DNA from: Olleya sediminilitoris
GTDB lineage: Bacteria; Bacteroidota; Bacteroidia; Flavobacteriales; Flavobacteriaceae
Length of the DNA stretch: 64,000 bases
Reading direction: 5' to 3'
NCBI RefSeq assembly: GCF_016785945.1
Contig: NZ_JAEMEF010000001.1
Coordinates: 186,001 to 250,000 of the forward strand
Shown here: one piece after another, positions 1 through 64,000 of the stretch
Numbering within the stretch: position 1 is the first letter of the stretch
Layout: each line of letters begins with the position of its first letter
Position numbers and translations under genes: made by a program
Notes under the pieces: model-generated
Seen by the model: only the letters and a program-made list of their open reading frames with translations
What the model was told of the DNA's origin: nothing
Databases searched by the model: none

Positions 1-1523
1 GGCAATTCATCTGAATAATTAACTGTATTGGTCTGACGTCTCATGTACACCTTCCAAGCATCAGATCCAGACTCACGTCCACCACCTGTTTCTTTTTCAC
101 CACCAAAAGCACCTCCAATTTCGGCTCCTGAAGTACCAATATTAACATTTGCAATACCACAATCAGAACCTGCAAATGATAAGAATTTTTCAGCTTCTTT
201 CATTTCGTTAGTCATAATTGCAGAAGATAATCCTTGAGCTACACCGTTTTGCATACCTATAGCATTTTCAACATCTCCAGAGTATTTCATTAAATATAAA
301 ATTGGTGCAAATGTTTCAGATTGTACAATTTCAAAATCATTTTTAGCTTCAATTATAGCTGGCTTAACATAGCAACCAGACTCGTAACCTTGACCTTCTA
401 AAACACCACCTTCTACTAAAACAGTTCCACCTTCAGCTTTAGCTTTTTCTATAGCTGCTAAATACGTGTTTACTGCATCTTTGTCTATTAATGGACCTAT
501 GTGATTTTTTTCGTCTAAAGGATTACCAATAGTTAGCTGCTTATAGGCACCTACAATTGCATCTCTTACTTTATCATAAACCGTTTCATGAATAATTAAA
601 CGACGAGTTGACGTACAACGTTGTCCACAAGTTCCTACTGCTCCAAAAACAGCTCCTGGAACAACAACTTTTAAATCTGCTGTTGGTGTGATAATAATAG
701 CATTATTTCCTCCTAATTCTAATAAAGACTTTCCAAAACGCTCTGCTACTGTTGCTCCAACAATACGACCCATTCTAGTAGATCCTGTTGCAGATATTAA
801 CGGGATTCTGTGATCTGTAGTCATGAATTCTCCAACTTTATAATCTCCATTTATTATTGAAGATATACCTTCTGGTAAGTTGTTTTCTTTTAATACATCT
901 GCTATAATATTTTGACAAGCAACTGCACAAAGTGGCGCTTTTTCTGACCCTTTCCAAACACAAACATCACCACAAACCCAAGCTAAAGCGGTGTTCCAAG
1001 CCCATACAGCAACAGGAAAGTTAAAGGCAGAAATAATTCCAACAATACCTAAAGAGTGCCATTGCTCACGCATAACGTGACCTGGTCTTTCTGACGGAAT
1101 GGTTTGACCATTTAATTGTCTAGATAATCCCACTGCAAAATCACAGATGTCAATCATTTCTTGAACCTCTCCATAACCTTCTTGCAAAGATTTACCCATT
1201 TCATAAGACACTAATTTACCTAAAGGTTCTTTTAGCTCTCTTAATTTATTACCAAACTGTCTAACAATTTCACCACGTTGTGGAGCAGGCATGGCTCTGA
1301 AACTTAAAAATGCTTCAGATGCTTTAGCAATTACTTTATCATAATCTTCTCTTGTAGTTGTAGACACCTTACCTATTAGCTGTCCATCGGTTGGAGAGTA
1401 GGATGCGATTAAATCTCCACTTCCAAAATTATCAGACCCAGTAGATGTTCCTTGATTTATATCTTTTAACCCTAATTGACTTAAAGCTTCTTTTATTCCG
1501 AAATCGGTAGCAACTGCTTCCAT
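1..1523 (-). CDS. amaB: Aldehyde dehydrogenase, ALDH7/antiquitin type (L-aminoadipate-semialdehyde dehydrogenase), partial
   Basis: NAD-dependent oxidation of alpha-aminoadipic semialdehyde (in equilibrium with piperideine-6-carboxylate), a step of lysine degradation, in the cytoplasm. The start is ATG at 1521-1523 (MEAVATDF). About 507 codons are visible before the left edge. ALDH7 proteins are about 510 residues and the visible end NYSDELP is close to the usual family C-terminus, so only about 8-10 residues should be missing. Seen: the cofactor-loop region ISAFNFPVAVW, the general-base motif LELGGNN, and the catalytic cysteine in GTCGQRCTSTRR. The GGEKxTGGGRESGSD segment near the end is typical of antiquitins rather than other ALDHs. 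It is transcribed divergently from the alpha-2-macroglobulin gene. The family call is strong; the exact substrate is inferred from the family. Confidence 0.85.
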   Translation of the reverse strand, partial: MEAVATDFGIKEALSQLGLKDINQGTSTGSDNFGSGDLIASYSPTDGQLIGKVSTTTREDYDKVIAKASEAFLSFRAMPAPQRGEIVRQFGNKLRELKEPLGKLVSYEMGKSLQEGYGEVQEMIDICDFAVGLSRQLNGQTIPSERPGHVMREQWHSLGIVGIISAFNFPVAVWAWNTALAWVCGDVCVWKGSEKAPLCAVACQNIIADVLKENNLPEGISSIINGDYKVGEFMTTDHRIPLISATGSTRMGRIVGATVAERFGKSLLELGGNNAIIITPTADLKVVVPGAVFGAVGTCGQRCTSTRRLIIHETVYDKVRDAIVGAYKQLTIGNPLDEKNHIGPLIDKDAVNTYLAAIEKAKAEGGTVLVEGGVLEGQGYESGCYVKPAIIEAKNDFEIVQSETFAPILYLMKYSGDVENAIGMQNGVAQGLSSAIMTNEMKEAEKFLSFAGSDCGIANVNIGTSGAEIGGAFGGEKETGGGRESGSDAWKVYMRRQTNTVNYSDEL

Positions 1524-1778
1524 ATTTTAATGATTTTTACGAATTATTTAATTTTTAGCTAATATACTAATATTTGTTTGGTTTAAATTATGAGTTAACG
1601 ATTTAATAAATAGTATTATTCTGATACATTTTTACGTGTTATAATTTTAAAAATAATCTTGTTTTAACGTGTTAATTTTAAATTTAGCTATAACTTTAAC
1701 ACGTACGTTTTTATCAATAAATCAACAACCATTTTAATATAGATTACAGATCTATTTTACTTTATAATTTTTACCTTC

Positions 1779-4700
1779 ATGAAGTCAAAGTCGCTATTAT
1801 CCCTAATACTTGTTATTTTTTTTATTGTTTCTTGTAAACAAAAAGAAAGCGAAACCGACAACCTTTTTAAATTTAGAGACTACATCAGTTACACAACGTC
1901 TGGTCGTATATCTGTAGCCGAAAACATTAACATCAATTTAGCTAAAATAGTGGAAGGCTGGGAAGCTGATCAAATTTTAGACAGTGATGTTTTTAAAATT
2001 AGTCCTTATGTTGAGGGGAAAGCAATTGTAATTAATGATCACGCACTACGATTTGTTCCAGACGAAAACTTATCTCCTGACACAGAATATACAGTTACTA
2101 TAGATCTTGGTGAGTTATATAAAGATTTACCTTCAAATTTTAACAAATACACTTTCAATTTTAAAACTATAACACCCAATTTTAATATTGAAACCAATGA
2201 TTTACAATCTTACTCCAAAGAATGGCAATATATTTTAGGAATCGCAAAATCTTCTGATGTAATTACACTTAAACAAGCAAAACAGTTAATAACAGCTTCT
2301 CAAAACGGAAAACAATTAACTATTGAATGGAATGAAAAAAGCACGCCTTCAAAATATTTTGAATTTAAAATAGATAGTATTAACCGTAAAACTGAAGACA
2401 CTGAAATATTAGTAAAATGGGATGGAAAAGCCATAAGTGCAAATCACTCTGGTGAAAACACATTACCAATTCCTGGAAAAAACAATTTTAAGATATTATC
2501 GGTAAATGTGGTTCAATCTCCTGAACAATATTTATCAATAAATTTTTCTGATCCAATTAAAAAACAACAAAATTTTGATGGTTTAGTGACTATTCAAAAT
2601 AGTAAAAATCCAAAATTTATTGTTAATGGTAATGTTTTAAAAGCCTATCCAAACTCAAAAATAACTGGTAATCTTCAGGTAGATGTATTTCAAGGGATAA
2701 AAAACACTGAAGGTTACAAACTTAAAAATTCTTTTAGCGAAACTATTGCTTTTGAAGACATTAAACCAGAAGTTAAACTTGTTAATAGTGGTGTAATTTT
2801 ACCAAACTCTCAAGAATTAAAATTTAATTTTGAAGCAGTTAACTTAAGCGCTGTAGATGTTAGAATTATTAAAATATTTCAAGACAATGTCCTTCAATTT
2901 TTACAAGACAACAATTTACAAAGCAATAACGAACATCAAATAAGACGTGTTGGTCGTCGTATAGCAAAACATACCATTAAATTAATTGAAAACCCATTAC
3001 ATAACGATGGTAAATGGAAAACCTATAGCATAGATCTTTCTAAATACATAAAAGCAGATCCAGGAGCCATTTATCGTGTTGAGTTAGATTACAAAAAAGA
3101 ATACAGCTTATATGATTGTGAAGCTAATGCCAATACAAATAGTAATGATGATGACGAAGACGATTATTATGACGATGAATATTACTATGAAGACGAGTAC
3201 TATTATGATGGTGATTACAGCAATACAAACACAGAAGACGAAGATTTAAAAGAAGAAGAATATTGGGATAACATCACTTACAGTTATCGTAAAGACAATT
3301 ACAACTGGAGAGAACGCAAAAACCCTTGCCATGACTCTTACTACAATTCTAATAAGGTCATATCTCAAAATTTAATAGGCTCTAACTTAGGTGCTATTGT
3401 AAAAAAAGGCACCAACAACACCTACCATTTTGCAATCACTAATATCTTAAACACTAATCCAGAGGCTAGCGCAAAAATAACGTTATATAATTTCCAACAA
3501 CAAGAATTAGCTACCACAAATTCTGATAGCGAAGGCTTAGCAAAACTTACAACCAATAACTTAGCAGCATTTGCTATTATTACTAAAGGCAACAATACTA
3601 CGTATGTAAAATTACGTGATGGTAACTCGTTATCACTTAGTAAATTTGACGTTTCAGGAGCAACATTACAACGTGGACTAAAAGGCTATATTTATACCGA
3701 AAGAGGTGTATGGCGACCAGGTGACTCTATACATTTAACCTTTATGTTAAATGACATTGCTAATAAACTACCAAAAGCACATCCAGTAAAACTTGAAGTC
3801 ACAGATGCAAATGGTAAACTAGCTTACAAAAAAGTAACAACCAATGGTCTTAATAACTTTTTTCAATTTACAATTCCGACTGCTGTCGAAGACAAAACAG
3901 GAAATTGGAATGCTAAAATCAGTGTTGGTGGAGCAAAATTTTACAAAGGACTTAAAGTCGAAACAGTAAAACCAAATAGACTTAAAATTAAAATAGATTT
4001 TGAAGACAAAGTACTACAATCCAATACACCTTTAAACGGAAAACTAGCAGTAAATTGGCTACATGGCGCTCCTGCAAAAAATGTAAAAACCGAAATAAAA
4101 GCAAAATTTAGCACATCATACTCAGGATTTAAAAACTTTCCGGATTATCAATTTAGAGATCCATCCAAAACATTTAGCACTGAAGAAATCACAGTTTTTG
4201 AAGGCAATGTAGATACGGATGGTTTAGCAGATGTGACCAAAAACATTAACATTGGACATGATGCACCAGGTATGTTAAACGCACATTTTTTAGTTCGTGC
4301 TTTTGAAAACGGAGGAGACTTCTCCATGGATGCTTTTACAATGCCATACGCTCCTTACAAATCTTTTGTTGGACTAAAATCACCAAAAGGAAAAGCTTAT
4401 GGTTCATTTTACACAGATCAAAATCACACATTTAACATTGCAACTGTGGACAATCAAGGTAATGCTATTAAGCGTAAAAATCTTGAAATTAAAGTTTACA
4501 AAATAGAATGGCGTTGGTGGTGGAACTCGTCTCGAGATAATTTATCAAAATACACTTCAAGTAGCTACCACAAAACATTTTTAAACAGTAAAGTAACTAC
4601 AAGCAATAATGGTAAAGCTTCATTCAATATAAATGTACCAGACAATCAAGGTGGACGCTACTACATTACTGTTAAAGATCCAGTTTCTGGACACATGACA

Positions 4701-7361
4701 GGACGTACTGCTTATTTTTATAAAAACTGGTGGCAACGTCAACCTTCAGGAGACAAAGAAGCTGCACAAATGTTAGTCTTTTTTGCTGACAAAGACAATT
4801 ACAATGTTGGCGAAACTGCAAAAATAACATTCCCTTCTGGAACTGAAGGTCGTGCTTTAATTAGTATAGAAAATGGATCTGAAGTCCTTCAAACTAAATG
4901 GGTAAAAACACAAAAAGGAGAAACAACTGTAGATGTACCAATCACAAAAGAGATGGCTCCAAATGTGTTTATAAACATTTCATTATTACAACCTCACGCT
5001 TCAACAGCTAATGATTTACCATTACGATTATTTGGTATTATTCCTATTTTAGTCGAAGATCCTAACACAAAATTAGAGCCAGAACTAAAAATGCCCAGCG
5101 TATTACAACCTGAGCAAGAATTTGAAGTTTTTGTTTCCGAAAAAAACAACAAAGCAATGACCTACACAATTGCTATGGTTGAAGAAGGATTGCTAGACCT
5201 TACAAGATTTAAAACACCTAACGCATGGCAATCCTTTTACGCAAGAGAGGCTTTAGGTATAAAAACATGGGATATGTTTGACGATGTTGTTGGCGCTTAC
5301 AGCGGAAGCATTGAGCAAGTATTTGCTATTGGTGGAGACGGAAGCGCAGCCGACGGAAAAAATAAAAAAGCAAACAGATTTAAACCTGTTGTTAAATTTT
5401 TAGGTCCTTTTAAACTAGAAGCAGGACAACGTAAAACACATAAAATAAAATTACCAAATTACGTTGGTGCAGTCAGAACTATGGTTGTCGCTGGTAATAA
5501 CAAGACTGAAGCATATGGTAGTACAGACAAATCTGTGCAAGTTAAAAAACCACTAATGGTATTAGCAACACTACCTAGAAAACTAAGTCCTGGCGAAAAA
5601 GTAACGCTACCTGTTACAGTTTTTGCTATGGAACCAAATGTTAAGAAAGTTTCAGTTAAACTGAAATTAAGTGACGGAATTACTATTGTTGGAGATAGAA
5701 AAAAAACATTATCATTTGCTCGTCCAGATGAGCAAATGGCATATTTTGAATTAGATGTAAGTAAAGCTAAAGGAGTCAATACTGTAGAAGTAATAGCTAA
5801 CGGAAATAGTGAATCATCGTCATATAAAGTTGAAATAGATATAGAAAACGTTAATCCAATTTCATCAAAAAGTTTAGATACTACATTAGAAGCTAACAGT
5901 ACACAAACTATAGATTTCTCAACTTTTGGTGTTACAGGAACAAACAGTGCAAGTGTAGAGTTTTCGACATTACCTCCAATGGACTTTACAAGACGTCTAG
6001 AATATTTAATTCGTTATCCTCATGGCTGTCTAGAACAAACAACGTCTAGTGTATTTCCTCAGTTATTTTTACAAGATATTTTTGATTTACCATTTGATCA
6101 AAAACAAAAAATACAAACTAATATTGAAAACGGAATTAAGCGTTTAAGTCATTTTCAAAGACCAAATGGTGGTATGAGCTATTGGATGGGAGAAAATAGC
6201 GCTAATGATTGGGGAACCAGTTATTCCGGACACTTTTTATTAGAAGCAGAAAAAAAAGGGTTTGTTTTACCGTTAACTTTTAAGAGCAACTGGTTAAAAT
6301 ATCAAAAACAAGCTGCGCAAAATTGGAGACCTAGTTACAAATCCTATAATTCTGATTTAGCACAAGCTTACAGATTATACACCTTAGCTTTAGCTGGTAG
6401 TCCAGATTTAGGAGCAATGAATAGATTACGCGAATTTTCTGAAATTTCTAACGAAGCAAAATGGCGTTTAGCTGCTGCTTATGCTTTAGCTGGTCAAGCT
6501 GGAGCAAGCAACCAAGTATCTAGTACTGCTAATATAAATTTTAAACCTCAAAAATATAATTATTACACCTATGGATCTGTAGACAGAAACAGAGCTATGG
6601 CTTTAGAAACCATGATTTTAACCAAAGACAAACGTGTTAAAAATTTAGCTGAAACTATTGCAGAAGATCTGTCTAGCCAACGCTGGATGAGTACTCAAAC
6701 AACAGCTTATAGTTTATTATCTATGGCTAAAATGGTAAATGCTAATGGAGGTAAAGCTATTAAATTAAGTTACACTGTAAATGGCAAAACTAAAACTATT
6801 GATACTAAAAATGCAATTGCACAACGCGATTTACCTATTAATGAAGGCAATAATACACTAACAATTAAAAACAACAAAGACAACCTGGTTTATGTTCGTG
6901 TTTTAAATTCGGGTAAATTACCATTAGGACAAGAGCTTACAGAACAACGAGGCTTAACCGCTAATGTTACATATAAAGACTTAAAAGGCAACAAGATTGA
7001 TATTAGCAAATTACAACAAGGTCAAGATTTTGTAGCAACTGTGCAAGTTACAAACACAAAAGACTATAGTGTTAATGACGTAGCATTAACACAAATATTT
7101 CCTTCAGGTTGGGAAATTGTAAACACACGCTTTACAGCTTTTGGAAGCTCCACCTCTAGTCAAGCTAGATTTACAGACATTAGAGACGATCGTGTTAATT
7201 TCTACTTTGATTTAGGCCCTAAAAAGACTAATACGTTTAATGTAATGCTTAACGCGTCTTACTTAGGACAGTATTATTTACCAGGTGTTCAAGCTGAGGC
7301 TATGTATGACAACAAGTTTTTAGTACGTAATAAAGGACAATGGATTGAGGTAGAAAAATAA
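1779..7361 (+). CDS. Alpha-2-macroglobulin family lipoprotein with thioester
   Basis: A large envelope protein of 1860 aa that traps proteases and is thought to protect the periplasm. The N-terminus has a lipoprotein signal ending in FIVSC (Cys19). The order is an N-terminal Ig-like domain (about 35-135), several MG domains, a macroglobulin/bait region near residues 1100-1200 (MVEEGLLDL), and an alpha-alpha thioester domain with the complete CLEQ motif at Cys1417 (6027-6029), then C-terminal domains. The length fits bacterial A2M of the YfhM type. An odd acidic, tyrosine-rich stretch lies at about residues 454-500 (3140-3280), mainly D, E and Y. The next gene is pbpC, 36 bp downstream, the same pairing as yfhM-pbpC in Enterobacteria, which suggests a joint role in envelope repair after attack. 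Thioester and lipobox are seen directly; the protease-trap role is family knowledge. Confidence 0.93.
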   Translation: MKSKSLLSLILVIFFIVSCKQKESETDNLFKFRDYISYTTSGRISVAENININLAKIVEGWEADQILDSDVFKISPYVEGKAIVINDHALRFVPDENLSPDTEYTVTIDLGELYKDLPSNFNKYTFNFKTITPNFNIETNDLQSYSKEWQYILGIAKSSDVITLKQAKQLITASQNGKQLTIEWNEKSTPSKYFEFKIDSINRKTEDTEILVKWDGKAISANHSGENTLPIPGKNNFKILSVNVVQSPEQYLSINFSDPIKKQQNFDGLVTIQNSKNPKFIVNGNVLKAYPNSKITGNLQVDVFQGIKNTEGYKLKNSFSETIAFEDIKPEVKLVNSGVILPNSQELKFNFEAVNLSAVDVRIIKIFQDNVLQFLQDNNLQSNNEHQIRRVGRRIAKHTIKLIENPLHNDGKWKTYSIDLSKYIKADPGAIYRVELDYKKEYSLYDCEANANTNSNDDDEDDYYDDEYYYEDEYYYDGDYSNTNTEDEDLKEEEYWDNITYSYRKDNYNWRERKNPCHDSYYNSNKVISQNLIGSNLGAIVKKGTNNTYHFAITNILNTNPEASAKITLYNFQQQELATTNSDSEGLAKLTTNNLAAFAIITKGNNTTYVKLRDGNSLSLSKFDVSGATLQRGLKGYIYTERGVWRPGDSIHLTFMLNDIANKLPKAHPVKLEVTDANGKLAYKKVTTNGLNNFFQFTIPTAVEDKTGNWNAKISVGGAKFYKGLKVETVKPNRLKIKIDFEDKVLQSNTPLNGKLAVNWLHGAPAKNVKTEIKAKFSTSYSGFKNFPDYQFRDPSKTFSTEEITVFEGNVDTDGLADVTKNINIGHDAPGMLNAHFLVRAFENGGDFSMDAFTMPYAPYKSFVGLKSPKGKAYGSFYTDQNHTFNIATVDNQGNAIKRKNLEIKVYKIEWRWWWNSSRDNLSKYTSSSYHKTFLNSKVTTSNNGKASFNINVPDNQGGRYYITVKDPVSGHMTGRTAYFYKNWWQRQPSGDKEAAQMLVFFADKDNYNVGETAKITFPSGTEGRALISIENGSEVLQTKWVKTQKGETTVDVPITKEMAPNVFINISLLQPHASTANDLPLRLFGIIPILVEDPNTKLEPELKMPSVLQPEQEFEVFVSEKNNKAMTYTIAMVEEGLLDLTRFKTPNAWQSFYAREALGIKTWDMFDDVVGAYSGSIEQVFAIGGDGSAADGKNKKANRFKPVVKFLGPFKLEAGQRKTHKIKLPNYVGAVRTMVVAGNNKTEAYGSTDKSVQVKKPLMVLATLPRKLSPGEKVTLPVTVFAMEPNVKKVSVKLKLSDGITIVGDRKKTLSFARPDEQMAYFELDVSKAKGVNTVEVIANGNSESSSYKVEIDIENVNPISSKSLDTTLEANSTQTIDFSTFGVTGTNSASVEFSTLPPMDFTRRLEYLIRYPHGCLEQTTSSVFPQLFLQDIFDLPFDQKQKIQTNIENGIKRLSHFQRPNGGMSYWMGENSANDWGTSYSGHFLLEAEKKGFVLPLTFKSNWLKYQKQAAQNWRPSYKSYNSDLAQAYRLYTLALAGSPDLGAMNRLREFSEISNEAKWRLAAAYALAGQAGASNQVSSTANINFKPQKYNYYTYGSVDRNRAMALETMILTKDKRVKNLAETIAEDLSSQRWMSTQTTAYSLLSMAKMVNANGGKAIKLSYTVNGKTKTIDTKNAIAQRDLPINEGNNTLTIKNNKDNLVYVRVLNSGKLPLGQELTEQRGLTANVTYKDLKGNKIDISKLQQGQDFVATVQVTNTKDYSVNDVALTQIFPSGWEIVNTRFTAFGSSTSSQARFTDIRDDRVNFYFDLGPKKTNTFNVMLNASYLGQYYLPGVQAEAMYDNKFLVRNKGQWIEVEK

Positions 7362-7397
7362 AGACATTAAACATAATTGGTAACACCTTATAAAACA

Positions 7398-9761
7398 ATG
7401 ATTAATATCTTTCAAAAGATGTTAATCGTCATTAAAAAAAATAAAACGAAATCATTAATAGCTTTCATATTAATGGTTTCGTATTATTTTTGCTTACCAA
7501 AGCAACTGTTTAAAGACCCAACAGCAACTGTAATTACCAGTGACAACAACCAATTATTAGGTGCTCAAATAGCCAAAGATGGACAGTGGAGATTCCCAGA
7601 AAGCGATAGTATTCCTAAAAAATTTAAAGATTGTATAATAGCTTTTGAAGACGAATATTTTTTTAGACATCTTGGTTTTAATCCAATTTCAATTGTAAAA
7701 GCTTTAAAAGAAAATCTAAGTCAAGGAAAAATCAAACGTGGCGGAAGCACCATTACACAACAAGTAATCCGACTTTCTAGAAAAGGTCAATCTAGAACTT
7801 ATTTTGAAAAAATTAAAGAAATAATTTTAGCAACACGTTTAGAATTTAAATTTAGCAAAAAAAAGATTTTAAACCTATATGCTAGTCATGCACCTTTCGG
7901 CGGAAATGTTGTTGGTATTGATGCTGCAGCTTGGCGCTACTTTAATCGAAGTGCTCATAACCTATCATGGGCAGAGAGCGCTACACTAGCGGTTTTACCA
8001 AATGCACCAAGTTTAATATATCCTGGAAAAAATCAAAAATTACTATTAAACAAAAGAAATAGGTTACTCAAAAAATTATTAAAAAATGAAACCATAGACA
8101 GTCTAACCTACAACCTGTCTATTGCTGAAGCTTTACCACAAAAACCCTATGCATTACCTCAAATTGCACCACACTTACTTCAAAATATATCAAAAACTAA
8201 CAGAGGTCAACGCGTTGCAACCACAATAAAAAAACAACTTCAAGAGCAATCCAACACAGTCGTTTTAAACCACTACAATACATTAAAACAAAATGAAATA
8301 CACAATATCTCAGTATTAATTTTAGATGTCAACACACGTAAAGTATTAACCTATATTGGTAATGCACCAACAGATAAAAAACATCAAAACAGCGTAGATA
8401 TTATAAATAAACCAAGAAGTACAGGTAGCATTTTAAAACCTTTTTTATATGCTGCAATGTTGGATGCAGGAGACATTTTACCAAATACGTTAGTAGCAGA
8501 TGTTCCTTCCCAATTTGGAAGTTATTCTCCTCAAAATTATGACAAAACCTTTGATGGAGCTGTACCAGCAAAACGCGCCTTATCACGATCATTAAATGTT
8601 CCTGCTGTTAGAATGCTACAAGAGTTTGGACTAGATCGTTTTTACCATTACTTAAAAGCGTTACAACTTAAAGACATAACTTACAATGCAAACCATTATG
8701 GATTATCTTTAATATTAGGAGGAGCAGAAAGCAATTTATGGGATTTATGTAAAAGTTATGCAGCATTTTCTGGTACAATTAATCATTTTAACGATAATTC
8801 TTCTCAATATTTTTCAAACGAATTTTGCGAACCGACATTCTACCAAAACAAAACCATTGATTTTGGTACAAAATCCACTGAAAAAACACTTTTCGACGCT
8901 GCTTCTATTTACTTAACCTATGAAAGCATGAAAGAAGTAAATAGACCGGAAGGTGATGATAATTGGCAATTTTTTGATGACTCTAAACAAATTGCATGGA
9001 AAACAGGAACTAGTTTTGGGTTTAGAGACGCTTGGGCAATTGGCACAACTAAAAATTACGTTGTAGGCGTTTGGGTCGGTAATGCAGATGGAGAAGGAAG
9101 GCCAGGTTTAGTTGGCGTACAAGCTGCTGCACCAATCCTATTTGATATTTTTGATTTACTACCAAATAGTCAATGGTTTACTACACCTTATGATGAAATG
9201 AAAGAAGTTGAATTATGTGCTATCAGTGGATACAGAGCATCAGTAAATTGTAATCAGATAAAAAAACAATACATACAGTTAAGCGGAATAAAAACCGAAC
9301 CCTGTCCTTACCATAAATTAATTCATTTAGATAATACTAAAACCTATCAAGTCAACTCCTCATGTGAAGATGTTAATACTATTAATACAACCTCATGGTT
9401 TGTACTTCCTCCTTTAATGGAATACTATTATAAAACTAAAAATCCATTTTACAAAGTTCTTCCTCCAACCCGATCAGATTGTTTTAATAAAAACGAAGTA
9501 AAAATGCAGTTCATCTATCCTAAGGAATCTTCTATCATTTTTCTACCTAAAGATTTTGACGAAAAAGTAAATGAAGTCGTCTTAAAAGTTGCACATTCTC
9601 AAAAAAACAGCACTCTTTTTTGGTATTTAAACAAAACGTACATTGGTCAAACTAACGATATTCATAATATCGCAATATCACCTAAAACAGGCAATCACAA
9701 GGTGTTTGTTATTGATGAAAATGGTAACGAAATGAGTCAAAACATGATAATTTCAAAATAA
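7398..9761 (+). CDS. pbpC: Penicillin-binding protein 1C (bifunctional transglycosylase/transpeptidase)
   Basis: Peptidoglycan glycosyltransferase of family GT51 plus a transpeptidase, anchored in the inner membrane (hydrophobic segment at about residues 15-35). I chose ATG at 7398 (787 aa, MINIFQKM); the reading frame also runs from a TTG at 7377, which is less likely. Seen: GT51 motifs EDEYFFRH (about residue 85) and GGSTITQQ (about 115); transpeptidase SxxK as SILK (Ser344, Lys347), SxN as SLN (Ser398), and KTGTS (Lys535). The C-terminal ~130 residues match the extra domain seen in PBP1C proteins. It follows the A2M gene by 36 bp with no terminator between, so the two are probably co-transcribed. 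All catalytic motifs are intact. Confidence 0.93.
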   Translation: MINIFQKMLIVIKKNKTKSLIAFILMVSYYFCLPKQLFKDPTATVITSDNNQLLGAQIAKDGQWRFPESDSIPKKFKDCIIAFEDEYFFRHLGFNPISIVKALKENLSQGKIKRGGSTITQQVIRLSRKGQSRTYFEKIKEIILATRLEFKFSKKKILNLYASHAPFGGNVVGIDAAAWRYFNRSAHNLSWAESATLAVLPNAPSLIYPGKNQKLLLNKRNRLLKKLLKNETIDSLTYNLSIAEALPQKPYALPQIAPHLLQNISKTNRGQRVATTIKKQLQEQSNTVVLNHYNTLKQNEIHNISVLILDVNTRKVLTYIGNAPTDKKHQNSVDIINKPRSTGSILKPFLYAAMLDAGDILPNTLVADVPSQFGSYSPQNYDKTFDGAVPAKRALSRSLNVPAVRMLQEFGLDRFYHYLKALQLKDITYNANHYGLSLILGGAESNLWDLCKSYAAFSGTINHFNDNSSQYFSNEFCEPTFYQNKTIDFGTKSTEKTLFDAASIYLTYESMKEVNRPEGDDNWQFFDDSKQIAWKTGTSFGFRDAWAIGTTKNYVVGVWVGNADGEGRPGLVGVQAAAPILFDIFDLLPNSQWFTTPYDEMKEVELCAISGYRASVNCNQIKKQYIQLSGIKTEPCPYHKLIHLDNTKTYQVNSSCEDVNTINTTSWFVLPPLMEYYYKTKNPFYKVLPPTRSDCFNKNEVKMQFIYPKESSIIFLPKDFDEKVNEVVLKVAHSQKNSTLFWYLNKTYIGQTNDIHNIAISPKTGNHKVFVIDENGNEMSQNMIISK

Positions 9762-9943
9762 AATAACAAAAACACACCGAATATTCTTATTTTTTAACAG
9801 AATCTCATTATTTCATCGAAAAAAAACGCATTTCGTCTATCCGTATTAAATTAATCTTTTTAATAGTATACCTTTAAAACACCAACCCGTGTTTTAATAC
9901 AAAATTTTTAGCACATAATAACTAAACAACCAATCCCATAAAA

Positions 9944-12900
9944 ATGAAAAAAACTACATTCATTTTAGCTTTGCTATTCCTGTTAGTTGGATGGCAAGCT
10001 AACTCACAAATTTATTTACAAGAAAATTTTGATGTCTCCATACCTGCATCATGGACAATAACAGATGCAGGAGATGCCACAGGAGACTCTTGGTACTCAG
10101 GACAGCAAGGCGCTACAAATAGTCTAGATGGCACTAATGCTGCTATTGTAGATAGTGACGCAGTAGGTAGCGGAACACTATTAGTTGAAACGTTAACATC
10201 ACCAGTATTTGATACTTCTACATCTACAGCATTATTTCTAGATTTTGATCAATACTATAACAATATAGGTAGTGACACTGCTGTAGTAGAAGTCTGGGAC
10301 GGAACTGCTTGGGTTGCTGTATTAACTCAAACATCTGATGCAGGAGGTTTTAACACTCCTAACCAACAACATATTGACATTACAACATATGCTAATGCAG
10401 CAATGCAAGTACGATTTACTTATAACGATGCAAATAGTTGGGCTTGGTATTGGTTAGTTGACAATGTACTTATATACAATTCAACTTGTCCAAACCCAAC
10501 CTCCTTAACAGTTGACAATATAACAACAACATCTACCGATATTTCTTGGCTAGCTGGTGGTACAGAAACAACATGGGAAATTGTTGTGCAAGCTTCAGGA
10601 ACAGGTGTCCCAACAAGTTCCGGAGCAACAACTACGACAAATACTCCATATACAGACAACACTTTATCACCTTCAACAAATTATGAAGTATATGTTAGAT
10701 CGAACTGTTCTGGAGATTATAGTATTTGGACAGGACCTGTTAACTTTACAACTTTAAATACACCACCTCCAGCTCCAACAGGAGTAACTTGTGCTACAGG
10801 TAGCTCCACATTTATATTTACTGAAGATTTTGGTAATGATACTAATTATGTACCATCAGGATGGACAGGTACTGCTTTTACAGATACTAATGGAGATTGG
10901 GATATCACTACAGAAAGTGCTAATTCATCTTCAACAGGACCAGATATTACATGGGACGGCAATTCAGGAACCCATTTAGAATATGAGGGTTCTGGTAATA
11001 CAGCAAATGTAGCCTCTGCAATTACACCTGCTATTGATTTATCAACAGCTGTAGATGGAGCAGAATTATCTTTTTACATGCATGCTTTTGGTGGCGATAT
11101 GGGAACTCTAAATATTGGAGTTAGCACATCTCAAACAGGTCCTTTCACTAACGAATATACTTGGGTTGGAGATTATCAGTCGGCAGGAGATGAAGCTTGG
11201 GTACCAATAGGTGTTAATTTAGATGCCTATTTAGGTCAAGTCATATATATTGAAATTAGCTATGTTGGAACAGGTGATACCTGGGAAAGTGATATGGCTA
11301 TAGATCAAGTTCGTGTTGAAACTTGTGGTGATTTTTGCGTCGCTCCAACTAGCATAACTGTTGATGCTATAACAGATACTACAGCAGATTTATCATGGAT
11401 AGCAAATAACTCTGAGACAGCATGGGAAGTTGTTGTGCAAGCAGCAGGAACTGGTATGCCAACAACAGCAGTTACAACTGTAACAACAAATCCTTATACT
11501 GCAACAGGACTAACAGCTAGTACATCTTACGAAGTTTACATTTTAGCAGATTGTGGATCAGGAACTAGTGTTTGGGCTGGACCAATAAACTTCACAACAC
11601 TAAACACTCCTCCTCCAGCTCCAACAGGAGTTGCTTGTGCTACAGGTAGCTCCACATTTATATTTACTGAAGATTTTGGTAATGATACTAATTATATACC
11701 ATCAGGATGGACAGGTACTGGCTTTGATGGTTCAAACGGAAATTGGCGTATCACAACAGAAAATGCAAACTCAACATCAACAGGACCAAATGTTACTTGG
11801 AATGGTAATCCAGGAACCCATTTAGAATATGAGAGCTCAGGTAATGCTACCGATATAGCCTCAGCAATAACACCTGCTATTGATTTATCAACAGCAATAG
11901 ATGGAGCAGAATTATCTTTTTATATGCATGCTTTTGGTGATGACATAGGGACTCTAAGTATTGGTATTAGCACATCTCAAGTAGGTCCTTTTACTAACGA
12001 ATACAACTGGATAGGAGACTACCAAAATACAGCAGACGAAACTTGGATACCAATAGGTATAAATTTAGATGCCTACCTAGGACAAGTCATATATGTTGAA
12101 ATTAGCTATGGTGGCTCTGGTGCTGGATTTGAAGGAGATTTAGCAATAGACCAACTACGTGTTGAAGCATGTGGAACATTTTGTATTGCTCCAACAGCCA
12201 TTACAGCGACTAATATAACAGAAACAGCTGCAGATATTTCTTGGACACCAAGTGGTGCTGAAACAGAATGGAATTACGTGCTACAACCAGCCGGAACTGG
12301 CGTACCTACTTCAGGAACAGTTGTAACTTCTTCAACAATATCAGAGACAACATTAAATTCTGCAACTGATTATGAGGTTTATATACAGGCATTATGTGGA
12401 AATGAATCAAGTACTTGGGCTGGTCCTTTTAACTTTTCAACATTAACCCAGTTCAACTTTATATTAGATTGCGCAACGGATGGACCACAAACCATTGACT
12501 ATTGTTATGACAATAATGACACTAATGTATTTACATTTTCATCTACAGATGGAACACCTTTAAATTTAACAATTAATGCTGGTCAAGTTGAAAATAACTT
12601 TGATGAAGTTATTGTACTGGATTCTGATGGAGTTACAAATTTAAATGCTGCTACACCTTATGGTAATAGTGGTCAAATTTCTGGGTTAACATTCCAATCT
12701 ACAGGAGACACCATTTCATTTGCAATAGAATCTGATATAAGTGCTAGTTGTCAAAGTAGTGGTTATACTTCTGTTAATATAACAGTGAATTGTGCAACTT
12801 GTATAAATCAAGCAGTAAACTTTAACCCTATTACTGACTGTACTAACGGAAATAATGAATTTTACATCGAAACAGATATTACTAGTATTGGTGATGCTAT

Positions 12901-15583
12901 GGGCCTAAACATTTCAGACAATCAAGGTTCTACTCTTCAAAATACAACAACAACAGGTATTATCACAATGGGTCCATACCCATTAAATACAGATGTTATT
13001 ATTACGGTTGAAAATGCTGACGATGTAAACTGTATTGTTACTAGCAATACTATCAATGTTCCAGTTTGCCCTCCTTCAAACGATGAATGTTCAGGAGCTA
13101 TAATTGTTATGCCAAATGCTGATGAAAATTGCACAAACATTACTAATGCCTCTCTTTATGGAGCAACTTCATCTACACAAACAAGTACCTGCACAGGAGA
13201 TACCAATGATGACGTATGGTTTCAATTTACTGCAATAGCTACAGATCATGGGATTTCATTAAATAATATTATTGGTGATACCACTAATTTAGATCATGCT
13301 TTATACGAAGGAACAGATTGCAACAGTTTAACAAATATTTATTGCGAAATAACAAATAACAGTACAGCTAATGGCTTAGTTGTTGGTAACACATACTTTA
13401 TAAGAGTTTTTACAGCAGATGATATTGACTTCCAAGATGTGAGTTTTGATTTATGTGTTTTCACAATTCCACCACCAATTATTACAGATGACACTCAATA
13501 TACTGTAGATGAGCTTATAAACGACGTACTAGTTAATTCTCCTTGCGCGATAGTAAACAATGTGACCTCTTCTACTGGTACTGATTTTGGAGGACCAAAT
13601 GGTATTGGATACTTTGAAGCTAATGGTTCTGGCTTTCCTTTTGAAAGCGGAATTGTAATGACAACTGGTAACGTACTAAACGCTCCAGGTCCAGAAACGG
13701 GAACTTTAAGTGACGGAAACACAAGCTGGCCTGGTGATGCAGACTTAGAATCATTTATTAATCAAGGACCAACTAATAATGCTTCAATAATAGAATTTGA
13801 GTTTACTCCTTTAATTGACGAATTAACATTTAACTTTATTTTTGCAGCTGAAGAATATGGAGCTTTCCAATGTGGTTTCTCTGATGCTTTTGCTTTTATT
13901 TTAACAGATATAACTTCTGGAGGAGCACCAGTAAATATTGCTGTAGTACCAGGAACTACAGATCCAGTTTCAGTATTTACCATCAGAGATAATATACACA
14001 ATACAAGTTGTGCTTCTTCAAACCCTTCTTTATTTGATGCATATTATGGTGCAGGAACTGGACTTCCTGCGATTTCAAATCCAACAAACTTTATAGGTAG
14101 AACAGTCCCTTTAACTGCTTTAGCAACTGTAATACCAAATAACACTTACAGTATTAAATTAGTAGTAGCAGATGATGGAGATACAGCTTTTGACTCAGCT
14201 GTATTCTTAGAAGCTAGTAGTTTTGATATTGGTGAAATAGATTTAGGTGAAGATATTTTATTAGATAGTGGTTTAGCAAGCTGTGAAGGTGATGCTGTAA
14301 CACTAGACATTGGTGTACCTCAACCTGCTGGAACAGTTATTACTTGGTATACTGTAGGTAACGGAATTACAGAACCAATAGCAGGTGAAACTGACCCTAC
14401 ATTAACCGTAAACGAAACTGGCACATACCAAGTTGATATTGTATTTACAGGTACTTCATCTGCATGTTTCTACTCTGACGATGTTGTTGTTGAGTTCTTT
14501 GAAAATCCAGAAGCAGAAACACAAACAGCTATACTTGCCTGTGATATTGATAACACATCAACAGCTGTTTTTGATATAACAGAAAATGAAGCCAATATTA
14601 TTGGCACACAAACAGATGTTGTTGTTAGTTATTTTGAAACAGAACAAGATGCATTAGATGGAACAGATCCAATTACATCTGTTACTACCTATAGTGCTAC
14701 AGCTAATACTATTATATATTTTAGGGTAGAAAACACAACAACTGGATGTTATGCCACTAATACTTTTAACCTAGAACTGGCAACAAAACCTGTATTGGTT
14801 CAATCTGAAGATGTTATAGGATGTGATAATGACGAAGACGGTATCTCAGAATTTGATTTAACCATAAACGAAACAGTAATATCAGGAGGACAAACGGATT
14901 TAGTATATACTTATTACACAAGTTTAGACGATGCTAACATGAGCAATGATCCAATAATTAATGTAACAACTTATGAATCCCCTGGAGCTGAAACTATTTA
15001 TATTAGAGTTGAAAATGCTATGACTGGATGTTTTGAAACTACAACTTTTGATTTAGTGTTTGGTATTACACCAGAAACTACTTTTGACAGTACTATAACT
15101 TATGAAGTTTGTCCAAATGCAACGTCACCAATTACTATAACAGCAGAAGCTGTTAATTATACAGCCTCAGAAGTAAGTATAGTTTGGTATAATGAAGGTG
15201 TTATAATACCAGGAGCTAATAATTTAGCACTAAACACTGTATTAACAGCAGGAGAATATGAAATAGAAGTAACTTTTAACGACACAGGCTGTTCACAATC
15301 AGCTTTTGTAGAGGTAACCGAGTTAGAAACTTGTATTATACCTCAAGGTATTTCACCAAATAATGATGGGTATAATGATGCTTTTGATTTAAGTAGTTTT
15401 GATGTTCAAAGTTTAGAGATTTTTAATCGTAATGGACGTAAAGTATACTCTAAAACTAATTATACAAACCAATGGGAAGGACAATCTGATAACGGAGATA
15501 TGCTACCAGTAGGAACATATTACTATGTTATGAAGTACCAAGGTACCAAAACAAAAGCCGCATGGGTATATTTAAACAGATAA
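9944..15583 (+). CDS. Giant secreted multidomain adhesin-like protein with T9SS type B sorting domain
   Basis: Exported surface protein, 1879 aa, with a Sec signal peptide (MKKTTFILALLFLLVGWQANSQ). Domains in order: a choice-of-anchor J/MAM-like domain (about 23-180), an FN3 domain, two nearly identical MAM-like plus FN3 units (from about residue 275), a third FN3, two Cys-rich beta domains (about 835-1180), a choice-of-anchor L domain (about 1183-1432), Ig-like modules, and a C-terminal gliding-motility-type domain (about 1800-1879; SPNNDGYNDAF, then GTYYYVMKY). That last domain is the type B (CHU_C) signal for T9SS export and surface attachment. The two duplicated units are 846 bp apart. 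porP/sprF-like and porE-like genes follow at 27 bp and 21 bp, the usual partner arrangement for SprB-like adhesins. Ligand unknown; adhesion is inferred from architecture. Confidence 0.9.
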   Translation: MKKTTFILALLFLLVGWQANSQIYLQENFDVSIPASWTITDAGDATGDSWYSGQQGATNSLDGTNAAIVDSDAVGSGTLLVETLTSPVFDTSTSTALFLDFDQYYNNIGSDTAVVEVWDGTAWVAVLTQTSDAGGFNTPNQQHIDITTYANAAMQVRFTYNDANSWAWYWLVDNVLIYNSTCPNPTSLTVDNITTTSTDISWLAGGTETTWEIVVQASGTGVPTSSGATTTTNTPYTDNTLSPSTNYEVYVRSNCSGDYSIWTGPVNFTTLNTPPPAPTGVTCATGSSTFIFTEDFGNDTNYVPSGWTGTAFTDTNGDWDITTESANSSSTGPDITWDGNSGTHLEYEGSGNTANVASAITPAIDLSTAVDGAELSFYMHAFGGDMGTLNIGVSTSQTGPFTNEYTWVGDYQSAGDEAWVPIGVNLDAYLGQVIYIEISYVGTGDTWESDMAIDQVRVETCGDFCVAPTSITVDAITDTTADLSWIANNSETAWEVVVQAAGTGMPTTAVTTVTTNPYTATGLTASTSYEVYILADCGSGTSVWAGPINFTTLNTPPPAPTGVACATGSSTFIFTEDFGNDTNYIPSGWTGTGFDGSNGNWRITTENANSTSTGPNVTWNGNPGTHLEYESSGNATDIASAITPAIDLSTAIDGAELSFYMHAFGDDIGTLSIGISTSQVGPFTNEYNWIGDYQNTADETWIPIGINLDAYLGQVIYVEISYGGSGAGFEGDLAIDQLRVEACGTFCIAPTAITATNITETAADISWTPSGAETEWNYVLQPAGTGVPTSGTVVTSSTISETTLNSATDYEVYIQALCGNESSTWAGPFNFSTLTQFNFILDCATDGPQTIDYCYDNNDTNVFTFSSTDGTPLNLTINAGQVENNFDEVIVLDSDGVTNLNAATPYGNSGQISGLTFQSTGDTISFAIESDISASCQSSGYTSVNITVNCATCINQAVNFNPITDCTNGNNEFYIETDITSIGDAMGLNISDNQGSTLQNTTTTGIITMGPYPLNTDVIITVENADDVNCIVTSNTINVPVCPPSNDECSGAIIVMPNADENCTNITNASLYGATSSTQTSTCTGDTNDDVWFQFTAIATDHGISLNNIIGDTTNLDHALYEGTDCNSLTNIYCEITNNSTANGLVVGNTYFIRVFTADDIDFQDVSFDLCVFTIPPPIITDDTQYTVDELINDVLVNSPCAIVNNVTSSTGTDFGGPNGIGYFEANGSGFPFESGIVMTTGNVLNAPGPETGTLSDGNTSWPGDADLESFINQGPTNNASIIEFEFTPLIDELTFNFIFAAEEYGAFQCGFSDAFAFILTDITSGGAPVNIAVVPGTTDPVSVFTIRDNIHNTSCASSNPSLFDAYYGAGTGLPAISNPTNFIGRTVPLTALATVIPNNTYSIKLVVADDGDTAFDSAVFLEASSFDIGEIDLGEDILLDSGLASCEGDAVTLDIGVPQPAGTVITWYTVGNGITEPIAGETDPTLTVNETGTYQVDIVFTGTSSACFYSDDVVVEFFENPEAETQTAILACDIDNTSTAVFDITENEANIIGTQTDVVVSYFETEQDALDGTDPITSVTTYSATANTIIYFRVENTTTGCYATNTFNLELATKPVLVQSEDVIGCDNDEDGISEFDLTINETVISGGQTDLVYTYYTSLDDANMSNDPIINVTTYESPGAETIYIRVENAMTGCFETTTFDLVFGITPETTFDSTITYEVCPNATSPITITAEAVNYTASEVSIVWYNEGVIIPGANNLALNTVLTAGEYEIEVTFNDTGCSQSAFVEVTELETCIIPQGISPNNDGYNDAFDLSSFDVQSLEIFNRNGRKVYSKTNYTNQWEGQSDNGDMLPVGTYYYVMKYQGTKTKAAWVYLNR
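10765..12430 (+). repeat. Tandem duplication of MAM-like/FN3 unit, 846-bp period
   Basis: Two direct repeats lie inside the adhesin-like gene. The block at about 10765-11610 recurs at 11611-12430. The anchor AGCTCCAACAGGAG is at 10771 and again at 11617, giving a period of 846 bp (282 codons, in frame). A stretch of more than 85 bp at 10785-10871 is almost identical to its copy at 11631-11717, while other parts differ at many third positions. This suggests duplication plus later partial homogenisation. Confidence 0.85.
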
Positions 15584-15610
15584 ACTAACTAGAAAACAAA
15601 AAAACAACAG

Positions 15611-16516
15611 ATGAAAAAAATAGTATATATTGTATTCCTAGTGTTTATAGGTGTACAAGCCCAACAAGATCCACAATATACACAGTATATGTATAACATG
15701 AATGTGGTAAACCCAGCCTATGCAGGCTCTACAGAAAGTGTATCAATAGGTGCACTTTACAGAAGTCAATGGGTTGGTTTAGAAGGTGCACCAACAACAG
15801 GTACTCTAGCTATACATTCTCCAGTAGGAAGCAATGTAGGATTAGGTTTCTCTTTAATTAGTGATGAAGTTGGACCTGTACAAGAAACCAATGCTTATGT
15901 AGATTTCTCGTATACAATACCAGTAGGAAACACAACTAAATTGGCTTTTGGATTAAAAGCAGGAGCAACCTTTCATGATATTGGATTAACAGGATTAGAA
16001 CTTACAGATCCAGACGATCCATTTTTCTCAGAGAATATAAATGAGACGACACCAAATATTGGAGCAGGATTATATTTTTATAAGCCAAGTAAGTATTACA
16101 TCTCAGCCTCTATGCCAAACATATTAAGTTCGGTACATTTAGATGCTAATGGCTACAAAATAGGATCAGAAACACAACACTTTTTTGGAGCAGCAGGATA
16201 CGTATTTGATTTGTCAGAAGACTTTAAGCTAAAGCCACACGCTTTAGCTAAAGTTGCTTTTGATGCACCAGTAAGTTTTGATGTCAATTTAAACCTGTTT
16301 ATGTATGATGTTGTAGAAGTAGGAGCAGGTTACCGTTTAGATGATTCTTTTAGTGGTATGATTAACTTTTTAGTTGCACCAAATTTAAGAATAGGTTATG
16401 CTTATGACAGTATCCAATCACAATTAGATGTCGTAACCAATTCTTCACATGAGATTTTTATCAATTTTGATATTAATTTACCAAGAAAAGTATCACGTTC
16501 ACCACGTTATTTCTAA
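15611..16516 (+). CDS. PorP/SprF family T9SS-associated outer membrane protein
   Basis: Outer-membrane beta-barrel protein, 301 aa, of the PorP/SprF family, which works with T9SS and helps attach or display partner adhesins. A signal peptide (KKIVYIVFLVFIGVQAQ) is followed by the family hallmark QDPQYTQYMYN and NPAYAGS. The rest is alternating beta-strands, with a C-terminal FINFDINLP strand. It sits 27 bp after the adhesin-like gene and 21 bp before the PorE-like gene. Many flavobacteria carry several such adhesin-sprF pairs, so this is most likely the dedicated partner of the upstream protein rather than the core PorP; that assignment is inferred. Confidence 0.9.
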   Translation: MKKIVYIVFLVFIGVQAQQDPQYTQYMYNMNVVNPAYAGSTESVSIGALYRSQWVGLEGAPTTGTLAIHSPVGSNVGLGFSLISDEVGPVQETNAYVDFSYTIPVGNTTKLAFGLKAGATFHDIGLTGLELTDPDDPFFSENINETTPNIGAGLYFYKPSKYYISASMPNILSSVHLDANGYKIGSETQHFFGAAGYVFDLSEDFKLKPHALAKVAFDAPVSFDVNLNLFMYDVVEVGAGYRLDDSFSGMINFLVAPNLRIGYAYDSIQSQLDVVTNSSHEIFINFDINLPRKVSRSPRYF

Positions 16517-16537
16517 TCCATTAAGTTAACCAAGACA

Positions 16538-18448
16538 ATGAAAAAAATACAACTATTTATATGCGCTATCTTATTAAGCAGCACTTGTGTGTTTGCTCAA
16601 AGTAATGCCACCAAAAAAGCTGATAAGTTATTTGCTAAATATAAATTTGTAAATGCTATAGAAGCCTATACAAAACTAGTAGAAAAAGGAGAAGGCGACC
16701 CTTATATTTACTCTAAATTAGCCGAAGCAAACTACAACATTTACAATACTATTGAGGCAGAAAAATGGTATGCAAAAGCATTTGAAGCTGGAGCTTCAAA
16801 ACCAGAAATGCTTTACAAGTATTCTGAAATGCTAAAAGCTAACGGTAAATATGATGCTTCTAATTTGCAAATGAACAAATTTGCAACTATGCGACCAGGA
16901 GATGATCGTGCAGTAATGTATAAATCTAATCCTGATTATTTAGCAAAAATACTGGATAAAGGCAAAAAATTTAATGTTCAAAACTTAGATTTAAACAGTA
17001 AAAATGCTGATTTTGGAGGCTCACTTCAAAATGGTAAATTATACATTACCTCTTCAAGAAATGATAGCCGAAAAAAATACGGTTGGAATGAAGAACCATT
17101 TTTAGATGTCTATCAATATACAGTAGCTGAAGATGGATCTTTTCAAGGTGAAACATTATTACCTAACGACATAAACACCAAATACCATGAAGGTATCACA
17201 AGCTTTACACCAAATGGTAAATTAATGTTTTTCTCTAGAGAAAGCTTTTTTGAAAACATCTATGAAAAAGACAGTGTTTCTAACACTAAATACAGTGTAT
17301 TACACTTATTTAAGGCAAAAAAAGAAGCTGATGGGTTCTCTCAAGTAGAAGCATTATCAATAAACAGTCCTAATTATTCTATAAAAAACCCAACCATTAG
17401 TGCTGACGGAAGCACCATCTATTTTGCAAGTGATATGGCTGGAGGATTTGGTAAGTTTGATATTTACAAAGCCACTTTAGACAGTAACGGAGAAGTTGGC
17501 ACACCAGTAAACATGGGACAAAAAATAAATACAGAAGGGCAAGAAATGTTTCCTTTTATAAGTGATAATAATACCTTGTATTTTTCTTCAACTGGACACT
17601 TAGGGTTAGGAGGAATGGATGTGTTTTACACAAAAGAAATTGATGGAAAAATTGGCCCTATACGTAATGTAGGTATTCCTGTTAATAGTAATGGAGATGA
17701 TTTTGCTTTTTTAATCAATGAAGTCTCAGGTGAAGGTTTTGTGTCTTCCAATCGTGATGGAGGAAAAGGAAGTGATGACATTTATGCTATTAAAAAAATA
17801 CAACCTTTATGTGATGTATTAATAGTAGGTACCATTTTAGATGAAAAAACAGGAAAAACATTACCAGGAGCATTAACAAGTTTAGTAGACGCACAGGGTA
17901 ATATTTTAGCAACAAAACCAGCAAATTCAGAAGGTAAGGTAGAATACATTGTAGAGTGCGAAACAGACACAGAGCTACAAGTCACAATGCAAGGTTATGA
18001 AAGTAATAAAGTTGCTATAAAGGGCTCAAATGAAGAAGAAATAGAAACAACTGTTAAACTACAACCAATTGAAAAGATTGTAATACCAAAAGTAGAAGTA
18101 GTATTAAATCCAATCTATTTTGATTTTGACAAATCAAACATTACAGCACGTGCTGCTTTTGAATTGGATAACTTAGTACAAGTCATGAATAAATATCCTG
18201 ACATGGTTATTCAAGCTACATCACATACAGATTTTAGAGGTCCAGCTGAGTATAACCAAAACTTATCCGAAAGACGTGCGCAAACCACAAGACAGTACAT
18301 TATCTCAAAAGGAATTGATGCTGGAAGAATAATGGCTTCTGGTCAAGGAGAAACCAATCCTGCTATAAACTGTAATCCTTGTAAAGAAGAGGATCACGAT
18401 TTAAACCGAAGAAGTCAATTTATTATTACTAGTGGTGGACCACAATAA
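16538..18448 (+). CDS. PorE-like OmpA family protein (TPR, PD40 propeller, CRD, OmpA)
   Basis: Periplasmic peptidoglycan-binding protein, 636 aa, with the four-part layout described for the T9SS component PorE. Seen: signal peptide ending VFAQ; TPR-like helices at about 20-125; beta-propeller PD40 repeats at about 150-425 (ISADGSTIYFASD, PFISDNNTLYFSST); a carboxypeptidase-regulatory-like domain at about 430-505 (ILDEKTGKTLPGA); and an OmpA C-terminal domain at about 520-636 (IYFDFDKSNIT, then LSERRAQTTRQYI). Third gene of the operon, closed by a strong terminator at 18475-18510. Many flavobacteria carry paralogs next to porP/sprF genes, so this could be an accessory copy rather than the essential PorE. 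Confidence 0.87.
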   Translation: MKKIQLFICAILLSSTCVFAQSNATKKADKLFAKYKFVNAIEAYTKLVEKGEGDPYIYSKLAEANYNIYNTIEAEKWYAKAFEAGASKPEMLYKYSEMLKANGKYDASNLQMNKFATMRPGDDRAVMYKSNPDYLAKILDKGKKFNVQNLDLNSKNADFGGSLQNGKLYITSSRNDSRKKYGWNEEPFLDVYQYTVAEDGSFQGETLLPNDINTKYHEGITSFTPNGKLMFFSRESFFENIYEKDSVSNTKYSVLHLFKAKKEADGFSQVEALSINSPNYSIKNPTISADGSTIYFASDMAGGFGKFDIYKATLDSNGEVGTPVNMGQKINTEGQEMFPFISDNNTLYFSSTGHLGLGGMDVFYTKEIDGKIGPIRNVGIPVNSNGDDFAFLINEVSGEGFVSSNRDGGKGSDDIYAIKKIQPLCDVLIVGTILDEKTGKTLPGALTSLVDAQGNILATKPANSEGKVEYIVECETDTELQVTMQGYESNKVAIKGSNEEEIETTVKLQPIEKIVIPKVEVVLNPIYFDFDKSNITARAAFELDNLVQVMNKYPDMVIQATSHTDFRGPAEYNQNLSERRAQTTRQYIISKGIDAGRIMASGQGETNPAINCNPCKEEDHDLNRRSQFIITSGGPQ

Positions 18449-18474
18449 TAATTAATAAGCTTAACCAAAAAACC

Positions 18475-18510
18475 AAAAAATAGCCTTGCAATTTGTAAGG
18501 CTATTTTTTT
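18475..18510. terminator. Rho-independent terminator, adhesin-porP-porE operon
   Basis: TAGCCTT and AAGGCTA arms flanked by A-run and T-run (stem extended by A:T pairs), 26 bp after the OmpA stop. The flanking A- and T-runs make it plausible in both directions, so it could also end the minus-strand CYTH gene. Confidence 0.8.
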
Positions 18511-18542
18511 GTCTAAAATTTGACATTAACTTCTAATTATAT

Positions 18543-19010
18543 TTACCATTTACTGAAGGGAAACTGACTTAATTGTGAGTTATAATATTTTACATCACCT
18601 GTTACTTCATTAGCTAACCAATCTGGTTTAATAAAATGCTCGTTTTCAGAATTTAATTCTACTTCTGCAACAACCAAACCTTCATTTGAACCTAAAAATT
18701 CATCTATTTCAAAAATATGATTACCAACTTTCACTTCATATCTCACTTTATCTATTACTTCTTCTAAACACAATGCTAACAACTGCTTAGCTTCCGCGTT
18801 AGCGATTTCTTTTTCCCATTCAAATCGTGACAATCCATTTTTAGAAGACTCACCTTTTATTGTTAAATAGCCCATCTCACCTTTTAATCGTACTCTAACA
18901 GTACGTTTTTTATCTGTACTTAAAAATCCCTGTATAATTCTTGTTTGTTTAAAAGCTTCGGCTTTAAAATTATTAGAATTAACTAAAAATTTACGTTCTA
19001 TTTCAATCAT
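18543..19010 (-). CDS. CYTH domain protein (inorganic triphosphatase family)
   Basis: Small CYTH-fold protein, 155 aa. The family signature ExExK is present at the N-terminus as EIERK (MIEIERKFLV), followed by alternating charged beta-strands (RTVRVRLKG, YLTIKGESS, YEVKVGNHIFEIDEF, VVAEVELNSE) forming the tunnel. Related short bacterial proteins hydrolyse tripolyphosphate or nucleoside triphosphates; which substrate this one uses cannot be told. It is convergent with the PorE-like gene and divergent from dinB. The short motif at 18792-18806 falls inside its coding sequence, where it encodes IANAE. Confidence 0.85.
   Translation of the reverse strand: MIEIERKFLVNSNNFKAEAFKQTRIIQGFLSTDKKRTVRVRLKGEMGYLTIKGESSKNGLSRFEWEKEIANAEAKQLLALCLEEVIDKVRYEVKVGNHIFEIDEFLGSNEGLVVAEVELNSENEHFIKPDWLANEVTGDVKYYNSQLSQFPFSKW
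18792..18806. repeat. Dispersed 15-bp motif, copy 1 (TTCCGCGTTAGCGAT)
   Basis: Copy inside the CYTH gene, one mismatch from the consensus TTCCGCGWAAGCGAT. On the coding strand it reads I-A-N-A-E. GC-rich against an AT-rich background. See the finding on the dispersed motif. Confidence 0.45.
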
Positions 19011-19086
19011 TATTTTATTATGTTAAAAAATATCTTACTCTAAATTCAAATACAAAAAAAAGACAATTAATGTCTAAATTTACAAG

Positions 19087-20190
19087 ATGCAAAACGATTT
19101 ACCAATAAGAAAAATTATTCATGTGGATATGGATGCATTTTATGCATCTGTTGCACAAATGGATAATCCTGATTTAAAAGGTAAAGCTATTGCTGTTGGT
19201 GGTGGTGGACCACGTGGTGTTATTAGTGCTGCTAGCTATGAAGCCAGAAAATTTGGAGTTAAAAGCGCAATGTCTGGTAGGTTGGCTATAAAACTGTGTC
19301 CCCATTTAATTTTTGTTAAAACGGATTTTGAACGCTACAAAGCCATATCTAATAAAATTAGAAACATCTTTTATGACTATACAGATTTGGTTGAGCCTTT
19401 GTCTTTAGACGAAGCCTATCTTGATGTAACCGAAAACAAAAAAGGTCATCCAAGTGCTTCTATGCTTGCGGAAGAAATAAGAAACAGAATTTTTAATGAA
19501 GTGGGTCTTACTGCCTCTGCTGGTATTAGTATAAATAAATTTGTAGCAAAAATTGCAAGTGATTACAATAAGCCTAATGGTCAAAAAGTAGTTAATCCTG
19601 AAGAAGTTTTAGGCTTTTTGGAAGCGTTAGATATTAGAAAATTTTACGGTATTGGTAAGGTAACCGCAGAAAAAATGTACCAAAAGGGCATCTACAACGG
19701 AATGGATTTAAAGTCTAAATCTATGGAATTTTTAGAATCTAATTTTGGCAAATCAGGCAAATCCTACTACTACATTGTAAGAGGCATACATAATAGTGAA
19801 GTTAAACCTAATAGGATTAGAAAAAGTTTAGCTGCTGAACGAACTTTTAATGAAAACTTATCTTCAGAAATATTTATGCTTGAAAAATTAAAACATATTG
19901 CGGACGAAGTCGCTAAACGGTTAAATAAAAGCAATGTCGCAGGAAAAACAATAACATTAAAAATTAAGTATAGCGATTTTACATTGCAAACACGAAGTAA
20001 AACTCTCCCATATTTTGTGGCTGATGCATCTATAATTTTAGATACAGCAAAAGATTTACTGTATCAGGATAAAATGAGCAATTCGGTAAGATTATTAGGG
20101 ATTTCGTTATCTAATTTAAACACAACTAAAAAACCTAAAATCGCTGAAAACAAAAAAGCAATTAGCGTACAGTTGCGTTTTGGCTTTTAA
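19087..20190 (+). CDS. dinB: DNA polymerase IV (Y-family translesion polymerase)
   Basis: Error-prone translesion DNA polymerase, 367 aa, acting at stalled forks. Seen: the N-terminal metal-binding motif HVDMDAFYASV (about residues 13-23), the catalytic SLDEAYLD acidic pair (about residue 105), the thumb/HhH segment FYGIGKVTAEKM, and the little-finger domain. The C-terminus VQLRFGF matches a beta-clamp-binding peptide (QLxLxL/F type). The start ATG at 19087 lies four bases after TAAATTTA, which resembles a -7 box, so the mRNA might be leaderless. The stop overlaps by 4 bp the stop of the convergent 94-aa gene. Confidence 0.95.
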   Translation: MQNDLPIRKIIHVDMDAFYASVAQMDNPDLKGKAIAVGGGGPRGVISAASYEARKFGVKSAMSGRLAIKLCPHLIFVKTDFERYKAISNKIRNIFYDYTDLVEPLSLDEAYLDVTENKKGHPSASMLAEEIRNRIFNEVGLTASAGISINKFVAKIASDYNKPNGQKVVNPEEVLGFLEALDIRKFYGIGKVTAEKMYQKGIYNGMDLKSKSMEFLESNFGKSGKSYYYIVRGIHNSEVKPNRIRKSLAAERTFNENLSSEIFMLEKLKHIADEVAKRLNKSNVAGKTITLKIKYSDFTLQTRSKTLPYFVADASIILDTAKDLLYQDKMSNSVRLLGISLSNLNTTKKPKIAENKKAISVQLRFGF

Positions 20191-20471
20191 GCAACTTCTA
20201 AAATACGCTCTAGAGGAATAATGGTTGAAGTTTTTAAAATCACATACTCATCTGTGACTCCCCAAATAGTAGTATTAACACGTTTAACGCCTTCACTATC
20301 TGCAAATAAAATTCTTACTTTTTGATGCTCTAAATTACCTAAAACCATAGCCCTTTTTAAAGTTAAGCAACGTTCAGCTTTCTCTTTTTTGGAGACTAAT
20401 AGTTCTTCTTTTGGAAAGGTTAAATATTTAATTTGTTCTTTTTCAATTGTCGGGATATTGACATTTTTCAT
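20187..20471 (-). CDS. Conserved small protein of unknown function
   Basis: Predicted soluble protein, 94 aa, with no motif I recognise. The C-terminal half is beta-rich (VRILFADSEG, VNTTIWGVTDEYVILK, IIPLERILEV) and looks like a small barrel similar to Sm-like or WYL-like folds, but that is only an impression. The N-terminal part is charged. It looks genuine because it has flavobacterial codon use, a sensible start and ends exactly at the dinB stop. Similar short proteins occur next to housekeeping genes in flavobacteria; no function is assigned. Confidence 0.7.
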   Translation of the reverse strand: MKNVNIPTIEKEQIKYLTFPKEELLVSKKEKAERCLTLKRAMVLGNLEHQKVRILFADSEGVKRVNTTIWGVTDEYVILKTSTIIPLERILEVA

Positions 20472-20578
20472 GATGACTGTTTTAGTTTAGTACTTTAAAT
20501 TAATAAATCCACACCAAACAACCCAATTAAAATCTAATATTCTCATTATTTTAACATTACTTGTAAGTAATTTAAAAC

Positions 20579-20618
20579 AAAAAAAAGATCAACTATAATA
20601 TATAGCTGATCTTTTTTA
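20579..20618. terminator. Rho-independent terminator, downstream of pyruvate kinase
   Basis: Hairpin AAAAAAGATCA...TGATCTTTTTT with an inner CTA/TAG pairing, 18 bp after the pyk stop on the minus strand. It has A- and T-runs on both sides. Confidence 0.75.
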
Positions 20619-20636
20619 TTTTGTTGAATTTATAAT

Positions 20637-22079
20637 TTAAAAATTACAGCTTTCAATTTCTGTAACTCTTAAAGTGTTTACCATCCCTTTTTCTTGAATT
20701 GGCATTGCTGCTAAACTAATAAGCATGTCTCCTACTTCTAAAAATCCTTTTTTACATGCAATTGCATTAACATCCTCTATGGTTTCATCGGTACTAACAA
20801 ACTTATCGTAATAAAAAGCTGTAACTCCCCAAAGTAAACTTAATTGCGTTAATATGCGCTTATTTGAGGTAAACACAAGTATATGTGTACTTGGTCTCCA
20901 AGCAGAAATTTGAAAAGCGGTATAACCACTATTGGTTAACGTAGAAATTGCTTTCGCATTAATATCATTAGCCATATGTGCTGCGTGATAACAGATAGAT
21001 TTTGTTATGTAACGCTTAGTACGAATATGAGGAGGAGATTGTGGCACTTGTATTAAATCAGAATCTTCTACACTTTTTATTATGTTAGACATCTGACGGA
21101 TAACTTGTACAGGATATTGACCAACACTGGTCTCTCCAGATAACATTACTGCATCTGCACCATCCATAACACTATTGGCTACATCATTAACTTCTGCTCT
21201 AGTTGGTGTTAAACTAGTAATCATAGTTTCCATCATTTGGGTTGCAATAATTACTGGTATTCTAGCACGTTTTGCACGTAATACTAATTGCTTTTGTACT
21301 AATGGTACTTCTTCAGCAGGAATTTCTACTCCTAAATCTCCACGAGCTACCATTAATCCATCACAATAAGCCACAATTTTATCAATATTTTCTACTGCTT
21401 CTGGCTTTTCAATTTTTGCTATAATCGGAATTTTATGATCGCTATGTTTTTTTATCAGTTCTTCTAATTGCATTAAATCTTCAGCATGACGCACAAAAGA
21501 TAATGCCATCCAATCTACACCAATTTTACAAGCAAATATTGCATCATCAACATCTTTTTCCGTTAAAGCAGGTTGAGAAATATTTGTATTAGGAAGATTT
21601 ACCCCTTTTTTAGACTTTAATGGTCCACCTTGAATAACCTTAGCTTTTACTTCAGATTTTTTATCTGTAGATACAACTTCAAAAATTAATTTTCCATCAT
21701 CTAACAGTATACGTTCACCAGGTTTAGCATCTTGAGGAAAACTATCGTAAGTCATGTAAACGCGTTCTTTAGTTCCTTCAAAACGTTCTCCAGTAGCAAA
21801 AATAATTTCGTCTCCTGGATTTACAATAACTTCACCTTTCATAACACCAACACGTAGCTTAGGACCTTGAAGGTCTCCTAATATTGATGCATTGTAACCA
21901 AACTCTTCGTTTAGTTCTCTTATCATTTTTACACGTTCTTCAACGTCTTTATAATCTGCGTGAGAAAAGTTGATTCTAAATACATTAGCACCTTCGTCTA
22001 ACATACCTTTTAAAACCTCTTTACTACTTGTTGCTGGTCCTAGAGTTGCAACGATTTTAGTCTTTTTTCTGTGTGGCAT
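20637..22079 (-). CDS. pyk: Pyruvate kinase
   Basis: Phosphoenolpyruvate + ADP to pyruvate + ATP, last step of glycolysis, 480 aa. Seen: KIVATLGPATSS at the N-terminus, the B-domain (about 70-170), the active-site segment IIAKIEKPEAVENID with its catalytic Lys, and MVARGDLGVEIPAEEVP, followed by the MMETMI and MLSGETSVG motifs and a C-terminal regulatory domain. The start overlaps the stop of the IPExxxVDY gene by 1 bp, so translation is probably coupled. It is the last gene of the acpP-fabF-rnc cluster and ends at the hairpin at 20579-20618. Confidence 0.97.
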   Translation of the reverse strand: MPHRKKTKIVATLGPATSSKEVLKGMLDEGANVFRINFSHADYKDVEERVKMIRELNEEFGYNASILGDLQGPKLRVGVMKGEVIVNPGDEIIFATGERFEGTKERVYMTYDSFPQDAKPGERILLDDGKLIFEVVSTDKKSEVKAKVIQGGPLKSKKGVNLPNTNISQPALTEKDVDDAIFACKIGVDWMALSFVRHAEDLMQLEELIKKHSDHKIPIIAKIEKPEAVENIDKIVAYCDGLMVARGDLGVEIPAEEVPLVQKQLVLRAKRARIPVIIATQMMETMITSLTPTRAEVNDVANSVMDGADAVMLSGETSVGQYPVQVIRQMSNIIKSVEDSDLIQVPQSPPHIRTKRYITKSICYHAAHMANDINAKAISTLTNSGYTAFQISAWRPSTHILVFTSNKRILTQLSLLWGVTAFYYDKFVSTDETIEDVNAIACKKGFLEVGDMLISLAAMPIQEKGMVNTLRVTEIESCNF

Positions 22080-22564
22080 TAGTTAAATATTAAATTGTCT
22101 TTAGATTTTAAAGTATCAGCATCTATACTGTAAGCTGTCACTACTTGTGGAATCTTAAGAAGATTATTTAAAATAATTTTTTCTTTATTATTAAATTCTG
22201 TTTCTATTTTAAGAAGAAAGTTTACCTTTTTAAATTCTGGTAATAAATAGTGATTTGTACTACCTAAATGATCTTCTCCAAATAACGAATTGGATTGTTC
22301 AACAGAATTGCTGTTTTGTATTTTACAGTTATTTGCAACTAAATGATAAGTGGTTAATTGTTTATCATCAAACCATTCAAAGATTGCATAATTAGTATTT
22401 AAGCTAGGATTGGTAACATCCCGTTTTTGTCTTTTAAGCTTAATGTCTAATGATTTATTAATTAAATAAGCCAATCTGTAATCTTCTATTACGCAATGAA
22501 TACCAATTAAAGCGTAATGCTCTTCTTCTAAAAATTCGTCTAAAGAAAGTTTTCGAACAGCCAT
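22079..22564 (-). CDS. IPExxxVDY family protein
   Basis: Small protein of unknown function, 161 aa, found in Bacteroidota between rnc and pyk. The N-terminus (VRKLSLDEFLEEEHYALIGIHC) and the C-terminal IPQVVTAYSIDADTLKSKDNLIF fit the family; here the name motif is degenerate (IPQ rather than IPE, and ID rather than VDY). No membrane segment or enzyme motif is seen. The stop overlaps the pyk start codon by one base, so co-translation with pyruvate kinase is likely. Function unknown. Confidence 0.75.
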   Translation of the reverse strand: MAVRKLSLDEFLEEEHYALIGIHCVIEDYRLAYLINKSLDIKLKRQKRDVTNPSLNTNYAIFEWFDDKQLTTYHLVANNCKIQNSNSVEQSNSLFGEDHLGSTNHYLLPEFKKVNFLLKIETEFNNKEKIILNNLLKIPQVVTAYSIDADTLKSKDNLIFN

Positions 22565-22700
22565 TTTAATTATTAAATTAAATGTAAATATAGTACTAAA
22601 AGAATGAATTATTATGAATTTTACCTAAACTTAACAACAATTTATTACGAAAACGTTTGAGTAAACCGCTTTATTTTATCAGTTATGTAATTTAAGAGAC

Positions 22701-23450
22701 TTAAATGAAACCGCCTTTTGATATTTGAGATTGAAGTGCAAAAAAAGCGCGTTTGGATGCTTTCTCTTCTGCTTTCTTTTTAGAAGTCGCTCTAGCTTTA
22801 GCCACAACTTTTTTATCTATAGATAATTTTACAGAAAAATGCTTAACGTCATCATTACCTGTATCTTCATATACGTTGTAATCAAAAACCTTTTTTTCTT
22901 TTTGACACCACTCAATAAGAAGACTTTTGTAGCTTATGACTTTACCTTCTAATTTCTCTATATCAACATAAGGATCAATCACACGTTTCTGAATAAACTT
23001 TTCACAGTTTAAATAACCTTTATCCAAATAAATAGCACCAATTAAAGCTTCAAATAAATTACCATGAATATTGTCACCAAATTGACCTTTTGGTATTTTA
23101 CTTTTAACAATATCAATAAGCTTTAAATCTTTACCAAGCTCGTTTAAATGCTCACGACTAACAACTTTAGATCTCATTTTGGTTAAATAACCTTCGTCAC
23201 CTCCAGGAACTTCTGTGTATAAATGGTGTGCAATGACAGCACTTAGCATAGCGTCACCTAAAAACTCTAGTCTTTCGTAATTTATAATGTGACCCTTTTC
23301 ATCCTTTATATTCATCGATCGATGGGTAAAGGCAGTCTTATAATAGTTTAAAGTTTTGGGTTTAAATTTTAAAATTTCTGAAATAGCCACAAAAAATTCA
23401 CCCTTATCATTTTTTGATTGGGATTTAAATATGTTGCGAATGCCTTTCAT
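22701..23450 (-). CDS. rnc: Ribonuclease III
   Basis: Double-stranded-RNA endonuclease that matures rRNA and some mRNAs, 249 aa. The catalytic domain (about 20-165) has the signature ERLEFLGDAML and the second acidic site EALIGAIYLDKG. A dsRNA-binding domain fills the C-terminal third (SYKSLLIEWCQK, then KAEEKASKRAF). The gap to the downstream IPExxxVDY gene is 136 bp. It starts 9 bp after fabF and is part of the same operon. Confidence 0.95.
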   Translation of the reverse strand: MKGIRNIFKSQSKNDKGEFFVAISEILKFKPKTLNYYKTAFTHRSMNIKDEKGHIINYERLEFLGDAMLSAVIAHHLYTEVPGGDEGYLTKMRSKVVSREHLNELGKDLKLIDIVKSKIPKGQFGDNIHGNLFEALIGAIYLDKGYLNCEKFIQKRVIDPYVDIEKLEGKVISYKSLLIEWCQKEKKVFDYNVYEDTGNDDVKHFSVKLSIDKKVVAKARATSKKKAEEKASKRAFFALQSQISKGGFI

Positions 23451-23459
23451 TCAGTAAAA

Positions 23460-24710
23460 CTAGTCTAATTTTTTAAATAACACACAAGCATTATGTCCTC
23501 CAAAACCAAAAGTATTGCTCATTGCAACTTTGATGTCTCTTTTTTGAGGCTTGTTAAGTGTTAAATTTAAATCTTGGTCTATATTCTCGTCAACTGTAGT
23601 ATGATTAATTGTTGGTGGCACGATACCGTTTTCCATTGCAAGAATAGCTGCAATAGACTCGATAGCTCCTGCTGCACCTAACAAGTGACCAGTCATAGAC
23701 TTTGTAGAGTTTATGTTAATTGTTTTAGCATGATCACCAAAAACTTCTTTAATAGCTTTCAACTCGGCAACATCACCTAAAGGTGTAGACGTACCATGAG
23801 TATTAATATGATCAACATCTTCTGGTTTTAAACCAGCATTTTCTAAGCAGTTTTTCATAACTGCTATAACACCTATTCCGTCTGGATGTGGTGCAGTCAT
23901 ATGGTGAGCATCAGAAGACATTCCGCCTCCTAAAACTTCAGCATATATTTTTGCTCCTCTTGCTTTTGCATGCTCATATTCTTCAAGAATAATTGCTCCT
24001 GCTCCTTCACCTAAAACAAATCCATCACGTGTAGCATCAAAAGGTCTTGATGCAGTTTCTGGACTTTCATTTCTAGTTGATAAAGCGTGCATAGCATTAA
24101 ACCCTCCCATTCCTGCAATAGTTACTGCTGCTTCACTACCTCCAGTCACAATAACATCACAATGTCCTAAACGTATATAGTTTAAAGCATCAATCATTGC
24201 GTTAGCCGAAGAAGCACATGCAGATACAGTAGTATAATTAGGACCCATAAAACCATTTTTAATAGAAATGTTTCCTGGAGCAATATCTGCTATCATCTTT
24301 GGGATGAAAAAAGGATTAAATCTAGGAGTACCATCACCAGCAGCAAAATTTAAAACTTCATTTTGAAAAGTTTCTAAACCACCAATTCCAGCTCCCCAAA
24401 TAACGCCAACTCTAAGTTTGTTAACGGTATCCAAATCAAGGTTTGAGTCCGCAATAGCCTCATCTGATGCGACCATTGCGTACTGTGTAAACCTATCCAT
24501 TTTTCGGGCTTCTTTTCTATCTAGAAAATCTGTAGCCACGAAGTTTTTTAACTCGCAAGCAAATTTTGTTTTGAATTTTTCAGAATCAAAATATGTTATA
24601 GGTGCAGCACCACTTTTACCACTAATAAGACCAGACCAATACTCGTCCTTAGTGTTTCCAATTGGCGTTAACGCTCCTAACCCTGTAACTACTACTCGCT
24701 TAAGTTCCAT
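23460..24710 (-). CDS. fabF: Beta-ketoacyl-ACP synthase II
   Basis: Condensing enzyme of type II fatty acid synthesis: elongates acyl-ACP with malonyl-ACP, 416 aa. Seen: catalytic cysteine in VSACASSANAM and the two histidines in NTHGTSTPLGD and STKSMTGHLLGAAG, plus the C-terminal SNTFGFGGHNACVLF. It lies 11 bp after acpP and 9 bp before rnc, so it is part of one transcript. The antisense frame covering its 5' end is a shadow. Confidence 0.97.
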   Translation of the reverse strand: MELKRVVVTGLGALTPIGNTKDEYWSGLISGKSGAAPITYFDSEKFKTKFACELKNFVATDFLDRKEARKMDRFTQYAMVASDEAIADSNLDLDTVNKLRVGVIWGAGIGGLETFQNEVLNFAAGDGTPRFNPFFIPKMIADIAPGNISIKNGFMGPNYTTVSACASSANAMIDALNYIRLGHCDVIVTGGSEAAVTIAGMGGFNAMHALSTRNESPETASRPFDATRDGFVLGEGAGAIILEEYEHAKARGAKIYAEVLGGGMSSDAHHMTAPHPDGIGVIAVMKNCLENAGLKPEDVDHINTHGTSTPLGDVAELKAIKEVFGDHAKTININSTKSMTGHLLGAAGAIESIAAILAMENGIVPPTINHTTVDENIDQDLNLTLNKPQKRDIKVAMSNTFGFGGHNACVLFKKLD

Positions 24711-24721
24711 AAATATTGTGC

Positions 24722-24955
24722 TTATTTTGCAGCTTCAATATAAGATACAGCTTGACCTACTGTCGCAATGTTTTCTGCTTGGTCATCTGGAATCTGGATA
24801 TCGAATTCTTTTTCAAATTCCATGATTAATTCTACAGTGTCTAATGAATCTGCTCCTAAGTCGTTTGTGAAGCTAGCTTCAGTTACAACTTCGTTTTCAT
24901 CAACACCTAATTTGTCTACGATGATCGCTTTTACTCTTGATGCAATGTCTGACAT
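24722..24955 (-). CDS. acpP: Acyl carrier protein
   Basis: Carries fatty acyl intermediates on a phosphopantetheine arm, 77 aa. The attachment serine is in [15 protein letters not shown], and the protein is short, acidic and helical as expected. It leads the acpP-fabF-rnc-pyk operon and is divergent from purN. A TATTTTTG box at 24986-24993 (minus strand) probably serves as its -7 element. Confidence 0.97.
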
Positions 24956-24985
24956 AATTTTAATTTTTTAGTTTTAATTAAGTGG

Positions 24986-24993
24986 CAAAAATA
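24986..24993 (-). promoter_or_regulatory. -7 box TATTTTTG for acpP operon
   Basis: Exact TAnnTTTG on the minus strand, 30 bp before the acpP start. No convincing TTG -33 element was found. Confidence 0.35.
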
Positions 24994-25136
24994 AAAAACT
25001 TTAATTTAAAACACACGTTTACTTAAAAAATGTGCTACTAATTTAAATATTTAAATTGAAGAATTTCTGTTTTAGCCCGTAATTGTTAATAATTATTGCT
25101 TTTTTTGTTTGAAGATTTTAACATTGAAACTAGAAA

Positions 25137-25703
25137 ATGAAACGTGTAGTAATTTTTGCGTCCGGAAGCGGAAGTAATGCTGAAAATTTAATAAGGTTTT
25201 TCCAAAATAGAGACAATGCGTCTGTTATTCAGGTATTAACTAACAATCCTCATGCCAAAGTATTAGACAGGTGTAAAAAACTAAAAGTTAGCGCATTATC
25301 GTTTAATAAAACAGCCTTTACAGCAACAGATGATATTTTAAACCTTCTAAAATCTACCCAACCTGATTTAATTGTATTAGCTGGTTTTTTATGGAAGTTT
25401 CCAGAAAACATCTTAAAATACTTTCCAAACAAAGTAATAAATGTACATCCAGCTTTACTGCCAAAATTTGGGGGAAAAGGCATGTATGGTATGCACGTAC
25501 ACGATGCTGTTGTTAAAAATAAAGAAACCGAAACTGGAATAACTATTCATTATGTTAATGAACATTATGACGAAGGTGCTATTATTTTTCAAGCAAAATG
25601 TAAGGTTTTAGCATCAGATACAGCTCAAGATGTGGCTGAAAAGATTCATGAATTGGAGATGAAACATTTTCCTGAGGTAGTTAACCAACTATTAAACAAA
25701 TAA
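25137..25703 (+). CDS. purN: Phosphoribosylglycinamide formyltransferase
   Basis: Transfers formyl from 10-formyl-tetrahydrofolate to GAR in purine synthesis, 188 aa. Seen: the phosphate-binding FASGSGSNAENL at the N-terminus, the catalytic segment INVHPALLPKFGG with Asn and His, and the later Asp in NEHYDEGAII. Divergent from acpP. An 18-bp perfect palindrome lies between its stop and the RNase H gene. Confidence 0.95.
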   Translation: MKRVVIFASGSGSNAENLIRFFQNRDNASVIQVLTNNPHAKVLDRCKKLKVSALSFNKTAFTATDDILNLLKSTQPDLIVLAGFLWKFPENILKYFPNKVINVHPALLPKFGGKGMYGMHVHDAVVKNKETETGITIHYVNEHYDEGAIIFQAKCKVLASDTAQDVAEKIHELEMKHFPEVVNQLLNK

Positions 25704-25705
25704 GA

Positions 25706-25723
25706 TTTCCGCTTAAGCGGAAA
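25706..25723. repeat. Perfect 18-bp palindrome between purN and RNase H gene
   Basis: TTTCCGCTTAAGCGGAAA is fully self-complementary and shares TTCCGC and AAGCG with the dispersed 15-bp motif. It could fold into a hairpin in the purN-rnhA transcript. It has no long T-run, so it is not an obvious terminator. Confidence 0.6.
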
Positions 25724-25730
25724 TACTACA

Positions 25731-26372
25731 ATGGGTAAAAAAAAGAAAAAATACTATACGGTTTGGCAAGGACACCATAAAGGTGTTTTTGAAACCTGGA
25801 ACGATTGTAAAGCTCAAATTAAAGATTATCCAGGTGCTCAATATAAGTCTTTCGCTACATTTGTTGCTGCTAAAGAGGCTTTAAAAGGAAACTACTTTGA
25901 CTACATTGGAAAAAAAGAAAGCTTTAAAAGCCAACTTAGTGCTGAGCAACTAAAAAAAATAGGACAACCCAACTATAACTCCATTGCTGTAGATGCAGCA
26001 TCATCAGGAAATCCTGGAATCATGGAATATCGTGGTGTAGACACAAAATCTAAAAAACAATTATTTATACAAGGTCCTTTTGCTGAAGGCACCAATAATA
26101 TTGGAGAATTTTTAGCTCTTGTACATGGTTTAAGTTTTTTAAAAAAACATGATAGTGACCGTATTATATATACTGACTCTAGAACTGCTATGAGTTGGGT
26201 ACGCAAAAAAACATGCAATAGCAAACTACAACGTAATGCCAAAAACAAACCTGTGTACGATTTGGTAGATCGTGCTGTTAAATGGTTAAAAGCAAACGAC
26301 TATAAAACAACCATTGTTAAATGGGAGACAAAAGCTTGGGGAGAAATCCCTGCAGATTTTGGACGAAAATAA
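25731..26372 (+). CDS. Ribonuclease H with N-terminal viroplasmin-type domain
   Basis: RNase HI that cleaves RNA in RNA:DNA hybrids, 213 aa. The N-terminal ~45 residues (YYTVWQGHHKGVFETW, then KSFATFVAAKEAL) form the hybrid-binding domain shared with caulimovirus viroplasmin and eukaryotic RNase H1. The catalytic part begins about residue 80 (AVDAASSGNPG) with a Glu in GEFLALVHGL and Asp in YTDSRTAMSWV. The C-terminus ends IPADFGRK and carries the last expected acid. It starts 27 bp after purN and is probably co-transcribed with it. Confidence 0.9.
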   Translation: MGKKKKKYYTVWQGHHKGVFETWNDCKAQIKDYPGAQYKSFATFVAAKEALKGNYFDYIGKKESFKSQLSAEQLKKIGQPNYNSIAVDAASSGNPGIMEYRGVDTKSKKQLFIQGPFAEGTNNIGEFLALVHGLSFLKKHDSDRIIYTDSRTAMSWVRKKTCNSKLQRNAKNKPVYDLVDRAVKWLKANDYKTTIVKWETKAWGEIPADFGRK

Positions 26373-26409
26373 GATGTTACGACTATACCAAAATACTCCA
26401 TAAAAAGCG

Positions 26410-26417
26410 TATATTTG
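26410..26417 (+). promoter_or_regulatory. -7 box TATATTTG for PfkB kinase gene
   Basis: Exact TAnnTTTG, 22 bp before the ATG. No clear -33 TTG at the right distance. Confidence 0.35.
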
Positions 26418-26439
26418 CGCCTTAATTTAAAACGCTTTT

Positions 26440-27363
26440 ATGAGCAAATTAGTAATTGTAGGTACAGTAGCTTTTGATGCTATTGAAACACCTTTTGGAA
26501 AAACAGACAAAATTCTTGGTGGAGCAGCAACCTATATTGGGTTATCTGCAGCAAACTTTAATGTAGATCAAGCAGCAGTATCTGTTGTTGGTGGAGATTT
26601 TCCTCAGGAATATTTAGATCTTTTAAAAGATAGAAATGTAGATATTGAAGGTATCGAGATTGTAAAAGATGGTAAAACTTTCTTTTGGAGTGGTAAATAC
26701 CATAACGACATGAACTCTCGTGATACGCTAGCTACAGAACTTAATGTTTTAGAACATTTTAATCCTGTCGTGCCAGAAAATTATCGCGATGCAGAGATTG
26801 TAATGCTAGGTAACTTACATCCTATGGTACAACAAGGTGTATTGGACCAAATGACTAAAAAGCCAAAATTAGCTATTTTAGATACTATGAATTTTTGGAT
26901 GGACATCGCATTAGACGATTTGCTTGCAGTGATCAAAAATGTAGATGTTATTACCATTAATGATGAAGAAGCAAGACAATTAACAGGAGAATATAGTTTA
27001 GTTGTTGCTGCTAGAAAAATTCATGAAATGGGACCAAAATACGTGGTTATTAAAAAAGGAGAACATGGTGCTTTATTATTTCATGATGACCATATGTTTT
27101 ATGCTCCTGCTTTACCGTTAGAAGAAGTTTTTGACCCTACTGGTGCTGGAGATACTTTTGCTGGTGGATTTGCTGGCTATTTAGCAAGTACTGGAGATAT
27201 TAGTTTTGAAAACATGAAAAATGCAGTAATCTACGGATCTACATTGGCATCCTTTTGTGTAGAGAAATTTGGAACAGAACGCATGGTTAATTTGACAAAA
27301 GAAGAAGTCAATAACCGCTTGCAAGAATTTAAGAAACTAACACAGTTTGATATAAAATTATAA
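26440..27363 (+). CDS. PfkB family carbohydrate/nucleoside kinase
   Basis: ATP-dependent sugar or nucleoside kinase of the ribokinase family, 307 aa. Seen: an N-terminal GTVAFDAIETPFG and GGAATYIGLSAANF, and the anion-hole/catalytic DPTGAGDTFAGGFAGY (about 229-244) with the catalytic Asp. Substrate cannot be read from the sequence. It lies between RNase H and the purF-like gene, so a purine-nucleoside substrate is possible, but that is inference. It has its own -7 box and ends with a very strong terminator at 27371-27398. Confidence 0.85.
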   Translation: MSKLVIVGTVAFDAIETPFGKTDKILGGAATYIGLSAANFNVDQAAVSVVGGDFPQEYLDLLKDRNVDIEGIEIVKDGKTFFWSGKYHNDMNSRDTLATELNVLEHFNPVVPENYRDAEIVMLGNLHPMVQQGVLDQMTKKPKLAILDTMNFWMDIALDDLLAVIKNVDVITINDEEARQLTGEYSLVVAARKIHEMGPKYVVIKKGEHGALLFHDDHMFYAPALPLEEVFDPTGAGDTFAGGFAGYLASTGDISFENMKNAVIYGSTLASFCVEKFGTERMVNLTKEEVNNRLQEFKKLTQFDIKL

Positions 27364-27370
27364 GTCACCA

Positions 27371-27398
27371 ACGCGCTCAAAATTTGAGCGCGTTTTTT
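27371..27398 (+). terminator. Rho-independent terminator after PfkB kinase gene
   Basis: ACGCGCTCAAA and TTTGAGCGCGT are perfectly complementary 11-bp arms around one base, followed by six T's. Starts 8 bp after the stop. Confidence 0.9.
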
Positions 27399-27439
27399 AG
27401 TTTATTATTTAAAATAACACAACTCACAACACAACAACA

Positions 27440-29338
27440 ATGAGTGATGCTTTAAAACACGAGTGCGGAATTGCACTAATTAGATTACTTAAACCTTTAG
27501 AATTTTATAAAGAAAAATATGGTAGTGCATTTTATGGAGTCAATAAAATGTATTTAATGATGGAAAAGCAGCACAATCGTGGTCAAGATGGTGCAGGTTT
27601 TGCTAGTATTAAAATGGATACCAAACCTGGAGAACGTTATATAAGTCGCGTAAGATCCATACAGCAACAACCAATACAAGATATTTTTGCTCAAATTAAT
27701 GAGCGTATTAATAAAGAACTAGCAGAGCATCCAGAATACCAAGATAGTGTTGACTTACAAAAAAAACACATACCATACATAGGTGAGTTATTATTAGGTC
27801 ACGTACGCTACGGTACATTTGGTAAAAATAGCGTAGAGAGTGTTCATCCATTTTTAAGACAAAATAACTGGATGCATCGTAACCTTATTATGGCTGGTAA
27901 CTTTAATATGACCAATGTTAAAGAGCTTTTCCAAAACTTAGTAGATCTTGGACAACATCCAAAAGAATATACCGACACCATTACCATAATGGAAAAAATC
28001 GGTCACTTTTTAGACGATGCTGTTAGTAAAATTTACAAAGAGCTTAAAAAAGAAGGTTACGGTAAACACGAGTGCTCACCATTAATTGCAGAACGTCTAA
28101 AAATTGCAAAAATATTAAGACGTGCTGCAAAAAATTGGGATGGCGGATACGCTATGGCTGGTTTAATTGGTCATGGAGATGCTTTTGTATTACGTGATCC
28201 TGCAGGAATCCGTCCAGCATACTACTATAAAGATGACGAAATAGTTGTTGTAGCTTCTGAGCGTCCTGTTATACAGACTGTATTTAATGTAGAATTTAAA
28301 GACGTAAAAGAATTAGAACCTGGTAATGCTATAATTGTAAAAAAATCAGGACAAACGTCTATCAAACAAATTCTAGAACCTTTAGAAAGAAAATCTTGTA
28401 GTTTTGAACGTATTTACTTTTCTAGAGGAAGTGATGCCGAAATATATCAAGAACGCAAAATGCTTGGTCGTTTATTAATGCCTAAAGTATTAAAGTCTAT
28501 AAACAATGATACTGAAAACTCGGTGTTTTCATACATTCCTAACACAGCTGAAACTTCATTTTACGGAATGATTGAAACTGTTGAAGAACATTTAAACCAG
28601 AAAAAAACTCAAGCCATTTTAGATGGTAATGGTAAATTATCTGCAGAGCGTGTTACCTCTATTTTAAAAGAGCGTCCAAGAATTGAAAAAATAGCTATTA
28701 AAGATGTCAAGCTAAGAACTTTTATAACAGAAGATAGTAGTCGTGATGACTTAGTTGCACACGTTTATGATGTAACTTATGGTGTTATCAAACCTACGGA
28801 TAATCTTGTTATAATTGATGATAGTATTGTACGTGGTACTACTTTAAAGAAAAGTATTATTAAAATGGTAGACAGGTTACATCCTAAAAAGATTGTAATT
28901 GTATCTTCTGCACCACAAATACGTTTTCCTGATTGCTATGGTATTGACATGGCTAACCTAGAAACATTAGTAGCTTTTAATGCTGCATTAGCTTTACTTA
29001 AAGAAAACAATAAATATGATTTAGTAGAAGACGTTTATAAGAAGTGCAAAGCACAAGAACATCTAGAAGACAAAGACGTTAAAAACTTTGTAAACCAAAT
29101 ATACGATCAATTTACAACAGAACAGATTTCGGCTAAAATATCTGAATTACTAACAGACCAATCTGTAAATGCTGAAGTAGACATTATTTTTCAACCAGTA
29201 GCAAACCTACATAAAGCCTGCCCTGATCATTCTGGAGACTGGTATTTTACAGGTAATTACCCGACGGTTGGAGGTAACAGAGTTGTTAATAGAGCATTTA
29301 TTAATTTTTATGAAGGCAACAAAGAACGTGCTTATTAA
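27440..29338 (+). CDS. purF: Amidophosphoribosyltransferase, long Bacteroidota form
   Basis: Glutamine PRPP amidotransferase, first committed step of purine synthesis. The nucleophile is in HECGIALI (Cys9), exposed after removal of a short propeptide as in the Bacillus type. Also seen: QHNRGQDGAG, GHVRYGTFG, AGNFNMTN and RDPAGIRP of the glutaminase half, then the PRPP loop VIIDDSIVRGTT and SSAPQIRFPDCYGIDM. At 632 aa it is much longer than ordinary PurF (about 470-510). The extra length lies in the glutaminase half (about residues 170-235), in the 390-440 region and in the C-terminal ~100 residues. All active-site motifs are kept, so it should be functional, but whether it is the only PurF of the genome cannot be told. 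Confidence 0.88.
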   Translation: MSDALKHECGIALIRLLKPLEFYKEKYGSAFYGVNKMYLMMEKQHNRGQDGAGFASIKMDTKPGERYISRVRSIQQQPIQDIFAQINERINKELAEHPEYQDSVDLQKKHIPYIGELLLGHVRYGTFGKNSVESVHPFLRQNNWMHRNLIMAGNFNMTNVKELFQNLVDLGQHPKEYTDTITIMEKIGHFLDDAVSKIYKELKKEGYGKHECSPLIAERLKIAKILRRAAKNWDGGYAMAGLIGHGDAFVLRDPAGIRPAYYYKDDEIVVVASERPVIQTVFNVEFKDVKELEPGNAIIVKKSGQTSIKQILEPLERKSCSFERIYFSRGSDAEIYQERKMLGRLLMPKVLKSINNDTENSVFSYIPNTAETSFYGMIETVEEHLNQKKTQAILDGNGKLSAERVTSILKERPRIEKIAIKDVKLRTFITEDSSRDDLVAHVYDVTYGVIKPTDNLVIIDDSIVRGTTLKKSIIKMVDRLHPKKIVIVSSAPQIRFPDCYGIDMANLETLVAFNAALALLKENNKYDLVEDVYKKCKAQEHLEDKDVKNFVNQIYDQFTTEQISAKISELLTDQSVNAEVDIIFQPVANLHKACPDHSGDWYFTGNYPTVGGNRVVNRAFINFYEGNKERAY

Positions 29339-29404
29339 TAAGTAATTAAACGGGTTTTATTACATGAAATCCTTTAAGCGAATATATTTACGTTTCAACC
29401 ATAA

Positions 29405-29439
29405 TTTGCGACTATTCAATAATATTGTAATTATATTTG
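29405..29439 (+). promoter_or_regulatory. Promoter for candidate small RNA (TTTG-N23-TATATTTG)
   Basis: TTTG at 29405-29408 and TATATTTG at 29432-29439, 23 bp apart, match the Bacteroidota sigma-ABfr-type consensus. No ORF follows; instead a short structured segment ending in a terminator does. Confidence 0.45.
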
Positions 29440-29443
29440 AGGA

Positions 29444-29515
29444 TACCATAACATAAGTAGGTTAAGTTCATGGTAGATTTGGGGCAAAAAAGGTGAACAA
29501 TGTTCACCTTTTTTA
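29444..29515 (+). ncRNA. Candidate small RNA, about 70 nt
   Basis: Predicted transcript from the promoter at 29405-29439 to the terminator at 29486-29514. A 5' hairpin has arms TACCAT (29444-29449) and ATGGTA (29470-29475), followed by a G-rich single-stranded linker (TTTGGGGC) and the GGTGAAC/GTTCACC terminator stem. No ORF of useful length lies inside. This may be an independent sRNA or simply the 3' trailer of purF. I could not match it to a named Rfam family. Confidence 0.4.
29486..29514 (+). terminator. Rho-independent terminator of purF or candidate sRNA
   Basis: AAAAAAGGTGAAC and GTTCACCTTTTTT form a 13-bp stem with a 3-nt loop. Located 148 bp after the purF stop. Confidence 0.85.
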
Positions 29516-29544
29516 TTTGTCTAAATTTTAAATAAAAACATAAA

Positions 29545-29580
29545 AAAACAGGTTCTAAGATTTTAGAACCTGCTTTTTTT
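29545..29580. terminator. Rho-independent terminator after superoxide dismutase
   Basis: CAGGTTCTAA and TTAGAACCTG arms with flanking A-run and T-run, 20 bp after the sodB-type stop on the minus strand. Confidence 0.85.
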
Positions 29581-29599
29581 ATGATGATTGCTAAACGTC

Positions 29600-30208
29600 T
29601 TATTTAGCCTCAGCGTAACGTTTTTCTACTTCGTTCCAGTTAATTACATTAAAGAAAGCTTCAATATAATCTGGTCTTCTGTTTTGGTAGTTTAAGTAAT
29701 AAGCATGCTCCCAAACATCTAATCCTAAAATAGGTGTTCCTTCACAACTTACTCCTGGCATTAATGGGTTATCTTGGTTTGGTGTAGAGCACACTTCAAC
29801 CTTACCTCCTTTATGCACACATAACCAAGCCCAACCAGAACCAAATTGTGTTGCTGCAGCTTTACTAAAAGCATCTTTAAAAGCGTCAAAACTTCCGTAA
29901 GCAGCTTCAATAGCATCTTTTAAGTCTCCAGACAAACGTCCTTTGTCTTCCGGATTCATAACTTCCCAAAATAATGAGTGGTTATAAAAACCTCCACCAT
30001 TATTTCTAACAGCCATATTATTCATATCTAAATTAGCAAGAATATCCTCAATAGATTTTCCTTCTAAATCAGTACCTTCTATTGCACCATTTAACTTGGT
30101 TGTATAACCGTTGTGGTGTTTAGAGTGATGTATTTCCATTGTACGTGCATCAATGTTTGGTTCTAATGCATCATACGCATATTTTAGTTTTGGTAATTCA
30201 AAAGCCAT
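29600..30208 (-). CDS. Superoxide dismutase, Fe/Mn type
   Basis: Dismutates superoxide to H2O2 and O2, 202 aa. I chose ATG at 30206-30208 ([10 protein letters not shown]), the usual start of the family. An upstream in-frame ATG at 30238 would add ten unlike residues and lies at or near the predicted transcription start. Metal ligands seen: His in [12 protein letters not shown], His in FYNHSLFW, and Asp/His in [11 protein letters not shown]. The HNGG/GGGFYNH and [13 protein letters not shown] segments fit Fe-type or cambialistic enzymes, but the metal cannot be settled from sequence. It is a single-gene unit with its own terminator. Confidence 0.93.
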
Positions 30209-30244
30209 AAGTGTATGTTTTTTAGTGTTAATATTCAATTATTT

Positions 30245-30252
30245 CAAAATTA
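30245..30252 (-). promoter_or_regulatory. -7 box TAATTTTG for superoxide dismutase
   Basis: Exact TAnnTTTG on the minus strand. It puts the transcription start near 30240, which supports the ATG at 30208 over the one at 30238. Confidence 0.35.
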
Positions 30253-30365
30253 AACATTAAAGCTTTCAATTGAAAATATTTATTGAATCTATTATTTCTA
30301 TTTAATAATATTTTAACAAGCCTATTTAATTATTAAAGATAGTCTCAAAATATATTTAGCAACCA

Positions 30366-30373
30366 TAATTTTG
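30366..30373 (+). promoter_or_regulatory. -7 box TAATTTTG for AddA-like gene
   Basis: Exact TAnnTTTG, 27 bp before the ATG. No clear -33 TTG. Confidence 0.3.
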
Positions 30374-30400
30374 TTATTATCTTGTCTAAAATTATAGTAA

Positions 30401-33400
30401 ATGTCAACAACTACACCCTTTAAAGTTTATGATGCTTCTGCTGGAAGTGGTAAAACCTATACACTAGTTAAGGAGTATTTAAAATTGTTATTTACTAATA
30501 AATTTAATGATGGTTTTAAGCAAATTTTAGCCATAACATTTACCAATAAAGCAGTTGGCGAAATGAAATCTAGAATTTTAGATACCTTACATCAATTTGC
30601 AAACCCTAACATTTTAGAAGGTAATGACAGTATGTTTTTGGCTATTTGTAGTGAGTTACGCTTAGAGCCTAAAACAGCACACAATAAAGCAATTGCAATG
30701 TTAAATACAATCATGCATAATTACGCAGCTTTTGACATTTCTACCATAGATGGTTTTAACCATAAACTAATCAGAACCTTTGCTCATGATTTAAAAATAC
30801 CAATTAATTTTGAAGTCGAGCTTGACACACCAACCTTACTTAATCAAGCTGTTGATAGTCTGATTGCAAAAGCCGGTACAGACAAAAAACTGACTAAAGT
30901 TTTAATAGATTTTGCTTTAGAAAAAGCTGATGATGACAAAAGTTGGGATGTTTCAAGAGATTTTAACAGCACTGCCAAAGTACTTATTAATGATAACGAT
31001 ATTCCTTATTTTGAAAGTATCAAACATAAAACTATTGAAGATTTTAATGCATTAAAATCAAATTTAATCCAACAAATTAAAGCTAGTGAAACACTAATAT
31101 CCGAATCTGCAAAGGCTATTTTGGACATTTTTGCTGCTAATGGATTAGACAAAGCAAGCTTTACAAGAGGTACATTATTTAATCATTTTATAAAAGCTTC
31201 CGTTTTAGACTTTGATAAGCTTTACGACAATTTACTAGCTAAAAATATAGCTGAAGGAAAAATTTACACAGCTAAATTAGATTCCGCGAAAGCGTCAATA
31301 ATAGACCAATTATTACCAGAAATAGATCGTGCTTACCATAAAATTAAAACTGCTGTTTTTGATTTAAAGTTTAAAAAATCAGTATATAAAAGTAGCACAC
31401 CTTTATCTGTTTTAAATGCTATAAATCAAGAACTAAACACTATAAAAGAAGACGAAAATAAGTTGTTAATATCCGAATTTAACACACTTATTAGTAAAGA
31501 AATTAAAAATCAACCAACACCTTTTATTTACGAACGTTTAGGTGAAAAATTTAGACATTATTTTATTGACGAATTTCAGGACACATCAGAAATGCAGTGG
31601 ACTAATTTAATTCCTTTAATAGAAAACACATTAACAGGTCAAAACCTAAAAGGTCAACAAGGTACAGCCATGTTGGTTGGAGATGCTAAACAGGCTATTT
31701 ATAGATGGAGAGGTGGAAAAGCAGAGCAATTTATTGGACTGACACAAATGGACAACCCGTTTCCTATTCAAAAAAATGTTGTGCGATTAGAACACAATTA
31801 CCGAAGTTTCAAAAACGTAATTGATTTTAATAATCAGTTTTTTGATTTTTTATCTTCTAACAGTTTTAGCAATTCAGAATATGCCACATTATACAAAAAT
31901 GCACCGCAAAAACTTGTTATAAAACATGATGGTTATGTACACCTTAATTTTTTAGATATTCAAAAAGAAGATGATCAGGACGTATTATTTCCAGAAACTG
32001 TTTTAGATACCATCACTAATTGTCTAAACAATAATTACCAACTAAAAGATATTTGTGTTTTAGTACGAAAGAAAAAAGAAAGTGTAGCTATAGCAGAATT
32101 TTTAAGCGATAAAGGCATACGTATTACTTCATCTGAAACCATGTTAATAAACAATTCTGAACATGTAAGGTTAATTGTTAACGTGTTTAGACTTCTGGTA
32201 AACCCAAATAACCTAGAAGTTAGAGTCAGTGTTTTAGACTACATTGCAGATCAAAACAATATTGAAGACAAACACCTATATTTTAAATCAAATTTAGACT
32301 TAGATCTTCAAGAGTTTTTTGACAATTTAAAGCAATATAATGTTGATTGTAATCCAAATTATCTTATCCAATTATCGCTATATGACTTAACCGAAACTAT
32401 AGTAAGAAGTTTTAATTTAGCGCAAACATCCAATGCATACATCCAATATTTTTTAGATGTTGTTTTAGACTATTCTCAAAAACAAATTTCTGATATTCCT
32501 GGATTTTTAGACTATTATGATTCTAAAAAAGATACTCTTGCAATAGTTTCTCCAAACAATCAAAATGCGGTTCAAATCATGACCATCCATAAATCAAAAG
32601 GCTTGGAGTTTCCGGTTGTTATTTTTCCTTATGCTCAATTGGATATTTACAGAGAAATAGAACCAAAGGAGTGGTTTCCGTTAAATGAAACAAACTACAG
32701 TGGGTTTTCAAAAATATTACTAAACTATAATAAAGATTTTGAATTCTTTGGATCTATTGGAGAAGCAATACACACAAAACATAGGTCAGAACAAGAATTA
32801 GACAACTTAAACCTTTTATATGTTGCGTTAACAAGACCTGTAGAACAACTATATATTATTTCTAAAAAAGAAAAAGAGACAAAAACAGGTGTCACTTTAA
32901 AAACATATTCCGGCTTATTAACAAACTACTTAATGCATAAGGGATTGTGGAATGAAAACCAATTAGAATATACTTTTGGTAATCCAAAAAGAGAAATAAC
33001 ACCAGATGCAAACATTGAAACCAGCAAAGAAATTGAACAATTTATAAGTGTAGATAAATTGGATCATAACATTAAAATAATCACTAAATCTGGATTTTTA
33101 TGGGATACAGATCAGCAAAATGCCATAGAAAAGGGTAACTTAATACATGATATTATGGCTGATATTAATACAAAGGATGATATCGACAAGGCTATAACAA
33201 ACTACTTAAATGATGGTTTAATAAATAACAAGCAAGCAGCTCTTCTAACTCAAACTATAAATCAAATAATAAATCATGAAGAAATAGCGCAATACTATAC
33301 AAATGATTACCAAATTTATAACGAGCGTGATATTATATCAAAATCAGGAGCAATTATAAGACCAGATCGCTTAGTCATAAAAAACAACACAGTAAGTATT

Positions 33401-33544
33401 ATTGATTACAAAACTGGGCTTCCTGACCCTAAATACAGAGAACAACTAGAAAACTACTCTGATATTTTAAAAGAGATGGATTATAAAATTGATCAAAAAA
33501 TATTGATTTACATAAACGAAAATATAAAATTAGTAACCTATTAA
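30401..33544 (+). CDS. AddA/RecB-like UvrD-family helicase with C-terminal PD-(D/E)XK nuclease
   Basis: Helicase-nuclease for processing double-strand DNA ends before recombination, 1047 aa. Seen: Walker A ASAGSGKTYTLV (residues 12-23), motif II FIDEFQDTSEMQW (about 389-401), GDAKQAIYRWRGG, LEHNYRS, TIHKSKGLEFPVV (about 727) and LLYVALTRP (about 806). The nuclease at the end has RPDRLVI and IIDYKTG, the D...DxK core. The AddB-like partner lies at 36447-39194, after kbl and ompA. The layout suits AddAB-type enzymes of Bacteroidota; the gene symbol is left blank because the pairing is inferred. One copy of the dispersed motif (31282-31296) falls inside it. Confidence 0.85.
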   Translation: MSTTTPFKVYDASAGSGKTYTLVKEYLKLLFTNKFNDGFKQILAITFTNKAVGEMKSRILDTLHQFANPNILEGNDSMFLAICSELRLEPKTAHNKAIAMLNTIMHNYAAFDISTIDGFNHKLIRTFAHDLKIPINFEVELDTPTLLNQAVDSLIAKAGTDKKLTKVLIDFALEKADDDKSWDVSRDFNSTAKVLINDNDIPYFESIKHKTIEDFNALKSNLIQQIKASETLISESAKAILDIFAANGLDKASFTRGTLFNHFIKASVLDFDKLYDNLLAKNIAEGKIYTAKLDSAKASIIDQLLPEIDRAYHKIKTAVFDLKFKKSVYKSSTPLSVLNAINQELNTIKEDENKLLISEFNTLISKEIKNQPTPFIYERLGEKFRHYFIDEFQDTSEMQWTNLIPLIENTLTGQNLKGQQGTAMLVGDAKQAIYRWRGGKAEQFIGLTQMDNPFPIQKNVVRLEHNYRSFKNVIDFNNQFFDFLSSNSFSNSEYATLYKNAPQKLVIKHDGYVHLNFLDIQKEDDQDVLFPETVLDTITNCLNNNYQLKDICVLVRKKKESVAIAEFLSDKGIRITSSETMLINNSEHVRLIVNVFRLLVNPNNLEVRVSVLDYIADQNNIEDKHLYFKSNLDLDLQEFFDNLKQYNVDCNPNYLIQLSLYDLTETIVRSFNLAQTSNAYIQYFLDVVLDYSQKQISDIPGFLDYYDSKKDTLAIVSPNNQNAVQIMTIHKSKGLEFPVVIFPYAQLDIYREIEPKEWFPLNETNYSGFSKILLNYNKDFEFFGSIGEAIHTKHRSEQELDNLNLLYVALTRPVEQLYIISKKEKETKTGVTLKTYSGLLTNYLMHKGLWNENQLEYTFGNPKREITPDANIETSKEIEQFISVDKLDHNIKIITKSGFLWDTDQQNAIEKGNLIHDIMADINTKDDIDKAITNYLNDGLINNKQAALLTQTINQIINHEEIAQYYTNDYQIYNERDIISKSGAIIRPDRLVIKNNTVSIIDYKTGLPDPKYREQLENYSDILKEMDYKIDQKILIYINENIKLVTY
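31282..31296. repeat. Dispersed 15-bp motif, copy 2 (TTCCGCGAAAGCGTC)
   Basis: Inside the AddA-like gene (encodes S-A-K-A), differing from the consensus only in the last two bases. Here the motif is in the opposite orientation to coding compared with the CYTH, RecJ and HopJ copies. Confidence 0.45.
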
Positions 33545-33589
33545 ATCAAAAGAATTTTAACAACACATAACTATAAAGCAAACATTAAT

Positions 33590-33597
33590 TAAATTTG
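33590..33597 (+). promoter_or_regulatory. -7 box TAAATTTG for kbl
   Basis: Exact TAnnTTTG, 19 bp before the kbl ATG, so kbl may be transcribed separately from the AddA-like gene. Confidence 0.35.
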
Positions 33598-33616
33598 CAC
33601 TACTAAAACAACAAAC

Positions 33617-34810
33617 ATGTATAGCAGTATCAAACAACATTTACAACAAGAAATACAAGATATAAAAGATAATGGTCTATTTAAAGAAGAGCGTATAATA
33701 ACCTCTGCACAAGGTGCCGAAATAACTTTAAATACAGGTGAAACAGTCCTAAACTTTTGCGCAAATAACTATTTAGGGTTATCATCTCATCCAGAAGTAA
33801 TTAAAGCAGCACAAGACACCATGGACACTCATGGATTTGGAATGTCTTCTGTTAGGTTTATTTGCGGTACACAAGACATACACAAAACCTTAGAAGAAAA
33901 AATAGCCAATTTTTATGGCACTGAAGATACCATACTTTACGCAGCAGCATTTGATGCCAATGGTGGTGTTTTTGAACCTTTATTAGGTAAAGAAGATGCA
34001 ATTATATCAGACTCTTTAAATCACGCTTCAATAATCGATGGCGTTAGACTATGTAAAGCTGCGAGATATAGATATCAAAACAATGATATGGCAGACTTAG
34101 AAAAACAACTAATTGACGCTAACAAAAATGGAGCAAGATTTAAAATTATTGTTACCGATGGTGTATTTTCCATGGATGGCTTAGTAGCTCCTTTAGACAA
34201 AATTTGTGACTTAGCAGACAAATATGATGCAATGGTTATGATTGATGAATGTCATTCCGCTGGTTTTATTGGAGAAACAGGTCGAGGTACATTAGAAGAA
34301 AAAGGTGTTATGGACCGAATAGATATCATTACCGGAACTTTAGGTAAAGCTCTAGGAGGAGCAATGGGAGGATATACAACAGGAAAAAAAGAAATTATTG
34401 AATTGCTACGTCAACGTTCTAGACCATATTTATTTTCAAACTCATTAGCACCAGCTATTGTTGGAGCTTCAATTAAAGTGTTTGAAATGCTAGACAAAGA
34501 CAATTCGCTTAGAGATACATTAGAAGAAAATACAAATTTTTTCAAAAAAGGAATGAAAGATGCAGGTTTTGACATTATAGATGGTGACTCTGCAATTGTA
34601 CCAGTTATGTTATATGATGCAAAATTATCTCAAACCATGGCAAATATGCTTCTAGATGAAGGTATTTATGTTATTGGATTCTTTTTTCCAGTAGTGCCTA
34701 AAGAAAAAGCAAGAATACGAGTGCAGTTATCTGCTGCTCACACAAAAACACATTTAGAAAAAGCCATCAAAGCCTTTATTAAGGTAGGTAAAGCACTGGA
34801 AATTATTTAG
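33617..34810 (+). CDS. kbl: Glycine C-acetyltransferase (2-amino-3-ketobutyrate CoA ligase)
   Basis: PLP enzyme converting 2-amino-3-ketobutyrate and CoA to glycine and acetyl-CoA in threonine breakdown, 397 aa. Seen: the N-terminal NFCANNYLGLSSHPEV, the DECHSAGFIGETGRG motif, and the PLP lysine in TGTLGKALGGAMGGY. Length and ends match Kbl better than the related 7-keto-8-aminopelargonate synthase. No tdh gene (threonine dehydrogenase), the usual partner, is adjacent. It is the first of two genes separating the AddA-like and AddB-like genes. Confidence 0.93.
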   Translation: MYSSIKQHLQQEIQDIKDNGLFKEERIITSAQGAEITLNTGETVLNFCANNYLGLSSHPEVIKAAQDTMDTHGFGMSSVRFICGTQDIHKTLEEKIANFYGTEDTILYAAAFDANGGVFEPLLGKEDAIISDSLNHASIIDGVRLCKAARYRYQNNDMADLEKQLIDANKNGARFKIIVTDGVFSMDGLVAPLDKICDLADKYDAMVMIDECHSAGFIGETGRGTLEEKGVMDRIDIITGTLGKALGGAMGGYTTGKKEIIELLRQRSRPYLFSNSLAPAIVGASIKVFEMLDKDNSLRDTLEENTNFFKKGMKDAGFDIIDGDSAIVPVMLYDAKLSQTMANMLLDEGIYVIGFFFPVVPKEKARIRVQLSAAHTKTHLEKAIKAFIKVGKALEII

Positions 34811-34868
34811 AAACAATCATAATTGGGTCGCAAAAAGAGGATATAATCAATATTTTTATATATTTGTC

Positions 34869-34899
34869 TTTGTTAATATTATTTAACAACTTATTTTTG
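34869..34899 (+). promoter_or_regulatory. Promoter of ompA (TTTG-N19-TATTTTTG)
   Basis: TTTG at 34869-34872 and TATTTTTG at 34892-34899, 19 bp apart, fit the Bacteroidota consensus well. The 5' leader would be about 25-30 nt. Confidence 0.55.
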
Positions 34900-34934
34900 C
34901 TTCTAATTAACACTTAAAAATTAAATTTTTGAAT

Positions 34935-36377
34935 ATGAAAAATCTTAGCAGATTATTGTTCACAATGTTACTTCTAACAAGTATGGGTAACGTTATGGCT
35001 CAAGACGAAAACAACCCGTGGGCTATTAACTTCGGTATCAACGCAGTAGATGTATATCCTGTAGGAGAAGATGCTCCTCAAGGAGGATACTTTGAAGAAT
35101 TCTTTAACGTAGAAGATCACTGGAGTATATTACCTTCATTATCAACTATCTCTGTTTCTAAATATGTTGGAGATAACTTCTCTGTACAAGCAGGTGGTTC
35201 TATCAACAGAATTAACAAATGGGGACAAACAGAAGACAACTTCACAAACCCTAGTTTAAGAGTTAATGATTTAGCATATTATGCTGTAGATGGTAACGTA
35301 AGATACCATTTTGCAAATATAATTGGATCTTCAAAATTAGACCCTGCAGTTGGTATTGGAGGTGGTTACACATGGATCGAAGAAGGTGCATATAACACAT
35401 TCTCTACAGAAGCTGGTTCTAACAATTCAGTTGGTGCAGGAACATTAAACGCATCTTTAGGATTAACTTACTGGTTTACTGACAACATTGGTTTTTACGT
35501 AGAATCAAAATATAAGCATTCTTTTGAGGATTACTTAACTAAGCATTTCCAACATTCTGCAGGATTATCTGTTAGATTTGGAGGAACTGATACTGATGGT
35601 GACGGAATATATGACAAAAACGATGCTTGTCCAGATGTACCTGGTTTAGAAGCTTTCAACGGTTGTCCTGATACTGATGGTGATGGAATCGAAGATGCAA
35701 AAGACTCTTGTCCAAACGAAGCTGGTTTAGCTGAGTTTAACGGATGTCCTGATACTGATGGAGACGGTGTAGCAGATAACAATGATGACTGTCCAACAGT
35801 TAAAGGTTTAAAAACATTAAAAGGTTGTCCTGATGCTGATGGTGACGGTGTAGCTGACGCTAAAGATAAATGTCCAAGTGAAGCTGGTCCTGCTGCAAAT
35901 GGAGGATGTCCTTGGCCAGATACTGATGGTGACGGTGTATTAGACAAAGATGATAACTGTCCTAAAGAAGTAGGTACTGTAGCAAACAATGGTTGCCCAG
36001 AAGCTCCAGCTGTACCAGACCAAGTTGTATTAGATAAATTAAATAGCTATGCTAAAACTATCTTATTTGATACTGGAAAATCAAGCTTCAAAAAAGAAAC
36101 TTACTCTGTATTACAGTCTATTACTGCAATATTAAAAGAATACCCAGAGGCTAACTTTACAATCGAAGGTCACACTGATAGCGTTGGAAGTAAAACTACT
36201 AACCAATCATTATCTGACTCTAGAGCTAACGCTGTAATGGCTTACTTAATCGAAAACGGAATTGATTCTGCTAGATTAAATGCTTACGGTTTTGGTGAAG
36301 ATTACCCAATCGACAGCAACAAAACTAAAGCTGGAAGAGTTAACAACAGACGTGTTGAAGTAAAACTTAAAAAATAA
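34935..36377 (+). CDS. OmpA family porin-like protein with thrombospondin type 3 repeats
   Basis: Outer membrane protein, 480 aa, linking membrane to peptidoglycan. The start is ATG at 34935 (MKNLSRLLF); the in-frame TTG at 34929 is not needed. A signal peptide ends at NVMAQ. An 8-strand beta-barrel covers about 25-215, five Ca-binding TSP3-like repeats of 27-29 residues (DTDGDGxxD...NGCP) lie at about 219-355, and an OmpA C-domain ends the protein ([14 protein letters not shown], then [13 protein letters not shown]). Codons look more biased toward high-expression codons than the neighbours. It has its own promoter and a tight terminator and is probably abundant. Confidence 0.93.
35589..35999 (+). 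repeat. Five tandem TSP3-type coding repeats (81-bp period)
   Basis: Units begin D-T/A-D-G-D-G and end N/K-G-C-P. Four are 27 codons and one is 29. The antisense frame over this region is open only because of the repeat. Confidence 0.9.
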
Positions 36378-36404
36378 GTTTTAGTCAAACACTAAATTTT
36401 ATAG

Positions 36405-36435
36405 AAAAACGCTTCGGGAAACCGAAGCGTTTTTT
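36405..36435 (+). terminator. Rho-independent terminator after ompA
   Basis: AAAAACGCTTCGG and CCGAAGCGTTTTTT arms around a GAAA tetraloop. Very stable; the AddB-like ATG follows only 12 bp later. Confidence 0.93.
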
Positions 36436-36446
36436 ATTTTTATATA

Positions 36447-39194
36447 ATGACAAACTTTATTCAAGATGTAATTCTAGATTTAAAAAATCAAAACGCATCT
36501 TTTAGCGATCTAATCTTTATACTTCCAAGTAGAAGAGCTGGTGTGTTTTTGAGAAATGAATTAAGCTTGGTGTTAAATCAAACAATATTAGCTCCTAAAA
36601 TTCTGAGTATTGAAAACTTTGTAGAAGATTTGTCCAATTTAAAATCAGTAAGCAATACTGAATTACTCTTTCAATTTTATAATACATATTTAGAGTTAAC
36701 ACCAGAAAATCAAAGAGAACCATTTGATACTTTTACAAAGTGGTCTCAAATTATACTTCAAGATTTTAATGAGATAGATCGTTATTTAATCCCTCAAAAA
36801 AAAATATTTGATTATCTAAAAGCTATCAAGGATTTAGAACATTGGTCACTTCAAGCTAACCAAACTGAATTAGTGACTAATTACTTAAGTTTTTGGAATA
36901 AATTAAATGACTACTACACACACTTTACAAAAAAATTAATTGACAACCGCCAAGGCTATCAAGGACTATTATATCGTGAAGCTTATAACAATATAGAGTC
37001 TTATATTGAAGAAAGTAATTCAAAACACATATTCCTTGGTTTTAATGCACTTAATGAGGCAGAGGAACACATCATACAAAAATTAATTAAAAATCATTTA
37101 GCATCTATTTATTGGGATACGGATCAAACATTTATTGAAAATAAAATACATGATGCTGGCTTATTTATTAGACAGCATAAAACTAATTGGAGTGTATTTG
37201 AAAAACAACCGTTTAATTGGCTAAACAATTATTATAAAACGGATAAAAACATCAACATATATGGAGTACCTAAAAATATAGGGCAAGCTAAAGCTGTTGG
37301 AAAAATACTAGATAACTTATCAAGCACAGACCCAAATCTAAAAAATACAGCAGTTGTTTTAGGAGATGAAAACCTATTAATTCCAATACTTAACTCGGTA
37401 CCAAAATCTGTAGATGTTTTAAACGTGACTATGGGATTTCCTTTAAAGACTATACCCTTAGCTTCTTTATTTGAACATTTATTTAACCTTCAAAAAAAGC
37501 ATAATAACAAACTTTATTATAAAGAAGTTATTAGCCTATTATCACACCAATATATTCAACCATTATTTAATAACGGAAGTGCAATTACACTTATTGATAC
37601 AATAAATAAAAACAATATAGTGTATTTAAACGAAACTTCGTTGTTAGAAATAACTAAAGAGGAAACTTCATTAATAAAGCTACTGTTTGGAAATTGGAAA
37701 AATAACCCAAATATAGGTTTAGAAAATTGTTTCGAACTAATAACAACAATTAAAGAACAACTTTCAGAAGATAAAAAAACAAACCAATTAGGTTTAGAGT
37801 ATCTATTTAGGTTTAACACCTTGTTTAATGAAGTAAAACGTTTAAACGACACATATAATCACATTAAAGACATTAAAGGTTTATATAGTATTTACAAAGA
37901 ATTATTAAGCTCTGAAACTTTAGATTTTCAAGGAGAACCGTTACAAGGTTTGCAAATAATGGGAATGTTAGAATCACGTGTACTTGATTTTGAAACTGTT
38001 ATTATTACCAACGTAAATGAAGGTATTTTACCATCAGGAAAAACAAACAATTCTTTTATTCCTTTTGATGTTAAACTAGAAAACAAACTACCTACGTACA
38101 AAGAAAAAGATGCAGTTTACACCTATCATTTTTACCATTTGTTACAACGTGCTAAAAATGTTTACATTTTATATAACACCGAAATTGACACATTATTAGG
38201 TGGCGAAAAAAGTAGGTTTATCAATCAGCTAGAATTAGAAGGCATACATAAAATTAATCATCAGATATTAACACCAAAAATTCCTAATTACAAAAAAGAA
38301 TTAGCTGTAATTACTAAAACAGAATCTATAATTAGTCAACTAAAAACAATTGCGCAAAAGGGTTTTTCTCCTTCATCATTGACAAGCTATGTTCGTAATC
38401 CTATTGATTTTTACTATCAAAAATTATTAGGAATCTCTGATTTAGAGGAAGTGGAAGAAACCATAGCTGCAAACACATTGGGTACTGTTGTTCATAATAC
38501 TTTAGAAGCTTTATATATTCCTTTAAAACAACAGTTTTTAACAGTAGAAATTATAAAATCTCTCAAACCTAAAATTAACGAATTAATTACCAAGTATTTT
38601 AAAGAAGAATATAAGGATGGTGACATGACTAAAGGAAAAAACTTGATTGTTTTTGAAATTGCTAAACGTTATGTTTTAAACTTTTTAAACCTTGAGATAA
38701 AATCATTAGAAGCAGGAAATACTATTAAGATAATAGATTTAGAAGCCCAAAGCAACCAAGTCTTTACAACAGTTAAAGGTTTAAATTTTTCTGTGAAATT
38801 ACGAGGAACTGTTGATAGAATAGATGAATTTAATGGCGTTACAAGAATTATAGATTACAAAACAGGTAAGGTAGACCAAAGCAAGGTTTCGGTTATTGAA
38901 TGGGATGATGTATTGACAGATTATACTAAATACAGCAAATCATTTCAGGTATTAATGTATGCCTATATGCTAAAAAAAATGAATCTTGTAGAGTTACCTT
39001 TAGAAGCAGGTATAATTTCATTTAAAAACTTAAGTGCTGGTTTTATTCCTTTTACAAAAAAAGAACAAGTTAGAGGTGGTAATAAAACAACACTAATTAC
39101 AGCTGAAATTTTAGAAGAATTTGAAATTCAACTACATAAATTAATTCTAGAGATTTTTAATCCAGAAATAGATTTTATAGAAAAAGAATTATAA
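36447..39194 (+). CDS. AddB-like PD-(D/E)XK nuclease, without iron-sulfur cysteines
   Basis: Probable nuclease subunit of an AddAB-type double-strand-break enzyme, 915 aa. Seen: N-terminal FILPSRRAGVFLRNEL (an AddB-like start but without a Walker A lysine), EGILPSGKTN..., HxxLQRAKNVYILYNTE, and the C-terminal nuclease with GTVVHNTLEALY and RIIDYKTG. In AddB of Bacillus four cysteines hold a 4Fe-4S cluster around the nuclease. Here I can find one cysteine in the whole protein (ENCFEL, about residue 430), and the first cluster position reads YVRNPIDFYYQ. So this clade has lost the cluster. Probable partner of the helicase at 30401-33544. It overlaps the next gene by one base. Confidence 0.8.
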   Translation: MTNFIQDVILDLKNQNASFSDLIFILPSRRAGVFLRNELSLVLNQTILAPKILSIENFVEDLSNLKSVSNTELLFQFYNTYLELTPENQREPFDTFTKWSQIILQDFNEIDRYLIPQKKIFDYLKAIKDLEHWSLQANQTELVTNYLSFWNKLNDYYTHFTKKLIDNRQGYQGLLYREAYNNIESYIEESNSKHIFLGFNALNEAEEHIIQKLIKNHLASIYWDTDQTFIENKIHDAGLFIRQHKTNWSVFEKQPFNWLNNYYKTDKNINIYGVPKNIGQAKAVGKILDNLSSTDPNLKNTAVVLGDENLLIPILNSVPKSVDVLNVTMGFPLKTIPLASLFEHLFNLQKKHNNKLYYKEVISLLSHQYIQPLFNNGSAITLIDTINKNNIVYLNETSLLEITKEETSLIKLLFGNWKNNPNIGLENCFELITTIKEQLSEDKKTNQLGLEYLFRFNTLFNEVKRLNDTYNHIKDIKGLYSIYKELLSSETLDFQGEPLQGLQIMGMLESRVLDFETVIITNVNEGILPSGKTNNSFIPFDVKLENKLPTYKEKDAVYTYHFYHLLQRAKNVYILYNTEIDTLLGGEKSRFINQLELEGIHKINHQILTPKIPNYKKELAVITKTESIISQLKTIAQKGFSPSSLTSYVRNPIDFYYQKLLGISDLEEVEETIAANTLGTVVHNTLEALYIPLKQQFLTVEIIKSLKPKINELITKYFKEEYKDGDMTKGKNLIVFEIAKRYVLNFLNLEIKSLEAGNTIKIIDLEAQSNQVFTTVKGLNFSVKLRGTVDRIDEFNGVTRIIDYKTGKVDQSKVSVIEWDDVLTDYTKYSKSFQVLMYAYMLKKMNLVELPLEAGIISFKNLSAGFIPFTKKEQVRGGNKTTLITAEILEEFEIQLHKLILEIFNPEIDFIEKEL

Positions 39195-40033
39195 TGGAAA
39201 TTAAGAATGAAGTTTTAAATAGAAAAGCACAAAAACCAATTATTTTTGATTTGTTTTTTAAACAAACTAACAAACCTAAGGCGTTGGTTATTTTTTGTCA
39301 TGGATATAAAGGTTTTAAAGATTGGGGACCATGGGATCTTGTTGCGCAACATTTTAAAAATAACGATTTATTTTTCGTGAAATTTAATTTTTCTCATAAT
39401 GGAGGAACAGTTAAACAACCTATAGACTTTCCTGATTTAGATGCTTTTGCAGAAAATAATTACAGTAAAGAGCTGCAAGACCTTGATGATTTAATTAACT
39501 ATTTACTGAGTCAAAATAATGACTATTTATCAGAAATAGACATTAATAATATTACACTAATTGGACATTCTAGAGGTGGAGGCATAGCAACTATTAAAGC
39601 ATCTGAAGACTCTAGAATAACCAACTTAATAACGTGGGCTAGTGTCTGTGCATTTGGAAAACGAACATCTACTACAGGAGATTTAAAGCAATGGAAAATT
39701 GATGGTGTAAAATATGTTTTAAACGGAAGAACAAAACAGCAGATGCCGCATAATTATCAATTTTATTTAGATTATAAAGCCAATAAAGAGCGATTAAACA
39801 TAGAAAAATGTTGTAAAAAAATAAAGATTCCACATTTAATAATTCATGCTATTGATGATCCATCTGTTAAATTTGAAGAAGCTAAAAATCTTCATAAATG
39901 GAACCCAAATAGCAAATTATTTAAATTAGAAAACAGTAATCATGTGTTTGATGGTAAACACCCTTGGGAGGAAAAGAATCTTCCTAAAGCTTTGGAAGCA
40001 GTAACAAAACAAAGTCTAATGTTTATTACCTAA
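39194..40033 (+). CDS. Alpha/beta hydrolase
   Basis: Serine hydrolase, 279 aa, of unknown substrate. Seen: FCHGYKGFKDWGPW near the oxyanion hole, the nucleophile elbow GHSRGGG (Ser at about residue 124), Asp in HAIDDPSVKF, and His in NSNHVFDGKHPW. There is no signal peptide, so it is likely cytoplasmic. The ATG overlaps the AddB-like stop (TAATG), suggesting coupled translation, though a link to DNA repair is not expected from the family. Confidence 0.85.
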   Translation: MEIKNEVLNRKAQKPIIFDLFFKQTNKPKALVIFCHGYKGFKDWGPWDLVAQHFKNNDLFFVKFNFSHNGGTVKQPIDFPDLDAFAENNYSKELQDLDDLINYLLSQNNDYLSEIDINNITLIGHSRGGGIATIKASEDSRITNLITWASVCAFGKRTSTTGDLKQWKIDGVKYVLNGRTKQQMPHNYQFYLDYKANKERLNIEKCCKKIKIPHLIIHAIDDPSVKFEEAKNLHKWNPNSKLFKLENSNHVFDGKHPWEEKNLPKALEAVTKQSLMFIT

Positions 40034-40098
40034 CCATATACTAAACACCATAATGATTATTATATAGTATTGATAATAAATATTCAAACAAAGTACTT

Positions 40099-40896
40099 TT
40101 ATTTCAAACCACTTAGCACTAAAACAGGAAAACTAGCAATGTAAAAATCACGCTTTAAAATGCTGTTTTTTTCCCACATTTTATTAAAAAAACCACGTTT
40201 ACGTCTAACTACACAAAGTAAATCTGGATTTACTGCTTGATGATGCTCTAAAACACCTTGGTATGTCGTTGCATTTTCTGTTTCAACTTTATGATCAATT
40301 AAACTATCAAGTTGGTTATTTACTACAAAATCTTCGGTTTTATTAAAAGAAGTTTTTACAAGTAATAAATTTAAAGAAGCATTAAAATGTTCTTTTATAT
40401 TAATTAAAGGTTTTAAAGCATCAACCTTTTGTATTACTGTAGATTTTAGTGCAAATAAGATAGAATGAATAGGCTCAAACACATAGTTTTCAGGAACTAT
40501 AATAGCAGGTATATTGGTTTGCTTAATGATTTTACCTGAAGTTTTACCTAAATACACATCGTCTTTATCAGAGTTTGTTCTTGGCTCAACTAACAACAAG
40601 TCAATATTCAAATTAGAACAGACGTCATTTAATGTTTTAATTAACTTTCCTTTTAAAGCCTTAACCTCAATATCTACATTTTTAGTATCTAATTTTGAAA
40701 CTAATTCATTTAAAAAATCTAAACTGTCACGTTCTAAAATCTCATCTACCTTAGTCATTGATCCTGACATGGTGTATACATTATAAATTTGTACAATATA
40801 TAATTTAGCCTCAAACTGTTCTGCAAAATCAACTGCATATTGTAAATGACTTTGAGCGTTTTGAGAAGATCCTACTGCAACTAAAATAGAGTTCAT
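40099..40896 (-). CDS. Universal stress protein, two tandem Usp domains
   Basis: Cytoplasmic stress-response protein, 265 aa, with an N-terminal Usp domain (about 1-140: ILVAVGSSQNAQSHLQYAVDFAE) and a second, more degenerate half (about 145-260). The first domain ends in a KTSGKIIKQTNIPAIIVPENY stretch typical of Usp. ATP-binding glycines are weak in the second half. It is divergent from the MATE gene. The -7 box TATTTTTG at 40916-40923 (minus) fits it. Confidence 0.85.
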   Translation of the reverse strand: MNSILVAVGSSQNAQSHLQYAVDFAEQFEAKLYIVQIYNVYTMSGSMTKVDEILERDSLDFLNELVSKLDTKNVDIEVKALKGKLIKTLNDVCSNLNIDLLLVEPRTNSDKDDVYLGKTSGKIIKQTNIPAIIVPENYVFEPIHSILFALKSTVIQKVDALKPLINIKEHFNASLNLLLVKTSFNKTEDFVVNNQLDSLIDHKVETENATTYQGVLEHHQAVNPDLLCVVRRKRGFFNKMWEKNSILKRDFYIASFPVLVLSGLK

Positions 40897-40915
40897 AAAA
40901 TATGTGTTTAGAATA

Positions 40916-40923
40916 CAAAAATA
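40916..40923 (-). promoter_or_regulatory. -7 box TATTTTTG for universal stress protein
   Basis: Exact TAnnTTTG on the minus strand. A TTTG lies 26 bp further upstream (minus strand, 40950-40953), a little longer than usual. Confidence 0.35.
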
Positions 40924-40991
40924 GAGAAATTAATTAAGTTAATTTAAACCAAAGTTTTACGACCTTTACATCTTAACATTCAGTTTACATT

Positions 40992-42317
40992 TTGAGTCTT
41001 TCCATAAGTATAAAACATATAAATAAATTGGCTATTCCAGCTTTAATTGCTGGCATATCAGAGCCCATTTTATCATTAACAGATGCTGCTGTTGTGGGTA
41101 ATATTCCTGCTAATGCAACAGTATCTTTAGCTGCTATTGGTATTGTAACCACATTTTTATCAATGTTAATTTGGGTTTTAGGACAAACGCGTAGCGCTAT
41201 TTCTTCAATAATATCACAACATGTTGGAGCTAATAAATTAGAGCAAGTCAAAAATTTACCAGCTCAAGCTATTTTAATAATCACCACTTTAAGTTTAATT
41301 ATAATTGCAACCACCTACCCTTTTGCCTCACAAATATTTAAACTATATAATGCCTCTGGTTTAATTTTAGACTACAGTGTGGACTATTATAAAATCCGTG
41401 TGTTTGGATTTCCGTTTACATTATTTGTTATAGCAGTGTTTGGCACTTTTAGAGGTTTACAAAACACTTTTCACCCAATGATAACAGCTATTATTGGAGC
41501 TAGTTTAAATGTAATTCTAGACTTTGTATTGGTTTATGGTATTACAGACCTAATACCTCCAATGCATATTAAAGGTGCTGCTTATGCAAGTGTTATAGCA
41601 CAAATTATAATGGCTATAATGTCAGGGTATTTACTATTAACAAAAACGTCTATTCCACTACGAGTAACATTTCCGTTTAATAAACAAATCAACAATTTTG
41701 CTTTAATGATTTTAAACTTATTTGTACGCACATTAGCACTAAACATAACCTTATATTTTGCGACAAAATATGCTACAAGTTATGGCGAAAACTACATTGC
41801 AGCTTACACAATTGCTATTAATTTATGGTTTTTAGGCGCTTTTATAATAGATGGTTATGCAAGTGCTGGCAATATTTTATCTGGTAAATTATTAGGCGAA
41901 AAAAGCTATAATTTATTAATACAACTTAGCAACACTTTAATTAAAATAGGAATACTACAGGGTATTATAATAGCTGTTTTAGGCACCATTTTTTATTACC
42001 CAATAGGACAGATTTTTACTAAAGAACCCGAAGTTTTAAATCAATTTTACAACATATTCTGGATCGTATTAGCCATGCAACCACTATGTGCATTAGCCTT
42101 TATTTTTGACGGAATGTATAAAGGTTTAGGTCAAATGAAAGTTTTACGAAACCTATTATTACTATCCACAATATTGGTTTTTATACCTGTATTATTAATA
42201 ACAGATTATTACAATTTAAAACTAACAGGAATTTTTATAGCTTTTACCTTTTGGATTATAGCTCGTGGTGTACCGTTAATTATATATTTTAGAAAACAAT
42301 TTTTACCACTTACTTAA
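40992..42317 (+). CDS. MATE family multidrug efflux transporter (DinF-like)
   Basis: Na+- or H+-coupled exporter of toxic compounds in the inner membrane, 441 aa with about 12 transmembrane segments. Seen: SIKHINKLAIPALIAGISEPI, then a conserved VVGNIP loop and the duplicated two-half layout with APxxxxA-like positions. The start appears to be TTG at 40992; no ATG fits in this frame near the N-terminus, and TAA lies six codons upstream, so a rare start is likely. Substrates unknown. Two tiny membrane ORFs follow on the same strand. Confidence 0.88.
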   Translation: MSLSISIKHINKLAIPALIAGISEPILSLTDAAVVGNIPANATVSLAAIGIVTTFLSMLIWVLGQTRSAISSIISQHVGANKLEQVKNLPAQAILIITTLSLIIIATTYPFASQIFKLYNASGLILDYSVDYYKIRVFGFPFTLFVIAVFGTFRGLQNTFHPMITAIIGASLNVILDFVLVYGITDLIPPMHIKGAAYASVIAQIIMAIMSGYLLLTKTSIPLRVTFPFNKQINNFALMILNLFVRTLALNITLYFATKYATSYGENYIAAYTIAINLWFLGAFIIDGYASAGNILSGKLLGEKSYNLLIQLSNTLIKIGILQGIIIAVLGTIFYYPIGQIFTKEPEVLNQFYNIFWIVLAMQPLCALAFIFDGMYKGLGQMKVLRNLLLLSTILVFIPVLLITDYYNLKLTGIFIAFTFWIIARGVPLIIYFRKQFLPLT

Positions 42318-42349
42318 AACACGTAACTTTACAACATAAATTTAACAAA

Positions 42350-42517
42350 ATGTTATTAGCACTACTGCAAGTAAATATTGAAGAAAAAATTAAAAACGCT
42401 CCAGATGACAACTATCAAATTGGTGTTTTAATTGGATCCTATTTACCATTAATTGCGTTAGTAATAATAGCTTATTTGTTATATAGATATAATAAAAACC
42501 GAAACAAAGCACAATAA
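42350..42517 (+). CDS. Small membrane protein, 55 aa, unknown
   Basis: Micro-ORF from ATG at 42350 to TAA at 42515-42517. The N-terminal half is amphipathic (VNIEEKIKNAPDDNYQ) and one transmembrane helix follows (IGVLIGSYLPLIALVIIAYLLY), with a basic C-terminal tail (RYNKNRNKAQ), a plausible positive-inside topology. It is 32 bp after the MATE gene and 3 bp before a second micro-ORF. Function unknown. Confidence 0.6.
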   Translation: MLLALLQVNIEEKIKNAPDDNYQIGVLIGSYLPLIALVIIAYLLYRYNKNRNKAQ

Positions 42518-42520
42518 AAC

Positions 42521-42601
42521 ATGAGCGATTTACTTTTTCCACTACTAGCACTATTTGTTATCATAGCCTACTTTTATAACAAGTTTCGTAATCGTAGATA
42601 A
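42521..42601 (+). CDS. Tiny membrane protein, 26 aa, unknown
   Basis: ATG at 42521, TAA at 42599-42601. One hydrophobic helix (LLFPLLALFVIIAYFY) plus a strongly basic tail (NKFRNRR), the typical look of a single-span microprotein. It begins 3 bp after the 55-aa ORF and ends one base before the stop of the convergent 2OG oxygenase gene. Too short for certainty, but spacing and composition argue that it is real. Confidence 0.45.
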   Translation: MSDLLFPLLALFVIIAYFYNKFRNRR

Positions 42602-43243
42602 TTAACGCGTTTTAAGCCAACCAGTAATACTTAATCTTTTAGTATGTACTGGTTTGACTTCGTGTTCTAAAATTTGGCTTTCAAAAATTACAACACGACC
42701 AGGAAAAGGATAAATAACACGCTCTACTTCTTTACCATTTTTGTTTAAATACAACACTAATTCTCCACCATTTTCAGGTAACCAATCTTCATGATTTAGG
42801 TAACATACAAAAGATAATTTACGTCTATCATCATTTTTAAACGTATCCAAATGACGCTTATAAAATGTACCTTTGGGGTAAATCGCATAATGAAACTCTT
42901 TATGTAAAATCCCTAAAAAGCATGTCTTATTTAAGTAATCAACTAGACTATTAATTTTACTAAAAAACAAAGTCTCGGCTATATTAGCCTTAACCTCATC
43001 AATCCATAAAATAACATCACCTCTAATAGATTTAACAATAAGTTCATCAAATTTATTACCTATAGCAGCCTTTTTAAAAGCATCTTCCTCATATTTTTCA
43101 GTAATAGACGCACGCAAAACACTTACATCCTCAGGACTAAAAAAATCATCAATAATTGCAAATTGTTGACTAGCAATATCACTAATAATACGTTCATACT
43201 GTATGTTTTCAACAAAATCTAAAGCCTCAAAAAGCTGACTCAT
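42602..43243 (-). CDS. 2OG-Fe(II) oxygenase, prolyl 4-hydroxylase-like
   Basis: Fe(II)/2-oxoglutarate dioxygenase, 213 aa, of the small bacterial P4H-like group. Seen: Fe ligands HxD in KRHLDTF and the distal His in ILEHEVKPV, then the 2OG-binding Arg in KRLSITGW; FVCYLNHEDW and ENGGELVLY complete the core. The substrate is unknown: bacterial members act on translation factors or are uncharacterised. Divergent from queD, with overlapping promoters at 43270-43316. Confidence 0.85.
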   Translation of the reverse strand: MSQLFEALDFVENIQYERIISDIASQQFAIIDDFFSPEDVSVLRASITEKYEEDAFKKAAIGNKFDELIVKSIRGDVILWIDEVKANIAETLFFSKINSLVDYLNKTCFLGILHKEFHYAIYPKGTFYKRHLDTFKNDDRRKLSFVCYLNHEDWLPENGGELVLYLNKNGKEVERVIYPFPGRVVIFESQILEHEVKPVHTKRLSITGWLKTR

Positions 43244-43269
43244 AATGGTCTAAAATTTAAAAAAGTGCG

Positions 43270-43277
43270 CAAATGTA
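43270..43277 (-). promoter_or_regulatory. -7 box TACATTTG for 2OG oxygenase
   Basis: Exact TAnnTTTG on the minus strand, 26 bp from the gene start. Confidence 0.35.
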
Positions 43278-43308
43278 ATCTATTAACCCTTCGCTTTTAC
43301 AAAATCAA

Positions 43309-43316
43309 TATCTTTG
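43309..43316 (+). promoter_or_regulatory. -7 box TATCTTTG for queD-like gene
   Basis: Exact TAnnTTTG, 20 bp before the ATG. Confidence 0.35.
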
Positions 43317-43336
43317 CACAATAAATAATTAAGTCA

Positions 43337-43789
43337 ATGAGCAATATTCGCATAACAAAACAATTTACTTTCGAGACAGGACACGCATTATATGGTTATG
43401 ACGGAAAGTGCAAAAACGTCCATGGACACAGCTACAAACTAGACGTTACAGTAATAGGCACACCAATATCTAACAAAAACAATGTTAAATTTGGAATGGT
43501 AATAGACTTTACAGATTTAAAAAAAATAGTAAAAGAAGACATCGTAGATGTTTTTGATCACGCCACTGTATTTAACAAAAACACACCACACGTTGAGCTA
43601 GCCAAAGAGCTTCAAGACAGAGGACACAATGTACTATTAGTAGACTATCAACCAACTAGCGAAATGATGGTTATAGATTTTGCAAAAAAAATCCAAGACA
43701 GACTACCAAACGACATCAAACTACACTCATTAAAACTATCCGAAACCGCAACCAGTTACGCGCAATGGTACGCCAGTGATAACCAATAA
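43337..43789 (+). CDS. queD: 6-carboxytetrahydropterin synthase / 6-pyruvoyl-tetrahydropterin synthase family
   Basis: Makes 6-carboxy-tetrahydropterin for queuosine synthesis, or a related pterin step, 150 aa. Zinc-binding histidines are in FETGHALYG and NVHGHSYKLDV. The catalytic Cys is in GKCKNVHGH, and the C-terminal LSETATSYAQWY includes the glutamate that holds the pterin. No other queuosine gene lies nearby, so the queuosine role is a family-based guess. Confidence 0.85.
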   Translation: MSNIRITKQFTFETGHALYGYDGKCKNVHGHSYKLDVTVIGTPISNKNNVKFGMVIDFTDLKKIVKEDIVDVFDHATVFNKNTPHVELAKELQDRGHNVLLVDYQPTSEMMVIDFAKKIQDRLPNDIKLHSLKLSETATSYAQWYASDNQ

Positions 43790-43796
43790 ATAGTTT

Positions 43797-43875
43797 GGGC
43801 GTTACCACAAGGGTCGCGCTATCACTACTCGCTCTCTGCGAGGAGCTCAAACAAACCGTTCTATCGCTAACGCAC
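43797..43875. repeat. GC-rich intergenic element with inverted ends
   Basis: The stretch between queD and lpxH is much more GC-rich than the surroundings. It starts GGGCGTTACC and ends ATCGCTAACGC, with GCGTTA (43799-43804) and TAACGC (43868-43873) as inverted ends, and holds an inner GCTC...GAGC hairpin around TCTGCGAG. I recall similar GGGCGTT...TAACGC elements between genes of flavobacteria, which suggests a dispersed repeat, but only one copy is present here. Confidence 0.5.
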
Positions 43876-43911
43876 ACACCAGCCAAAAACAAACCTCAAA
43901 CACTAAATAAG

Positions 43912-43919
43912 TATCTTTG
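43912..43919 (+). promoter_or_regulatory. -7 box TATCTTTG directly before lpxH ATG
   Basis: Exact TAnnTTTG with only four bases before the ATG at 43924, implying a leaderless transcript. Confidence 0.35.
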
Positions 43920-43923
43920 CCAT

Positions 43924-44679
43924 ATGCAGATTCCAAAAGGAAAAAAAATATATTTTGCCTCAGACAACCATTTAGGAGCACCAACACAAGCGCAATCCTT
44001 ACCACGTGAAAAAAAGTTTGTAGCATGGCTGGATATGGTTAAACAAGACGCAGCAGCAATATTCTTACTAGGAGATATGTTTGATTTTTGGATGGAATAC
44101 AAACGGGTTGTACCAAAAGGATTTACAAGAACCTTAGGTAAACTAGCCGAAATTAGTGATTCCGGAATACCCATCTACTACTTTGTAGGTAACCATGACC
44201 TTTGGATGAACGGTTATTTTGAAGAAGAATTAAACATACCAGTATACCATAAACCACAAGAGTATACCTTTAATAATAAAACCTTTTTTATAGGTCATGG
44301 TGACGGTTTAGGACCAGACGACAAAGGCTATAAACGCATGAAAAAAGTGTTTACAAATCCAGTTGCAAAATGGTTATTTCAACGCTTACTACATCCAGAT
44401 TTTGCATTACGATTAGGACAGTATATGTCTGTAAAAAATAAAATGATTTCTGGAGACGACGATGCTAAATTTTTAGGAAACGATAAAGAGTGGTTAGTCC
44501 AATACTGCAAACGCAAACTAGAAACCAAACATCGTGATTTTTTTGTCTTTGGTCACAGACACTTACCTTTAAATATAGACTTAGGTAATCAATCAAAATA
44601 TGTAAATTTAGGTGACTGGATTCAGTATTTTACCTACGGAGTTTTTGATGGAGAAAACATGGAGTTAAAAGAGTATTAA
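43924..44679 (+). CDS. lpxH: UDP-2,3-diacylglucosamine diphosphatase
   Basis: Removes UMP from UDP-2,3-diacylglucosamine in lipid A synthesis, inner face of the membrane, 251 aa. I chose ATG at 43924 (MQIPKGKKIYFASDNHLG). The longer frame from 43795 runs through the GC-rich intergenic element and is not coding. Metallophosphoesterase motifs: ASDNHLG (DxH), GDMFDFW, GNHDLW, GHGDG and FGHRHLP. The family is clear; assignment to LpxH rather than a relative rests on these motifs and length. The stop overlaps the convergent MFS gene by 4 bp. Confidence 0.87.
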   Translation: MQIPKGKKIYFASDNHLGAPTQAQSLPREKKFVAWLDMVKQDAAAIFLLGDMFDFWMEYKRVVPKGFTRTLGKLAEISDSGIPIYYFVGNHDLWMNGYFEEELNIPVYHKPQEYTFNNKTFFIGHGDGLGPDDKGYKRMKKVFTNPVAKWLFQRLLHPDFALRLGQYMSVKNKMISGDDDAKFLGNDKEWLVQYCKRKLETKHRDFFVFGHRHLPLNIDLGNQSKYVNLGDWIQYFTYGVFDGENMELKEY

Positions 44680-45947
44680 TGCTCTTCCTTTTCATGCTCT
44701 TCAACATCTTTTGTTAAATCAAGATCACGAAGTGGCTGATTTTTAACACCAATTATAGCAACAATTATAAGTGTAGCTGTCCCACCAAATATTACTGCTA
44801 ATGGAGCACCTAAAAGTTTGGCAGCAATACCACTCTCAACAGCTCCTAACTCATTAGACGACCCAACAAACATAGAGTTAACTGCACCTACACGACCTCT
44901 CATATGATCTGGCGTCTTTAATTGTAGAATAGTTTGTCTTACTACCATTGAGATTCCGTCAAAAACACCTGCTATAAACAACATTAAAACACTTAGCCAC
45001 ATTAATTTTGAAGCACCAAAAACTATCATACATAATCCGAAACCAAAAATAGAAACCAGTAACTTTTTACCTGTGTTTTTTGTTATAGGAATGTAAGTTG
45101 TCGCCAACATTGTCAAAATACTTCCTGAAGATAATGCAGCATTTAAAATACCTAAACCTTTTGGCCCAGCATCTAAAATATCTTTTGCAAAAACTGTAAA
45201 AATAGCGACAGCTCCTCCAAACAAAACAGCAATCATATCTAATGTTAATGCACCTAAAACCACCTTGTCGTTAAACACAAAACTAAGTCCTGCCTGTAAG
45301 CTTTCTTTTACTGTTTCTTTATTTCCGCTATTTAAAATTGGCTTTTTATTAATTAAAAACACCAATACTAAGGACAACATTACTAAAAAGAATATAATAC
45401 CAAGTGTATGATGTACACCAATCCAAGCTATTAAAAATCCTGCAGATAAAGCTCCAAAAACACTTGCTCCTTTCCATGTACTACTACTCCATGTTGCTGC
45501 ATTAGGATAAATCTTTTTAGGCACAAGTAAGGCTATCAAAGAAAAAATAGTTGGACCAAAAAAGGCTCTTAAAACACCTCCAAAAAACACCAATGCATAA
45601 ATACTATATAAAATAGTTGGCATTTGCCAAGTGTCTTCAATGGTATTGGAGGTCAACCAAAACAGTCCAAAGCTAATTAAAGAAAATAGCGTAATACAAA
45701 GTGCAAATAGATTTCGTTTTTCTTTTTTATCTACAATATGTCCAGCAAAAGGAGCAAGAAAAAAAGCTGGCAAAAACTCGCATAAACCAATAATAGCAAG
45801 ACTTAATTTATTATTAGTCATAGAGTAAACTTGCCATTCTATTACCACAAATTGCATAGACCAACCAAAGACTAAGGCAAATCTTACTAATAAAAAGATA
45901 TTAAACTCTCTTATTCTTAATGCTGCGTAAGGATCATTTTTAGCCAT
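44676..45947 (-). CDS. Major facilitator superfamily transporter
   Basis: Integral membrane carrier, 423 aa, about 12 helices, of the MFS group resembling EntS/DHA3-type exporters. Seen: the first helix FLLVRFALVFGWSMQF, the loop AGHIVDKKEKRNLF typical of MFS motif A, and MRGRVGAVNSMFVGSSNELGAVESG. The C-terminal tail is charged (KDVEEHEKEEH). Substrate unknown. Next to recJ on the same strand (stop to ATG gap of 1 bp), so probably one operon. Confidence 0.85.
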   Translation of the reverse strand: MAKNDPYAALRIREFNIFLLVRFALVFGWSMQFVVIEWQVYSMTNNKLSLAIIGLCEFLPAFFLAPFAGHIVDKKEKRNLFALCITLFSLISFGLFWLTSNTIEDTWQMPTILYSIYALVFFGGVLRAFFGPTIFSLIALLVPKKIYPNAATWSSSTWKGASVFGALSAGFLIAWIGVHHTLGIIFFLVMLSLVLVFLINKKPILNSGNKETVKESLQAGLSFVFNDKVVLGALTLDMIAVLFGGAVAIFTVFAKDILDAGPKGLGILNAALSSGSILTMLATTYIPITKNTGKKLLVSIFGFGLCMIVFGASKLMWLSVLMLFIAGVFDGISMVVRQTILQLKTPDHMRGRVGAVNSMFVGSSNELGAVESGIAAKLLGAPLAVIFGGTATLIIVAIIGVKNQPLRDLDLTKDVEEHEKEEH

Positions 45948-45948
45948 A

Positions 45949-47640
45949 TTATTCTTTTATATCTCTAATTTTTAATTGCAAGGACACGTTTCCATTCCAA
46001 TGGTTTTCATCTACAGAATAAACAGCCTTAAATAATTGTCTATTCTTAATTAAATGTAATCTATCTCCTAGATTAAAACCAATACAAACAAATTTTTCAG
46101 GTCCAGATTGTGTCGCTGTAAACCTAATGTGCTTATCGTCTTCACCAACACACTTACCATAACCTGTATCTTTTAAATTTTCGGTCATAAAAACTGGTGA
46201 CATATTTCCTGGACCAAATGGAGCAAATTGACTAATTATACGCCAAAATTTATCTGTAATATCTCCTAATTCCAATTGGCTGTCTATTTTTATTTCTGGA
46301 GTTAATAATTGCCTGTCAATTGTCTTGCTAACCTGATCTTCAAACGCTTGCTTAAAGGCTTCGTAATTTTCTTCTTTGAGCGTTAAACCAGCTGCATACA
46401 TATGTCCTCCAAATTGCTCGATATGTTCAGAGCATGCTTCTAAAGCATTATAAACATCAAAACCAGTAACAGATCGTGCAGAAGCTGCTAGTTTATCTCC
46501 ACTTTTAGTAAATACTAAGGTTGGTCTGTAATACGTTTCAATTAATCTTGAAGCAACAATACCAATCACGCCTTTATGCCAATCTTCTTGATAGACAACA
46601 GAAGTCAACCTATCTTCTTCTTTATTTTGTTTAATTTGTTCTAAAGCTTCAACAGTTATAATCTTATCGGTTTCTCGTCTATCGGAATTAAATTCTTCAA
46701 TTTCTGCAGCATAAGTTATAGCTGTATCTAAATCCATTTGTGTTAATAAGTCTACTGCATATTGACCATGTTTCATACGTCCTGCAGCATTAATACGTGG
46801 TGCAATTGTAAACACGACATCTGTAATGGTTAACGTCTCTTTTTTTAATTGATTGATAATTGCTTTGAAACCTGCTCTTGGGTTTTGATTAACGACTTGT
46901 AAACCAAAATAAGCCAATACACGGTTTTCTCCTGTTATTGGTACAATATCTGCACCAATTGCTGTAGCTACTAAATCTAAATATGGAATTAAATCTTGTA
47001 TTGTTTCGTCTGAAGTTTCAGCTAATGCTTGTATTAATTTAAATCCAACACCACAACCACACAATTCTTTATATGGATAATTACAATCGCTCTGTTTTGG
47101 GTCCAAAACAGCAACTGCATTAGGCACTTGACTTCCTGGTCTGTGGTGATCACAAATTATAAAATCAATACCCTTTTTTTCCGCGTAAGCGATTTTATCT
47201 ATTGCTTTGATACCACAATCTAATGCCACAATTAGTGTAAAACCATTGTCTTCTGCAAAATCAATTCCTTTATATGAAATTCCATAACCTTCATCATATC
47301 TATCAGGAATATAAGTCGCTATATTAGGTGTTTTGGTCTTTAAATAAGAAGACATTAGTGCTACCGAAGTTGTACCATCAACGTCATAATCGCCATAAAC
47401 CATTATATTTTCTCCTGCTTTAATAGCTGCTTCAATTCTTGCTACAGCCTTATCCATATCCTTCATTAAATATGGATCATGAAGTTGGTTTAAATTAGGT
47501 CTAAAAAAGGTTTTTGCGTCTTCAAAGTTAGTAATACCACGTTGCACCAAAAGTTTAGCTATGGCTTGATCTACATTTAAAGCCTCTTGTAATTGCTTGA
47601 CAGTTTCAGGATTAGGTTTTGGTTTTAAAGTCCAGCGCAT
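45949..47640 (-). CDS. recJ: Single-stranded-DNA-specific exonuclease RecJ
   Basis: 5'-3' ssDNA exonuclease of recombination and mismatch repair, 563 aa. Seen: DHH-family motif I YGDYDVDGTTSVAL, the ALDCG motif, ICDHHRPG (the DHH motif), and the DHHA1 domain with GGHMYAAGL. A C-terminal OB-like domain follows. It starts just upstream of the MFS transporter gene. It contains a dispersed-motif copy (47179-47193) that encodes IAYAE in a loop near DHH. Confidence 0.93.
   Translation of the reverse strand: MRWTLKPKPNPETVKQLQEALNVDQAIAKLLVQRGITNFEDAKTFFRPNLNQLHDPYLMKDMDKAVARIEAAIKAGENIMVYGDYDVDGTTSVALMSSYLKTKTPNIATYIPDRYDEGYGISYKGIDFAEDNGFTLIVALDCGIKAIDKIAYAEKKGIDFIICDHHRPGSQVPNAVAVLDPKQSDCNYPYKELCGCGVGFKLIQALAETSDETIQDLIPYLDLVATAIGADIVPITGENRVLAYFGLQVVNQNPRAGFKAIINQLKKETLTITDVVFTIAPRINAAGRMKHGQYAVDLLTQMDLDTAITYAAEIEEFNSDRRETDKIITVEALEQIKQNKEEDRLTSVVYQEDWHKGVIGIVASRLIETYYRPTLVFTKSGDKLAASARSVTGFDVYNALEACSEHIEQFGGHMYAAGLTLKEENYEAFKQAFEDQVSKTIDRQLLTPEIKIDSQLELGDITDKFWRIISQFAPFGPGNMSPVFMTENLKDTGYGKCVGEDDKHIRFTATQSGPEKFVCIGFNLGDRLHLIKNRQLFKAVYSVDENHWNGNVSLQLKIRDIKE
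47179..47193. repeat. Dispersed 15-bp motif, copy 3 (TTCCGCGTAAGCGAT)
   Basis: Inside recJ. On the coding strand the motif gives I-A-Y-A-E, about 20 codons upstream of the DHH motif. Confidence 0.5.
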
Positions 47641-47678
47641 GTAGTCAAATTAAAAAGGGTGTAATTGCTTTAGCAAAT

Positions 47679-48098
47679 TTAATTGTTATGAAATATTATA
47701 TTAATCTTCACGTCTGCAAATTGTCTAAACATTTCCATGACTCCACAATATTTTTCGGCAGACAAATCAACCGCTTTTTTAATTTTAGACTCGTTTAAAT
47801 CCTTACCTGTAAAATGATAATCTATTGTTACTGTGTGATATATTTTTGGATGCTCATCTGTTAATTGCCCTTCAACAACCATTTTATAATCATCAACCTC
47901 AACTTTCATTTTTTCTAAAACAGAGACTACATCTAAGCCAGAACAACCTGCTAATGATGATAACATTAAGGCTTTTGGAGATAATCCTTCACGTTCTTGT
48001 CCTTCTACATCTGTATCCATCATTACATGATGACCACTTGGGTTATCAGAATCAAATAACATATTCCCTTTCCAATTGGTTGTAATTTTATGCGACAT
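47679..48098 (-). CDS. OsmC family peroxiredoxin-like protein
   Basis: Thiol-dependent peroxidase of the OsmC/Ohr family, 139 aa. The two redox cysteines are in LAGCSGLDV (residue about 53) and EKYCGVMEMF (about 116). It is probably cytoplasmic. It is divergent from the AhpD-like gene, suggesting a small oxidative-defence locus, although regulation is not visible. Its likely -7 box is TATTTTTG at 48131-48138 (minus). Confidence 0.88.
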   Translation of the reverse strand: MSHKITTNWKGNMLFDSDNPSGHHVMMDTDVEGQEREGLSPKALMLSSLAGCSGLDVVSVLEKMKVEVDDYKMVVEGQLTDEHPKIYHTVTIDYHFTGKDLNESKIKKAVDLSAEKYCGVMEMFRQFADVKINIIFHNN

Positions 48099-48130
48099 AA
48101 TTAAATTATTTTTCGTTTATTGATATCAAT

Positions 48131-48138
48131 CAAAAATA
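48131..48138 (-). promoter_or_regulatory. -7 box TATTTTTG for OsmC-family gene
   Basis: Exact TAnnTTTG on the minus strand, 32 bp before the ATG. Confidence 0.3.
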
Positions 48139-48159
48139 CTATTTAAAAACGAAAAAACG

Positions 48160-48750
48160 ATGCCATTAGTAACACCTTTAACAGCAGATCACGATTTAGA
48201 AACTAAAGAATTGGCTACATTCTTTAACGAAACCCTTGGATTTTGTCCAAATTCTGTCTTAACCATGCAACGTAGACCTGCTATTAGTAAAGCCTTTATC
48301 AATTTAAATAAAGCTGTTATGGCTAATGAAGGTCGAGTAACCTCTGCTTTAAAACGAATGATAGCTTGGGTTAGTAGTAATGCCACAGGATGCAGATATT
48401 GTCAAGCTCATGCTATTAGAGCTGCAGAACGCTATGGAGCAGAACAAGAACAGTTAGACAACATTTGGGAATACCGTACACATCCTGCTTTTAATGATGC
48501 AGAACGTGCTGCTTTAGATTTTAGTTTGGCTGCAAGTCAGGTACCTAATGCTGTAGATAGTGATATACAAAAGCGTCTACACGACCATTGGGATGAAGGA
48601 GAAATAGTAGAAATGCTAGGTGTGATTTCGTTATTTGGATACCTTAATAGATGGAATGATAGTATGGGAACAACTTTAGAGAATGATGCTATTGATAGCG
48701 GAAACCAATATTTAGGAAAACATGGGTTTGAAGTTGGGAAACATGTTTAA
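48160..48750 (+). CDS. Carboxymuconolactone decarboxylase/AhpD-like protein
   Basis: Peroxidase-related AhpD-fold protein, 196 aa. The redox motif CRYCQAHAIRAAE (CxxCxxxH) is clear and a glutamate-type relay residue is likely. The rest is helical, as in the carboxymuconolactone decarboxylase family. It is closed by a very strong palindromic terminator at 48775-48806. Function as an alkylhydroperoxidase is inferred from the motif only. Confidence 0.85.
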   Translation: MPLVTPLTADHDLETKELATFFNETLGFCPNSVLTMQRRPAISKAFINLNKAVMANEGRVTSALKRMIAWVSSNATGCRYCQAHAIRAAERYGAEQEQLDNIWEYRTHPAFNDAERAALDFSLAASQVPNAVDSDIQKRLHDHWDEGEIVEMLGVISLFGYLNRWNDSMGTTLENDAIDSGNQYLGKHGFEVGKHV

Positions 48751-48774
48751 TTAAACAAATTTACTTTTACAATA

Positions 48775-48806
48775 AAAGCCTTGTTAGTACTAACAAGGCT
48801 TTTTTG
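48775..48806. terminator. Palindromic bidirectional terminator
   Basis: AAAAGCCTTGTTAG and CTAACAAGGCTTTT form one 30-base perfect palindrome (centre TA in GTAC) between the convergent AhpD-like and HopJ genes; it can end both. Confidence 0.9.
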
Positions 48807-48820
48807 ATATTTATTAATAT

Positions 48821-49165
48821 CTATTTTTTAGTTAATGGATTGTTTTCAAAATCCAAACCTTCAAAACCTGTTTTTATAAAATTTCTTATGTTTTGGTGTC
48901 CTGATCCACTTGGGTCTTTCAATACCTCATCAAAATAATATTGACCAAAACAGGCTAAAGTTTCGGTTTTAGATAAATTTTCTGCTTTAGCAAATGCAAA
49001 AACTTTACATGAACCTGAATTTTGTCCTTCGGCATTTTGTAACGTACCGTTTGTGAATGCTGTTGGTGTAAAATTAAAGTAAGTGTCCACTACGTCCATT
49101 GTTTCCGCGAAAGCGATAGTATTAGGAGCTGTTTTTAATTTTGTTTTAAACTCTTGAATGGTCAT
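48821..49165 (-). CDS. HopJ type III effector family protein
   Basis: Small protein of 114 aa belonging to the HopJ family, named for a plant-pathogen effector. Members are common in non-pathogenic marine bacteria, so no effector role is implied. Seen: VDTYFNFTPTAFTNG, QNSGSCKVFAFAK and DPSGSGHQNIRNFIKTGFEGL. It contains a dispersed-motif copy (49103-49117) encoding IAFAE. The rsmI gene lies upstream, 13 bp away, on the same strand; function is unknown. Confidence 0.85.
   Translation of the reverse strand: MTIQEFKTKLKTAPNTIAFAETMDVVDTYFNFTPTAFTNGTLQNAEGQNSGSCKVFAFAKAENLSKTETLACFGQYYFDEVLKDPSGSGHQNIRNFIKTGFEGLDFENNPLTKK
49103..49117. repeat. Dispersed 15-bp motif, copy 4 (TTCCGCGAAAGCGAT)
   Basis: Exact match to the consensus, inside the HopJ-family gene (I-A-F-A-E on the coding strand). 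Confidence 0.5.
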
Positions 49166-49178
49166 TTTTTAATATAAT

Positions 49179-49853
49179 TTATTTAGATTTTCCTGCTACA
49201 ACTATAACTATTTCACCTTTTGGTGGTTTATTAGTATAATGCTCTAATACTTGTTTTGCTTTACCACGAATGGTTTCTTCATATAATTTGGTTAATTCTC
49301 TAGAGACTGATACTGGTCTGTCCTCTCCAAAATACTCGCAAAAATGTCCTAATGTTTTATTTAGTTTATGTGGACTTTCGTAAAAAATGATAGTTCTGGT
49401 TTCTTCGGCTAAAAGTTTTAGTCTGGTTTGACGTCCTTTTTTAACTGGTAAAAATCCTTCAAAAATAAACTTATCGTTAGGAAAACCACTGTTGACCAAT
49501 GCTGGTACAAATGCTGTTGCACCTGGTAAACAGTCTACTTCAATATCATGCTCTACGCAAGCTCTAGTTAATAAAAAACCTGGGTCTGATATTGCTGGTG
49601 TGCCTGCATCACTAATTATTGCAATGGTTGTACCTGCTTTTAACTTTTGTATTAAGCTGTCTACCGTTTTATGCTCATTATGCATATGGTGACTTTGCAT
49701 TTGTGTTGTGATTTGGTAGTGCTTTAATAATTTTCCTGAGGTACGTGTATCTTCGGCTAAAATTAAATCGGCAGCATTTAAAACTTCTATTGCTCTAAAA
49801 GTCATGTCTTTAAGATTACCAATAGGTGTTGGGACTATGTATAATTTACTCAT
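49179..49853 (-). CDS. rsmI: 16S rRNA (cytidine1402-2'-O)-methyltransferase
   Basis: SAM-dependent 2'-O-methylation of C1402 in 16S rRNA, 224 aa. I chose ATG at 49851-49853 (MSKLYIVPTPIGNL); the longer frame uses a TTG. Seen: PTPIGNLKDMTFRA, AEDTRTSGKLLKH, SDAGTPAISDPG, LPGATAFVPAL and YESPHKLNKTL. A promoter TTG-N23-TAAATTTG lies at 49872-49905 (minus), with a leader of about 12 nt. Confidence 0.95.
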   Translation of the reverse strand: MSKLYIVPTPIGNLKDMTFRAIEVLNAADLILAEDTRTSGKLLKHYQITTQMQSHHMHNEHKTVDSLIQKLKAGTTIAIISDAGTPAISDPGFLLTRACVEHDIEVDCLPGATAFVPALVNSGFPNDKFIFEGFLPVKKGRQTRLKLLAEETRTIIFYESPHKLNKTLGHFCEYFGEDRPVSVSRELTKLYEETIRGKAKQVLEHYTNKPPKGEIVIVVAGKSK

Positions 49854-49871
49854 TTTCAATTAAATCAGATT

Positions 49872-49905
49872 CAAATTTACAATCTTTTTGATATATAAGA
49901 AGCAA
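49872..49905 (-). promoter_or_regulatory. Promoter of rsmI (TTG-N23-TAAATTTG)
   Basis: On the minus strand, CAAATTTA at 49872-49879 and CAA at 49903-49905, spacing 23 bp. Confidence 0.4.
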
Positions 49906-49946
49906 CCTTTTGCTAAATTAGACATCTATTAATTAACCAAACAAAA

Positions 49947-52900
49947 ATGAAAAACTCGCTATTCTTCATCTTTTTATTAATATCTAATTTTTTATCTCAA
50001 GCACAAAGCACAGATTTATCTATTGTGGTTGAGGCTCAAGATTTATCAGGTAACGCTCTGTCTCAGGCTAATATCTATCAAGAGTTTCAATATATAATTA
50101 CTGTTTTTAATTCTGGTAGTAATGTTAGCAATGCTACGTTTAATCAAATAATTGATAATAGCGTTGCCATACAAAGCTATACTAGCATAAATCAGACTGG
50201 TGGAGCAAGTCCAATAAATCCAATAACTTTAACCGGAAATACTATTGATGCAACTATTGCTAGTTTACCTTCTAATAGTAGTGTAGCTTTAAAAGTAATT
50301 GTGAGAGCACCTTTAGGTTCTGGTGGTATTGCGACTAATGTTAATGTTTTTCCGCCTGACGGAACAACAGACAGTGATACGTCTAATAATACTTCTATTA
50401 TATCTATTGATATTGTTGAAATCCCTATAGATTTTACAGTTACTTACAACCAAATTAATCCAACTGCTGGAAACAGTATTAATAACTGGAACGAATCTAT
50501 AACCTACCAATTTACTATCACTAATAATAGCAGTGTAAGCTACCCTTTGATGGGTTTTAAAAATATATTTACCAATAATCTGAGTACATTTTATGGTTAC
50601 CCATACTTACAACTTTTAAGTGTTGATTGTACTTCTGCTTCTAACGGAATGAATTGTATTGATACCTCAAACCTAAATGGTAATCCAACTTATCTATCTT
50701 CATCTTTAGAATTATTTAATTACACCTCAGCAATCGAGTTTTTACCTGGAGGATCTATGGTTTTTGAAATGGAAGTTTTATTTCTGGACCCTTATTGCGC
50801 TACCATATTGTCTGATTTAGATTTGTCTAGTTTTGTTGAATTAACTTTAAGTCCCTCTGACATCAACCAATCACCTAATCAATCTAACAGTATAAACAAT
50901 ATTTTACTAGAATCTTTTATATGTCCTGAAGCAGATTTATGTATTTCTACAGTACAAACTAATCCGGACGCTACTCAAGAAGTTAGCTGGAATGAAGAAG
51001 TTACTTTTGTTACTGATGTTTGTAATATGGGTCCAGAGGATGCGTATATGCGTTTCTTTTTACAAAATTTAACTTCAGATGTAAATTGGCAAATCCAATC
51101 TATTACTTGTAATAGCACTACTGGCATGATTTCTTGTACTGACTTTACACTTAGTGATCAAAATTCTTTCTGGGAAAGTAGTGAGTTTATACTACCTGCT
51201 AACTCTACTATAACGGTTACTACAGTTGCAATATTTTTAGAACCAGACTCTTGTACTCCTACAACAGAAGACTACACCAATGTGCATATTAGAAGTGGTG
51301 TAAATTTATTAGACAACAGTATTATAGACCCTAATATCACGAATGATTATGATAGTGATTTTGTTTTACTTCCTCCTTTACCTTTATGTGATGTAGAAGA
51401 ATTTGCAGATTTATCAATTACTAAAACACAAGTTAACCCAGAATTACCTGCTGGTATAAATAATGACAATACTATTGAATGGGGAGAAGTAACCTATAAT
51501 GTTGTTGCAACAAATAATAGTAATGAGGATACAATAATAGAGTTATCTGATTTTTTAAATGATGGATCACCAGGAACGTTGGTATCTGTTACTTGTTTAG
51601 AAACAACAGGAACTGCTTCTTGCTATACTATAGTTAATGAGAATGTTGGTGTTTTTATGGATGGTATTCCTGAAGATGGAGTTAATGATGTGTTTTGGCA
51701 AATTACTGCTGATGAAAATGTAACACTTCCTGCACAAAGCTCTATAACTTACCAAGTGGTTATAGATTGGGCTCCAGAATGCACAACAAATGATATTACT
51801 GTCAGAAACAACGCTACAATAGCTAGTGTTGACAACCCAAATGAAATTAATACAAGTGATAATACTGTTATGGTTGTTACCTACATGGCTCCTTGTATAG
51901 ATATTTTAGTACAGACATATCCTGAGTTTACTTCAGTTGATGTGATTACTGCATTTAATTGGATTATAGATATTACCAACAGTAATTCTGGCTCAAGTGC
52001 TACTAATATCGATTTTGAAGATGTTTTAGGACCACAATTTACCATAAACGGATCACCAAGTTGCAACGTTACAGTAGGTACAGCAAGTTGCACACCAACG
52101 TTAACCGTTTCTGGTAATACTGTAAATGGAATTATACCTATTATGGAAGCAGGATCTACAATACAAATAGTTATACCTGTTTTAGCTCCAAGTTTTGGTG
52201 GTGCTTTTACCAATACTGCACAAGCTATAGGTAATAGTAATGAAAATAACGAGCTAACACCAGAAACCAATTTGTCTATTAGTAATATGCAAGTTATAGC
52301 TCCTACAGTACTTAAAACGTTTACTCCAGATCAAATTATTGTAGGACAAGAAAGCACCTTGACATTTACTGTTTTTAATGTTTCTGGTAATGCATCGCAA
52401 TCCAATATAGCATTTACAGACAATCTACCTACAGGTATGACAATAGCTGGACCAGTTAATTGGTCAGAACAAAATGGCTGTTCAGCAACTTTTAATAGTA
52501 ATTTAGGTGACACAAGTTTTAACGTTACTAATTTAACATTTCCTAATGGAGTTGAAAGCTGCACTTTTGAGGTTATTGTTACAACAAATACTGAAGGCGA
52601 ATTTATAAACAACAGTACTAATTTTAGTGATTTAAATAATATAGATAGCGCTTTAGCTAATGCAACATTAACTGTATTAGAGGACAATACGGATGTTGAC
52701 ATACAGATATTAAAATCTGTAACACCATCTGAAGCCTCAATAGGAAATACAGTACAGTTTACTATTACTGCCACCAATTTAGGAACTACAAATGCAACAA
52801 ATATTGAAATTTTAGAGATGCTTCCTTTAGGCTACGCGTTTATTTCTGCTCAGACAAGCATGGGTAGTTACAATAATATTGACAACTTATGGAGTCTAAG

Positions 52901-53336
52901 TAACTTGCTTCCTAATCAATCCGAAACTTTAACCTTAAATGCCCAAGTTGTGTCATCAAACGACTTATTAAATCAGGCTAGTTTAGTTAGTGTCTCAGAG
53001 GTAGATAGAGATGATAGTAATAATGAAGATCAAGCCGAAGTTAATGTTAACAACTGTTTAAATATACCAAGCGGTTTTTCACCAGGTAACGATGCAACAA
53101 ATGACACCTTTAAAATCCCTTGTATTGAAGACTATCCTTATAGCAGTCTAAATATTTATAATAGATACGGAACATTAATATACCAAAATAACAACTACAA
53201 TAATACCTGGAACGGAATGCCTAATTCTGGTCCTTTAAACCAAAATAGAAAACTACCCATAGGTACGTATTATTATGTTTTTACTGTAAAAGCAATAACC
53301 AAACCTTTTGTAGGATATGTGTATTTAAACTACTAA
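49947..53336 (+). CDS. DUF11 repeat protein with T9SS type B sorting domain
   Basis: Secreted surface protein, 1129 aa. A signal peptide ends FLSQAQ. Several DUF11-like beta-sandwich modules follow, marked by VSWNEEVTF, IEWGEVTYNVVATN, ESTLTFTVFN and GNTVQFTITATNLG. The C-terminus (about residues 1040-1129; SGFSPGNDATNDTF ... GTYYYVFTV) is the type B signal for T9SS. Unlike the adhesin at 9944-15583 there is no PorP or PorE partner nearby, so it probably uses general T9SS components. Its end overlaps by 12 bp the convergent DoxX gene. Possible adhesion or gliding role, unproven. Confidence 0.87.
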   Translation: MKNSLFFIFLLISNFLSQAQSTDLSIVVEAQDLSGNALSQANIYQEFQYIITVFNSGSNVSNATFNQIIDNSVAIQSYTSINQTGGASPINPITLTGNTIDATIASLPSNSSVALKVIVRAPLGSGGIATNVNVFPPDGTTDSDTSNNTSIISIDIVEIPIDFTVTYNQINPTAGNSINNWNESITYQFTITNNSSVSYPLMGFKNIFTNNLSTFYGYPYLQLLSVDCTSASNGMNCIDTSNLNGNPTYLSSSLELFNYTSAIEFLPGGSMVFEMEVLFLDPYCATILSDLDLSSFVELTLSPSDINQSPNQSNSINNILLESFICPEADLCISTVQTNPDATQEVSWNEEVTFVTDVCNMGPEDAYMRFFLQNLTSDVNWQIQSITCNSTTGMISCTDFTLSDQNSFWESSEFILPANSTITVTTVAIFLEPDSCTPTTEDYTNVHIRSGVNLLDNSIIDPNITNDYDSDFVLLPPLPLCDVEEFADLSITKTQVNPELPAGINNDNTIEWGEVTYNVVATNNSNEDTIIELSDFLNDGSPGTLVSVTCLETTGTASCYTIVNENVGVFMDGIPEDGVNDVFWQITADENVTLPAQSSITYQVVIDWAPECTTNDITVRNNATIASVDNPNEINTSDNTVMVVTYMAPCIDILVQTYPEFTSVDVITAFNWIIDITNSNSGSSATNIDFEDVLGPQFTINGSPSCNVTVGTASCTPTLTVSGNTVNGIIPIMEAGSTIQIVIPVLAPSFGGAFTNTAQAIGNSNENNELTPETNLSISNMQVIAPTVLKTFTPDQIIVGQESTLTFTVFNVSGNASQSNIAFTDNLPTGMTIAGPVNWSEQNGCSATFNSNLGDTSFNVTNLTFPNGVESCTFEVIVTTNTEGEFINNSTNFSDLNNIDSALANATLTVLEDNTDVDIQILKSVTPSEASIGNTVQFTITATNLGTTNATNIEILEMLPLGYAFISAQTSMGSYNNIDNLWSLSNLLPNQSETLTLNAQVVSSNDLLNQASLVSVSEVDRDDSNNEDQAEVNVNNCLNIPSGFSPGNDATNDTFKIPCIEDYPYSSLNIYNRYGTLIYQNNNYNNTWNGMPNSGPLNQNRKLPIGTYYYVFTVKAITKPFVGYVYLNY

Positions 53337-53705
53337 TTTTTTATCACGCACTTCTTTACCTAAAAAATAAGAAATCAACACCAAAAATATTGTAAAAAAC
53401 GACATACCAAACAAGCCATGTTGTGCTATATAATGTGCTACTGTAGCTAATACAACATCAAAGAAAAATCCAGCATAAGCCCATTCTGTTAACCATTTAC
53501 TTTTTCGCCATAAAACCATAATAACACCTAAAATTTTAAGTATAGCTAATGGCATTACAAGGTAAGCAGGATAATTAAACGAGGTAAAAAAGCCCTCTAC
53601 CATTTGTGTATTAAAAATATACATCTGTGCAGAGTATAAAAATATAACGCAAACTAAAATTGTAGATATCCAATATATAATGGATTTTATAGAGGTTTGT
53701 TTCAT
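53325..53705 (-). CDS. DoxX-like membrane protein
   Basis: Integral membrane protein, 126 aa, with four hydrophobic helices (IYWISTILVCVIFLYSAQMY, AYLVMPLAILKILGVIMVLW, and two more). It belongs to the DoxX-like group of small quinone-linked or unknown membrane proteins. Positive charge is concentrated at the C-terminal tail (GKEVRDKKLVV). Its 3' end overlaps the DUF11 gene by 12 bp on the opposite strand. Confidence 0.75.
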   Translation of the reverse strand: MKQTSIKSIIYWISTILVCVIFLYSAQMYIFNTQMVEGFFTSFNYPAYLVMPLAILKILGVIMVLWRKSKWLTEWAYAGFFFDVVLATVAHYIAQHGLFGMSFFTIFLVLISYFLGKEVRDKKLVV

Positions 53706-53733
53706 GTAGTAGTGGTATTAAAATACTAATTGA

Positions 53734-54465
53734 TTATTCAAACCTAGAGGCAATAATAGACATAAAACGGATTTCATAATCCTCTTTTCCTATCCAGTTA
53801 TTATATTCTGGTTTAACAACGTTATTTATTAAATTATTAGCTTCATCTAAAGAGGAGGATGTATTTAATTGTGATAACACTCGGTTATAATCGTCTGGTT
53901 CACCATCAAACAAATGTTTTATAAACGCTAATTTATCATTTAACCCAATATTTAATCCTGACTTGAGTTTATCATTTAAACTCTTTTTTTCATCAGTCAA
54001 AGATTTTAAAACTGGTTCAAATACAGGAGTATCTCCAAAACTTGAAGTAATGTCTTCAAAATCATTTTTTTCAAATTCTTTTTTAGGAATAACCGATTCA
54101 ATTAATGAATCTACTTGATGGGTTTCCTCAGGCATTTGCGCAACCATATCTTTAATTTTCTCCATTAATGGCTCTGTAATTTCTTTGTCTTCATCTTCAT
54201 CTAAATGGATATAAGTTTTATTATCTACTTCAATATTATCACTGATTTTGTTATTAAATGCAGAATCTAACATATCAAAAAACGAAGAGTCATTACCAAT
54301 TGTTGGTAAAGTATCGTCTAGATTTTCGCTAGCAAATTTTAAAACAGTTAGTTTTTCATATAAAGCAGCAACCTCAGCATGCATTTTGTTAACATCATCT
54401 TTACCTCCTAGTTTTAGAATCCTATGAGCAATACTCATTAATTCTGCTTCCAATTTCTTCTTCAT
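53734..54465 (-). CDS. Conserved hypothetical protein, acidic
   Basis: Cytoplasmic, acidic, mostly helical protein of 243 aa. The N-terminal helix (LMSIAHRILKLGGKDDVNKMHAEVAALYEKL) is well formed and may dimerise; the middle is low-complexity and charged (HLDEDEDKEITEPL). The C-terminal part (about 180-243: LNDKLAFIKHLFDGEPDDYNRVLSQLN) seems structured. It lacks enzyme motifs. It looks like a conserved Bacteroidota protein but I cannot name a function. Divergent from tdk. Confidence 0.7.
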   Translation of the reverse strand: MKKKLEAELMSIAHRILKLGGKDDVNKMHAEVAALYEKLTVLKFASENLDDTLPTIGNDSSFFDMLDSAFNNKISDNIEVDNKTYIHLDEDEDKEITEPLMEKIKDMVAQMPEETHQVDSLIESVIPKKEFEKNDFEDITSSFGDTPVFEPVLKSLTDEKKSLNDKLKSGLNIGLNDKLAFIKHLFDGEPDDYNRVLSQLNTSSSLDEANNLINNVVKPEYNNWIGKEDYEIRFMSIIASRFE

Positions 54466-54505
54466 GGTTTTATTTTTTTTATATTTTTTTTCAATTTATT
54501 GCAAG

Positions 54506-54532
54506 TTGGCCTTTTGATTTTTAATAAATTTG
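54506..54532 (+). promoter_or_regulatory. Possible promoter of tdk-alr (TTG-N16-TAAATTTG)
   Basis: TTG at 54506-54508 and TAAATTTG at 54525-54532; spacing is slightly short. A second TAAATTTA lies four bases before the ATG. Confidence 0.35.
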
Positions 54533-54586
54533 ACCCACCTTTATACAAAACGTGAATGCTTTACGTTTTAGTGCTAAATTTACAAA

Positions 54587-55234
54587 ATGTTTCTCGAAAA
54601 TACAGTAAATCAAAAAGAACAATTTGGATGGATTGAAGTCATCTGTGGATCAATGTTTTCTGGTAAAACTGAAGAGTTAATCCGTAGGCTTAAGCGTGCC
54701 CAATTTGCAAAACAAAAAGTAGAAATCTTTAAACCTGCAATTGATGTGCGTTATGATGAAGAGATGGTGGTATCACACGACTCTAACGAAATTAGATCCA
54801 CACCTGTACCTGCTGCTGCTAATATACCAATATTAGCCGATGGTTGCGATGTTGTTGGTATAGACGAAGCACAATTTTTTGATGACGAGATTGTTAGAAT
54901 ATGTAATGACCTTGCAAATAAAGGCATAAGGGTTATTGTTGCTGGATTAGATATGGACTTTAAAGGTAATCCATTTGGTCCAATGCCAAACTTAATGGCT
55001 ACTGCAGAATATGTTACAAAAGTACACGCTGTATGTACCAGAACTGGTAATCTTGCACAATATAGCTTCAGAAAATCTGCTAATGACAGCCTAGTATTAT
55101 TAGGCGAAACTGATGAGTACGAACCTTTAAGCAGAGCTGCTTATTACAAAGCAACAATGCGAGAAAAAATTAAAAATATTAATGTTGAAGATCCTCAACA
55201 AATAGATACAAATCCAGAAGCATCTAATGGATAA
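54587..55234 (+). CDS. tdk: Thymidine kinase
   Basis: Phosphorylates thymidine to dTMP in salvage, 215 aa. Seen: Walker [28 protein letters not shown], and the lasso loop [21 protein letters not shown]. The zinc-binding CxxC of E. coli Tdk is not visible: the matching place reads [16 protein letters not shown], with only one Cys, so the zinc site seems lost. It overlaps alr by 8 bp, so the two form a translation-coupled pair. Confidence 0.93.
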
Positions 55235-56333
55235 CGTCCAAGAAACCATTCTAGAAATAGACTTAAAAGCATTAAAACATAACTTTAAGCATTTAAAATC
55301 TAGACTACATAATAACACCAAGTTTTTAGCAGTAGTCAAAGCCTTTGCTTATGGTAGTGATGCTGCTGAGGTAGCAAAATATCTTGAACAATTAAACATA
55401 GACTATTTTGCTGTAGCCTACACCTATGAAGGTGTTGCTTTGCGTGATGCAGGTATCACAACACCAATTTTAGTATTACATCCTCAACCTGTAAGTTTTG
55501 ATGACATTATTAAACGATGTTTAGAACCTAGCATATATTCTCAACGTGTTTTAGATTTATTTATCGCTTCCGCAGAAATCCATAAACAACATAACTATCC
55601 TGTTCATTTAAAATTTAACACAGGTTTAAACAGACTAGGGTTTGGGCAAAAAGACATACCAAAAATAGCAGAAGCTTTATCTAAAACCGAAGCGATTAAA
55701 GTCACTAGCTTATTTTCTCATTTAGCCGAAAGTGAAGTACTTGATGATACAGATTTTACAAAATCACAAATTGAAAGCTTCACTAAAATTTATAAAGATG
55801 TTTATGCAACTTTAAGCTATAAACCATTTTTACACATTTGTAATACTTCCGGAATTATAAATTATCCAGAAGCACATTTTGACATGGTAAGAAGTGGGAT
55901 TGGGTTAAACGGTTATGGAAACGACCCAGAAGTTAACAAACACCTAAAACCTATAGCTGCATTAAAAACAAACATTTCTCAAATTCATCATATAAAAAAA
56001 GGTAAAAGTTTAGGTTATAACAGAGCCTTTATCGCTCAAGAAGACACCAGGACAGCAACCCTACCATTAGGTCATGCAGACGGAATTAAAAGACAATATG
56101 GAAACAAAAAGGGCTTTGTTACCATAAATAATCAAAAGGCTTTTATACTAGGTAATGTTTGTATGGACATGATAATGGTTGATGTTACTAATATTAAATG
56201 TAAAGAAGGAGATCAAGCAATTATTTTTGACGACAAACATACTGCCGAGGATTTAGCAGGACAAGTCAACTCCATTTCATACGAATTACTTACAGCTGTA
56301 TCTCAACGAGTAAAACGTGTCATACGTCGATAA
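55227..56333 (+). CDS. alr: Alanine racemase
   Basis: PLP enzyme making D-alanine for peptidoglycan, 368 aa. The PLP lysine is in [11 protein letters not shown] (VKAFAYG instead of the usual VKANAYG, as is common in flavobacteria); the catalytic tyrosine region [11 protein letters not shown] is present, and [10 protein letters not shown] near the end is typical. It has overlapping translation with tdk (ATG inside the tdk 3' end). A degenerate copy of the dispersed motif (55563-55577) lies inside, encoding IASAE. Confidence 0.93.
55563..55577. repeat. Dispersed 15-bp motif, degenerate copy 5 (ATCGCTTCCGCAGAA)
   Basis: Reverse orientation relative to the other genic copies on the + strand; two mismatches to the consensus ATCGCTTWCGCGGAA. 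Encodes I-A-S-A-E in alr. Weak on its own. Confidence 0.3.
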
Positions 56334-56429
56334 CAATTTGTTAGTCGACCAATGATTTTACTTGTTTTGTTAAAATTTTAACTAAATTGGAAGTAATTAA
56401 TATTAACTAACAATTTAAATTTTAAAATT

Positions 56430-56831
56430 ATGCTTAAAGAATTTAAGAATTTTATCATGACAGGAAACGTAATTGAATTTGCGGTTGCTGTAATTATGGC
56501 TGGAGCCTTAGGACAAGTAATTAATGGATTTGTAAATAACATTGCAATGCCATTTGTAGGTCACTTTGCAGGAGGTATTGATTTTGCAGCAAAAAAACTT
56601 GTACTTGATGAAGCTGTAGTAGATGCTGCTGGTGTAGTTACAAAACCAGAAAATGCAATCATGTATGGTACTTGGATTAACACAATTATTAACTTATTAA
56701 TTGTAGGATTTATAATGTTTTTAATTGTTAAAGCTTACAATAAAACTAAAAAGCCAGTTGAACCAGCTGCACCTGCAGGACCAACTGACAACCAATTATT
56801 AATGGAAATTAGAGATGCTTTAAAAAAGTAA
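56430..56831 (+). CDS. mscL: Large-conductance mechanosensitive channel
   Basis: Pentameric osmotic safety valve of the inner membrane, 133 aa. Two transmembrane helices: EFAVAVIMAGALGQVINGFV and TWINTIINLLIVGFIMFLIV. The N-terminal LKEFKNFIMTGNVIEFAVAV and the C-terminal cytoplasmic helix MEIRDALKK are typical. It is transcribed alone and ends at a terminator at 56854-56887. Confidence 0.95.
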   Translation: MLKEFKNFIMTGNVIEFAVAVIMAGALGQVINGFVNNIAMPFVGHFAGGIDFAAKKLVLDEAVVDAAGVVTKPENAIMYGTWINTIINLLIVGFIMFLIVKAYNKTKKPVEPAAPAGPTDNQLLMEIRDALKK

Positions 56832-56853
56832 TCTAAATTTTATTATTATCACT

Positions 56854-56887
56854 AAAAACCGATTTTTGATTAAAAATCGGTTTTTTT
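56854..56887 (+). terminator. Rho-independent terminator after mscL
   Basis: AAAACCGATTTTT and AAAAATCGGTTTT arms with a short loop and a T-run, 22 bp after the stop. Confidence 0.85.
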
Positions 56888-56979
56888 ATGTCTTTTTTTT
56901 ACGAAAAAATTAAGACTTTTTATATTTTTAAATACTCTAAATACGCTAATTTTAACCTTTAATTTAATTAGTATTTAAA

Positions 56980-57969
56980 ATGAGAGTAGCAGTAGTTGGA
57001 GCAACCGGAATGGTTGGCGAAGTAATGCGTAAAGTATTAGAAGAAAGACAGTTTCCTATAACAGAATTTATTCCTGTAGCGTCAGAACGCTCAGTAGGAA
57101 AATCCATTGCGTTTAACGGTAAAGATTACACCATAGTAAGCTTAAAAGATGCAGTAAATGCCAAACCTGATATTGCTTTATTTTCTGCAGGTGGAAGTAC
57201 ATCTTTAGAATGGGCTCCAAAATTTGCAGAAGTTGGAACCACTGTAATTGATAATTCTTCGGCTTGGAGAATGGACGAAAACAAAAAATTAGTTGTTCCA
57301 GAAATTAATGCTAATCAGTTAACAAAAGACGACAAGATTATTGCTAACCCAAACTGCTCTACCATTCAAATGGTAATGTGCTTAGCTCCTCTTCATGAAA
57401 AATATAAAATTAAACGTATTGTAGTTTCTACATATCAATCTATTTCTGGTACAGGTGTTAAAGCTGTTCAGCAATTAGAAAACGAATTAGCTGGTGTTGA
57501 TGGTGAAATGGCTTACCACTACCCAATCTTTAAAAATGCAATTCCACATTGTGATGTTTTTGAAGACAATGGTTATACCAAAGAGGAATTAAAACTGGTC
57601 AATGAAACCAGAAAAATATTAAACGATAATACTATTGCTGTTACAGCAACAGCTGTTAGAATACCTACAGCTGGAGGTCATAGTGAGTCTGTAAATATTG
57701 CTTTTGAAAACGATTATGATTTGACAGAAGTAAGAGAATTACTAAGTCAAACAGATGGTGTTGTAGTACAAGACAATGTAGACGTAAACACCTATCCAAT
57801 GCCACTTTATGCCAATGGTAAAGACGAGGTTTTTGTAGGTCGTATTAGACGTGATTTATCTCAAGAAAACTCAATTAACATGTGGATTGTTAGTGACAAT
57901 TTACGTAAAGGTGCTGCTACAAATACAGTACAAATAGCCGAATATTTAGTTAAAAATAAATTAGTGTAA
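56980..57969 (+). CDS. asd: Aspartate-semialdehyde dehydrogenase
   Basis: Reduces aspartyl phosphate to aspartate semialdehyde in lysine, threonine and methionine synthesis, 329 aa. Seen: NADP fold VVGATGMVGEVM, the catalytic cysteine in NPNCSTIQMV, the substrate segment YQSISGTGVKAVQQL, and the catalytic histidine in GGHSESVNIAF. No lysC is adjacent. It ends at a strong hairpin at 57998-58032. Confidence 0.97.
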   Translation: MRVAVVGATGMVGEVMRKVLEERQFPITEFIPVASERSVGKSIAFNGKDYTIVSLKDAVNAKPDIALFSAGGSTSLEWAPKFAEVGTTVIDNSSAWRMDENKKLVVPEINANQLTKDDKIIANPNCSTIQMVMCLAPLHEKYKIKRIVVSTYQSISGTGVKAVQQLENELAGVDGEMAYHYPIFKNAIPHCDVFEDNGYTKEELKLVNETRKILNDNTIAVTATAVRIPTAGGHSESVNIAFENDYDLTEVRELLSQTDGVVVQDNVDVNTYPMPLYANGKDEVFVGRIRRDLSQENSINMWIVSDNLRKGAATNTVQIAEYLVKNKLV

Positions 57970-57997
57970 ACACTACACATATTTTCTGTAATTTATT

Positions 57998-58032
57998 AAA
58001 AAGCGTTTGTTTTAGTTAACAAACGCTTTTTT
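57998..58032 (+). terminator. Rho-independent terminator after asd
   Basis: AAAAGCGTTTGTT and AACAAACGCTTTT arms with a short loop and T-run, 29 bp after the stop. Confidence 0.9.
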
Positions 58033-58070
58033 GTTTAAATTTATGATCACAACCAAAACGTATTTTAAAA

Positions 58071-60245
58071 ATGAAAAAAATAGCACTTGGCTTATTAACA
58101 TTGTCCATAATTATGTCCTGTAAAGAAGAACAAAAACCACAAAAACAAACCAAAAGAGATATAGTTGTAAACTACCCTACTACAAACAAAGTAGATACTG
58201 TTACTAATTATTTTGGTACAGACGTAAAAGATCCTTACAGATGGCTAGAGGACGACAGAAGTCCAGAAACTGAAGCTTGGGTAAAAGCAGAAAACAAAGC
58301 AACACAAGACTACCTAAAAAACATTCCGTACAGAAAAGAATTAAAACAACGCCTTGAAAAGCTATGGAATTACGAAAAAATAGGAGCTCCTTTTAAAGAA
58401 GGAGACTACACTTATTTTTACAAAAATAACGGACTACAAAACCAATATGTAATTTATAGATACAAAACAGGCGAAGACCCAAGTAACGCAACAGTATTTT
58501 TAGATCCAAACACATTTAAAGAAGACGGAACTATTTCTTTAGGAGGTACAAGTTTTTCTAAAAACGGAAAGATTTTAGCGTATTCAATCTCTGAAGGAGG
58601 AAGTGATTGGCGTAAAATTTTAGTAATGGATGTTGAGTCAAAACAAATTATTGAAGACACTTTAGTAGATATTAAATTTAGCGGAATGTCTTGGTACAAA
58701 AACGAAGGTTTTTACTACTCAAGCTATGACAAACCAAAAGGGAGTGAATTATCTGCAAAAACAGATCAACACAAAGTATATTACCATAAACTAGGGACTC
58801 CTCAAAAAGAAGATCAATTAATTTATGGTGGTACAGAAGATGAAAAACATAGATACATTTATGGAAGTGTTACTGAAGATGACAAATATTTAATTATTTC
58901 TCCTAGAGTTTCAACCTCTGGAAACAAATTATTAATTAAAGATTTAACACAACCCAATAGTAGCTTTAAAACAATTCTTAATCATACAGATAGTGACACT
59001 TACATTATCGAAAACGAAGATAGTAAGCTATTTATAGTAACAAATTTAGAGGCTCCAAACCAGAAAATAGTAACTGTTGACGCTGCAAACCCAACTCCAG
59101 AACATTGGGTAGATTTTATACCAGAAACTAAAAATGTTTTAAGTCCGTCTACTGCTGGTGGATACTTTTTTACAGAATATATGATTGATGCAGTATCAAA
59201 AGTAATGCAGTATGATATGACAGGAAAATTAATAAGAGAAGTTAATTTACCTGGTATTGGTAGCGCTGGAGGTTTTAGTGCTAAAAAAGAAGACACTAGT
59301 TTATACTACTCATTTACCAATTACGTTACTCCTGGAAGCATTTATAAATATAATATTAAAGAAGGCTCATCAGAATTATACCGTAAACCAGACATAGATT
59401 TTAATCCAGAAAATTACGAAAGCAAACAAGTATTTTATGCTTCAAAAGATGGAACAAAAGTACCAATGATTATTACACATAAAAAAGGTTTAGAACTTGA
59501 CGGAAAAAATCCAACAATTCTTTATGGATATGGTGGGTTTAACGTTAGTCTAACACCAAGTTTCAGTATTGCTAATGCTGTTTGGATGGAACAAGGTGGT
59601 ATATACGCAGTGCCAAATCTTCGTGGTGGCGGAGAATATGGAAAGGCTTGGCATGATGCAGGAACTCAATTAAAAAAACAAAACGTTTTTGACGATTTTA
59701 TTGCTGCTGCAGAATTTCTTATTGATAACAAATATACTTCTTCAGACTTTTTAGCTATTAGAGGAGGATCAAATGGTGGTTTATTGGTTGGTGCAACCAT
59801 GACACAACGTCCAGATTTAATGAAGGTAGCAATACCTGCTGTAGGTGTTTTAGATATGCTACGCTATCATACATTTACCGCTGGAGCAGGTTGGGCTTAT
59901 GACTATGGTACAGCAGAGGATAATAAAGAAATGTTTGACTACTTAAAAGGTTACTCTCCTGTACACAATGTAAAAAAGGGTGTGCAATATCCTGCAACTA
60001 TGGTCACCACTAGTGACCATGATGACAGAGTAGTACCTGCGCATAGTTTTAAGTTTGCAGCAGAATTACAAGCTAAACAAACAGGAACAAACCCAACGTT
60101 AATTAGAATTGAAACTGATGCTGGTCATGGTGCAGGAACACCTGTTAGTAAAACCATAGAGCAGTATGCAGATATTTATGGTTTTACTTTATATAACATG
60201 GGATTTGATGTTCTTCCAACAGAAATTGAAGAATTTAAAGACTAA
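58071..60245 (+). CDS. Prolyl oligopeptidase family serine peptidase, lipoprotein
   Basis: Cleaves short proline-containing peptides, 724 aa, anchored by lipid in the envelope (lipobox SIIMSC, Cys at residue 17). An N-terminal seven-bladed propeller (about 90-450) covers a C-terminal alpha/beta hydrolase domain. The catalytic serine is in [11 protein letters not shown], Asp in [13 protein letters not shown], and His in DAGHGAGTP. Close to family length (about 690-720). It is the likely origin of peptide uptake or degradation in the periplasm; the substrate is not known. Its own terminator follows. Confidence 0.95.
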
Positions 60246-60261
60246 TAACCAATACATTAAT

Positions 60262-60303
60262 AAAAAAAGGTGACTAATATTTTCTATTTGTCACCTTTTT
60301 TTA
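60262..60303. terminator. Rho-independent terminator after prolyl oligopeptidase
   Basis: AAAAAAAGGTGAC and GTCACCTTTTTTT arms with a 15-nt loop. The -7 box of the next gene overlaps its 3' edge. Confidence 0.85.
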
Positions 60304-60309
60304 TATTTG
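60302..60309 (+). promoter_or_regulatory. -7 box TATATTTG for secreted unknown protein
   Basis: Exact TAnnTTTG, 32 bp before the ATG, starting within the preceding terminator's T-run. Confidence 0.35.
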
Positions 60310-60341
60310 TTAAACCTTAACTAACCCAAATAATAATACTG

Positions 60342-61598
60342 ATGAAAAAAACCATCCTACTGGTCTGTTTCGCAATTACATGTTTAAACATCAAAGCACA
60401 AAAAGCAGATGTAAAAACAAAAGAAATTAAAGCTACTTTTGAACAGCCAGAATTTCTTAAAAACATTAAAACTTACAGTTATACTATACAAGATGATGGT
60501 ACCTACTGGAACTACACACCCACAGCACAAAACCCAACGTTAGCATCAAATACTGATGGTATAAATCTTAGTGGATTAGAACGTGTAAAAGATAGTGCTG
60601 ACTTACAAATTGTTGTTGGTTTTTCAGGAAATCAATTAAAAACCAGTCCTGCTTTATACGTTTTACAAGGTACTTACCACATTATGGTACTAAATAAGGA
60701 TAACAAATTATTGTTAACCATAGAAGAATCTGTTGAAAAAAATGTTAATGCAGGAGACAATAGATACAGCATAACAAACCGAGACTCTAGAAACATAACT
60801 AAAGCCCTTATTGTAACAGAACATGTAGAAAAACTTTTAAAGGAATACGAACATTTATTTTCAGGTACTGCAGATTTAAAAGTTCCTTTTGGATTATTCA
60901 AAAAAACAAAAGGTGGTATAGCAGAAAGTTTTAATGAAACTTCAAAACCGTTAATAGACTCAATCATTTCAAACAGTAATAATATTGAAAATATAGATAA
61001 AGCCATTACTTATTGGACAGAGCAATTAGAAGTAGATTTTGGAAAAAAAGTAAAAGACAAAATTAAAAACCGAGTAATTTATGCCAACTTAACGTCGGCT
61101 AATTTACTTAAAAAAGATTTAGATGCTGCTCTAACTAATTTTGAACTTGTTAAGGAAAACACAGGCTTTTTTGACACTTGGACTTCTAGTTACAAAACCA
61201 TTTTTAATCGTTTTGAAAGCTTTAAAGCAATAGGCAATCCTGATAAGCTTACAACCATTAAGCTTACACCTACAAGCACATACCTTATAACACTTCCTGC
61301 AGGTAAATACACCTACAAAAGTAGAGAGGCAATTGATTATCATAAAATTGAAATTGAAAATTTTGTACCTAACGTAAAATCTGGAATAGCGTCTTTAGAC
61401 TCAAAAGTAAAACCAAAAATTTACGTCTATGAAAACGAAACAAAAAAAATTCGTCATTTTGGAGATGGAAACAATACCATCGTTACAAATGAGGGTGAAG
61501 AAATTGTCTTTAAATTGCACAAAGGTGAATACAAAGCTTGTACCAAACAGGATGATGGTACTTATAAAATCTATAACAGAAATACTATTATAAAATAG
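60342..61598 (+). CDS. Secreted protein of unknown function
   Basis: Exported protein of 418 aa: a signal peptide MKKTILLVCFAITCLNIKAQ. The rest has no motif I recognise. The N-terminal part (about 25-130) looks like beta-structure; the middle (about 205-300) is helical with a TPR-like rhythm (AALTNFELVKENTGFF); the last ~100 residues again seem beta-rich, with KPKIYVYENETKKIRHFG and a C-terminal KIYNRNTIIK. No type A or type B T9SS signal is evident, so it is likely periplasmic. Function unknown. Confidence 0.75.
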   Translation: MKKTILLVCFAITCLNIKAQKADVKTKEIKATFEQPEFLKNIKTYSYTIQDDGTYWNYTPTAQNPTLASNTDGINLSGLERVKDSADLQIVVGFSGNQLKTSPALYVLQGTYHIMVLNKDNKLLLTIEESVEKNVNAGDNRYSITNRDSRNITKALIVTEHVEKLLKEYEHLFSGTADLKVPFGLFKKTKGGIAESFNETSKPLIDSIISNSNNIENIDKAITYWTEQLEVDFGKKVKDKIKNRVIYANLTSANLLKKDLDAALTNFELVKENTGFFDTWTSSYKTIFNRFESFKAIGNPDKLTTIKLTPTSTYLITLPAGKYTYKSREAIDYHKIEIENFVPNVKSGIASLDSKVKPKIYVYENETKKIRHFGDGNNTIVTNEGEEIVFKLHKGEYKACTKQDDGTYKIYNRNTIIK

Positions 61599-61617
61599 TA
61601 TACTCTTTTTAAAAATT

Positions 61618-61649
61618 AAAAACCGCTCAAGTTAATGAGCGGTTTTTTT
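61618..61649. terminator. Rho-independent terminator after secreted unknown protein
   Basis: AAAAACCGCTCA and TGAGCGGTTTTT arms with a 6-nt loop and T-run. The next ATG follows only 16 bp later. Confidence 0.85.
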
Positions 61650-61653
61650 ATGT

Positions 61654-61661
61654 TATTTTTG
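61654..61661 (+). promoter_or_regulatory. -7 box TATTTTTG directly before ABC ATPase ATG
   Basis: Exact TAnnTTTG immediately after the terminator, four bases before ATG 61666; a leaderless start is implied if the box is used. Confidence 0.35.
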
Positions 61662-61665
61662 TTAT

Positions 61666-62577
61666 ATGCTTCAAGTAAAAAATCTTTCATTTTCATTTAA
61701 AAAAACTCCTGTTTTAATAGGTATTGATTTTACTGTAAAACAAGGTGAAAACGTCGCTATTATTGGCGAAAGTGGCTCAGGAAAAAGCACTTTATTAAAT
61801 CTTATTTATGGCGAATTTGATTTAGAACAAGGTGAAATATTCTGGAATGATCATCAAATTTTGGGACCAAAATATAACTTAGTTGTTGGTTACGAATTTA
61901 TGAAATATGTCTCACAAGAATTTGACTTAATGCCTTTTATTACTGTAGAAGAAAATATAGGCAAACATCTTTCTAACTTTTTTCCTGAAGAAAAAAAAGC
62001 TCGTACTACAGAATTATTGGAAGTTGTAGAGCTAACAGAATTAGCAAAAACCAAAGTAAAAACCCTGAGTGGAGGACAAAAACAACGTGTTGCTTTAGCA
62101 CGCGCTTTAGCTAAACAACCAGAAATTATTTTATTAGACGAGCCCTTTAGTCATATTGATAATTTCCAGAAACAATCTTTACGCAGAAATGTGTTTAAAT
62201 ATCTTAAAGATAAAAATATTACTTGCCTTGTTGCAACACATGACAAAGAGGACGTTTTGGGTTATGCAGATAGAATGATTGTTTTAAACAATCACAAAAT
62301 AGCTGTTAACAACAGTCCTGAACAATTATTTTTAAATCCCGAAACACCTTTAATTGCTTCCTTTTTTGGAGAATTTAATATAATAGACAATACTATTGTT
62401 TATGCACACCAATTGAAAATTGTTGAGCAATCAAATTTAAAAGCAACAGTTATTGAAAACTATTTTAAAGGCAGTTATTACTTGGTTGAAGCCTACTTGA
62501 ACGACGATATTGTGTTTTTTGAATCAAAACACAAACAAGCATTAAACAAAATAATTAATCTTGAGGTTTGTAAATAA
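61666..62577 (+). CDS. ABC transporter ATP-binding protein (PotA/FbpC-like)
   Basis: Cytoplasmic ATPase of an importer, 303 aa. Seen: Walker A GESGSGKST, the Q-loop near SQEFDLMPF, the signature LSGGQKQRVALARALA, Walker B IILLDEPFSHID, and a H-loop in VATHDKEDV. A TOBE-like C-terminal segment (about 235-303; ATVIENYFKGSYYLVEAYLNDD) suggests the polyamine/iron-type importers. No permease or binding protein lies next to it, so the partner is unknown. The short -7-like box and tight spacing suggest a separate transcript. Confidence 0.87.
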   Translation: MLQVKNLSFSFKKTPVLIGIDFTVKQGENVAIIGESGSGKSTLLNLIYGEFDLEQGEIFWNDHQILGPKYNLVVGYEFMKYVSQEFDLMPFITVEENIGKHLSNFFPEEKKARTTELLEVVELTELAKTKVKTLSGGQKQRVALARALAKQPEIILLDEPFSHIDNFQKQSLRRNVFKYLKDKNITCLVATHDKEDVLGYADRMIVLNNHKIAVNNSPEQLFLNPETPLIASFFGEFNIIDNTIVYAHQLKIVEQSNLKATVIENYFKGSYYLVEAYLNDDIVFFESKHKQALNKIINLEVCK

Positions 62578-62653
62578 GGTCAATCACCTCAACAACAGAC
62601 GTGTAAAAACACAGTTAAATCTCAATAAGGGAAACCTTGAAATAAATGAATAA

Positions 62654-64000
62654 TTAAAAATCTTCACGCTCAGCATATTCTAACCCCTCAGGTAATTCGA
62701 TTGAAGAAAATTCTAAATGTAAAACCCGTCTTGATTTCTGAGAGGTTGTTCTTGATGAAGCGTGTAATAAAAAAGGTTTCATTAATTGAACACCTCCTGA
62801 ATTAACTTCACTTAACAAAGGAATTGAATTATTAGAAATCAATTTGATTTCTTCATCAGTCAATCGTTTATTATGTGATCCAGGAATCACTTTTAAAGCA
62901 CCATTTTTAACCGTAACATCATCTAAATGTATACGCATTGCAAACGTATTTTTAGATATTTTTTCAGGAGGACACACACTAACAACACCTTGTTTATTAG
63001 TCCAAGACTTAAAACCATCTACCTCTTTTTTTTCTAAAACATTTATCGGAACATCTTGATGCCAGTTTACATACCAATTGTCATTAGTGGATTTATCAAA
63101 ATAGATTGCTTTTGTTAAAAATGCCTGTTTATCAATGGACTTAATTACTTTTTTAAAATTTTTATTAAATAAAATAGCTTTTATTTCTGGTATCTTTTTA
63201 AGCACCTCACGCATTCCAAAAGAGGCTTCGTCATTAAACTTAAAATAAGCATCAAATTTTGCCTTTAATTTTCTAATGTCTCTTTTTGTATATACATGAT
63301 TTAAAATTCCAAAACCTTTATATTCTAAACGTCTTGCAATAGTCCGTAAATTTTTGTCGCTAATTTCAGTTTCATAAGCATCAACAGCATCATATAACCG
63401 TTCTTTTATATTTCGTTTTAAACGTTCTGGAGCCAAAACTTTGATACCTTCACCTAAACCTAAAATATCTTTTTCTAACTCAAAATTTAACTGAACCATT
63501 AATGATATTGTGACACCATAATTATCACGACTAATTTCTTTTTGCGAGTGATGTAAAGGTTTTGTCAACACATAAGGCGCTTGCTTATGGGTAACATAAA
63601 GCAATACAGTTTCAGGTTTTAAATTTGGACTAACCGACACTCCAATAGCATTATTATAATATGTTTCAGAGTTAAAATTAGTGTCTAAAACAAATTTAAC
63701 ATCGCTTTTATCGACAGACAAAATTCGGTCTAAAGCCAAATTCATAATACCTTCATTTTTATTTCGTCTACCAATAACAAACCATCTATTTCTAAACTCT
63801 TTTAACAAATAAGGATAAAAAATAAACGTGCTTTCACTTCTAGCTTTAAAAGATTGATATGTAATATTTATTGTTTGTTTTTTTTGGATAAATTGATACA
63901 GTGTATCCAAAAACTCTAAGCCTTTTAAATTTTCATTTTTTTCAAAATCAATTAATGATTTTTCATGTGTCTTTTGTGTATAAACATGATCTTCTAACTT
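62654..64000 (-). CDS. WYL-domain protein fused to phytanoyl-CoA dioxygenase-like domain, partial
   Basis: One continuous frame, cut by the right edge; about 448 residues are visible. The first ~180 are a WYL domain and its C-terminal extension (FEKNENLKGLEFLDTLYQ, ITYQSFKARSE, YPYLLKEFRNRWFVIG, ILGLGEGIKVLAPERL). WYL regulators normally have an N-terminal helix-turn-helix, which would lie beyond the edge. The last ~260 are a PhyH-type Fe(II)/2-oxoglutarate dioxygenase: Fe ligands in WHQD (His at 63059-63061, Asp 63053-63055), the distal His in LLHASS (62762-62764), and the Arg pair in KSRRVLHLEF. No stop or frameshift separates them. A plausible reading is a transcription factor that senses or modifies something through its dioxygenase; the ligand is unknown. 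Confidence 0.8.
   Translation of the reverse strand, partial: KLEDHVYTQKTHEKSLIDFEKNENLKGLEFLDTLYQFIQKKQTINITYQSFKARSESTFIFYPYLLKEFRNRWFVIGRRNKNEGIMNLALDRILSVDKSDVKFVLDTNFNSETYYNNAIGVSVSPNLKPETVLLYVTHKQAPYVLTKPLHHSQKEISRDNYGVTISLMVQLNFELEKDILGLGEGIKVLAPERLKRNIKERLYDAVDAYETEISDKNLRTIARRLEYKGFGILNHVYTKRDIRKLKAKFDAYFKFNDEASFGMREVLKKIPEIKAILFNKNFKKVIKSIDKQAFLTKAIYFDKSTNDNWYVNWHQDVPINVLEKKEVDGFKSWTNKQGVVSVCPPEKISKNTFAMRIHLDDVTVKNGALKVIPGSHNKRLTDEEIKLISNNSIPLLSEVNSGGVQLMKPFLLHASSRTTSQKSRRVLHLEFSSIELPEGLEYAEREDF

Follow-up and report, generated by a model that had tools for sequence, protein, structure and literature searches.

A WYL-WCX regulator fused to a PhyH-type oxygenase domain and encoded divergently from a predicted RtcB RNA-repair operon in Bacteroidota

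What does a WYL-type regulator control when it carries, on the same chain, an apparently active Fe(II)/2-oxoglutarate (2OG) oxygenase domain, and what might that domain do there? The question is raised by an open frame at the end of the window, by which the whole 64,000-nucleotide stretch of Olleya sediminilitoris DNA analysed here is meant (NZ_JAEMEF010000001.1, positions 186,001 to 250,000). The frame belongs to an HTH(?)-WYL-WCX-PhyH gene, of which positions 62654..64000 (minus strand) are visible before it leaves the window. An earlier note on this DNA had proposed that the fusion may couple 2OG, oxygen or iron level, or a hydroxylated substrate, to DNA binding. Our best reading of the sequence evidence is that an Fe(II)/2OG oxygenase, once a separate companion, has been taken up into a WYL regulator, and the surroundings of the gene hint at a part for oxygenase chemistry in how the cell answers RNA breakage.

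The gene was followed past the window in locus L002 (window-equivalent coordinate = L002 coordinate + 59999). It is a single 573-aa frame with an ATG start on the minus strand (L002:2655-4376; window 62654 to about 64375), extending 375 bases past the window edge. Its product, P0001, consists in this order of an N-terminal region (residues 1-90; L002:4107-4376, minus), a WYL domain (residues 154-221; 63713..63916, minus), a WCX domain (residues 254-327; 63395..63616, minus) and a PhyH (Fe(II)/2OG oxygenase-like) part (residues 341-573; 62657..63355, minus). That one frame joins WYL to PhyH, as the earlier note had read from the letters, is borne out by the complete gene and by the Pfam matches of the window frame, all of which exceed the curated cut-offs (WYL, 5.1e-12; PhyH, 1.3e-11; WCX, 6.2e-06; PhyH in P0001, 44.9 bits against a cut-off of 22). 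The metal ligands of the HxD...H motif that it reported are likewise present, H439 at 63059-63061, D441 at 63053-63055 and H538 at 62762-62764, as is the presumed 2OG arginine, R549, at 62729-62731 (all minus strand). Among PDB sequences, P0001 matches the WYL structures 7u02 (7.3e-07), 8tp8 (which we take to be DriD; 2.8e-06) and 7p5x (5.1e-04), more weakly 7qfz (presumably BrxR; 0.14) and 6sj9 (0.28), and the PhyH structure 2a1x (E 9.7e-04).

Seven full-length fusions, among them that of the window, turned up in the first 60 genomes. A collection-wide scan gave at least 561 confirmed matches (at least 589 pattern matches), of which the best 80 (loci L080-L159) form a similarity-ranked sample, biased to near relatives, on which the neighbourhood counts below rest. 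WYL and PhyH stand on one chain in 48 of these best 80 loci, 30 have WYL only, and two (L127, L135) encode other long relatives with a C-terminus unrecognised by phmmer. The search across Bacteroidota that the earlier note had advised thus finds the architecture in several families, the named hosts of the best 80 loci being Flavobacteriaceae, Crocinitomicaceae, Saprospiraceae, Hymenobacteraceae, Flammeovirgaceae and other Bacteroidota. In an order-wide search of 395 genomes, related sequences were present in 132 (E up to 1e-20) and a full-length fusion in nine.

All three triad residues, H439, D441 and H538, are present in 37 of the 51 long proteins (P0001 and 50 from the best 80 loci); because the long proteins were selected as open frames, PhyH domains with a broken frame are counted as unfused. 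At least one metal ligand is missing in 14 of the 50 long relatives, 12 with complete C-termini and two cut by contig ends; L114, L117 and L122 keep HxD and have lost the distal histidine, and the other triad-less proteins lose more. The WYL family (PF13280) was found in P0001 and in all intact (36/36) and degenerate (12/12) members scanned, WCX (PF25583) in the same 36/36 and 12/12, and PhyH in 36/36 intact and, at E up to 0.1, 5/12 degenerate members. For nine intact genes (the window's own and eight close relatives; medians of 36 pairs), dN/dS was 0.058 in PhyH versus 0.056 in the rest, rough figures because median dS was 1.95 and 1.66; in these genes purifying selection weighs on the PhyH part as strongly as on the remaining protein. 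Pseudo-PhyH domains gave a dN/dS of 0.13 versus 0.048 in the pair L108/L111, and a dN of 0.51 versus 0.083, with dS saturated, in the pair L117/L122. From the triad counts and the rates, catalysis appears to be held in most sampled lineages, with the domain drifting where it is lost; the 14 triad-less relatives and their faster pseudo-domains imply that catalysis is not essential everywhere.

The metal triad has been lost more than once. In a careful phylogeny built from the WYL part (76 rows, after removal of nine near-duplicate rows and four long outgroups; L127 and L135 sit on long branches), the triad-less state requires seven changes, at least four of them forced by well-supported branches. 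A single loss, with one clade of all 14 triad-less rows, was rejected (AU p 9.8e-05).

Homologs with the two parts as separate genes, which the earlier note would have counted against its idea, do occur; yet wherever this PhyH family was found in the searched genomes it is a single copy, fused or free. At E up to 1e-20 the family is present in 74 of the 395 order genomes, one copy each, nine fused and 65 free. An unfused WYL ortholog (carrier list read by hand from the order-wide search) accompanies the free copy in 60 of its 65 carriers versus 28 of 321 genomes without one (Fisher 2.6e-42, ignoring descent). At the genus level the proportions are 9/10 versus 9/92 (p 1.9e-07; about 102 fusion-free genera, hand-tallied); in genus g80 the free PhyH and the unfused WYL were seen in different genomes, and genera g32 and g48 dominate the co-occurrence, which outside both stands at 10 of 15 genomes. 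Among the genomes of the best 80 loci, a free copy (E up to 1e-10) was found in 0/29 with an intact fusion (29 of 36 loci searched) versus 10/30 with an unfused regulator (p 0.0008), and in 1/14 triad-less ones; the matches in G439 (triad-less) and G465 (unfused) lie close to a contig end. A single copy, fused or free, in the searched genomes points to a shared pathway rather than accident. The distribution is what would be seen for a companion enzyme that may become joined to the regulator, though shared ancestry could mimic it.

Divergent from the window's regulator lies a set of genes that is situated beyond the window edge and was therefore outside the view of the earlier note. It comprises prfH (L002:4847-5575, plus; TIGR03072, 225.5 bits against a cut-off of 166.65), a TPR-like protein (L002:5581-6132, plus; weak TPR matches under the cut-offs), tRNA-Tyr(GTA) (L002:6282-6365, plus), a tRNA-like, weakly YrlA-like RNA (up to about L002:6661; YrlA 28.5 bits against a gathering threshold of 69), a Band 7 gene that we take to be a slipin (L002:7057-8157, plus), DUF6331 (L002:8289-8612, plus) and an RtcB family gene (L002:8596-9999, plus; PF01139 7e-37, far under the NCBIfam cut-offs). 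A PrfH equivalog (TIGR03072) and an RtcB-family gene (PF01139) are accordingly close to each other on L002. No similar second copy of the tRNA-Tyr was found in its own genome (E 0.01). Several T-arm-like tRNA fragments follow it (L002:6282-6700), and weak YrlA (Y RNA) matches were also seen in L083, L095 and L126. A Flavo-1 sRNA match lies between the slipin gene and DUF6331 on the strand opposite the operon (L002:8187-8269), with further matches in L095 and L083. PADLOC, run on six proteins, returned only weak matches besides WYL models: P0001 matched WYL models, Cas3c via its WYL part and DpdJ (0.0083); the slipin, PDC-S64 (0.002); RtcB, Csn2 (0.0017).

The conserved neighbours that the earlier note had suggested looking for prove to include RtcB, which phmmer (E up to 1e-5) placed opposite the regulator's strand in 67 of the best 80 loci: 40/48 fusions, 2/2 other long relatives and 25/30 unfused regulators, or, where at least 8.9 kb upstream was available, 32/35, 1/1 and 20/23. 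Sorted by triad, it accompanies 33/36 intact and 9/14 triad-less proteins. Of the 13 loci in which RtcB was not found, seven have less than 5 kb upstream, and six (L094, L113, L125, L130, L153, L159) have about 10 kb. Among fusions, other long relatives and unfused regulators of the same 80 loci, slipin is found at 24 of 48, 2 of 2 and 9 of 30, TPR at 24 of 48, 0 of 2 and 11 of 30, and PrfH at 8 of 48, 0 of 2 and 7 of 30; no second PhyH or WYL gene was detected in any of them (phmmer, E up to 1e-5). At least one operon-strand tRNA gene lies upstream in 17/36 intact, 3/14 triad-less and 11/30 unfused loci, and arrays of six or more, with a maximum of 19, in 4 intact, 0 triad-less and 6 unfused loci; these arrays are apparently spare tRNAs. 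The largest, with 11 to 19 operon-strand tRNA genes upstream of the WYL gene, were seen in L094, L147, L090, L149, L133, L138 and L148. Two types of RtcB, 28% identical, occur in these operons (L002:8596-9999; L033:4297-5688). Farther away, L039 (55% identical) has slipin and no RtcB match in the fetched stretch, and the distant WYL homologs L043, L044, L048, L049 and L050 (28-39% identical) likewise gave no RtcB match in theirs.

The promoters of these loci contain a 19-bp palindrome, TACGCA-N7-TGCGTA, with 49 exact copies in the best 80 loci (1.44 Mb), against a mean of 0.025 and a maximum of 1 in 40 shuffled-arm controls with the same spacer; spacers of 3-11 other than 7 gave 0 or 1 copy. 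With at most one mismatch it is present in 32/36 intact, 11/14 triad-less and 27/30 unfused loci, and within 400 bp upstream of the WYL start in 30/48 fused, 1/2 other and 19/30 unfused loci, where it mostly stops about 40 bp ahead of the start codon. It recurs before other units of the operon, rtcB included. In operon direction, TTTG stands at offset +32 in 39/49 near and 65/70 far sites; taken by us as the -7 element of Bacteroidota promoters (TAnnTTTG), it would put the palindrome over the -33 region, which fits a repressor, and an activator is possible too. L002 has an exact copy at 4417-4435, without TTTG at +32, and a second operator with one mismatch at 6140-6158, which has TTTG. Searched with up to three mismatches, the L002 19-mer finds two sites in its own genome, both within the regulator locus, against four matches of a reversed-pattern control, a count so near noise that weight comes only from both sites lying in the locus; the scan is blind to sites whose 7-base centre differs. 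At 23 loci of free PhyH genes (L045, L046, L047, L168-L187), no such palindrome was found with up to one mismatch, nor any neighbour common to more than four, close kin aside.

The palindrome is the likely DNA site of the WYL regulator, as predicted from its placement and recurrence. Its reader would be the N-terminal region, where the earlier note had advised testing for an HTH past position 64000. What lies there is a strongly conserved stretch of about 130 residues (1-130) ahead of the WYL domain, in which HTH_11 is matched weakly in 3/36 intact (best E 0.038) and 2/12 degenerate members; in P0001 itself Pfam names no domain in the N-terminal region and gives no confident HTH, and the Pfam scan finds neither CARF nor sigma54 AAA+. 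From the N-terminal position and the palindromic operator we infer a winged HTH. Since regulators with intact PhyH, without triad and without PhyH mostly keep operator and operon, the oxygenase seems unneeded for DNA targeting. PhyH would be an optional module, which regulators may acquire or drop while staying functional. Of the coupling put forward in the earlier note, a WYL domain fused to an apparently active oxygenase domain stands, together with a likely DNA site. An obligate coupling has evidence against it: PhyH is absent from the regulator in 30 of the best 80 loci and at least one metal ligand from 14 of 50 long relatives, with the operator in 27/30 and 11/14 of these and a divergent RtcB in 25/30 and 9/14.

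Between regulator and operon, L002 contains two further elements. A second, 17-bp palindrome, (A/T)TAATAC-N3-GTATTA(T/A), at L002:4497-4513 has one copy in each of 24 loci out of the 85 looked at; these 24 are closely related to the window's gene, whereas L102, a near relative as well, lacks the element. Both outer bases change together. As the mark of a wide regulon it was rejected, its own genome containing one exact copy and six more at two mismatches versus six for the control. In 19 leader-bearing loci it lies about 100-145 bases upstream of a leader ORF, a spacing that holds even where the leader sits kilobases from the WYL gene. This ORF of 24-25 codons (L002:4625-4699, plus), followed by an intrinsic terminator (L002:4726-4767, plus), precedes the prfH/TPR/RtcB operon in 20 loci (duplicates dropped; L035 and L087 remain one genome); no other match below E 1e-3 was found in its own genome. 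GCTTCG at nucleotide 57 of the ORF, within the Leu codon CTT in 20/20, is invariant and complementary to the 5' arm of the terminator. Folding of 19 leaders (L091 did not fit the search pattern) gave scores of -10.3 to -15.0 kcal/mol for the terminator and of -11.6 to -19.2 kcal/mol for the competing hairpin. Inspected by eye, the stem of the terminator has compensatory changes; the antiterminator pairs are invariant and so offer no covariation proof. The element looks like a translation-sensing, ribosome-mediated attenuator with a mutually exclusive antiterminator, in which a ribosome stalling early in the leader would leave GCTTCG free.

In sequence terms, the protein is a WYL-WCX regulator whose gene diverges from those for RtcB, PrfH, TPR, slipin and tRNAs, with a conserved palindrome at their promoters. 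We think it somewhat probable that it is the WYL regulator of an RNA-damage regulon, with the oxygenase as trigger enzyme on the same chain. Broken tRNA or rRNA would yield breakdown products sensed by the WYL part; their binding would change the state of the palindrome and so bring about ligation by RtcB, PrfH-dependent release from broken ribosomes and tRNA replacement; the leader attenuator might add a second check, on translation. The least certain step is that PhyH would be a working Fe(II)/2OG oxygenase serving the same response, modifying the regulator's ligand or a nearby RNA or translation substrate, so that enzyme and switch form one unit. We suggest only tentatively that it makes, edits or clears the RNA signal read by WYL, or that damaged RNA or the ribosome supplies the substrate that it oxidises; the fused form would act in cis, the free form of relatives in trans. 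The free single PhyH beside unfused regulators favours a trigger enzyme over a pure sensor domain.

Other accounts of the PhyH part have to be weighed against this. It might be a metabolic gate, in line with the idea of the earlier note, that binds Fe(II), 2OG and oxygen, reshapes the regulator and tunes the repair operon to oxygen, iron or 2OG. The full triad in 37/51 proteins, the strong purifying selection and the place of PhyH on the regulator itself speak for such a gate, but regulators that are unfused or triad-less mostly keep operator and operon, and in the 65 of 395 genomes where the family is free the protein could not gate the regulator in cis; we think a gate improbable. Alternatively, PhyH might serve mainly for oligomerisation or ligand binding, with catalysis incidental, as an eroding or structural domain. 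Such a role would suit the 14/50 relatives with at least one ligand missing, the rejection of one clade and the complete C-terminal part kept by 12 of them; it is made unlikely by a triad invariant in 37/51, the window's gene included, by a PhyH dN/dS in close relatives as low as that of the WYL part and by pseudo-domains that drift faster.

An independent enzyme merely co-expressed with the regulator and giving it no input, with RNA, a small molecule or a component of the ribosome as substrate, would explain why free homologs occur once per matched genome and why an intact fusion never shared a searched genome with a free copy, since a fused form that takes the place of the free one would lead to such exclusion. 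The free genes, however, have neither operator nor common neighbourhood, and regulators, being usually scarce, would presumably make a poor supply of enzyme; we count this account as possible, though doubtful. Chance fusion or an assembly artefact without function is wildly improbable, with 48 of the best 80 loci drawn from many public assemblies and a PhyH dN/dS of 0.058; on the same grounds, and with seven fusions in 60 genomes, the sequencing artefact at the junction that the earlier note had allowed for is ruled out.

RtcB repair operons are widespread, and few regulators were found described besides RtcR and TrcR. Bacteroidota gain a candidate regulator with a defined predicted operator and regulon that is directly testable, and an orphan PhyH oxygenase family is putatively linked to RNA repair. 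The repeated loss of the triad, or of the whole PhyH, provides natural contrasts with which catalysis might be told apart from regulation. Were the oxygenase indeed a chemical step of RNA-damage signalling, RNA repair would depend on oxygen, iron and 2OG.

Several known systems resemble parts of this locus. WYL proteins are described as nucleic-acid sensors in sections of PMC11804915, PMC10693628 and PMC12340889, and BrxR as binding inverted repeats in the main text of PMC9122601, where the terms RtcB, RNA repair and dioxygenase are absent. BrxR, PafBC and DriD share the WYL plus WCX type with the window's regulator; they control DNA-damage or phage-defence genes, whereas the latter sits on an RNA-repair operon and carries PhyH. 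The main text of PMC4012209 lists Cas3, exoRNase, REase, HNH and further enzymes as fusion partners of WYL domains; the word dioxygenase does not appear in it. No paper pairing 'WYL domain' with 'phytanoyl-CoA dioxygenase' was found, and an earlier mention of the fusion or of a WYL RNA-repair regulator is possible. Neighbourhoods of prfH and RtcB with an added TPR gene have already been described in the main text of PMC6514570, where WYL does not occur; RtcB2-PrfH protects from colicin E3, rescuing damaged ribosomes [according to part of PMC9223846], and RtcB seals 2',3'-cyclic phosphate or 3'-phosphate ends [according to part of PMC7824862]. RtcR, a CARF-sigma54 activator of rtcBA, controls an RtcB operon that includes Y RNA genes, and tRNA halves bearing 2',3'-cyclic phosphate activate it [as given in sections of PMC7790460]; like the window's regulator it is tied to an RtcB operon, whereas P0001 is without CARF or AAA+ domain. 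TrcR, a ribbon-helix-helix repressor of Anabaena, acts on rtcB, on a gene for a slipin and on an operon of 26 tRNAs [as given in sections of PMC10272220, in which WYL does not occur]; its regulon, as set out there, is strikingly parallel, and its DNA-binding family differs from the WYL regulator. The phytanoyl-CoA dioxygenase family (PF05721; PDB 2a1x) has a sequence match and the HxD...H motif in common with P0001, the PhyH part of which, unlike phytanoyl-CoA dioxygenase, is fused to a regulator.
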